Below are positions 1-33,562 of a DNA stretch of 33,562 bases, one piece after another. The stretch is from Oligoflexia bacterium. GTDB lineage: Bacteria; Bdellovibrionota; Bacteriovoracia; Bacteriovoracales; Bacteriovoracaceae. Below the pieces are notes generated by a model that was given only the letters and a program-made list of their open reading frames with translations, was not told the DNA's origin and made no database searches. The first letter of the stretch is position 1, and each line of letters begins with the position of its first letter. The translations under genes and the position numbers were made by a program. The stretch spans positions 1-33,562 of the forward strand of contig JADGAN010000050.1 in the NCBI GenBank assembly GCA_015231955.1, written 5' to 3'.

Positions 1-42
1 TTGAAACCGTATACTGTCCCCGCTAGCTTCACACTGGAACTG

Positions 43-569
43 CTAACAAATACTGCTACCAGCCCCCCTGCTACCTGCTTGCTGGATTTGTAAAACTGTT
101 TTACTGGAATCCAGTTTAAACTTACTCTTTTTTATATCAACATAGTATGCGAAATAAGACCAAACCAGAACATAATAAATGGCAGTATCAATAAATATTC
201 TCGCATACAACAGTATTTTGCCATCACCACTAAACACTAATGATTTATTGAAATCAAAACGACCATAATTACTAATTAATAGATACGTATTAATTACTAA
301 CAAGCTCACAAGGATAGCATACGAAGATAAAAACATCTCTTTGATTGTGCTTATACATACAGACCTGTAAAACATATTTTTAGTTTTTAAAATAGGTTTC
401 ATATGAAAACATATAACAATGATCAGTATGATGACATTAGTATAGAAAGCATCGCAATGCTTTTCCATGTGAGGCACAATAAGTATGATTTTCAAAAGCA
501 TGTAAATAGCATAAAAACATAAAGCAATTAACATAGAATGGTTTTCATGACTGCATTTATTTTTTTCAT
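43..569 (-). pseudogene. Broken copy of a multi-pass membrane protein family
   Basis: An open frame of 163 codons (534 down to 43) matches the first ~150 residues of the two longer paralogues at 3313-4221 and 4606-5529: a shared MLIAL.FY..YM..K..L..PH.EKH.DA start and a later FDFNKSLVFSG block. The paralogues are 302 and 307 residues, so this copy lacks the C-terminal half; after about residue 148 the match is lost and a short unrelated Gly/Ser/Cys tail precedes the stop. At the 5' end an ATG at 569 (overlapping the stop of the upstream protease-like gene as TAATG) reads MKKINAVMK, resembling the paralogue N-terminus, then goes out of frame. One extra A in the AAAA run near 546 would restore the frame into NHSMLIAL. 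I read it as a degraded gene, although translation from the ATG at 534 remains possible. No function is recognised for the family. Confidence 0.6.
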
Positions 570-2146
570 TATTTTGCCTTCTTGATTATCTCTGGGATTA
601 ACATGATCTCAGGAAAATCTACTCCATAAAAATATTTCTTAAGGTTGTTTTCCAGATATTCACTGTTGTCTAAGTCTAATTCAACATGAGGACGAACTCC
701 TTGTCCTTCAATAACATACATGCCATTCGAGTTATCATAAAGTCGAGCTACTGAGAGTCTGATTGATGCCTGGACACCAGGAAAATCCAAAGAGATAGGA
801 TTACCAGTAGCACCTTGAGATTTTTTTCCAACAATGGTGAATTTGCCTGTCAGGTCTTTTTTTACCAAATATAGAAACTGTTCCGATGTGGAGATTTCTT
901 CACCATTAGTTATAATAACCCATCGTCGATTTAAGTACTTTTCTTCCAGTTTATTTTTACAAGAGTTGATGTCTAATCCATATCTCTTTAAATAATCTAT
1001 ACCACCTTTGAATTTATTAAGATCTAATAAATCCTTGTTTTCGCTGCCTATATGAACGTCTGTCAATAGCGAATCCAGTGCTTCTTGCGAATCAATATTG
1101 TTGTCTATTGTAAACCTCCTTATTTCTATTTTTGCCATATTTTCGATAATTGAGTTATTTCCAAAATGGCACAAAAAATCAATCATCAGGTTAGTTTGTC
1201 CACCTTTGTTGCCAGATATATCAATAAAAACAGGAGAGGAACTATCTGTAAGTTCTAGAAAATTTTTGATTTTGCTTAAAAATTCCTCCTGCTTGTTTTC
1301 ATACCATGATCTAATCCAAATATAAGTATGATTACTTTTAGAAATGCAAGCACCAATATTAAAATCACTATTGGGAAGAATATTTTCACAGTTATATTGG
1401 GAAAGGAATTCTAACGTCCTTCCGAAATTGGGATTCATGTGTGCATGCATGATTGATCTTTTTGGCCCATATCCAACACAAAGATTATAACTCGCTTGAA
1501 TTTCAATCTCCTGAGATGTTAAAATCTCTTTTAATTTCAATTCAATATTATTGATTTTATCATCCTCTCTTTTTCTTAAAAGTGTATCGATAAAGTTCGT
1601 AGTGATTGCAGATGGCAACACATTGATGTTTTTTCCATTTATCTCAAGAACTTTAAATACTTTAATTATTCCATTTGTATCAACCAAATAAACATAACTA
1701 CTAATTGCCTTTGAATTCACAATAGGGAAGATAGGTGATCCTTGGAAACTATTTTTTAAAATACTTCCACCACTTGCCACCACAGGAAGTATTTTTCCCT
1801 GGAAAGACGAAAAACAAACACTTGAATGGATGTCTTTTAAAGACTCAATTTCTTGTTTTAAATTCTGGACAAAATCGCAATAATTACACAATGTTTTCTT
1901 GGAAAACTCGCAAATCTCTCTACTGACAAGTGCTCCCGATTCACTGACATAAGGAGCTTGTAGTTTATTAATAATCTTTTCGATTCTTATTTTTTCTTCA
2001 TCGATACTATCTTGAGATATTTTCTGACTTAGAATTGAAAATTTATTATGTGTTTTTATAGTGAAATCACCATCATTTTCCTGACAATGACACACCAGAG
2101 CATCCTGAAAAACAAATAAAATAATTGCATAAAAAATAATTTTCAT
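569..2146 (-). CDS. Exported S41-family (tail-specific/IRBP-type) peptidase-like protein
   Basis: 525 residues starting with a signal peptide (hydrophobic residues 2-20, then Cys-rich and acidic), so probably exported. The C-terminal third looks like the S41 serine peptidase fold: a strand plus Gly-Gly (VFIDISGNKGGQTN), then NGEEISTSEQF, where S419 aligns with the family nucleophile and S421/E422 follow, then IVGKKSQGATGNP, and finally GQGVRPHVE, which matches the closing GxGVxPDxxV motif. The Lys of the CtpA/Prc Ser-Lys dyad is absent: Ala446 sits where it is expected. The surrounding G..S.GATGNP resembles the S41B/IRBP branch, which uses a different triad. It may therefore be an S41B-type enzyme or an inactive relative. 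The N-terminal ~250 residues, with a CNYC pair, are unrecognised. The stop overlaps the ATG of the broken membrane gene downstream (TAATG). A TATAAT box lies 8-13 bases upstream of the start. Confidence 0.7.
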   Translation of the reverse strand: MKIIFYAIILFVFQDALVCHCQENDGDFTIKTHNKFSILSQKISQDSIDEEKIRIEKIINKLQAPYVSESGALVSREICEFSKKTLCNYCDFVQNLKQEIESLKDIHSSVCFSSFQGKILPVVASGGSILKNSFQGSPIFPIVNSKAISSYVYLVDTNGIIKVFKVLEINGKNINVLPSAITTNFIDTLLRKREDDKINNIELKLKEILTSQEIEIQASYNLCVGYGPKRSIMHAHMNPNFGRTLEFLSQYNCENILPNSDFNIGACISKSNHTYIWIRSWYENKQEEFLSKIKNFLELTDSSSPVFIDISGNKGGQTNLMIDFLCHFGNNSIIENMAKIEIRRFTIDNNIDSQEALDSLLTDVHIGSENKDLLDLNKFKGGIDYLKRYGLDINSCKNKLEEKYLNRRWVIITNGEEISTSEQFLYLVKKDLTGKFTIVGKKSQGATGNPISLDFPGVQASIRLSVARLYDNSNGMYVIEGQGVRPHVELDLDNSEYLENNLKKYFYGVDFPEIMLIPEIIKKAK

Positions 2147-2160
2147 AATGTCTATTATAC
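2147..2160 (-). promoter_or_regulatory. Possible -10 box just upstream of the S41-like gene
   Basis: On the minus strand a perfect TATAAT (2159-2154) directly preceded by TG lies 7 bases before the ATG at 2146, and no Shine-Dalgarno sequence is visible. If used, the transcript would be leaderless or nearly so. No good -35 hexamer is seen at 17 bases. Such a box can arise by chance in AT-rich DNA. Confidence 0.35.
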
Positions 2161-2307
2161 AGCAATATCTTCATTTAAATTATCCGTTTTAGAAATAAAA
2201 ACAGCGATATCATAAAAACAAAGATTTACGTTCATGCAATCAAGAGATTGCACTAAACTTAAAAGTTCTAAAGTTTATATTGCATATTTTATTGATAGAA
2301 AAAAAAG

Positions 2308-2340
2308 GCTTCGACCATGAGACCGGCCACTTATGCCTAA
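2308..2340 (-). repeat. Solo 3'-end remnant of the DUF6399-type insertion sequence (copy A)
   Basis: This stretch matches, in the same reading direction, the element ends at 25734-25770 and 26062-26077 and the inverse of 29201-29232. The shared core is GGCC.CGA.CA..AGAC.GGCCA..TATGC.TA. No transposase fragment is recognisable beside it. It lies in the 345-base gap between the S41-like gene and the Cys/Pro-rich secreted protein gene. The rest of that gap is AT-rich, with no gene or convincing terminator that I can see. Confidence 0.6.
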
Positions 2341-2491
2341 TGGGCCTTTGAAAAGGGATAAATAAATCAGCGCTAATCACCATAATCCAAAAATTGGGAA
2401 AATATTTTCTATCTTTTTGGACACCCTAGATTAAAGCTTTTCCTAAATCGGTGATCGCTCGTCCTGGTCGCCCTGGTGACAGTTTTCTCGA

Positions 2492-3322
2492 TTAGTAGTA
2501 ACTTGTAAAAAATGGCATGGGATTATGAATAAAACATCGACGCCCAGTTTGCTGCGCATTTCTGCAATTTTTGCACCCACTAACAACGTTACTAGCTTTA
2601 GGTTGTGGTTCAGCAACTGGTGGTATGTATGGAGGGGCCACTGGTGGTTGATAATACTCCTCTTGAAAGACTTGATTTAGGGTTTCATCGATGAGGGATG
2701 CTTCTTGTGGATAGGCCTGTGAATACTCTGCAGTTCCAGGAATATCACTCATTACTTCTTCTGCGCTAGCAGATTCAACCATTAATGGTAAATTACATAC
2801 TAATCCTGCTCCAGCTGTAAGGGCAGCACAGACAGCTGCTCCTTGTAGTCCACCGGAGGAAATTGTTGCTACTCCACATGCTGTACTTGTCGCGGCCATT
2901 GCTCCAAGCACTGCTGTCACATTAGAGGCAAGATTATTTGATGGAGCAAGGAAATCGCAAATGCCATCAACACAACATAAATTTCCTGTAACGTTTTCTT
3001 TGGAAAAATCCTTAATTGCAACGACACAGTGACTCTCAACTTTTTTAGTTATCTTTGCGTAATTTGTCGATTCCATGAATTTGATATCAATACCGAAATT
3101 TATAAACTCTTCTTGAAATTCAGGAGAGTTTTCTTTTGTTGATGAATCCATAATGAAGAGTTCATTTCCCCTAAAGTTCTTTATATATAAAAGATTTACA
3201 CCATCTTTTATAAACAGATACTGATCGCAATTGCCATCTGGTACTTTTTGCCTTTCACCTGCAAATACATTAATACTAAAAAAAACACTAATTAACAGAA
3301 GTAAATATTGTTTTATTTCCAT
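2492..3322 (-). CDS. Exported Cys/Pro-rich protein of unknown function
   Basis: About 276 residues. The start is the ATG at 3322, because AAGGAG lies 5-6 bases before it; the GTG two codons earlier is too close to that site. A signal peptide (MEIKQYLLLLISVFFSINVFA, cut near AGE) indicates export. Residues ~130-180 form an Ala/Gly/Thr-rich, hydrophobic stretch with several Cys. Residues ~215-240 are proline-rich (QPPVAPPYIPPVAEP). The C-terminus carries CKNC...RRCFIH, which could bind metal or form disulphides. The start overlaps the end of the upstream membrane gene by 10 bases, so the two are co-transcribed and probably coupled in translation. I do not recognise a family; a hydrophobic centre in a secreted protein is compatible with a membrane-active effector, but this is only a guess. 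Confidence 0.65.
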   Translation of the reverse strand: MEIKQYLLLLISVFFSINVFAGERQKVPDGNCDQYLFIKDGVNLLYIKNFRGNELFIMDSSTKENSPEFQEEFINFGIDIKFMESTNYAKITKKVESHCVVAIKDFSKENVTGNLCCVDGICDFLAPSNNLASNVTAVLGAMAATSTACGVATISSGGLQGAAVCAALTAGAGLVCNLPLMVESASAEEVMSDIPGTAEYSQAYPQEASLIDETLNQVFQEEYYQPPVAPPYIPPVAEPQPKASNVVSGCKNCRNAQQTGRRCFIHNPMPFFTSYY

Positions 3323-4221
3323 GGCCACTCCTTAAGTTTTTTAAGTTTATTTTCATATGAAACGAAAGTAAAAAGTATTGGTGGAACACTCGTAGAAAAT
3401 ACTGTAGTCATGACAAAATAATTTATATTTATTGAAAATGGGAAATAGTGATCAATGATAACTATTAGTGAATATGGAGCTATTACAAAAAGAAGGTATA
3501 TTGTTGGGTTGAAAATATTTCTTTCAACTACGTCATTATTAGGTTTTTTATTCAAACATACTTTTTTATAGTTTTCATACAACAATAAAATGAATATCCC
3601 TGTTGTAATAACTCCAAGAAATCCCGCCAAAACTTCCAATCGAAATTTGTCTAATATTATCAAGAGTGCATAAATCAATATCGTTATTAATGTATTTGAC
3701 CACAGAGAATGGTTCCATAACATATTTGATATTTTGTATCTTGCAATAATTGAGTCTGGAGATATTTTTAGGATGTTTTTTTTTCTATCAATAAAACATG
3801 CGATATAAGCTCCTATTATGATAGAATGAATAACGATGTCAATGCATACTTTTGTGTATAATAGCGACTTATCTCCTCCACTGAATACTAATTGTTTGTT
3901 AAAGTTAAAATTATCATAATCAGTAATGAACAAAAATGTATTAATTAGGATTAAAACAATAATGGCCGCATACCATAAAGAGAATGTTTTAATGATTTTG
4001 CCTGCATTTAATGGTTCAAATAAGATGTATTTTAATTTTAAAATAGATTTGAAATGAAAACAGACAATAAACACTAATGCAATAGTAATTGCGCAAAGAG
4101 CATCATAGTGTTTTTCTAAATGAGGTATAATAAGCACAATCTTAAAAAACATATAGGTTATATAAAAGATGAGTGCAATCAGCATAGAGTAATGCTTATT
4201 GTTGTATCCATTTATTTCCAT
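3313..4221 (-). CDS. Multi-pass membrane protein, paralogue of the genes at 43 and 4606
   Basis: 302 residues with about seven hydrophobic segments (roughly 14-34, 42-58, 83-103, 125-145, 176-192, 200-217, 241-290). An AGAGGGA ribosome site precedes the ATG. It shares with the full-length paralogue at 4606-5529 the blocks LI.YI.YM..K..L..P..E.HYDA, DYDNF.FNKQ.VF.G, KYKIS..LW..SLW and ILLLYENY.KV.L, and both have HFPFS.N near the end. The conserved asymmetric motifs (EKHYDA, DFNKQLVF, YENYKKV) suggest a real family rather than generic helices. No known transporter or enzyme signature is visible. It overlaps the downstream exported Cys/Pro-rich protein and forms a two-gene unit with it, paralleling the broken paralogue next to the S41-like gene. 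Confidence 0.7.
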   Translation of the reverse strand: MEINGYNNKHYSMLIALIFYITYMFFKIVLIIPHLEKHYDALCAITIALVFIVCFHFKSILKLKYILFEPLNAGKIIKTFSLWYAAIIVLILINTFLFITDYDNFNFNKQLVFSGGDKSLLYTKVCIDIVIHSIIIGAYIACFIDRKKNILKISPDSIIARYKISNMLWNHSLWSNTLITILIYALLIILDKFRLEVLAGFLGVITTGIFILLLYENYKKVCLNKKPNNDVVERNIFNPTIYLLFVIAPYSLIVIIDHYFPFSININYFVMTTVFSTSVPPILFTFVSYENKLKKLKEWPWK

Positions 4222-4605
4222 TCAATATCCCTCTAAATAAACGAAACAGAAGAATTAATTAATTGTAATATTTTTAATACTAGAACACATTTATTCGTGA
4301 TAAAAATATAAAACACCATAGTCATGTTTTTTTCAATAGTTATTAATTTTACAAAGGGCCATCGGAATAATCGATTTGACAAAAATACTGGCCAGTTGCA
4401 TGGTGCTTTTGTGAGGGTTGAGGGACTAAGTCTAGTTGGCACCAATAATTTTAATTTATTTTATACTCAATATATATGCTCTTGGTTTCATTTGATTTGT
4501 TGAAAAACAAAATCATGTATATTGCTCGTTGTTGTATAATATTCTAAAGCACGAATCAATATAGAAACAAGCAATTGATAAAATGTTTAACCAGGAAAAT
4601 ACAAC
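4222..4605. other. 384-base divergent intergenic region
   Basis: Separates the minus-strand membrane gene (start 4221) from the plus-strand paralogue (start 4606). It is AT-rich, except for 4355-4445, which is less AT-rich and open on both strands but without recognisable protein content. An imperfect inverted repeat (GATTTGTT...AACAAAATC) lies around 4493-4513. A TATAAT at 4535-4540 could be the -10 box of the 4606 gene, with a leader of about 60 bases; no good -35 is seen. Confidence 0.45.
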
Positions 4606-5529
4606 ATGGAAATGAATACGCACATGCGCATCACTGAAAACAAATTTATGCTATTTATTTTGATCTTTTATGTTGCATACATGATTTTAAAGCTTTCGCT
4701 AATTGCACCTTATATAGAGAGACATTATGACGCTTTTTATACAAATGCTATTGTGTTGATTTTTGTTATATCTTTTTATCTAAAACCACTTTCAAGTATT
4801 CGCAGAACACCTTCTGCTTTTCTAGATGCACGCATGTTTGTCAAGTCATTCCCTTTACAGCATTTAATTCTTTTATTTTTAGTAATACTCAATTCATGTT
4901 TATTGATTAGTGATTATGATAATTTTGATTTCAACAAGCAAGTGGTGTTTCTAGGCAAAGATCAAGCGATGTTCGGAGCTAGAATATTTATTGATATAAT
5001 TATATATTTTATTGTTATCGGAACCTATGTTGAATATTACAAAAATATAACAATAAAAGTTTCTCTAGATTCGGTCATGCACAAATATAAGATATCACAT
5101 GTGTTGTGGCATGATTCGCTCTGGTTAAGCATACTCATTGGAATGTCACAGTATTGTCTTGCGATGGTATTAAATAGATATAATTTAATTTTTTGGTTGT
5201 ATTTTTTTTATATTTTAGCGATAGGTATATTTATTTTGTTGTTATACGAGAACTATAGAAAAGTTCATCTAAGCAGAAGCTCAAATACAATAGTTATACA
5301 AAAGAATATTTTCAAACCAACTACATGTGTGGTTTTCTGTTTCATCATATCTTGCCCACTTGCTATTGTTGATCATTTTTTCCCTTTTTCAAAAAATGTA
5401 TCCATTATATTGTTTTTCAACATATTAATCCCACTGGGTATTGCCCCGTTTATTTGGGGACTGGATTGGGATTTGTATAAAAAAAATAAAAAATGCGCAG
5501 CAAACTTGGAGTCGATGCTTCGTTCATAA
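4606..5529 (+). CDS. Multi-pass membrane protein, full-length paralogue of the 3313-4221 gene
   Basis: 307 residues, about seven hydrophobic segments, with the same conserved blocks as the neighbour: APYIERHYDAFYTNAIVLIF, DYDNFDFNKQVVFLG, ARIFIDIIIYF, HKYKISHVLWHDSLW, ILLLYENYRKVHL and HFFPFSKN. AGGAAA lies about 7 bases before the ATG. It stands alone on the plus strand, divergent from its paralogue, and has no secreted partner gene beside it. The AT-rich composition, with many ATA/AGA codons, matches the other accessory genes of this end of the window rather than the following lat gene. Function is not recognised. Confidence 0.65.
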   Translation: MEMNTHMRITENKFMLFILIFYVAYMILKLSLIAPYIERHYDAFYTNAIVLIFVISFYLKPLSSIRRTPSAFLDARMFVKSFPLQHLILLFLVILNSCLLISDYDNFDFNKQVVFLGKDQAMFGARIFIDIIIYFIVIGTYVEYYKNITIKVSLDSVMHKYKISHVLWHDSLWLSILIGMSQYCLAMVLNRYNLIFWLYFFYILAIGIFILLLYENYRKVHLSRSSNTIVIQKNIFKPTTCVVFCFIISCPLAIVDHFFPFSKNVSIILFFNILIPLGIAPFIWGLDWDLYKKNKKCAANLESMLRS

Positions 5530-5564
5530 TCCAATGCAGTGGTTTTTACCAAATGCACAGAGCA

Positions 5565-5599
5565 GTTTACACTTCACAGTTCACGGTTTACAGTCTATA
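5565..5599 (+). repeat. Five tandem degenerate 7-bp units upstream of lat
   Basis: The units read GTTTACA, CTTCACA, GTTCACG, GTTTACA, GTCTATA with no bases between them, ending about 41 bases before the lat ATG. The pattern (G/C)T(T/C)(T/C)A(C/T)(A/G) repeats in phase. It may be a simple-sequence repeat or a regulator binding array; nothing else explains it. Confidence 0.5.
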
Positions 5600-5640
5600 G
5601 GAACGAGGGATAGTTAATAGCACGATTTAGACAAAGGATC

Positions 5641-6978
5641 ATGGCCGTGGTACATCCAGGAAGTATTTGTACGCAAATGATGGATGAGCTTAAGCACTAT
5701 TTTATAGAGGAACCCAATCCTTTTGCCATCGATGTTGAGAAGTGCAAAGGGATGTGGCTGCACACTTTAGATGGGGATCTGGTTTTTGATTGGTGTTGCA
5801 TTTATGGCTCAAAACTTTTGGGCTTTAATCATCCACGCATGCGTGATCCACAATACGTAGAAAAGCTGATCACTGCTGCGAATAACAAGCTCTCTAATCC
5901 CTACTATTTGACCAAAGATTCGTTATCCTATTATCGCCTCATTCACGAGCTTATGCCTAAATCCATGTTGCCTTATAAGCAAAGCGTACGCATTTTAACC
6001 ACCAACTCAGGTGCAGAAGCGATGGAAAATATGATGAAGTATTTCATGACACTTCATCGTAATCGCTTGCTGAGTGCAGGCAAGAGTGTTAATTGCCGTC
6101 GTTTTGTCTACTTTGAGCAAGGATTTCATGGGCGCACTGGCTTTGCTGTCAATGCTACAGAGGCGCAACAAGATCCGATTATCACACGCGATTATAAAGG
6201 TCTGCTGGCGGGCAATTTGGTTGTTCCCTTTCCGGCCATTGATAACTCCTCCACCGGGAATGTTCACTCTAAAAATCTTGAGCGCATGCACTCTGCCCTA
6301 GAACATATTGAGTTCGTGCTTAAGGCCTATGGTGATGAGATCGTGGGCATGATGATTGAGCCCATTCAAAGTTCGGGTGGACAACGAATTGCTCTAAAAG
6401 AGTTTTACCAAAAGCTGAGTGAGCTTTGCCACCGCCACCATGTCTATCTTGGTTTCGATGAAGTACAAACGGCGGGTGGGCAAACAGGTGCCTTCTTTTG
6501 TAGTGACCTCTTTGATCTGCCTCATGCACCAGAAGCAGTTGCTACCTCTAAAAAGCTAGGCCACGGCGTTTTATACATGAAAAATTCGTTGCAAGAGTCG
6601 GGTGCTTTAGACTCCACTTGGTGTGGATCCTATGTCGATATGATCCGCTTTATGCAAGAGTGGAAAATCGTCCTTGATGAACAGTTAGTCGAACAAGTAC
6701 CGAAGAAGAGCGCTTACTTTGTTGCAAAACTGCAAGGCCTTACAGAGCGCTATCCTAAGCTTCTCTCCAACATCAGGGGATATGGCCTTTATCAAGGATT
6801 CTCACTCCCTAATGCCCAAGTAAAGTCGGAGCTCTTTCACCTCGCTCTTCAAAAAGAAAATCTCTTTCTCTTTCCTGCAGGAATCAATAGCATCCGCTTC
6901 CGCCCCACTTTAGATGTCAGCATAAGCGACATTGATGAACTCATCGTACGCTTGGATCGCGTGCTTCCACTTCTCTAA
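5641..6978 (+). CDS. lat: L-lysine 6-transaminase (lysine epsilon-aminotransferase)
   Basis: 445 residues, the usual length for Lat. This class-III PLP aminotransferase moves the epsilon-amino group of lysine to 2-oxoglutarate, giving aminoadipate semialdehyde and glutamate (lysine catabolism). Family marks: TTNSGAEAMENMMKY (cofactor phosphate region), FEQGFHGRTG, MIEPIQSSGG, then GFDEVQTAGGQTG with the PLP-ring Asp, and ATSKKLGHGV, where K304 or K305 should form the Schiff base. The segment LDSTWCGSYVDMIRF and the ending SIRFRPTLDVS.SDIDE match the Lat branch rather than ornithine or GABA aminotransferases. AAAGGA precedes the ATG. The gene stands alone and converges with the DUF4956 gene, ending 5 bases from it with no obvious terminator between them. 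Confidence 0.9.
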   Translation: MAVVHPGSICTQMMDELKHYFIEEPNPFAIDVEKCKGMWLHTLDGDLVFDWCCIYGSKLLGFNHPRMRDPQYVEKLITAANNKLSNPYYLTKDSLSYYRLIHELMPKSMLPYKQSVRILTTNSGAEAMENMMKYFMTLHRNRLLSAGKSVNCRRFVYFEQGFHGRTGFAVNATEAQQDPIITRDYKGLLAGNLVVPFPAIDNSSTGNVHSKNLERMHSALEHIEFVLKAYGDEIVGMMIEPIQSSGGQRIALKEFYQKLSELCHRHHVYLGFDEVQTAGGQTGAFFCSDLFDLPHAPEAVATSKKLGHGVLYMKNSLQESGALDSTWCGSYVDMIRFMQEWKIVLDEQLVEQVPKKSAYFVAKLQGLTERYPKLLSNIRGYGLYQGFSLPNAQVKSELFHLALQKENLFLFPAGINSIRFRPTLDVSISDIDELIVRLDRVLPLL

Positions 6979-6983
6979 GGATC

Positions 6984-7511
6984 CTAACGCCGACGTATCA
7001 GCTTAACGACTAAAACCAGCAATAAGGCCAAACTTACGTAAGCAGCAGTCATCATCCAGCCAAGCTTAATCTCTCCCAACCCATTGGCAACACCAACAAT
7101 AATTCCAAAGAGTAGATTAGAGGCAAGATTTTTTTTTCCAATCTTCACTCGAAAGCGTGTGATGGTGAGTGCAGCACCAATAGCAAAGGCCCGTGCCAAG
7201 TTATTATTCACCAAAATCATAATCCCGGTGATCCCCACACAAAGAAAGAGAATATTGGAGGCACCCATCAAGAGTTGTACATTAGCATTAGCATTTGCAT
7301 TAGCATTACCCTTGCCGCCTCCCTCTTCTTCTTCTTCAGTAGGATCGTTTCCGCTTAAGCTCTTCTCCATGATGATCGTTATCAATACCAAGAGAATACC
7401 CGCCACAAATGAATGCAGCAAAATAATGATAATCTCCTGCTCCGAGATTGCGAGCGTATCACTGAGCAACTGGTTACCTAGAATATTCGCAATGCCGCTA
7501 CTGTTCATCAT
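6984..7511 (-). CDS. DUF4956-family membrane protein paired with a VTC polyphosphate polymerase
   Basis: About 175 residues. I start at the tandem ATG-ATG at 7511/7508, because GGGTGA lies 5-6 bases upstream and just after the VTC stop; the longer frame to 7562 would run into the VTC gene. One membrane segment near residues 30-50 is followed by an acidic/Gly loop and an Asn-Ala repeat (NANANANAN, from five 6-base units at 7279-7308), then three more hydrophobic segments. The block ALTITRFRVKIGKKNLASNLLFGIIVG..NGLGEI is the DUF4956 signature. In many bacteria DUF4956 follows a VTC-domain gene, as here with a 5-base gap. A role in placing or exporting polyphosphate is an inference from this pairing only. 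Confidence 0.8.
   Translation of the reverse strand: MMNSSGIANILGNQLLSDTLAISEQEIIIILLHSFVAGILLVLITIIMEKSLSGNDPTEEEEEGGGKGNANANANANVQLLMGASNILFLCVGITGIMILVNNNLARAFAIGAALTITRFRVKIGKKNLASNLLFGIIVGVANGLGEIKLGWMMTAAYVSLALLLVLVVKLIRRR
7279..7308 (+). repeat. Hexanucleotide repeat encoding an Asn-Ala linker
   Basis: Five GCATTA-type units (ACATTA, GCATTA, GCATTT, GCATTA, GCATTA) encode the NANANANAN loop of the DUF4956 protein. Copy-number change would keep the frame and alter loop length only. Confidence 0.7.
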
Positions 7512-7516
7512 TATTT

Positions 7517-8488
7517 TCACCCTAGAAACATCTTTGAAACCATCTCTGCAGTGAAGTGGCAATATTTAGAAAAAGGAGTTTTGACTAAATTAAACTCCGC
7601 CAGCATCTCTTGCATCCACGGAGGAAACACCTCTCCTTCACCGCACTTTGTCTCCATCACCACAATATTTTTAGTCTCAATTTTTTGGATAATCTCCTGC
7701 ATTTTGTTAATAATAACTGGATCAGCGATCCAATTATCCTTCATGGTCGCAATTGACCCGGCCTCTGAGAGCACTTCACTAAAGATGTGATCCTTTAGCT
7801 GCAATTGATTTTTTGCACACTCTTTAGGAAATAAAAATTCAGAGGACAATCCAGAATCGATGGTGATGCGAAATTCATTAAGCTCATAAGCGCGCCTGCG
7901 ATAGCCAATTCGTACGACAGGAATAGTATCAAAGCTTTTAAATAGCTCTTGTGCCTTATACACTCTCTTGGCCAATTTTTCTGGAGAAAGTTTGGGATTT
8001 AATTGTAATAGTTTTTCAGAGCACTCTGGTACAATCCCCTGCTCTAATGCCCAAAGATCTTCTCGACTCATAGCAAAGCGCACTTTTCTGGTTTTCTCTA
8101 GCTCTTTCTTCTTTACTTCAAAATAGAGGCAATCGTTATCCCACTCTCCTCCCGGTGCATACTTTCGAATGCGCATTTTATAGCGCACAGGCAGTGATAA
8201 TAAGTGGTGACGAAAAAATTCTAACCGTGGAGAGTCGTAATAGGTCGACTCAATTAAAGAGTACCTCACATCATGCCCATTATAAGAAGGAAGCATCCTC
8301 GCCTCCACCCTTTCAAGAATCTTTGGCAAGATTTCTTCAGATAAAATATACTTCTCTTCCAGGCGATCAAAAAGGTGCTCTTCTCGCGAAAGAAGAGAAC
8401 TAGAAACTACACCAATCCCTATTTTTTTAATATTTCCGTGATTCGCTTGATGCTGAGAATACTGATTATACTGAGAAACAGTTTGCAT
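7517..8488 (-). CDS. VTC-domain polyphosphate polymerase
   Basis: 323 residues. VTC domains polymerise polyphosphate from ATP inside a tunnel lined with basic residues. Visible family marks, in order: FDRLEEKYILSEE (E.KY at the start of the domain, ~residue 42), YSLIESTYYDSP, VRYKMRIRKY (basic strand), DCLYFEVKKKELEKTRKVRF (E.K.K plus K.R), VVRIGYRRRAYEL, FRITIDSGL, and the closing VVMETKCGE..P.WM......VKTPFSKYCHF, where the Glu corresponds to the metal-binding Glu of yeast Vtc4 and SKY follows. The first ~35 residues are polar and Gln/Asn-rich. A GGGGGA ribosome site precedes the ATG at 8488. The gene is followed at once by DUF4956, the common pairing. No SPX domain is present. Confidence 0.88.
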   Translation of the reverse strand: MQTVSQYNQYSQHQANHGNIKKIGIGVVSSSLLSREEHLFDRLEEKYILSEEILPKILERVEARMLPSYNGHDVRYSLIESTYYDSPRLEFFRHHLLSLPVRYKMRIRKYAPGGEWDNDCLYFEVKKKELEKTRKVRFAMSREDLWALEQGIVPECSEKLLQLNPKLSPEKLAKRVYKAQELFKSFDTIPVVRIGYRRRAYELNEFRITIDSGLSSEFLFPKECAKNQLQLKDHIFSEVLSEAGSIATMKDNWIADPVIINKMQEIIQKIETKNIVVMETKCGEGEVFPPWMQEMLAEFNLVKTPFSKYCHFTAEMVSKMFLG

Positions 8489-8624
8489 AAGTTTCCCCCT
8501 ACATCTATGTGCTATTTAAAGGTAAAACCGCAACTGCCGATTGTAAGCATCACTCTCTAATAGTGTCAATCTCCCTCTTGCGCTATTACTAAATAATTTT
8601 TTCCTATGTTTAGACAAAAAAAGA

Positions 8625-9653
8625 TTACCACCACTTCAAAAGCTTCAGTAGAAGTACGCAAAGGGAGGCCACCACGACCAGCAGTACCATAAATAAAGAG
8701 TAGGAAAGTGCCCAGTTTGCCTCTCCTCCTGTCATCATAGTCCACTCCGACATTCCCCCAATTCCTGAAAGTAGCGTAAGCGGCATGAAGATCATGGTGA
8801 TTAAGGTGAGACGTTTCATGGTTTTGCTGATGTTGTAGGAGACGATAGAGAGGCGATTACTTTTTAAACTTAAAAAAATCTCCATTAAGTTTGCAATCTC
8901 CTCTCGTTCCATCTCAATCATCTCATAAATTTTGGAAAGCTGATCGTAAAGATCACGAAAATAGTAACTTGCCTCTTCGGAAACCACATCACCTTTACTG
9001 TAGCGATGATAGAGCTTAGTAAACACTTCTCGCTCATAAACAACACTTTTCCTAATGTTCACTAGTTTTCGCCGAATTCCTACCACCTCTGCAATGTCCA
9101 CGGAACCATTTTGATCGCGCAAAATCAGCTCCTCTTCCTCATCAATATCGTCTTGCAAATCCTCAACCAGAGAGAGTTTATTTTCCATCATCTCTTGAGC
9201 AATAACATAAAGCAAAAGTGCACTACTCGTTGCTCCTCGCTTCAAGATGTGCGCAGTATGAATTGCAAACTCCCCTTTACAAACTGTCACTAAAAATTTT
9301 TTTCCTAAAAAGCAGTCCAGTTCTTGAAATAAAAAGGCCGCGCTCTCTTTGCCTGGTTTTAAATTATTTAAGATAAGAAAGATGTGGTCGTTAAAGCTTT
9401 CCAGCTTTGGAAGCTGATCTTCATTCACACAATCTTCTATTGCCAAGGGGTGAAGTTTCAAAACTTTAGCGACTGGATCTAAATCTTCTATACTGGGATC
9501 ATGGAAGTGCAACCATAAAAAACCATCCTCACTCTCTAATAGTGCAGAAATCTCTTCACAGTTAGGCAACAGGTGATACTTGTTTTCATCAGCATAGCTA
9601 AAAAAAGCAAACAAATTTTGCTTCATAATTTTTATTACTTCTTTTTCATCCAA
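8625..9653 (-). CDS. CorA/ZntB-type divalent metal transporter with a variant GMN motif
   Basis: 342 residues, normal for CorA. An N-terminal soluble domain (WLHFHDPSIEDLDPVAKVLKLHPLAIEDCVNEDQLPKLE is the classic start of the funnel) is followed by long helices and two C-terminal membrane segments (about 275-296 and 313-336). The usual signature (Y)GMN between the two membrane helices is GMS here (residues 300-302, in SGIGGMSEW), followed by Glu-Trp. GMN is nearly invariant in Mg2+ channels, so selectivity or function may differ. The start is uncertain: the ATG at 9653 overlaps the upstream gene by 19 bases and has AAAGGT before it; an internal ATG at 9626 begins MKQNLF. Probably in one operon with the upstream RHH-like gene. 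Confidence 0.85.
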   Translation of the reverse strand: MDEKEVIKIMKQNLFAFFSYADENKYHLLPNCEEISALLESEDGFLWLHFHDPSIEDLDPVAKVLKLHPLAIEDCVNEDQLPKLESFNDHIFLILNNLKPGKESAAFLFQELDCFLGKKFLVTVCKGEFAIHTAHILKRGATSSALLLYVIAQEMMENKLSLVEDLQDDIDEEEELILRDQNGSVDIAEVVGIRRKLVNIRKSVVYEREVFTKLYHRYSKGDVVSEEASYYFRDLYDQLSKIYEMIEMEREEIANLMEIFLSLKSNRLSIVSYNISKTMKRLTLITMIFMPLTLLSGIGGMSEWTMMTGGEANWALSYSLFMVLLVVVASLCVLLLKLLKWW

Positions 9654-10345
9654 CCTTTAATTTGTTTAATTGACTCAACCACTTTTGTTTTGAGGTTACG
9701 ACCAATTTTGGATTTAGTGGCCGGAGTCTCTCGGTGTGAGTGGGATGATGATGACGGCGATGACGCCGAGCGCGAGTGGTGATGCGTATGTGCCGTAGAA
9801 GATGCAGGCCTTGCATCCATAAGGTTATGTCCGCAGGCAGGACAGCGTTTAGGTGCAGGGTTTTGCCTGCTGCGACTCGTAATTGCCTCGCGCAATACTT
9901 TATTGAGCAGATCGTTTGGCTTAACACGACGATACTTTGCTTCTCGCTTAATACGTTCTAACAAGTCAACCTCTAGCCTGACTCCATACTCTTCAGCGGT
10001 TACACTCTCACTATTTGCAGGTGCTGACGACTGTGTATTTCTTGGACGGGAATTCTGAGGGTAGCGCCCACCGCGATCGCGATCACGATCACGATCACGA
10101 TCACGATCACGATCACGATCATCTCTACGCTCTCCACGATGGTGCTGGCCCCCGCGATCGCGATCATGCTGATGATGACTGTATCTCCTACGCTGATTGC
10201 CGCGGTTGTCCTCTGCGCCCTCTTTTTCCCCGGCGCCCTCTTTCTCCTCTCTTGACTCTTTTACCTCTTTTACCTCGTTCCCCTCTTGGGCAACTTTTTC
10301 ACTCTCTGTAGCATCTTTACTGCTACTTTCATTTTCCAATGTCAT
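9635..10345 (-). CDS. Low-complexity protein with an Arg-Asp repeat and a ribbon-helix-helix-like segment
   Basis: 236 residues in four parts. Residues 1-55 are very acidic (KEVKESREEKEGAGEKEGAE). Residues ~55-110 are Arg/Asp/His-rich, with an (RD)n run coded by the 6-base repeat at 10075-10122. Residues ~120-155 (EYGVRLEVDLLERIKREAK...PNDLLNKVLREAI) have the strand-helix-helix look of a ribbon-helix-helix DNA-binding segment. A single CPAC follows (~167-170), then a His/Ser-rich tail and a basic end. The start has AGGAG 10 bases upstream. It overlaps the CorA-like gene start, suggesting co-expression. A nucleic-acid-binding role is plausible but not shown; one CPAC pair alone is not a full zinc ribbon. 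Confidence 0.65.
   Translation of the reverse strand: MTLENESSSKDATESEKVAQEGNEVKEVKESREEKEGAGEKEGAEDNRGNQRRRYSHHQHDRDRGGQHHRGERRDDRDRDRDRDRDRDRDRGGRYPQNSRPRNTQSSAPANSESVTAEEYGVRLEVDLLERIKREAKYRRVKPNDLLNKVLREAITSRSRQNPAPKRCPACGHNLMDARPASSTAHTHHHSRSASSPSSSSHSHRETPATKSKIGRNLKTKVVESIKQIKGWMKKK
10075..10122 (+). repeat. GATC-containing hexanucleotide tandem repeat
   Basis: Eight 6-base units: one GATCGC, six GATCAC, one GATCAT. It encodes the alternating Arg-Asp run on the minus strand. Each unit contains GATC, and GCGATCGC palindromes lie just at the left edge and again near 10155-10162. Slippage by one unit adds or removes one Arg-Asp pair without a frameshift. Confidence 0.85.
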
Positions 10346-10647
10346 AACTAATCATTCTCCTAAAAACTCAAAAAATTTCACACGGAATAAAGCGTGCATC
10401 ATATTCTAATCACTATCATAAATAAATATTAAAAAAAGGAGCAGATGCAAATTTTTCCTGCCACTCACATTTATTTTGTTTATCTTAGTAACAAATATTG
10501 TTATATTTCTAGAATGATACATTTCTAGGGAGGGTAGGTGAAACTATAGCTTCATAAGTTACTTCATGTTTTAATTTTAAATCATTTTATTCATACTCGT
10601 TTTTTTCTTTTATTATTATCAACCTTTTTAACAAGGATGAAAGATCA
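10346..10647. other. 302-base divergent intergenic region upstream of the pyrophosphatase gene
   Basis: AT-rich region between the RHH-like gene (minus) and the pyrophosphatase gene (plus). Two direct copies of ATTTCTAG lie near 10507-10535, the first within a TTCTAGAA palindrome, and a near-palindrome AACAAATATTGTT lies at about 10491-10503. These may be operator sites. I cannot assign a reliable promoter or riboswitch. Confidence 0.35.
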
Positions 10648-13014
10648 ATGAATGTGTTAACGCTCCTGTTTTCGTTGTTACTTTCCTCATCGGTATTTGC
10701 CGGTGAAGCAGATTTGGTGCTTCCAGATTTGCGTCTCGTAGAGTTCTTTGGCATCACTGGACACTCATTACTCCTTTGGGGGCTCTTTATCTGTGTGCTG
10801 GGAACGCTCTTTGGTTTCTATATGATGCGAGAGTTAAGGCTCCTACCCGTGCACAAAAGTATGAGTGATATCTCAGAGCTTATCTATGAAACGTGCAAGA
10901 CCTATTTGCAAACCCAAGGCAAATTTTTAGCAATTCTTTTTGCTTTTATTGGCACTATCATTGTCGTCTATTTTGGTCTGTTAAGACACATGGATGCCTT
11001 CAAAGTGAGCGTCATTGTCTTTTTCACCATTGTAGGTATCCTTGGCAGTTATGGCGTTGCTTGGTTTGGTATTCGTATCAACACCCTTGCCAACTCCCGT
11101 GCCGCCTTTTCTTCGCTTGGTGGCTTCCCCTTTCCAACCTATGCAATTCCTCTAAAAGCAGGAATGAGCGTTGGCATGCTTCTCATCAGCGTTGAATTGG
11201 TGATCATGCTTATCATTCTTCTTTTCATCCCTGGCGACTATGCAGGCCCATGCTTTATTGGCTTTGCAATCGGTGAATCGCTGGGTGCTGCGGCCCTTCG
11301 TATTGCTGGTGGTATCTTTACCAAAATTGCCGACATCGGTTCTGACCTGATGAAAATCGTCTTTAAAATTAAAGAAGATGATGCTCGTAACCCTGGAGTT
11401 ATCGCTGACTGTACTGGTGACAATGCTGGCGACTCTGTTGGACCAACCGCTGATGGTTTTGAAACTTATGGTGTGACTGGTGTAGCGCTGATCACCTTCA
11501 TTTTGCTTGCAGTACCAGATGTGATGCACCAATCACAACTCATGGTTTGGATCTTTGTCATGAGAATTGGCATGATTCTTACTAGTATGCTCGCTTATTG
11601 GATTAACCAATCTTGGGCAAAAGCAAAGTATGCCACACTTCCTCACTTCGATTTTGAACACCCACTAACAACGCTTGTCTGGATTACCTCTATTACCTCC
11701 ATCATCATGACCTTTATTCTTTCTAAACTATTAATTCCCGACCTAGGTATCGGTCTTTGGTGGAAACTCTCCGTGATTATCTCTTGTGGTACCATTGCCG
11801 GTGCACTCATTCCTGAGATGGTCAAAGTCTTTACTTCTACTTCCTCAAAACATGTGGACGAAGTGGTTAGCGCCTCTAGAGAGGGTGGTGCCTCTCTTAA
11901 TATTCTCTCCGGACTTGTTGCCGGTAACTTTAGTGCTTACTGGACCGGACTTGCAATTATCTCGCTCATGACTGTTGCTTATCTTGTAAGTGCTGACCTC
12001 ACCAGCATCAACATGCTCGCTCCGGCCGTCTTCTCCTTTGGTTTGGTGGCCTTCGGCTTCCTTGGCATGGGACCTGTAACCATTGCAGTTGATTCCTATG
12101 GTCCAGTGACCGACAATGCACAGTCCATCTATGAACTTTCGCTTATCGAAACTCTTCCTAATATCAAGAGTGAAATGAAGCGCGATTTTGGTTTTGAGCC
12201 CAACTTTGAGACCGCGAAAGAGTACCTTGAGCAAAATGATGGTGCAGGAAACACCTTTAAGGCCACTGCAAAGCCCGTGCTGATTGGTACGGCAGTTGTA
12301 GGTGCGACCACCCTTATCTTCTCCATCGTGATGATGTTAACAGGTGGGCTACAAACCAACTTGGAGAAACTCTCTATTCTTTATCCTCCCTTTATGCTGG
12401 GACTGATTACTGGTGGGGCCATGATCTACTGGTTTACTGGTGCCTCTATTCAAGCAGTGACCACCGGTGCTTATCGTGCCGTTGAGTACATTAAGAAGAA
12501 TATCAAACTTGATGGTAGTGTCACAAAAGCAAGCACGGAAGATAGTAAAAAAGTGGTAGAGATTTGTACGCAATATGCACAGAAAGGGATGTTCAACATC
12601 TTCCTTGCCGTCTTCTTTGCAACACTGGCCTTTGCCGCTATTGAATCTTACTTCTTTATTGGTTACTTGATCTCCATCGCTATCTTTGGTCTTTATCAAG
12701 CAATCTTTATGGCCAATGCCGGTGGTGCTTGGGATAACGCTAAGAAATTGGTTGAGACCACGCTTAAAGCGAAGGGAACTCCTCTTCACGATGCTACCAT
12801 TGTAGGCGATACTGTAGGTGATCCCTTTAAAGATACCTCCTCTGTTTCTATGAATCCAATCATCAAGTTCACCACACTTTTTGGTTTGCTTGCTGTGGAA
12901 CTTGCAGTGGAAATGCCAACAGAGATGAGACTTGCAAGTGCCGCTATCTTTTTTATAATTTCTATTATATTCGTATGGCGATCATTTTATGCAATGAGAA
13001 TTAAAGGAAACTAG
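10648..13014 (+). CDS. hppA: Membrane-bound ion-pumping pyrophosphatase, K+-independent type
   Basis: 788 residues, longer than the ~670-720 of typical bacterial forms. The protein hydrolyses pyrophosphate and pumps H+ (or Na+) across the membrane. Signature blocks: KIADIGSDLMKIVFKIKEDDARNPGVIAD (residues ~225-252; Asp-rich substrate site from D244), GDNAGDSVGPTADGFE, SYGPVTDNAQSIYE and VGDTVGDPFKDTSSVSMNPIIK. In the segment GAGNTFKA, K538 occupies the position that is Lys in K+-independent and Ala in K+-dependent enzymes, so K+ independence is expected. About 15-16 membrane helices. The N-terminus (MNVLTLLFSLLLSSSVFAGE) looks like a cleavable signal peptide, as in some longer family members. 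AAGGA precedes the ATG. Confidence 0.93.
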   Translation: MNVLTLLFSLLLSSSVFAGEADLVLPDLRLVEFFGITGHSLLLWGLFICVLGTLFGFYMMRELRLLPVHKSMSDISELIYETCKTYLQTQGKFLAILFAFIGTIIVVYFGLLRHMDAFKVSVIVFFTIVGILGSYGVAWFGIRINTLANSRAAFSSLGGFPFPTYAIPLKAGMSVGMLLISVELVIMLIILLFIPGDYAGPCFIGFAIGESLGAAALRIAGGIFTKIADIGSDLMKIVFKIKEDDARNPGVIADCTGDNAGDSVGPTADGFETYGVTGVALITFILLAVPDVMHQSQLMVWIFVMRIGMILTSMLAYWINQSWAKAKYATLPHFDFEHPLTTLVWITSITSIIMTFILSKLLIPDLGIGLWWKLSVIISCGTIAGALIPEMVKVFTSTSSKHVDEVVSASREGGASLNILSGLVAGNFSAYWTGLAIISLMTVAYLVSADLTSINMLAPAVFSFGLVAFGFLGMGPVTIAVDSYGPVTDNAQSIYELSLIETLPNIKSEMKRDFGFEPNFETAKEYLEQNDGAGNTFKATAKPVLIGTAVVGATTLIFSIVMMLTGGLQTNLEKLSILYPPFMLGLITGGAMIYWFTGASIQAVTTGAYRAVEYIKKNIKLDGSVTKASTEDSKKVVEICTQYAQKGMFNIFLAVFFATLAFAAIESYFFIGYLISIAIFGLYQAIFMANAGGAWDNAKKLVETTLKAKGTPLHDATIVGDTVGDPFKDTSSVSMNPIIKFTTLFGLLAVELAVEMPTEMRLASAAIFFIISIIFVWRSFYAMRIKGN

Positions 13015-13049
13015 AACTCGAACTCGAACTAGAAAAGGAAGCTTTGAAA

Positions 13050-13979
13050 ATGTTACCGTGGATTATCTTTCATGTGATTGTCGTGGCGCTACTCGCATTT
13101 GATCTCTTTGTCCTGCATAAGAAGCCACACGAGATTAAATTTAAAGAGGCACTCTTTTGGAGTGCTGTTTACGTAGCACTTGCCCTGCTCTTCAATGCAG
13201 GCATCTTTGCCTTTCGTGGGCCAGTCACAGCACTAGAGTTCTTATCGGGGTACCTGATTGAGATCTCCTTGAGCATAGATAATCTTTTTGTCTTTCTTAG
13301 CATCTTTACAATTTTCTCCGTCCCTCGTCTCTACCAACACCGCGTGCTCTTTTGGGGCATCGTCGGTGCAGTAGTGATGAGGGCGGTCTTTATCTTTGCC
13401 GGTCTCTCTCTCATCAGCGCTTTTCACTGGATGATCTACATCTTTGGAGCGTTCTTGGTGATTACCGGAATTAAGTTTCTCTTTCATAACGACGAGGAGG
13501 CCATTGACCCTAAAAATTATTGGCCCATTAAGCTTGCGAAGCGCTGGCTTCCCTTTACCGACTGTTACGATGGAGGGCACTTTTTTGTTAAATCTCCAGA
13601 TGGGTTACGCTGGCTCGGCACACCTCTATTCTTAGTCTTAATTGTGATCGATATTGTGGATATTATCTTTGCAGTCGATTCGGTACCTGCCGTGATTGCA
13701 GTTACCAAAGATCCCTTTATCGTCTACACCTCCAACATCTTTGCAATCTTGGGCCTACGTTCAATGTATTTTGCATTAGCAGGTTTGATGCCGCTCTTTC
13801 ACTACTTAAAGTATGCACTTTCCTTTATCTTGATTTTTGTAGGATTTAAACTCGCACTGGCAGATATTTACCACATTCACAACCTGCTCTCTTTGGGTAT
13901 TATCGCCTCTCTTCTTGGCCTTTCTATTGTAGCATCACTCTTGTTTGCTCCTAAGACGGCGCCTACTGAGCGTTCATAG
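13050..13979 (+). CDS. TerC/Alx-family integral membrane protein
   Basis: About 309 residues with 8-9 hydrophobic segments. The family block GYLIEISLSIDNLFVFLSIFTIFSVPRLYQHRVLFWGIVGAVVMRAVFI is clear; the acidic residues (E.SLSIDN, and later DIVDIIFAVDSVPAV) are the conserved metal-handling motifs of TerC/Alx proteins, linked to Mn2+ export and metal homeostasis. The start is taken as the ATG at 13050; a TTG at 13044 is in frame and better spaced from AAAAGGA, so the N-terminus could be two residues longer. No yybP-ykoY riboswitch is evident in the 35 bases between hppA and this gene. The gene probably shares the hppA transcript. Its last 103 bases overlap a convergent gene. Confidence 0.85.
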   Translation: MLPWIIFHVIVVALLAFDLFVLHKKPHEIKFKEALFWSAVYVALALLFNAGIFAFRGPVTALEFLSGYLIEISLSIDNLFVFLSIFTIFSVPRLYQHRVLFWGIVGAVVMRAVFIFAGLSLISAFHWMIYIFGAFLVITGIKFLFHNDEEAIDPKNYWPIKLAKRWLPFTDCYDGGHFFVKSPDGLRWLGTPLFLVLIVIDIVDIIFAVDSVPAVIAVTKDPFIVYTSNIFAILGLRSMYFALAGLMPLFHYLKYALSFILIFVGFKLALADIYHIHNLLSLGIIASLLGLSIVASLLFAPKTAPTERS

Positions 13980-14812
13980 CGCTCCTTTGTACTTAAGTAT
14001 TGGTGCTCAATCTCCTCTAATTTTCGTTTTTGTTGTCCGGCCTTGATTCCGGCAATGACCGCGCGATGAGTGACTTCAGGATCACTCTGCCCACTCTCCT
14101 CTGTTTGTAAACGCAGTTCATCTTCACTTCTCGCCTCTCCCAGCAGTGAACGATAACGGGCATGAGTGGTGGCCAGCAAGCGTTCTAGTTGCTCGACTTC
14201 ACTCTTTAACTTTTCCCTGGAGTTCTCTCTTGAGAGACGCTGCTTGGTTGTAGTTCCTCCCCCTGTGATAAGCCCAAACGAGCGCGCCTTCTCTTTGGCC
14301 ACGATTCGCGGATCAAGTTCACCCACTAGCAACTCACCCTTTCCGCCCTCAGTAGTATCAAACTCATCACGTGCTTTGATCCATTGTAAAACACTCCATT
14401 TCTGTGAGGCCAAATGATCGGCGCCTAAAATGCGGTGAAAATAGGCAAGCATCTTTGGATGAGTAAGTGTAAGCACCGACTCCTCTCCCAACACTTTTAA
14501 CTTTTTAAAAAAGCCACTCTTCTCCAAAGTGGATAAAAAGTGTTGATAAAACTCTCTGGAGATGCGAGGACTTCCTTGAAAATTCACATCGTTTAAGAGC
14601 AGTGAGAGCACTCCTTGGTAACTTAAAATAAAGGTAAATTTCCCTTCTGTGGCCATCGCGTTGTAAAGAGTTGCCAGATAGGCACGATTACTGCGACTCA
14701 CATACCAAGAGTGCAAACTCTCTTTGAGTTCTCGATACTCTAGGGGAAAGAGGTCTAAATGCAGTGGAGAGGTAAGTTCAAATCTTTTACTATTACTGTT
14801 GCTATCGCTCAT
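13877..14812 (-). CDS. Hypothetical helical protein overlapping terC tail-to-tail
   Basis: About 311 residues from the ATG at 14812 (MSDSNSNSKRFEL); a longer frame to 14923 exists but has no better ribosome site and would overlap the pgpA start region. Residues ~10-150 are mixed and globular-looking (FPLEYRELKESLHSWYVSRSNRAYLATLYNAMATEGKF). Residues ~190-290 are charged and helix-prone, with a predicted coiled coil (REKLKSEVEQLERLLATTHARYRSLL). No membrane segment or signal peptide. I do not recognise a family. The 3' end overlaps terC by 103 bases on the opposite strand, so its last ~34 residues are antisense to the terC C-terminus. The conserved core may end before the overlap. Confidence 0.6.
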   Translation of the reverse strand: MSDSNSNSKRFELTSPLHLDLFPLEYRELKESLHSWYVSRSNRAYLATLYNAMATEGKFTFILSYQGVLSLLLNDVNFQGSPRISREFYQHFLSTLEKSGFFKKLKVLGEESVLTLTHPKMLAYFHRILGADHLASQKWSVLQWIKARDEFDTTEGGKGELLVGELDPRIVAKEKARSFGLITGGGTTTKQRLSRENSREKLKSEVEQLERLLATTHARYRSLLGEARSEDELRLQTEESGQSDPEVTHRAVIAGIKAGQQKRKLEEIEHQYLSTKERYERSVGAVLGANKSDATIERPRREAIIPKESRL

Positions 14813-14923
14813 TCCTTCATTCCATAAATAAATTTTTTTTACTACACTTACTCTCATTATCTCCAAAGATGGAAAACCTCTTTGGAGAATCTTACAGAGG
14901 CAGAGTTTTACCAGAGTTGACAA

Positions 14924-15421
14924 ATGAAAAAAAACAATTTTTTGGCCAGTACAGTAGTAACTTTCTTTGGTATAGGGAGAGTTCCCTTTGCTCCAGGAAC
15001 CGTAGCATCGTTCATCACCTCGCTCCTGGTAGTTGTAGCAATTAAAAATAATATATCACCCATGATCCTTGCTGCACTCTCCCTGCTGCTTGCGGCGCTT
15101 GCCATCCCTCTTGCCAATCGCTATCCGGGAATCGATAGCGATCCCAAAGAGATTGTTATCGATGAGGTCGCAGGGCAAATGCTCACCTACGCTTTAGCAC
15201 TGCTCTTTTGCAATAATGTACACAATGGACACACTACTCTTGCGCTTATGCTTCCGTTTTTACTCTTTCGTTTCTTTGATATTGTAAAGCCTTGGCCGAT
15301 TGGCATGATTGATCAGAGGGTAAAAGGGGGTTTGGGAGTTATGCTTGATGATCTGGTGGCCGCAGTGGTGGCCGCACTCTTTTATTTTGTACTCGACATC
15401 CTACTCGTCATCATCATCTAA
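14924..15421 (+). CDS. pgpA: Phosphatidylglycerophosphatase A
   Basis: 165 residues, normal size. It removes the phosphate from phosphatidylglycerol phosphate, the last step of phosphatidylglycerol synthesis, in the inner membrane. Family motifs are all visible: FGIGRVPFAPGTVASF at the start, YPGIDSDPKEIVIDEVAGQ (catalytic acidic residues), FRFFDIVKPWPIGMID, and GGLGVMLDDLVAA near the end. Three to four hydrophobic segments. The preceding enzyme of the pathway, PgsA, is at 19529-20194 on the other strand. The start is divergent from the hypothetical gene at 13877-14812; its ribosome site is weak (GAG in AGAGTTGACAA). The 3' end overlaps the acyl-carrier-like gene by 21 bases, convergent. Confidence 0.92.
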   Translation: MKKNNFLASTVVTFFGIGRVPFAPGTVASFITSLLVVVAIKNNISPMILAALSLLLAALAIPLANRYPGIDSDPKEIVIDEVAGQMLTYALALLFCNNVHNGHTTLALMLPFLLFRFFDIVKPWPIGMIDQRVKGGLGVMLDDLVAAVVAALFYFVLDILLVIII

Positions 15422-15982
15422 AGCATCGCTGCTCTCATCGTCGGCAGCAGTAGCAGCGTCATAGCGGCGATCCTCCTCACCACTTGCTAGGGGATCGTCC
15501 TCATCTTTCTCTTTTCTACGACGGCGATTGCCCTCCTCATCGATATCATCATCATCATCATCATCATCATCATGAGCACGAGATTTACCTCCCTGCATTG
15601 AAGAGGAGGTACCAATTCCCGCTTGTGCTGCTGCGCCCATAAACATCGGTGCCAAAAGCGAAGAGAGCAGTGCCTTGCCACCAGCAATAACGGGCGGTGC
15701 GCTCTCCGTTGTCAGCGATGATGACTCCAAGCGTGCTTTGATCACTGCAACCACGTCACTGACACGTTTAACTTTATCAAACTCTTCATCTTGAATACGC
15801 AAAGAGAACTCATCCTCAAGATCGTTCATCAGCATAATCATAATCATCGAGTCGATGTGCAGATCCTCAGCAAGCACACTCTCCAGATAGACGGGAATCT
15901 CTTTGTTCTCCATCACATTCTTTACAGCATCACAAATCCTAGGCCCAATGTTCTCTAAATTGTCACGACTATCTCGATTCAT
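15401..15982 (-). CDS. Acyl-carrier-protein-like domain fused to a disordered acidic tail
   Basis: 193 residues. Residues ~10-85 look like an acyl carrier protein: a four-helix pattern with ESVLAEDLHIDSMIMIMLMNDLEDEFSLRI, in which S45 of D-S-M is in the position of the phosphopantetheine-bearing serine (normally DSL). Residues ~100-125 are small and hydrophobic (GGKALLSSLLAPMFMGAAAQAG). From ~135 to the end the chain is very acidic: a run of nine Asp coded by the ATC repeat at 15545-15573, then Glu/Arg/Asp and a final SSDALDDDDE. The usual ACP is ~80 residues, so the 85-100-residue tail is unusual. No synthase or ligase gene is adjacent, so the carried group is unknown. The tail overlaps the pgpA end by 21 bases. 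Confidence 0.7.
   Translation of the reverse strand: MNRDSRDNLENIGPRICDAVKNVMENKEIPVYLESVLAEDLHIDSMIMIMLMNDLEDEFSLRIQDEEFDKVKRVSDVVAVIKARLESSSLTTESAPPVIAGGKALLSSLLAPMFMGAAAQAGIGTSSSMQGGKSRAHDDDDDDDDDIDEEGNRRRRKEKDEDDPLASGEEDRRYDAATAADDESSDALDDDDE
15545..15573 (+). repeat. ATC trinucleotide run encoding poly-Asp
   Basis: About nine and two-thirds ATC units in a row, read on the minus strand as a nine-residue aspartate run in the tail of the acyl-carrier-like protein. It is slippage-prone but keeps the frame. Confidence 0.85.
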
Positions 15983-16139
15983 AAATAAATTTACCTTGTG
16001 ATTTAATATGGCATTTCATTTTCATATAACTATAGAAATACCCTTCCAGTAAATAAAAAATTTTCATCTAAAGTCCGACCAAAAAACTCCGATACAAGTG
16101 AGTAGGAGCGATCGCCCCTCTAGAAACCTGGAGTTAACT

Positions 16140-16646
16140 ATGATCAAACACCTTCGATACCTCATTTACCTAGGACTCGTCACTATTAATATTGCGGCCG
16201 AGGTAAAAGTTGGAGAGCTTCGTGTACAAGATGGTGCGTGGGATCGCATTCATCAAAATCCACACTTCTCCACCCCTCCTGCCCCCTTCTATCCAGGGCC
16301 AGCAGCAGCAGGCGACTCACCACAAGTAGTAGGGCGTGGACCGGCCAGTGCAAAGAGTAGTGCAAGCACAGCAAGCAACACACCCAACAACAAGTCAGAG
16401 AGCGATTTTATAGGCAAACGAGAAGCCTCCTCAATGAACTTAAGCCGTGGGCCTGCAAGCAGTGGCATTCGGCCACACACCGTTTTGCAAGTCGACTGCT
16501 ACGATCGCCATGGCAAACTCTATCGCCCTGGAGATAACAACTACGACAGCTGTTTAAGTGATACTACCTTCGATTCCGGAATTGGCAATACTCCCCAACG
16601 TCGAACCAAAGAGATTATTTTTGGAATTGGTTTTGAATTCCCGTAG
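16140..16646 (+). CDS. Small exported protein of unknown function
   Basis: About 168 residues from the ATG at 16140, which has TGGAG 7 bases before it and gives a clean signal peptide (MIKHLRYLIYLGLVTINIAA then EVKVGE). A frame opening at 16098 adds 14 polar residues before the signal and is less likely. The mature part is Pro/Ala/Ser-rich and probably disordered (residues ~35-105). A short region near 115-150 with two Cys (LQVDCYDRHGKLYRPGDNNYDSCLSD) could form a disulphide loop. It ends IIFGIGFEFP, an aromatic C-terminus like those of outer-membrane proteins. No family is recognised. It is convergent with the chemoreceptor gene, 21 bases apart. Confidence 0.6.
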   Translation: MIKHLRYLIYLGLVTINIAAEVKVGELRVQDGAWDRIHQNPHFSTPPAPFYPGPAAAGDSPQVVGRGPASAKSSASTASNTPNNKSESDFIGKREASSMNLSRGPASSGIRPHTVLQVDCYDRHGKLYRPGDNNYDSCLSDTTFDSGIGNTPQRRTKEIIFGIGFEFP

Positions 16647-16667
16647 AGGTTCCATCAGCTAGAAGCT

Positions 16668-17996
16668 CTAAGACTGCATCGCCTTGAAATGCCCTTTCAC
16701 CACTCGTTCCTCAGCAAGGGTAGCATTTTTCACCTGTTCAATTTTCTCACAAAAATAAGATATCTTCTCTGCAATATCTGTAAACTTTTCCAGAGAAGCA
16801 TTGCTAATATCGTGGGCCACTAGCGATTGCTTTTGAATGTTTTCAACAATCGCGGCCACCTTATTGCGACTCTCTTCGAGCATGCTGGAAATCTCATCAG
16901 CAGCATCTCCACTTTTCTTTGCCAGTTGTCCTACCTCCTCTGCCACCACTGCAAAGCCCGATCCCCCTTTACCTGCACGGGCAGCCTCAATGGCGGCATT
17001 AAAAGAGAGCACCTTGGTCTCAAACACAATCTCATTAATGATACTGGTTTTAGAAATGATCGTCCTAAAAATCTCTACAATCTCGTTTAACTGATAATTG
17101 GCATTGCCAATAGCATCCACCGTACTCACAACCGACTTCATCGCATCCGCCCCTTCACGCGTCTTACCCAGCATCGCCTTCACCACCTCTTCTGTCTCCC
17201 TCCCATACTCATTAGATTTTTCCATCACTAGATCAAAACTATCCATCGCCTGTGAGAGCTCACTATTCATCAATTTAAATTTACCACTAATCTCCTGTAC
17301 CTCACGCGCTCTTCCCTCCAGCAGGTGATTGATCCTCTCATTTAGCTCATTCTTCTTGGCCATCTCATCACGCATACGTGCAAGGGATTGGTCACGAACT
17401 GTAGCATAGAGGTAAGCAAGTGTAGTGAGAAGTAAGATACTCAAGATGCCGAAAATGATTGCATGCATGGCCACCTTTTGCATCAGCGGATCCAAGAACT
17501 CTCTCACCCAAATATTATACGCCACCAAGGAGACCATAAAAACAGCAGCAATATAAATTACATCTTGTCGCCGCCCAAAGAGTGAAATCCAAGTGAGCCC
17601 AATCAACATATAAAAAATGGTGGTGATAAAATAAGGCGCACTCGCTGTAGAGGATTTGCTAATCAGCGCCACCAAGCAAGTAATGACAATAATTGGTATG
17701 GTTATCTTTAGAAGCAGTTGCAATTGTCCAGCTCGTAACAGACAAAGGCCCATGATCGCCATCGCCAAGGGAAAAATAATCAAGAACTGAAAGGACGGCA
17801 TCTTTAAAATATGTGGAGCAAAGAGTGCCGCAAGGATAATCGCCAAGATCACAAATCCAAAAAACAAGAGGCAAAAGAAAATCAGCGCTACCGCCTTTAG
17901 CTGTTCACCATAGTCGGTCGTCTCAATGTTACAAAGAAAATAGTTTTTAACATCTTCAAAAAAAATCCGCTTATGAAAAGCTTGCATTTGTGGCAT
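16668..17996 (-). CDS. Methyl-accepting chemotaxis-type receptor with a membrane sensor and no HAMP domain
   Basis: About 442 residues. The start is the ATG at 17996 (MPQMQAFHKRIFF); the open frame continues to 18326, but that extra part is antisense to the protease gene and low-complexity. Six hydrophobic segments (~35-62, 70-85, 93-110, 117-135, 141-157, 172-192) form the sensor. A coiled coil from ~205 leads straight into the signalling domain with no HAMP. The hairpin tip reads VLSFNAAIEAARAGKGGSGFAVVAEEVGQLAKKS, the core that contacts CheA and CheW. The cytoplasmic part is short, so it belongs to a short-length receptor class. It probably senses something at or within the membrane. It is divergent from the papain-like protease, with 64 bases between starts. 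Confidence 0.85.
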   Translation of the reverse strand: MPQMQAFHKRIFFEDVKNYFLCNIETTDYGEQLKAVALIFFCLLFFGFVILAIILAALFAPHILKMPSFQFLIIFPLAMAIMGLCLLRAGQLQLLLKITIPIIVITCLVALISKSSTASAPYFITTIFYMLIGLTWISLFGRRQDVIYIAAVFMVSLVAYNIWVREFLDPLMQKVAMHAIIFGILSILLLTTLAYLYATVRDQSLARMRDEMAKKNELNERINHLLEGRAREVQEISGKFKLMNSELSQAMDSFDLVMEKSNEYGRETEEVVKAMLGKTREGADAMKSVVSTVDAIGNANYQLNEIVEIFRTIISKTSIINEIVFETKVLSFNAAIEAARAGKGGSGFAVVAEEVGQLAKKSGDAADEISSMLEESRNKVAAIVENIQKQSLVAHDISNASLEKFTDIAEKISYFCEKIEQVKNATLAEERVVKGHFKAMQS

Positions 17997-18060
17997 AATT
18001 TTATTCTCTATTCTAAAATAGGTGATGTATGAGAACCATTTTAACATAAGAGGTGAAAAG

Positions 18061-19536
18061 GTGTTACGGCATAAATTTAACTTTCTCTTTATACTTTTAC
18101 TTCTATCTTCTCTAGCTCCTTGCTCTGTTATTGCGGCCACTGATAAAGAATCCCCCATCTTCCACTCACTCTGGCAAGAGGTGTACGGGGTGGCAGCGGT
18201 GGTGGAACCGGAACCGGAACCCAAAATTGAACCGAAAGTCGGGCCCAAAGTCGGGCCCAAGCTAGAACCCAAACTAGAACCAAAAAAAATCAGGCCAAAA
18301 AGCAAATCGGAAGCAGAAGCTGACACAGAACCTGAAGTGGAACCAGAAGTGGAAAAAGAGTTTATACCCGATAGTGATGAAGCCGATTACGACATTGATG
18401 AAGATGCCCCTGTTATAAAAAAGGGTAACGCCAAAAAAGTTACGGTGAGCATAGGAAAGAAAAACCAAGAAAAAGAGTCCGTTATTGCCAAAGGAAAGGT
18501 GAATGAAAAAGATGAGTATCGTTCCTTTTCTCAAGAGATGCACGCCAAAAGCATGAACTCCTACAAGGAGTGGAAGAGTGAAGTCAATAAAAGTTACGAT
18601 CAATGGAAAAAGGCACGCAACGATTTTTTAAAGCGCGTGAAAGAGTATAAAAATGGACTCGCCACCATTCCTCTCGACTCAAAAACAAAATTGCAAATGA
18701 ACCTTGGATCTAGTCTAGAAAAAAGCTTTAATAAAAAAACCGATCCCTCGAATGCAAAAAGTAAAAAACAACAAAGCAGTGTTCCCGGCAGTGGCGACTA
18801 CAAATTCCACATTGTCGACAAGGCCTTCTCTGTGCCCATGCGTGATCAAAAGCGACGCTCCACTTGCAGTGCGTTTGCCGGCATTCGTGCTATTGAAATT
18901 TTACTCGCACAACAAGGAAAGAGCGAAGCACTTTCACCCGAATATTTTTATTGGCTCAGTCGTCCTGACTGTCAAAAAAATCCCTGCACCGTTCGCGGTT
19001 CATGGGTAGTTCCTGGATTTGAGGGATCAAAAGATTCTTCCTCTTTTGATATCCCCAGTGAACAAGATTGTCCTTATGATGAAACTCCCAGTGATAGCAA
19101 TGAAACCCACACTCCACTCTCCGGAACTTGCAAGAGCAAAGGCAAAGTTGGCGTGGCCGCTTACTCCTATGTGACTTCACTCGAAGAGTTGGTGGCTGCC
19201 CTCGATAAAAACTACCCGGTGATTGCAGGTTTCTCTCTTAGTGAAAACTTTTATCAAACCGAAGGTGTGGTCTTAGCAGCAGAGAGTGCATCTAGTGCTA
19301 GTGCTTCCAAACTTGATCAGCACGCCAAAGGCCACGCTATTTTAATTGTCGGGTACATGGAGATTCCTCGTAACTCAGAGAGCATCGAACGCTCACGCGA
19401 AGGCGCACGTTGCTTTGTGATCGCTAACAGTTGGGGTGAAGGTTATGGCAAGGGGGGGCACGCCTGCCTTACTGAAGGTTGGATGCGCGCCCACATCTTA
19501 CAAAATCCCATGGTGGCATTGACGGCACTTAAATAG
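18061..19536 (+). CDS. Exported papain-family (C1) cysteine peptidase with a repeat-rich N-terminal region
   Basis: About 491 residues. I start at GTG 18061: AGAGG lies 7 bases before it and the protein then opens with a clean signal peptide (MLRHKFNFLFILLLLSSLAPCSVIAA). Residues ~45-90 are a Pro-Glu-Lys repeat (EPKVGPKVGPKLEPKLEPK), followed by an acidic and then a charged coiled-coil pro-region. The peptidase domain starts near 245. Q263 and C269 in RDQKRRSTCSAFAG keep the exact six-residue spacing of papain Q19/C25; H425 lies in GHAILIVGY and N456 in IANSWGEGYG, completing the triad. Several extra Cys suggest disulphides, fitting a periplasmic or secreted enzyme. The pro-region may inhibit it until cleavage. 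It converges with pgsA (8-base overlap). Confidence 0.9.
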   Translation: MLRHKFNFLFILLLLSSLAPCSVIAATDKESPIFHSLWQEVYGVAAVVEPEPEPKIEPKVGPKVGPKLEPKLEPKKIRPKSKSEAEADTEPEVEPEVEKEFIPDSDEADYDIDEDAPVIKKGNAKKVTVSIGKKNQEKESVIAKGKVNEKDEYRSFSQEMHAKSMNSYKEWKSEVNKSYDQWKKARNDFLKRVKEYKNGLATIPLDSKTKLQMNLGSSLEKSFNKKTDPSNAKSKKQQSSVPGSGDYKFHIVDKAFSVPMRDQKRRSTCSAFAGIRAIEILLAQQGKSEALSPEYFYWLSRPDCQKNPCTVRGSWVVPGFEGSKDSSSFDIPSEQDCPYDETPSDSNETHTPLSGTCKSKGKVGVAAYSYVTSLEELVAALDKNYPVIAGFSLSENFYQTEGVVLAAESASSASASKLDQHAKGHAILIVGYMEIPRNSESIERSREGARCFVIANSWGEGYGKGGHACLTEGWMRAHILQNPMVALTALK

Positions 19537-20194
19537 ACGACCGCCGCTGACGGCGTTCCAATCTTTTTTGCTTAATTTTTTTAACCAGTCCTACGGAGTA
19601 GACAACGCTGGAGTAAAGCGAGAGGAAGGAGGCGATATAGATGAGCACTTTGCCCATAATGGGAAAGGGGATGCCGTAAGGGGTGGTAGAGACCATGAGC
19701 ATGGGGATACCCACCATTTGAGTGGTGGTTTTCCATTTGCCCAGCCAATTGACGGGGACAGAGAGCCCTTCGCCTACCGCCAAAAGGCGCAGTGAGGTCA
19801 TATACATCTCTCGCAAGATAAGAATGATCACTATGATGGCGTGAACGCGCCCAAGAGCGTGGATCATGATCAGTGAGGAGACGGTGAGGAATTTGTCTGC
19901 CACTGGATCGAGAAAGGAGCCAAAGACGGTGATGATGTTGCGTTTGCGAGCAATATAGCCATCTACAAAATCGGTAATGGCGGCCACTGCAAAGACCCAG
20001 GCCGCCACCCACTCTAAGTCGGTAGCATACTTTGCGGCCCATGCCCAGTCAGGGTCAACCTGACTAAAAGAGAGGCAGCCAATAATAACGGGAATCAATA
20101 AAACTCTAAAAAGGGTCAGGCGGTTAGGAAGGTTATCGATCTCTAAATCGGAAAAATGGCCTTGCCCTTGTCCGCAATCGCTATTTGTCGTCAT
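19529..20194 (-). CDS. pgsA: CDP-diacylglycerol-glycerol-3-phosphate 3-phosphatidyltransferase
   Basis: About 221 residues from the ATG at 20194, which has AGAGGA 7 bases upstream; an ATG at 20212 is in frame without a good ribosome site. The enzyme makes phosphatidylglycerol phosphate from CDP-diacylglycerol and glycerol 3-phosphate in the inner membrane. The CDP-alcohol phosphotransferase motif is complete: D75-x2-D78-G79-x2-A-R83-x8-G92-x3-D96-x3-D100 (TDFVDGYIARK...FGSFLDPVADK). NLPNRLTLFRVLLIPV at the N-terminus is typical of PgsA. About four or five further hydrophobic segments and a very basic end. PgpA, the next enzyme, is 4 kb away at 14924-15421. It ends within the last bases of the convergent protease gene. 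Confidence 0.92.
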   Translation of the reverse strand: MTTNSDCGQGQGHFSDLEIDNLPNRLTLFRVLLIPVIIGCLSFSQVDPDWAWAAKYATDLEWVAAWVFAVAAITDFVDGYIARKRNIITVFGSFLDPVADKFLTVSSLIMIHALGRVHAIIVIILILREMYMTSLRLLAVGEGLSVPVNWLGKWKTTTQMVGIPMLMVSTTPYGIPFPIMGKVLIYIASFLSLYSSVVYSVGLVKKIKQKRLERRQRRSSI

Positions 20195-20363
20195 GATCCG
20201 TTCCTCTTTCATCTTGTTTTGAATTTTTTGTTCCCTTAAGAACTATTAGCACTATTTTTCTCAATTTTAAAAAGTATTTTTTACTGACTTTGAATTCACA
20301 AAAAATGGTTTTATCATTAAACTCATTCCAAGGAAAAAAGTTAGCAAAGGGGAAAGTAAAGTT

Positions 20364-21089
20364 ATGGAGAGGCAATTTGTACTACTAAAAAGCGACCATT
20401 CTCGTCAAGAAAAGCGCATCCTTCCGCGCTTCCCCTATAGCTTCCTCACCTTTAAATGCAAAGAGGGCCGCACCTTCGAAGTGTCTGACCTCTCGCTCGA
20501 AGGCATGCAACTCGCACTACGCGATGGTGACCATCAATACAAGGTAAACGATCAACTTGGAGGCGTTCTTCACTGGCAAGGACAAGAGATCACTCTTGCT
20601 GGCAAGGTGAAGTGGCGAGTAGAGAATCGTTTTGGCATGAAATTTACCGATTGTAAGGATATGAGAGGACACATTCGGGAGCTGCTCTCCCCTCGTACCA
20701 TAGTCGATCACTTGCGCCCTGTACACTCGATGTTAAAAACGGAGATCGGCCTAGAGATCCCCCGGGCACTTCGCTACTGGCTACAGGCCGGGCGTATTTT
20801 AGAGATCTTTGTTTGGCAATACCAACATGGTGAGCTTTCACACTTCCACATTTTGATGCTGGATAACTTTGTTGAATGGGTGGATGGGCTCGGAATCAAA
20901 ACTGGAAAAACACTTTCTAAAAGAAAAATTGAAACCCCTCTTAACGATGAGGATGAACTAGTGCTATCCATTGATAATGAGTGCAACCAAGACAAGGTTG
21001 TAAAGGCGCTAGAAATTGTCAATCTCCTCTCCGCGGTCAAGCATATTCCCCAAGAGGTGATCGATTTTATGAAAGTAAAACTAAGTTAA
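20364..21089 (+). CDS. PilZ-domain protein (predicted cyclic-di-GMP binding)
   Basis: 241 residues. The N-terminal ~95 residues form a PilZ domain: basic start KRILPRFPY (R18 and R22, the RxxxR-type motif) and DLSLEG (D42-x-S44-x-x-G47, the D/NxSxxG motif), followed by beta strands ending VENRFGMKFTDC. Both c-di-GMP motifs are intact. The C-terminal ~140 residues are an unrecognised, mostly helical module (GLEIPRALRYWLQAGRILEIFVWQY, and VVKALEIVNLLSAVKHIPQEVIDFM). The ATG at 20364 has AAGGGGAAA upstream. The next gene begins 23 bases downstream, so the PilZ gene probably leads a transcript containing the 21113 gene and yggS. Confidence 0.82.
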   Translation: MERQFVLLKSDHSRQEKRILPRFPYSFLTFKCKEGRTFEVSDLSLEGMQLALRDGDHQYKVNDQLGGVLHWQGQEITLAGKVKWRVENRFGMKFTDCKDMRGHIRELLSPRTIVDHLRPVHSMLKTEIGLEIPRALRYWLQAGRILEIFVWQYQHGELSHFHILMLDNFVEWVDGLGIKTGKTLSKRKIETPLNDEDELVLSIDNECNQDKVVKALEIVNLLSAVKHIPQEVIDFMKVKLS

Positions 21090-21112
21090 TTAAAGTTAAA
21101 GTGAGGCCTAGG

Positions 21113-21580
21113 ATGAATCAACGAAAAAAAGGGAGTGCCCATGGTAGTAGTGGTGATAGCGATGGCCATGAGAACACGGGAAGTGGGGGTATCGGTATGA
21201 GCAGCGTCTTCAAGAAGCTAGTAACCACGGGACTAGAGGCGGCCTCAAAAACGGAGGGCGTAGTGAAAGAGGTTAAGGATGCACTATCGGAGATGCATCT
21301 TCCAAAAGAGGTGATCTCGCTGATTACGCAGCAACTGCGAGGAACCAAAGAGGAGTTGCTACAAGCAATCACCAGTGGTATTGAAGAGCATATGAAGAAG
21401 GCGAATATCACGCAAGAGTTGCAAAAAGAGATTCAGAAGGTTTTAGAAAATTACGATCTCGAAATTGAAGGAAAGATTCGCTTTAAAAGAAAGGTTGAGG
21501 TTCAAGATAAGTCCCATGAAAAAGATGATAGCGATACACGAACACACGATCACCAACAACATTTTAAAAATCAAGAGTGA
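21113..21580 (+). CDS. Small charged helical protein upstream of yggS
   Basis: About 155 residues from the ATG at 21113 (MNQRKKGS); an in-frame extension back to 20981 lies within the PilZ gene and is unlikely. After a Gly/Ser/His-rich start, residues ~28-120 are amphipathic helices (SSVFKKLVTTGLEAASKTEGVVKEVKDALSE, LPKEVISLITQQLRGTKEELLQAI), ending with LENYDLEIEGKIRFKRK and a His/Asp-rich tail. There is no membrane segment or catalytic motif. The pattern loosely resembles phasin-like or scaffolding proteins, but I cannot assign a family. Its last ~65 bases overlap the start of yggS, so the two are likely coupled in translation. Confidence 0.65.
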   Translation: MNQRKKGSAHGSSGDSDGHENTGSGGIGMSSVFKKLVTTGLEAASKTEGVVKEVKDALSEMHLPKEVISLITQQLRGTKEELLQAITSGIEEHMKKANITQELQKEIQKVLENYDLEIEGKIRFKRKVEVQDKSHEKDDSDTRTHDHQQHFKNQE

Positions 21581-22238
21581 AATTGCTCTCCACCATCACC
21601 AAGAGTGCACACTGGTTGCTGTCTCCAAAACCCGCCCTCTAGAAGAGATTATTATCGCCTATGAGGGGGCCGCCGGGCAGCGCCACTTTGGCGAAAATCG
21701 CCTAAAAGAGTTGGAACAAAAAGCACAAAGCATCGCTTTGAATAAAAAGCAGAGCGAGATTGCATGGCATTTTATTGGAAACCTACAGAGTAACAAAATA
21801 AGGCCACTCTTAAAAATCCCTCAACTCAACTTTATTCACTCTATCGATTCCATAAAACTGCTCGAACTTTTATACGAACACACTTTGCAAGAAACCCCCT
21901 TGTACTATTTCTTACAAGTAAACACCTCTGGTGAAGGCGAGAAGGGGGGATTTAAGAGCTACCAAGATCTGCTGGTGGCATGCGAGTGGATCACTCAGCA
22001 CCAAAAGCTACGCCCGCAGCTTCACTTCCACGGTCTGATGACGATGGGTCGCATTCGCACAAGCGATGTGCTTGCCGATGCTCACCACTCTTTCCAGATG
22101 CTCCAAGAGTACAGAGACCAACTCACGACAAGAGCTGGCCATCCACTCCACCTTTCCATGGGTATGAGTCAAGACTACCCAGTAGCACTCCAGTATGGTA
22201 GTAGCTACCTGCGGATCGGCAGCACCATCTTCTCTTAA
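21516..22238 (+). CDS. yggS: YggS/PLPBP family pyridoxal-phosphate homeostasis protein
   Basis: About 240 residues starting at ATG 21516 (MKKMIAIHEH) or at 21525; longer frames reach deep into the upstream gene. It is a PLP-binding TIM-barrel protein without known enzyme activity that controls free PLP and amino-acid balance. Family marks: LVAVSKTRP (K38 carries PLP), HFGENRLKELEQKA, WHFIGNLQSNKIRPLL, FIHSIDS, FLQVNTSGEGEKGGF, HGLMTMGRI, LSMGMSQDYPVALQYGSSYLRIGSTIF. All conserved blocks are present and in order. Translation probably depends on the overlapping upstream gene, as no strong ribosome site is seen. It converges with the SecDF-P1-head-like gene (4-base overlap of stops). Confidence 0.92.
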   Translation: MKKMIAIHEHTITNNILKIKSEIALHHHQECTLVAVSKTRPLEEIIIAYEGAAGQRHFGENRLKELEQKAQSIALNKKQSEIAWHFIGNLQSNKIRPLLKIPQLNFIHSIDSIKLLELLYEHTLQETPLYYFLQVNTSGEGEKGGFKSYQDLLVACEWITQHQKLRPQLHFHGLMTMGRIRTSDVLADAHHSFQMLQEYRDQLTTRAGHPLHLSMGMSQDYPVALQYGSSYLRIGSTIFS

Positions 22239-22711
22239 AAGTGTTGCAGTTGCTTTAACACTTTTTCAAAGCCAGCTTTACTTTTAAAGGTGATTTCAAA
22301 ATTTTGATCACTTAAAATACTCTTAATCTTTGGCGCAGTGATAACTTTGTTATTATGAACAATTGCCAGTCTCGTATTGAAGTATTTTTGTGTCAGTAAG
22401 GTCAGCGCCTTGGCATCTTTTTCATTAAGAAAAAACTTGATGCCGGCACGTTCGCCCACCACTTTTTGAAAATCAAAATCTTTCACCACCAGGGCCGGAT
22501 CTTTAGTCAGCGGTAATAAACACTCTTTGCCATACTCAAAACACTCTTTACTGCTGCTTTTGTGAGCGTTTTTGCTAACCTTCACGGGATAAATTTCAAA
22601 ATGATCACCAGTAGCGTGATGAATGTTTGCATCTAAAAACTCTCGTGTATACGCCGGTGAAAGTGAAAAAAAGATCGAGGTCAACACAGAAAATAGTAAA
22701 TATTTTTTCAT
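22235..22711 (-). CDS. Stand-alone SecDF P1-head-like periplasmic protein
   Basis: About 158 residues from the ATG at 22711, with AGGAG (22725-22721) nine bases upstream. A signal peptide (MKKYLLFSVLTSIFFSLSPAYT) directs export. The segment AGIKFFLNEKDAKALTLLTQKYFNTRLAIV, then NNKVITAPKIKSIL and NFEITFKSKAGFEKVLKQL, matches the SecDF P1-head pattern (V.F.L...GA..F..LT..N.G..LAIV.DG.V..AP.I), the periplasmic part of SecD/SecDF that helps pull exported chains. No SecDF transmembrane helices or P1 base are present, so this is the head alone. A CFEYGKEC pair may form a disulphide. It lies downstream of the putative arrest-peptide gene, and its ribosome site sits in a hairpin (22718-22787). A role in export follows from domain and context, not from proof. 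Confidence 0.75.
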   Translation of the reverse strand: MKKYLLFSVLTSIFFSLSPAYTREFLDANIHHATGDHFEIYPVKVSKNAHKSSSKECFEYGKECLLPLTKDPALVVKDFDFQKVVGERAGIKFFLNEKDAKALTLLTQKYFNTRLAIVHNNKVITAPKIKSILSDQNFEITFKSKAGFEKVLKQLQHF

Positions 22712-22717
22712 AAAAAA

Positions 22718-22787
22718 AATCTCCTGAAAATTTAAATTTCCTAAACTAAAAAAATAAGCGAGAGGGGACAACTATTTTCAGGAGATT
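22718..22787 (-). promoter_or_regulatory. Hairpin sequestering the ribosome site of the P1-head-like gene
   Basis: In the transcript the 5' arm AATCTCCTGAAAAT (22787-22774) is perfectly complementary over 14 bases to ATTTTCAGGAGATT (22731-22718), with a 42-base loop. The 3' arm contains the AGGAG ribosome site of the gene starting at 22711. The 5' arm contains the Ile and Ser codons and the stop of the upstream gene. If a ribosome pauses with the second Pro codon of RAPP (22789-22787) in its A site, its leading edge covers roughly 12-13 further bases, essentially the whole 5' arm, releasing AGGAG. The complementarity is seen directly; the regulation is inferred from SecM and VemP. Confidence 0.75.
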
Positions 22788-23098
22788 GGAGGGGCCCTGA
22801 TCAACACACCAGGGTGAACGTTACGCAGGGAACGGAGGGGCCGTTCACTATTAAAAGATACTTCGTTCGTAATAGCGAAGAGTAAAGGTTCACCTTTGGC
22901 GTGCAAGCAATCAACTTTAAAGCAATCAGCACCACTCTTGGTAGCTACAGAAGATAATGAGGATGAGGATAAAGGTGATAAGGAAGAGAGAGCATTTTGA
23001 GGATCCGATAACTCGTCACTTTGTACGTTTATCACGACCACCATAAGGCCGAAAAGCAAACATGAATAAATAAAAAACTTTTTCTGCTCTAGCTTCAT
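22778..23098 (-). CDS. Putative export-monitoring ribosome-arrest peptide (RAPP motif)
   Basis: About 106 residues from ATG 23098 (MKLEQKKFFIYSC); a longer frame from 23161 adds 21 residues before the signal. No strong ribosome site is seen for either start. An N-terminal signal or anchor segment (FFIYSCLLFGLMVVVINVQS) is followed by a Ser-rich linker (~40-55), a small region with CFKVDC, and the C-terminus HPGVLIRAPPIS. R101-A-P-P104 lies two codons before the stop. RAPP/RAPG is the core of arrest peptides of the ApcA/ApdA/ApdP type, which monitor Sec export, and IRAPP resembles IRAGP of SecM. The size, exported N-terminus, end-located motif, and downstream hairpin plus SecD-like gene all match a force-relieved arrest regulator. 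Stalling itself is not proven. It is divergent from nfeD, sharing a 109-base region. Confidence 0.72.
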   Translation of the reverse strand: MKLEQKKFFIYSCLLFGLMVVVINVQSDELSDPQNALSSLSPLSSSSLSSVATKSGADCFKVDCLHAKGEPLLFAITNEVSFNSERPLRSLRNVHPGVLIRAPPIS

Positions 23099-23207
23099 AA
23101 TTGAAAGATGGTAGGCCCGATTGTAAATGTCAACCGCACGAAAGAAATTTTCCATGCCCATTTCATTTTTAGTGTTCTATACTCTAGAAATTGTATGGAG
23201 GTCTCTT

Positions 23208-23714
23208 ATGATGATAATAATAAGTAAACTCACACCCTATGCCGCCTATATCTGGATGGTTTTAGGGTTGGTTATTGCTCTTTTAGAGCTTTGTATCCCT
23301 GGTTTTATTTTCATCTTCTTTGGGGTGGGTGCCTTTGTGGTTGGCACTTTGCTCTTAATCGTTGATCTCTCCTTTAAGCTACAACTTTTTCTCTTCATGA
23401 TCTTATCTCTTACAAGCTTGATCCTCTTTCGCAAATACGCCAAAGGCCGCTTCAAAGGGCAACTGCTGCTTCAGGATGATGGCAAAGGGAGCGCGATCAG
23501 CTCTAAGGATGCGGCCTCCCTCCTTGGAGAGCAGGCAGTGGTCATTGTCGATATTATTCCTGCTAAGGCGCAAGGAAAAGTTGAAGTGCATGGCACGAGT
23601 TGGAGTGCTCTTAGTAGTGACGGTAGTGACATTGCCAGTGGAACCAGTGTAGTAATTATGGAGAGAAACAACTTAACTTTAATTGTAGGTATAAAAGATA
23701 AATTGCAAAACTAA
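23208..23714 (+). CDS. NfeD-like membrane protein
   Basis: About 168 residues from ATG 23208, which has GGAGG 6 bases before it; a longer frame to 23127 has no ribosome site. Residues ~10-75 contain three to four hydrophobic segments (YIWMVLGLVIALLELCIPGFIFIFFGVGAFVVG), typical of the short NfeD form. The C-terminal ~75 residues (LLGEQAVVIVDIIPAKAQGKVEVHGTSWSALSSD..IASGTSVVIMERNNLTLIV) form the OB-fold domain (G..G.V...G..W.A.S). NfeD proteins pair with SPFH/stomatin proteins in membrane quality control and microdomains, and the SPFH gene follows 31 bases downstream. No ClpP-like protease domain is present. Confidence 0.87.
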   Translation: MMIIISKLTPYAAYIWMVLGLVIALLELCIPGFIFIFFGVGAFVVGTLLLIVDLSFKLQLFLFMILSLTSLILFRKYAKGRFKGQLLLQDDGKGSAISSKDAASLLGEQAVVIVDIIPAKAQGKVEVHGTSWSALSSDGSDIASGTSVVIMERNNLTLIVGIKDKLQN

Positions 23715-23745
23715 CAAAAAATACACTTAACAAAAGGAGAGCTAT

Positions 23746-24699
23746 ATGGATTTTGGACTACTTGTTGTTGCCGGCATGGCCATCTTTATTGTTGTCGTTA
23801 TTTTCAAGACTGCAAAAATTGTTCCTCAGAGGGCAATTTACATTGTTGAGCGCCTGGGTAAGTACCACGCAAGCCTCGATGCGGGCTTTCATATTCTGAT
23901 TCCTTTCATTGATCGGGTGGCCTACATCCACAACATGAAAGAGATGGTGATCGATGTTCCACCACAATCGTGCATTACCAAAGATAATATTGCAGTTGAG
24001 GTGGATGGAATTTTGTACCTACAGATGATCGATCCGGTGAAAGCATCGTATGGCGTGAGCAACTATGAGTTTGCCTGTACCCAGCTGGCACAAACCACCA
24101 TGCGTAGTGAAGTGGGCAGAATTGAACTGGATCGTAGCTTTGAAGAGCGAGATAAGATCAATCGTGAAATCGTCGATGCTGTCGATAAAGCAGCGATCCC
24201 TTGGGGAATCAAAGTGACCAGGCATGAGATTAAAAATATTGCTCCACCTGCGAGTATCAAAGATGCCATGGAAAAGCAGATGCGCGCAGAGAGGGAGAAG
24301 CGGGCACTGATTGCAGAGTCGGAAGGAGATAAACAGGCCAAAATCAATCGCGCTGAAGGGGACAAGCAGCAGGTGATCGCCTACTCCGAAGCAGAAAAAA
24401 TGAAGCGAATCAATGAGGCGGAAGGAAAGGCGCAAGAGATCGAACGTGTGGCACAAGCTACCGCTTGTGGGATTCGTGAGATTGCCAAGGCCATAAGCGA
24501 GGAGGGCGGAAGTGCCGCCGTCAACTTAAGAATTGCAGAACAATATTTGAATGAGTTTGGAAAGTTAGCACAAAAAAATAATACCATGATTATTCCCTCC
24601 AATCTTTCCGAAGTCGCCTCTATCACGGCGGCGGTAGGAAAAATTTTTTCCAACACTCGCGAACGAGAAGAAAACCCTCCCCACAATCTACCAAAGTAG
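23746..24699 (+). CDS. SPFH/stomatin-like (paraslipin, QmcA-type) protein
   Basis: 317 residues. One N-terminal membrane segment (~4-21), then the SPFH/band-7 domain: VPQRAIYIVERLGKYHASLDAGFHILIPFIDRVAYIHNMKE, IDVPPQSCITKDNIAVEVDGILYLQ, the helical RSEVGRIELDRSFEERDKINREI block, and GIKVTRHEIKNIAPP. A long Ala/Glu/Lys coiled coil follows (~195-245), where these proteins oligomerise into rings. AAAGGAGAG precedes the ATG. It is in an operon with the NfeD-like gene, the standard pairing, and the AEC transporter begins 12 bases later. It is likely to organise membrane domains or control FtsH-type proteolysis. Confidence 0.92.
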   Translation: MDFGLLVVAGMAIFIVVVIFKTAKIVPQRAIYIVERLGKYHASLDAGFHILIPFIDRVAYIHNMKEMVIDVPPQSCITKDNIAVEVDGILYLQMIDPVKASYGVSNYEFACTQLAQTTMRSEVGRIELDRSFEERDKINREIVDAVDKAAIPWGIKVTRHEIKNIAPPASIKDAMEKQMRAEREKRALIAESEGDKQAKINRAEGDKQQVIAYSEAEKMKRINEAEGKAQEIERVAQATACGIREIAKAISEEGGSAAVNLRIAEQYLNEFGKLAQKNNTMIIPSNLSEVASITAAVGKIFSNTREREENPPHNLPK

Positions 24700-24711
24700 A
24701 GAAGAGATAAA

Positions 24712-25674
24712 ATGGCCATACTTACAGCACTATTCTTAAAGATCCTCCCCTTCTATTTCCTTATTTTTATCGGCTTCCTCTTAGGGATAAGCATGAAGAT
24801 CGATCTACGCTCGATCTCCACAGTGGTCATCTATGCCATTACCCCCATGGTGGTCTTTAAAGGGGTTGTGGATAAACACTTTAGCTACGATCTGCTCTAC
24901 ATTCCACTCGTCGTCTACGCCATCTTCACCACCCTCTCTTTATTGAGTCTACTCGCATCTAGGATCGCACCTGCTCTAACACACACGCACGACAAGCGTG
25001 TACGTGCCATCGTAAGCTTTACTGCGGCCGCTGGAAATACCGGCTACATTGGACTTCCCCTCACCTTGGCCATATTTGGAGAGGAGGCCATCAGCATTGC
25101 TGTGCTCGCTATCTTTGGAAATGTGCTTTTTGAATACACTATCGGCATCTACTTTCTTTCCCGGGGCAACTTCACACGTACGCAAAGCCTCTTAAAGTTA
25201 CTCAAGCTGCCTGCACTCTATGCACTCTTGGTGGGAATTGTAGTCAAGTATTTAATGAACCATCATGGACTACAATTTCCCGGGAGCGTGTACGATCTGC
25301 TCACACACTTTCAAGGCGCCTACTCCACCTTAGGTATGCTCTTTGTTGGTCTTACTTTGGCCACCACCAAACTTAAAAACATTCACGTTTTTGCACTTAT
25401 CTATCCCATCTTTAGTCGCTTTCTGCTCTCACCACTTTTAACCACAGCACTCATCTTTCTCGATAAAAATCTCTTTCACCTCTTTTCGGCATCACCACAG
25501 ACCGCACTCATTTACAATGTGGTTTTGCTCCTCTCCTGTACACCTGTCGCCGCCAACTCAGTGATGTTTGCAAATCTAGTGGGACTGCCTGCTGACGATG
25601 CGGCCATCGCAGTAATCATCTCCACGTTCCTCTCACTGCTCTATTTACCGCTGGCCATCTCGCTTATGATCTAG
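24712..25674 (+). CDS. AEC-family (auxin efflux carrier-like) transporter
   Basis: 320 residues with about ten membrane helices in two halves, as usual for the AEC family. Family-like features include the opening LKILPFYFLIFIGFLLG, the central FTAAAGNTGYIGLPLTLAIFGEEAISIAVLAIFGNVLFEYTIGIYFLSRG (the conserved AFGNxGxxGLP-type stretch), and a final half ending NVVLLLSCTPVAANSVMFANLVGLPADDAAIAVIISTFLSLLYLPL. These carriers export small organic acids or related metabolites; the substrate cannot be told from sequence. The start has AGAAGAGAT upstream, and the gene is probably the last of the nfeD-SPFH-AEC transcript. No clear terminator follows; the next 400 bases hold insertion-sequence debris. 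Confidence 0.88.
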   Translation: MAILTALFLKILPFYFLIFIGFLLGISMKIDLRSISTVVIYAITPMVVFKGVVDKHFSYDLLYIPLVVYAIFTTLSLLSLLASRIAPALTHTHDKRVRAIVSFTAAAGNTGYIGLPLTLAIFGEEAISIAVLAIFGNVLFEYTIGIYFLSRGNFTRTQSLLKLLKLPALYALLVGIVVKYLMNHHGLQFPGSVYDLLTHFQGAYSTLGMLFVGLTLATTKLKNIHVFALIYPIFSRFLLSPLLTTALIFLDKNLFHLFSASPQTALIYNVVLLLSCTPVAANSVMFANLVGLPADDAAIAVIISTFLSLLYLPLAISLMI

Positions 25675-25733
25675 TTATGGGGGGAAATCCTCGAACTATT
25701 TAGCATGAGTGATAAGACTTCTAATGATTTTTG

Positions 25734-25953
25734 GGCCTTGATCATGAGACGGGCCACTTACGCTTAGCAGGCGGATTCTCCTCTTACCTTGATCTTCCTT
25801 GATTGAATACCTTTCAATTCATGATGCTTGAACGATAAAACTCCATTTTTTCCCTCTATGCAGGGGCCTCAAGCGTTTCAAAATACTATCGCTTACTTCT
25901 CTGCTTAGTATCTACTGACCGCCTCCCCCCAAAGCGTTTGTTAAGCACATGAA
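25734..25953 (-). mobile_element. Internally deleted relic of the DUF6399-type insertion sequence (copy B)
   Basis: Read on the minus strand, this begins with the element's 5' leader (GTTCATGTGCTTAACAAACGC, then CTTTGG..GGAGGCGGTCA), as at 27500-27540. It continues to TTTTGAAA, then jumps to the transposase 3' region, where codons for HHELKGIQ are identical at the protein level (25813-25836). It ends with GCTAAGCGTAAGTGGCC and GTCTCATGATCAAGGCC, matching 29200-29232. Roughly 1.4 kb of the middle is missing, plus a second smaller gap near the 3' end. It is inverted relative to the full-length copy, and the HNH gene lies between them. The flanks (25675-25733 and 25954-26061) show no gene. Confidence 0.75.
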
Positions 25954-26061
25954 CCGCTCCATTCACTCTTTCAACAAAGTGAATTTCTCCTCTTAAGAAG
26001 GTACTGTTTGGTTATAACACTTGCTCTGCCTCTACGGTCAACCAAGTATGACTCTTAACTA

Positions 26062-26077
26062 GGCCAATTATGCTTAG
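26062..26077 (-). repeat. Short copy of the insertion-sequence 3' end at the HNH stop codon (copy D)
   Basis: On the minus strand CCTAAGCATAATTGGCC matches the conserved element 3' end (CTAAGCATAATGGCC at 29200-29214) over about 16 bases with one insertion. Its TAA is the stop of the HNH gene, just as the TAA at 29201-29203 is the stop of the transposase. It is too short to be sure it is not chance, but three clearer copies occur in this window. Confidence 0.4.
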
Positions 26078-26982
26078 GTTTTTTTTGCATCTACTTTGTG
26101 ATCCCCAAAGCATTCACGGGCCAGAAGTTGGTTGTGACCTCTACATAACATCCGGCCATTCTCAATAGAAGTCTCGCCGCCCCATGCAGCGGGATAGACG
26201 TGATCCGCCTGTAACTCGGACGTACCTTCGCACCTTCGTCCTGTGAGGGGGGAGATGTAGCAGCACTGGTGTCCGGCCCTCTTGAGAAGTTCTTTTCGCA
26301 TCTTTTCTGGAAAGCACCTCTTGGTTGTTGCCGGTGGGAGCACTGTCTCCTTCTCGCTTGCCTTCTCTTGCTTTTTCTTTTCTCGCTTAAGCTCCTCCTT
26401 ACATAAAAGTTCTATCAGCTCGGCTTCACTCTTTACCCCGCGCTCTTTTTTTACCTCTTGAATTTTCTTAAGCACACTTTGTTTGACCTTCAAGGTGATG
26501 GTGACTGTCCGATCCTCCTCCTCCTCTCCTCGAGCTTTTTGCTCTATCTCCTCGAGCATCTCCTTACACTTCCGCGCAGAGGTGTTGCTACACTTCGCTA
26601 AGAGCTGCAACTCCTCTTCTTTGCTATTCTCCTTCTTCTCGGGAAGAGATGCTTCTTGCCGACGAAGATGCCCTTGCAACAAACTTGCATTGGTTAATGT
26701 CAGTTGCCCTTGAGCGATCTTCTCCGCCGCCTCTGGAATTTTTCGAAGTAACCTCATCGCTCCGATGCGTGTGAGCGCCTCCGCTTCACTGTACGAAAGC
26801 TCGCGCGTGCAGTATGCGAACAGGGATTCATACCCAAGTTTTAGATGGATTCTCCTGTCTTCAATTTCCATCAGATGATCTAATAAAATTTTGGTGTAAT
26901 AGCGCTCTTTCTGACTAAAATAGAGTGTTGTTTTGATAAGCTCTTGATCATCCATCGTTTGTAGTAAAGGTGTTGTTGTCAT
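26074..26982 (-). CDS. HNH endonuclease-family protein
   Basis: About 302 residues from ATG 26982, which has AGAGGAG 6 bases upstream; the ATG two codons earlier is too close to it. The N-terminal ~100 residues (DDQELIKTTLYFSQKERYYTKILLDHLMEIEDRR, YSEAEALTRIGAMRLLRKIPEAAEKIAQGQLTLTNASLLQGHLR) form the helical domain that precedes HNH nucleases of a type common in Bdellovibrionota. A charged coiled coil follows, then a C-terminal HNH motif: HQCCYISPLTGRRCEG, LQADHVYPAAWGGETSIENGRMLCRGHNQLLA, with D-H, the central Asn and the final H-N present. The cysteines around it (QCC, RRC, LCRGH) suggest a structural zinc. It is likely a DNA-cleaving enzyme, with role unknown. It lies between inverted insertion-sequence relics. 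Confidence 0.82.
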   Translation of the reverse strand: MTTTPLLQTMDDQELIKTTLYFSQKERYYTKILLDHLMEIEDRRIHLKLGYESLFAYCTRELSYSEAEALTRIGAMRLLRKIPEAAEKIAQGQLTLTNASLLQGHLRRQEASLPEKKENSKEEELQLLAKCSNTSARKCKEMLEEIEQKARGEEEEDRTVTITLKVKQSVLKKIQEVKKERGVKSEAELIELLCKEELKREKKKQEKASEKETVLPPATTKRCFPEKMRKELLKRAGHQCCYISPLTGRRCEGTSELQADHVYPAAWGGETSIENGRMLCRGHNQLLARECFGDHKVDAKKT

Positions 26983-27299
26983 CTTCATCTCCTCTTGAAA
27001 GCGACTCTACCACAACAAAAACAGTGGCAACAACTTGAAGAAAAAGTGACCTTCGCAAAAAGACCACCTTGCTCTCTAGAGGAGAAAGCGGATAAAACAG
27101 TCGTAGCAGCTTCTCTCGAAGCATTTCTAAAGCAACTCCAGCTTTTTTGTTAAAAGACAAGGTAACAATCAATTGTGGGGGAAAAGAAAATTTTTCAACA
27201 TGCTTTTTAGTGTTCCAAAATAAAAAAATTTCCTCTGTACCAATTTTTTTTAGGCCAGCATGCTAGAGAAATCCCGCTTTGCTTCAAGGACGTCCCAGG
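26983..27299. other. Gene-free stretch upstream of the HNH gene
   Basis: A 74-codon minus-strand frame (27172-26948) runs into the HNH start but shows no recognisable protein and no ribosome site. Around 27246-27264 the plus strand reads TTTTTTAGGCCAGCATGCTAG, which resembles the other insertion-sequence end (GGCCA..ATGCT.AG) and may be its left terminus. Otherwise nothing is seen. Confidence 0.3.
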
Positions 27300-27436
27300 T
27301 GAAAAATATAATTTATACTAACTCAGGTTGCGGTAATTTCCAAAATGTGGGTAATAGTATGGTTCTTGCTGACTTAAACAAGGGGAAACCCTGACACTCT
27401 ATTACACTACCCTTCCTCATTAAATTATATTTTTCA
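27300..27436. repeat. 137-base region bounded by perfect 16-bp inverted repeats
   Basis: TGAAAAATATAATTTA (27300-27315) and its exact inverse TAAATTATATTTTTCA (27421-27436) enclose 105 bases with no open frame. The flanks show no target duplication. It may be a small non-autonomous element, a cruciform-forming leader of the adjacent insertion sequence, or a terminator. It lies about 100 bases upstream of the transposase start. Confidence 0.6.
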
Positions 27437-27539
27437 GACAAAAATATAGAAGAATGCGATTATTCAGAATATTTGCTTGACCAAAAAAAACCGCCTTGCC
27501 AAAGTTAATGTGCAAACAAACGCTTTGGGGAGGCGGTCA

Positions 27540-29203
27540 ATGGATGCAGTATCAAATTATGAATCAGTTGTAAAACCTAAGCTTGAACCGAAAAATATTT
27601 GGTAGGAGCGTTTTGAAAGGTCTAGTAGACTTAAGCAATATAGAGCACATCGTGCTAACGGAATTTCACAGAGAGTAGCTGCTAAAATGGTAGATGTCCC
27701 GAGAAGCACGCTTCAGGAGTGGGCAAGATGGGGAGAGCATCTTGATGATGACCCTCTGGTGATTTCATTTTTTGACAGTCCTCAGGGGGTGGCATTCTTA
27801 CACCGGTTCACCACTGCACTTCACTTTGTTTTCATAGAACATTGTGCTACCGGTATCAGAAATATTCCCATTTTTTTAGAGCTATCAGGTTTGGATAAGT
27901 ACATTGCGAGTTCATACGGAACCCAGCAACAAATCAATTTATCGGTGAAAAAAGCAATCATCGAGTATGCAGAAAACGAAAGAGAAAAATTGGCAGTGAG
28001 TATGGAAGAAAAAGAGATTACCACAGCACAGGATGAAAACTTCGCTGGAAAAGCTCCATGCTTAGTAGCGATAGAACCAGTGAGTGATTTTATTTTACTA
28101 GAGCAGCGAGCAGAAGGAAGAGATGCTGAAACATGGAATACCACCATGACTAAAGCGATGCAGGGAAGGGATTGGTGTCCTATACAAAGAACCGACTAGG
28201 TGCTCACCACTTACCAGATCTATTTCATGTCCAACAAGATATTTCTCGTGCTGTTAGTGCTCCTATGGCAGGAAAATCAAGAGCAGCAATCAACCAAGTG
28301 GAAGAGTCAGAAGAACATCTTGAATCAATTATGGGCAGGTCCATGAATTACCATGAAGATTTAATATCTAGAGGTCGAGGGCGGCCTATAGATTTTGAGA
28401 AGCAAATAACAACTGCTATCGAAGACATCGAGATAAACAAAGAAGAATCAGAAAGATTAAGCAAACTGCGTGAGGAACTCAAAACTGAAAACAAAAAACT
28501 TGGCGAGCTTTATCACTACGTTGATTTACAATCTGGTAAAATACGTAAGGAGGAAAAAGTGATCAATGATATGGGAGAGGCAATTGTAAAAATCAAGCAG
28601 ATTGCGGAAGAGGAAGGGCTTAATGAGAAGTCGTTAAAACTGATCGACAAGGCAGCTGATGTTCTACCAAAAATGGAAGCAACTCTTAAGTTCGTGTCAT
28701 CTTATGTAAAAGAAAAAGTAGATAAAATGCCACTAACCACTGTGCAGAGGGATGACGTATTCAACAATCTAATACCTTCTTTTTATGTGGAGAGGATAGG
28801 AAAGCAAAAAAATATAACGGATGGAACACCTTTGCTAAAATTAGCAAAGGAAATCAGATCACCATTATTTGCAGGAGGAGGATCACTTAGTGGTCTAAGT
28901 AATGAAGGAAAAAATAGTGTTTTGAAAAAATCACATGAATTGGCAAATATTTTTCAACGTTCCAGCTCCTGTGTAGAGGGAAGGAACGGAGTATTGTCGT
29001 TTAGGCATCATGAATTAAAAGGCATTCAACCAAGAAAGCTCAATGTGCTAACGGCTATCCATAACTATTTTATTAAGAGGAGAGATGGGACAACAGCAGC
29101 AGAAAGATTTTTTGGAAATAAACCAAGCGACATGTTTAAGGCGATCCTGAATTTAGTGGATATTCCAATTAGACCTAGGTTACGAGGAGATGTGGTTTGC
29201 TAA
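27540..29203 (+). pseudogene. Inactivated DUF6399-type insertion-sequence transposase
   Basis: From ATG 27540 (GGGGAGG upstream) the frame has an amber stop at codon 22 (27603-27605). It continues with a helix-turn-helix (ISQRVAAKMVDVPRSTLQEWARW), FFDSPQGVAFLHRF, SYGTQQQINLSVKKAI and TTAQDENF, the likely first catalytic Asp. Near 28172-28195 the frame shifts: sequence up to GRDWCPIQ is in one frame and YTKNRLGAHHLPDLFHVQQDISRAVSAPMA in another. About a dozen residues usual in this family between them (the TSDEA segment) are missing. The rest is intact: SSSCVEGRNGVLSFRHHELKG, LNVLTAIHNYFIKRRDGTTAAERFFG. Two lesions make it dead. The element's 3' end extends to about 29240. Relatives lie at 25734-25953 and 2308-2340. 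Confidence 0.85.
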
Positions 29204-29240
29204 GCATAATGGCCGGTCTGGTGATCGAGGCCGAAAAATA
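29201..29240 (+). repeat. 3' end of the DUF6399-type insertion sequence (copy C)
   Basis: TAAGCATAATGGCCGGTCTG followed by GTGATCGAGGCCGAAAAATA, directly after and including the transposase stop. It matches copies A (2308-2340), B (25734-25770) and D (26062-26077) in inverse orientation. It defines the right end of the element. Confidence 0.7.
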
Positions 29241-29241
29241 G

Positions 29242-29503
29242 ATGCAGCTTTTTGTAAAGATCATGCTGATTTCACATGACCGCCCCAAATTGGATAGAAT
29301 GGGCATTGATAACAATGCTCGGTTATTTTACTTGAAAACTACTTTGACGATCTTAACGAGAGAGAGAGAGAGAGAGAGCGTTTGTTCAAAGTCGAGAACA
29401 CGCTTTAGAAATGATCACATGGCCAGCAGCAGAACTTGAAAGACGTGTGAGGGGTGAGAATTCCCGCCTAGGAAGAGCAGCAAAACAAGATCGTTGATTT
29501 AAT
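29242..29503 (+). other. Degenerate region with a GA microsatellite
   Basis: A GA run of 21 bases (29358-29378) sits within broken, coding-like sequence. One frame before and across it reads LENYFDDLNERERE, and another after it reads EMITWPAAELERRVRGENSR and ends at the TGA near 29494. These pieces may be the tail of a decayed gene, with the run causing a frame change. I do not recognise the protein. Together with copy C this fills the gap between the transposase and the lipoprotein gene. Confidence 0.3.
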
Positions 29504-30094
29504 TTAGCTTTGCGGATCTTGTTGTGGCAGTAGTTCTGCAGATGCTTTTAAAATTGATTTTACTTGATCAATAGATCCTTTAAAATCACCATTGATTTTT
29601 TCGCCTGCTATTTTAGCCGCTTCCGTTAAATCAATTAAACCTGATTTAATGTTATCAGTAAAGTTTACACCGATATTAATATCTATTTTGCTTTTAAGGG
29701 TATTGAATTTTTCTACTGTACGTACATATTTTCTTGTTAACTGAAAGACAACCAACTTATTAGAAGAGTAGCTGTCCCAATCGTCGATTTCATCAATAAG
29801 TTCAGTTGTAGAGGAGTAAACCTCTAAAACAATCTTCATCTTGGGAATTTCTTCCTTTATCAAAGAAACAAAAGCTCTGTTTAAAAATGGAGCAACATCA
29901 TTTGGATCAACAGAGGGATTTGTATCTTGTATATCATCCGTGCACTTTTTATCGAGGAGACTATAGTGCTGCCCATCAGGACAAACTTTTTCTAGCTCTT
30001 TACTTTTTTCATTCGGCCATCCTACAGGTGGACGATTGTGGATACAACCAGTTGTAACAAACAGTAACAGCGTTATAAATATATTTATTTTCAT
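29504..30094 (-). CDS. Lipoprotein sharing a domain with the upstream toxin-like protein
   Basis: About 196 residues from ATG 30094, with GGAAAGG upstream (a start at 30115 is also possible). The lipobox LFVTTGC places the lipid-carrying cysteine at residue 17. A short Cys-containing region (CPDGQHYSLLDKKC) follows. Residues ~100-190 (LIDEIDDWDSYSSNKLVVFQLTRKYV, then ...SGLIDLTEAAKIAGEKINGDF) align without large gaps with residues ~140-235 of the exported protein coded upstream (SNEILSWNTYSHQKRATINL ... SGLDELTMAAKIAGGKTAGEF). It is the last gene of the five-gene minus-strand run. A membrane-anchored relative of a secreted protein could be a tether, a decoy or an immunity partner; sequence alone cannot decide. 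Confidence 0.68.
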   Translation of the reverse strand: MKINIFITLLLFVTTGCIHNRPPVGWPNEKSKELEKVCPDGQHYSLLDKKCTDDIQDTNPSVDPNDVAPFLNRAFVSLIKEEIPKMKIVLEVYSSTTELIDEIDDWDSYSSNKLVVFQLTRKYVRTVEKFNTLKSKIDINIGVNFTDNIKSGLIDLTEAAKIAGEKINGDFKGSIDQVKSILKASAELLPQQDPQS

Positions 30095-30141
30095 TACCTT
30101 TCCGTTGGTGTGCACTTTTTATAAAATTTTTTCGACTTGGT

Positions 30142-30408
30142 TTAAAGAGGTGGCCTTCCTCTGATTCTACCAGGCTTCATTAATAATCGATTATCATGCT
30201 TGTAATTCTTACATTCATTAACAAAAATTTTCAGCAGATCTAAATCATTAGAAAATTTATTAAACTCTTCATTACTAATTTCATAAAACTCAGAATATTC
30301 AGATAGTCCATTGTAGACGGGAAAAGTTATAAAAATCCTATCCGATTCAATATCTTTTTCAACTGAAAACCGTTCTTCTCGAAAAACTTTAACGTCCACG
30401 AATTTCAT
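30142..30408 (-). CDS. Small acidic protein, putative immunity protein
   Basis: 88 residues with no signal peptide or membrane segment, acidic through the middle (FYEISNEEFNKFSNDLDLLKIF) with a basic end (PGRIRGRPPL). AAGGA lies about 10-12 bases before ATG 30408. It begins 20 bases after the stop of the toxin-like gene, the usual place and size for an immunity protein of a polymorphic toxin. No family is recognised; the immunity role rests on position, size and charge. If the toxin acts in the cytoplasm, a signal-less immunity protein fits. Confidence 0.6.
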   Translation of the reverse strand: MKFVDVKVFREERFSVEKDIESDRIFITFPVYNGLSEYSEFYEISNEEFNKFSNDLDLLKIFVNECKNYKHDNRLLMKPGRIRGRPPL

Positions 30409-30428
30409 CTAACTTTTTTCCTTATCCA

Positions 30429-31904
30429 CTATTTAAAAACAAGGGGAGTCGAGAACCAGCCATCTTGAGAGGCTTTGCCTAAATCAATTATGGCCTCAGA
30501 ATATCCATCAGACAGCTGCCCTCCCGGTATCCATAATTCATTCACACCAGCCTCATTACCGGATGGTATGCGCAAGTTATAATCCAGTGGCTTTGGAATA
30601 TCAACACGAACTACCTCGTTTTTATCAAGATAGCCTACAGGGTGACCTAATGCTGTCTCTAGCGCTCTTTTATCCCCTTTTGCAGATGCTATAATTTTAT
30701 CAGCGTCAGTTTTAGTTAATACAAATGCCGTTCCATCGATCTGAGCTGGGCCGTATCTTTCCAAGTCTGCTTTTCTTGAGAAGCGCGATGCTCCATTGTC
30801 AAATTTTGCAAGGTGAGATTCTATATATTCTTTGGGTAAATACGTTTCCGGTAACGGTCTTGAACCTTTTGGAATATTTAGAATTTCGGTAAATTTTTTT
30901 GCAGCAGTTTTATCAAAAGTTCCTGCAATAGGTGCTATAGGATTTTTAAATATCTGCGTAGTGTAGTCTGCAATACTAACAGCTATCTCAAAACCTCTAC
31001 CTAGTAATTTTCTTTCATGTAGCAACTTCCCTAGTTTTATGACACCTTTAAACGATGTTTTGAGGATATTGCTACCTCCTCCTGTCATGACTCCTAATAC
31101 CGCGCTCACTCGGGAACCCAAATCTAATTCATGCCCATCAATAAAGCTTTTGCCTGTATATGCCTCGTATGCATCTTTACCCACTGAAACTATCGGAATG
31201 AGTCCTAATCCAACGTCAAGCAATCCCTTCGAGATTTCTAGTATTGATTTTGAAAGTTCAATTTCATCTTCAAATTCTCCTGCAGTTTTACCACCTGCTA
31301 TTTTTGCCGCCATTGTTAATTCATCTAGACCTGACTGTATGGCCCCCATTAAATATGGAGTAATTTTGGAATTAATTAAATGATTATTTATTTCGAATTT
31401 TTCAGCGACTTGGAGATATTCTTTCGCAAGATTTATCGTTGCTCGTTTCTGGTGACTATAGGTATTCCAAGATAATATTTCATTGGATAACTCAGAAACA
31501 GTATAATTATTTCCAAGTGCTGTGATTTTATTTGCTGTACTTGGTGCGTTCGACCTGATCCATGTTTCAAATGCCCTGGCCGTTGCCCCTGCTACAGTAT
31601 ACACCTCTGGAGGGATAGTGGGAGTTGTGGAGGGTGACGCTGAAATCAATCTATTTATTTCAGCAATTCTATTATCATATTCGGCCTTTAATTCGCGTAA
31701 GCGTTCGTTTGCCTGTCTCTCAAGATACGAAAAATCCGGAGAATCAATATGATTATTTAATAGAGGTATCGGATTTATACCAGTGGCACCAGAACTAGTC
31801 TCAGATCCTCCGGGTCTTAAAATAACACTGTATGGGTCTGAATCTGCAAAAACTGTCTGAATGTGTGCTAAAAGGAATAATAATATGATAGTAGTTTTTT
31901 TCAT
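30429..31904 (-). CDS. Exported protein with a polymorphic-toxin-like C-terminal domain
   Basis: About 491 residues from ATG 31904 with a Sec signal peptide (MKKTTIILLFLLAHIQTVFA); a frame back to 31931 exists, but GGGGA at the right distance favours 31904. Residues ~140-235 are a helical domain shared with the downstream lipoprotein. A Gly-rich hydrophobic region (~240-300) resembles the hydrophobic spacer before toxin tips. The last ~125 residues (LPETYLPKEYIESHLAKFDNGASRF, FVLTKTDADKIIASAKGD, LGHPVGYL, VRVDIP, RIPSGNEAGVNELWIPGGQLSDG..EAIID) match a domain I know from the C-termini of Rhs and CdiA-type toxins (PSGNE.G.N..WIPGG...G..EA). Its biochemical activity is not known to me. The next gene is a small candidate immunity protein. 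Confidence 0.7.
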   Translation of the reverse strand: MKKTTIILLFLLAHIQTVFADSDPYSVILRPGGSETSSGATGINPIPLLNNHIDSPDFSYLERQANERLRELKAEYDNRIAEINRLISASPSTTPTIPPEVYTVAGATARAFETWIRSNAPSTANKITALGNNYTVSELSNEILSWNTYSHQKRATINLAKEYLQVAEKFEINNHLINSKITPYLMGAIQSGLDELTMAAKIAGGKTAGEFEDEIELSKSILEISKGLLDVGLGLIPIVSVGKDAYEAYTGKSFIDGHELDLGSRVSAVLGVMTGGGSNILKTSFKGVIKLGKLLHERKLLGRGFEIAVSIADYTTQIFKNPIAPIAGTFDKTAAKKFTEILNIPKGSRPLPETYLPKEYIESHLAKFDNGASRFSRKADLERYGPAQIDGTAFVLTKTDADKIIASAKGDKRALETALGHPVGYLDKNEVVRVDIPKPLDYNLRIPSGNEAGVNELWIPGGQLSDGYSEAIIDLGKASQDGWFSTPLVFK

Positions 31905-31950
31905 CACTCCATCCCCTAAAAACCTATTCATTTAGATAAAAAATCAAACA

Positions 31951-32466
31951 TTAAAAATATTTTGCAACAATTTCGGAGACGCCTGCTTCGATTTCTTTCA
32001 TTATTTGTGGATCTGTCAGATCTATGCCAGAATCGGCAAATGATTTTATGTATGCATTAATCTCATCGTCACATTGTTGTCTTAAAGTGCTGATTACACC
32101 GTCTAATTGATCCCCTATTAACTTACCTAATAACTCTGACTGTTTTTCAATAACTTTGTTATTCATCGATGAGAGCATTGTAGCTTCGCCTGCTTTAGCA
32201 TTTCTCTCTACGCATTTTTTTAGCTGGTCTTCATTGGCCACTAGTAAAATTTTCATTTGCCACGCAACCAGTCCAGGAATAAATCCGGTTAGCCCGCCAA
32301 AAGAGGAATTAACGATTTCTCCTCCTATCACCGATATTCCCGAATACAGACACCAACGCTCAAATTCCTTTTTTGATCTATCGTACATGAGTTGTTCAGA
32401 CTCGCAAACCGCGAATAATTGAGAGCAATAAGACAAGACGAAAATAATTATAAATAATTTTTTCAT
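31951..32466 (-). CDS. Exported helical protein with a hydrophobic centre
   Basis: 171 residues with a signal peptide (MKKLFIIIFVLSYCSQLFA). Cysteines at about 21, 38, 85 and 130 may form disulphides. Residues ~40-75 (LYSGISVIGGEIVNSSFGGLTGFIPGLVAWQMKILLV) are Gly-rich and hydrophobic; the remainder is charged helices (SSMNNKVIEKQSELLGKLIGDQL). AAGGAGATTTAA precedes the ATG, a strong ribosome site. It is 46 bases upstream of the toxin-like gene and 10 bases after the first gene of the run, so all are one transcript. No family recognised. Confidence 0.68.
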   Translation of the reverse strand: MKKLFIIIFVLSYCSQLFAVCESEQLMYDRSKKEFERWCLYSGISVIGGEIVNSSFGGLTGFIPGLVAWQMKILLVANEDQLKKCVERNAKAGEATMLSSMNNKVIEKQSELLGKLIGDQLDGVISTLRQQCDDEINAYIKSFADSGIDLTDPQIMKEIEAGVSEIVAKYF

Positions 32467-32476
32467 TTAAATCTCC

Positions 32477-33073
32477 TTATAGCAATTGCGGTAGTAGCTC
32501 AATGGCCGGATCAAAATCTGGCAGTGTGTGTTCTAAAGTTCTTCCATCTCTTAAAACTTTAACTGCAGATGGTTTATTATCTGGAGTCAGTTTAAAAACA
32601 TATCGCATCTTCTCTAACTCATCCCGTGTTAATCCACAACTTACGAGGTATTCCCCAGTTTCTACATTTCCGCTAACAGAATAATAAATACACGCAAAAA
32701 TGAATTTTAAATATTTTTTTTGTTGATTACTGTAATATCGCTGGGCAATTGGTGTTAATACGTTACTGTATTTAAAGAGTAGTTGTGATGCTGCTGCTGT
32801 AAAATTAGTGACAGTGCTTTTGTTGGTATTTGCAGGATAAGGTTTTGCCATGAAATCAGTATATAATTTATCGAAGCCAACTTTTGCTTCAATAGTTTCT
32901 ACATTATCCGCAACTATGTCCGGAAGACTATTAATCACTGAGTTTATGGCCATATATTCGGGAGACATTGATACTGAAAGGAATAATATATTATGGAGTG
33001 TTCTACTGATAAAACTCGCATGAGCATTGAAAGACATTGTTAAAAGTATACAAAAGCATAGAATTTTTTTCAT
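32477..33073 (-). CDS. Exported protein of unknown function, first gene of the toxin-like operon
   Basis: 198 residues with a signal peptide (MKKILCFCILLTMSFNAHA). The mature part is mixed helical: SMSPEYMAINSVINSLPDIVADNVETIEAKVGF, a middle with FTAAASQLLFKYSNVLTPIAQRYYSNQQKKYLKFIFACIYYSV, and a C-terminal VLRDGRTLEHTLPDFDPAIELLPQLL. GAGGA lies 7 bases before ATG 33073. No catalytic motif or family is recognised. As the first gene of the run, its promoter lies in the 70 bases between it and the MITE at 33143, or within that element. Confidence 0.65.
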   Translation of the reverse strand: MKKILCFCILLTMSFNAHASFISRTLHNILFLSVSMSPEYMAINSVINSLPDIVADNVETIEAKVGFDKLYTDFMAKPYPANTNKSTVTNFTAAASQLLFKYSNVLTPIAQRYYSNQQKKYLKFIFACIYYSVSGNVETGEYLVSCGLTRDELEKMRYVFKLTPDNKPSAVKVLRDGRTLEHTLPDFDPAIELLPQLL

Positions 33074-33131
33074 AGCAATTCCTCATAATTCGTCATTAAA
33101 CTATTAAAGCGTAAAACTTGTTTTATTACTA

Positions 33132-33280
33132 ATCCGTGTAATCAATGGCGCTAACTTAAGGTAACCAGTATTCCTCAATCCCCTTTGAGTATAGAGGGAG
33201 AAAACAATCTTTAGACTGGTAGCATGACAGTCGCTCTCCGAGGAGATTTTGCTTAAGTTAGCGCCATTGATCCGTGTAAT
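33132..33280. mobile_element. 127-bp MITE with 18-20 bp inverted repeats and an 11-bp flanking duplication
   Basis: ATCAATGGCGCTAACTTAAG (33141-33160) is the perfect inverse of 33252-33271. The direct repeat ATCCGTGTAAT flanks it at 33132-33142 and 33270-33280, overlapping the repeat ends by two bases. The interior has no open frame long enough for a transposase, so it needs one in trans. The CAATGGCGCTAACTTAAG termini and the 10-13-base duplication fit IS4-family ends, by family knowledge only. The untouched flanks indicate recent insertion. It lies 69 bases upstream of the first gene of the exported-protein operon. Confidence 0.88.
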
Positions 33281-33324
33281 AACTTATGTCATATCCCTAG
33301 AGAGTTAAGATTTTTATGACTAAG

Positions 33325-33350
33325 GAAAATTAAAGTCAACTTTAATTTTC
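33325..33350. terminator. Perfect 11-bp AT-rich hairpin, possible terminator
   Basis: GAAAATTAAAG, loop TCAA, CTTTAATTTTC. No long U-run follows on either strand, and no gene is seen between here and 33562, so the assignment is weak. The rest of 33281-33562 holds nothing that I can recognise. Confidence 0.35.
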
Positions 33351-33562
33351 TTAAATTCACACTGTAGAAGATAAGTGGTTGAAATTCTCAAATTAGCTAT
33401 TATTAGCAATGGTGTTGTTCAGACTTAAAGTAATGGTATCTATTCAGCGTGTTCTGGATAAAAAAGAACATTCAGTTTATCAAATGGAGAGTATCCTCGT
33501 TTTTTCATAGTCATCAAATAACTTCTGATTCTACAAAAATATTTTGCTCCATTCATGGATTT

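Follow-up and report, generated by a model that had tools for sequence, protein, structure and literature searches.

A short leader gene and the gene directly downstream of it, which codes for an exported stand-alone homologue of the SecD P1 head, recur as a pair in eight genomes of one phylum. Gene order, the C-terminal motif of the leader and its spacing from the hydrophobic core are shared among them, the homology and fold of the P1-head product are clear, and in the window (the whole stretch of 33,562 nt analysed here) a predicted hairpin covers the Shine-Dalgarno sequence of the downstream gene. The preliminary description of this DNA had proposed a RAPP-type arrest peptide with a Sec-component gene downstream; at sequence level this reading is supported by the conserved motif, geometry and gene order and by the P1-head identity. 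It is very probable that the leaders are a new group of arrest peptides of the RAPP type, unusual in their target, with a geometry conserved over two families and, in the window, with a clear predicted mRNA switch, and we consider it likely that leader and P1-head gene together act as a two-gene export-stress switch.

Leader ORF and its counterparts in related genomes

The proposed arrest-peptide leader, a putative monitoring substrate of 106 aa, lies on the minus strand at 22778..23098 and was recognized from the ORF reading and from seven counterparts. Its protein begins MKLEQKKFFIYSCLLFGLMVVV and ends VLIRAPPIS-stop (ORF 23098..22778). Reading by hand gives a signal-like N-terminus at residues 1–23 (23030..23098, minus strand) with a hydrophobic core at residues 9–23; a Ser-rich stretch occupies residues 38–50. 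A 106-residue ORF with an export signal, a Ser-rich linker and this very C-terminus had been claimed before and is borne out, and the coordinates given then for both genes are correct. The RAPP codons (residues 101–104; 22787..22798, minus strand) are predicted to place P103 in the P-site and P104 in the A-site, by analogy with ApdA and ApdP (PMC10951233, PMC12992588). The leader and the P1-head gene stand alone, flanked by genes on the opposite strand. A Pfam search with the window leader found no family and searches with the seven other leaders none above the cut-off, while a homologue search with the leader as query returned weak, unrelated matches only. An Rfam search of the window gave no family, and in a plain genome search the RAPP codon pattern was not commoner than its reversed control.

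Homologous loci were sought in genomes of the class and of the phylum, the queries being the P1-head protein and alignments that contain it; the searches covered 58, 129 and 369 genomes, in part the same ones. Seven further orthologues were found, six of them in the same family (G033, G017, G104, G094, G110 and G058) and the seventh in another family of the same phylum (G261). Directly upstream of each, on the same strand, is a leader ORF of 96–110 aa, with a gap of 31–64 nt to the P1-head gene (31–66 nt over all eight loci). Signal-like N-termini were judged by hand from the hydrophobic core, which is present near the N-terminus of every one of the eight leaders. The seven tails are, in the order of genomes just given, LRPRPPPKLF, SFKSIRAPPLV, CNSPRSPPYSLS, FFIRGPPQFS, MPARGPPSFYL, SGLSPPKLT and SLKARGPPLA; over the eight loci the motif reads RAPP twice, RGPP three times and RSPP, RPPP or LSPP in the others, and it always sits 2–4 residues before the stop. 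Within the last 12 residues R[AGSP]PP is found in seven of eight leaders and in none of the other ~700 ORFs (comparison set of 709 ORFs of at least 60 aa; Fisher p = 5e-16), which is more than chance.

The leaders align poorly among themselves (best E 6e-4), while for the P1-head proteins most pairwise alignments have E values between 1e-7 and 1e-40. All eight leaders keep a distance of 72–80 residues between hydrophobic core and P-site residue (mean 76.6, sd 3.2), well within the rule of the literature, by which the spacer between signal and arrest site is longer than 30 residues. A C-terminal RAPP that varies freely among homologues had been named as the observation that would speak against arrest; what the homologues show is that the motif, its position, the signal-to-stall distance and the gene order are conserved and the remaining leader sequence is not. 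A ruler and a tail that are kept, with free sequence in between, answer the needs of a nascent-chain sensor. Diverged in sequence but fixed in their spacer of 72–80 residues, the eight leaders also make up a natural comparison set for the requirements of Sec-sensing arrest peptides.

In mutagenesis of ApdA and ApdP the Arg was irreplaceable, Gly equalled Ala, and Ser, Asp and Pro were partly active, and random libraries yielded RxPP with Gly, Ala, Ser or Pro as x (PMC12992588). The R-type tails of the seven leaders comprise the same set of variants as the library RxPP. It should be noted that ApdA and ApdP require RAPP but that the motif does not suffice there (PMC7897499). The tail of G058, LSPP, is without the Arg held irreplaceable, and this locus is the one doubtful member; it resembles the uA_LPPP group of PMC10987492. 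This leader (L045, 2227–1922), with LSPP instead of RxPP, stands near the LPPP group of secA leaders, and LSPP is possibly an arrest motif in its own right.

The exported P1-head protein

The downstream gene (22235..22711, minus strand) codes for an exported stand-alone SecD P1-head-like protein of 158 aa, with a signal-like N-terminus and a domain at about residues 34–158, as defined by profile, fold and orthologues. It scores 33.4 bits against Pfam SecDF_P1_head PF22599 (cut-off 27, E 4e-8), and a PDB search with a profile of the eight P1-head proteins retrieved SecDF only (3aqo, E 4e-7). The AlphaFold2 model of the product has a mean pLDDT of 80, and residues 34–158 of the model match the SecDF P1 head (5xan, Z 11.5; 3aqo, Z 10.6), with the best unrelated chain at Z 4.5. 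The earlier assignment of this gene as SecDF P1-head-like thus stands on a profile above cut-off, a fold match and orthologues. As a SecD or SecDF protein proper the product was rejected, for it has neither the six transmembrane segments nor the P1 base; the signal-like segment is the only one of its kind in the 158 aa, there is no membrane part, and the score against TIGR01129 (SecD/SecDF) is 28 bits with a cut-off of 244. Full yajC-secD and secF genes are present elsewhere in the genome of the window, and the P1-head product is therefore an extra part. No relative of it was found on any plasmid in a plasmid search.

The P1 head holds a substrate-binding cavity, and it has been proposed that VemP is released by movement of the head (PMC11470409). 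In soluble form the head could either bind chains as they leave SecYEG or take the place of the head of SecD.

Other stand-alone SecD-P1-head proteins occur in the phylum (L084, L102, L103 and L104; ~170–360 aa), and two of these carry a TM segment at the C-terminus; as members of the present family they were rejected, being of different subfamilies and having no RAPP leader. The assembly of the window also contains a second secD-secF pair (L069 and L113, G000 contig 48), which is rather unlike the first in type. This contig could be foreign to the bin (3% contamination; the genome exceeds most relatives in size).

Close cysteine pairs are seen, in the window and at L041, L010 and L042, in several leaders and in some P1-head proteins, at positions that are not conserved. 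The leader of the window has C59/C64, that of G033 C32/C37 and that of G094 C42/C46, and the P1-head protein of the window has C57/C64. These pairs bear on the alternative that survives best, namely that the leader is a true arrest peptide sensing some other envelope stress, such as disulfide formation or metal (compare CruR and copper), and that the P1-head protein serves in the periplasm under that stress. RAPP leaders do precede metal and thiol homeostasis genes as well (PMC12992588), and the close pairs in the leaders of the window, G033 and G094 fit such a role. We nevertheless hold this alternative to be unlikely, because the downstream gene codes for a Sec-component domain at all eight loci, the Cys positions are not conserved and the mature leader of G058 is without Cys.

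Promoter and start of the leader

A −35 element TTGACA (23128..23133, minus strand) is separated by a spacer of 17 nt from a −10-like element CATCTT (23105..23110, minus strand), identified by comparison of the loci, which ends 6 nt before the leader ATG. At seven of eight loci TTGAC lies 33–35 nt before the leader ATG, a position at which only one of ~274 other ORFs has it (p = 2e-12), and a hexamer like CATCTT follows 16–18 nt after TTGAC and 4–7 nt before the ATG. The loci at which promoter elements adjoin the leader ATG in this way are the window (23098-23133), L010, L041, L042, L043, L045 and L077. Seven of eight leaders are without a Shine-Dalgarno sequence, and the P1-head gene has one at all loci. 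The exception is G017, where the promoter lies farther upstream and the leader does have a Shine-Dalgarno sequence. Since promoter elements stand so close to the ATG and a Shine-Dalgarno sequence is missing, transcription is expected to begin at the start codon or close to it, and the mRNA of seven of the eight leaders is probably leaderless. The word 'leaderless' is absent from four papers on arrest peptides in which it was looked for.

Hairpin over the Shine-Dalgarno sequence of the P1-head gene

The leader ends in the mRNA as AGG GCC CCT CCA ATC TCC TGA AAAT, with ATTTTCAGGAGATTTTTTTTATG 42 nt downstream. Pairing and folding tests delimit a hairpin on the minus strand whose 5' arm, AATCTCCTGAAAAT (22774..22787), spans the last codons IS-stop and carries an anti-Shine-Dalgarno sequence, and whose 3' arm, ATTTTCAGGAGATT (22718..22731), includes the P1-head Shine-Dalgarno AGGAG (22725-22721). 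In this stem AAUCUCCUGAAAAU (22787-22774) pairs with AUUUUCAGGAGAUU (22731-22718) over 14 bp with no mismatch, and none of 200 shuffles was as stable (z −3.8). A stalled ribosome was modelled at P103/P104 with a reach of ~15 nt past the first base of the P-site codon; its footprint takes in 11 nt of the 14-nt 5' arm, and the computed cost of opening the Shine-Dalgarno sequence is 9.45 kcal/mol for the free mRNA versus 2.83 with the ribosome stalled at RAP-P. No shuffled or synonymously recoded tail reached the observed closure (p = 0.008, which is the floor of the test).

In G033 the sequence AAAACUCUUU (codons KLF) pairs with AAGGAGUUUU over 10 bp with one G-U (p = 0.002), at the same place as the window stem and with a different sequence. 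The stems of G104, G094, G110 and G261 are of 5–8 bp (p 0.10–0.19), that of G058 is of 4 bp, and G017 has none of note. The combined p for stem pairing is 0.0002 for all eight loci, 0.005 without the window and 0.096 without the window and G033; in the accessibility test the loci other than the window, taken together, were not significant. With two clear loci and the rest weak, the stem is therefore established, as a prediction, for the window and well supported for G033, and at these two loci the layout is predicted to resemble that of SecM and VemP, with the downstream Shine-Dalgarno sequence sequestered in a stem that the stalled ribosome overlaps.

The Pro-Pro codons CCT-CC (22792-22787 in the window, for example) are themselves an anti-Shine-Dalgarno sequence, and therefore the same codons can serve both as PP stall site and as 5' arm in a control stem. 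They have this double part in the folds predicted for L042 and L045, and could have it in L077.

The same hairpin, with its run of eight T, might be taken for an intrinsic terminator past which a stalled ribosome permits RNA polymerase to read, and indeed the 3' arm in the window runs into uninterrupted T before the ATG. Such transcription attenuation we judge very improbable: the T-run lies between the Shine-Dalgarno sequence and the ATG, the loop measures 42 nt, a terminator scan (limited to loops of 3–8) gave no match, and at the other loci the T-run is absent or short while the Shine-Dalgarno sequence is there in all. Hardly any credence is due to the weakest alternative, that there is no arrest, the leader being a small secreted protein of the usual sort whose gene shares a transcript with the P1-head gene and whose C-terminal xPP is accidental or structural, for although stem support is weak in most homologues, the leaders scarcely align save in motif, position and spacing, and R[AGSP]PP is otherwise missing from the ends of ORFs.

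Proposed mechanism

In the export-stress switch that we favour, the leader would be made from its own promoter. As long as Sec export is healthy, pulling on the nascent chain would release the pause, and the ribosome would end two codons later and leave; the IS-stop region would then fold onto the Shine-Dalgarno sequence of the next gene and keep the P1-head gene off. When export is slow the pause would last, and with the stalled ribosome sitting on the 5' arm the Shine-Dalgarno sequence would be free. The exported P1-head protein would then be made and may help chains through the translocon, or to fold beyond it, without a full SecD/F. In this scheme we infer that the ribosome stalls, that Sec releases it and that the hairpin opens, and likewise what the P1-head protein does. 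The pair recurs in seven other genomes of the phylum, and therefore the cells probably make more of an export helper when secretion jams.

Much more tentatively, and as a possibility rather than an expectation, the soluble SecD P1 head might assist export independently. It would be induced by a Sec-monitoring arrest peptide on leaderless mRNA and, by pulling or binding nascent chains at the SecYEG exit, would also end the arrest of its leader, so that the two genes would close a feedback loop between themselves with no part for the SecDF motor. That a monitor should be devoted to the P1 head alone suggests that it pays to induce just this domain when export is under stress. Such induction is unexpected of a P1 head that serves merely as lever in a proton-driven membrane motor, and the question of the own role of the P1 head becomes directly testable.

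Comparison with known systems

At sequence level the leader has all the marks of Sec-monitoring RAPP/RQH peptides, being a small uORF on the same strand with a signal, a conserved C-terminal motif and a spacer. Like ApdA, ApdP and the RQH-family leaders found before secDF, it is small and exported and has RAPP, RGPP or RSPP near the stop (Sakiyama 2021, PMC7897499; Fujiwara 2024, PMC10987492; Morici 2024, PMC10951233); a long spacer after the signal, a Sec-related gene directly downstream and a patchy distribution are further likenesses. It differs from them in its unrelated sequence, in its probable leaderless start and in its target, an exported P1-head domain that stands alone, with neither a membrane part nor SecF. 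With SecM-secA and VemP-secDF2 it would share a downstream Shine-Dalgarno sequence held in a stem breakable by the stalled ribosome, as predicted here, while the arrest motif is another (GIRAGP in SecM) and the product is the P1 head only. CruR of Bordetella pertussis also has a C-terminal RAPP before the gene that it controls, but, as cited in PMC10951233 and PMC12992588, it responds to copper and precedes a TonB-dependent receptor. The product resembles the P1 head of SecD/SecDF (3aqo, PF22599) in sequence over residues 86–141 and in fold over residues 34–158, and departs from these proteins in having a signal peptide of its own and neither P1 base nor transmembrane segments.

Sec and YidC monitors in the cited literature control secA, full secDF or yidC, and the published screens (PMC10987492) took uORFs of genes found as homologues of SecA, SecDF or YidC. 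Judged by sequence, the leader described here belongs by motif to the RAPP/RQH group and by layout would work like SecM and VemP. It would be of a known kind, a Sec-monitoring RAPP/RQH arrest peptide, and the new part is its target.
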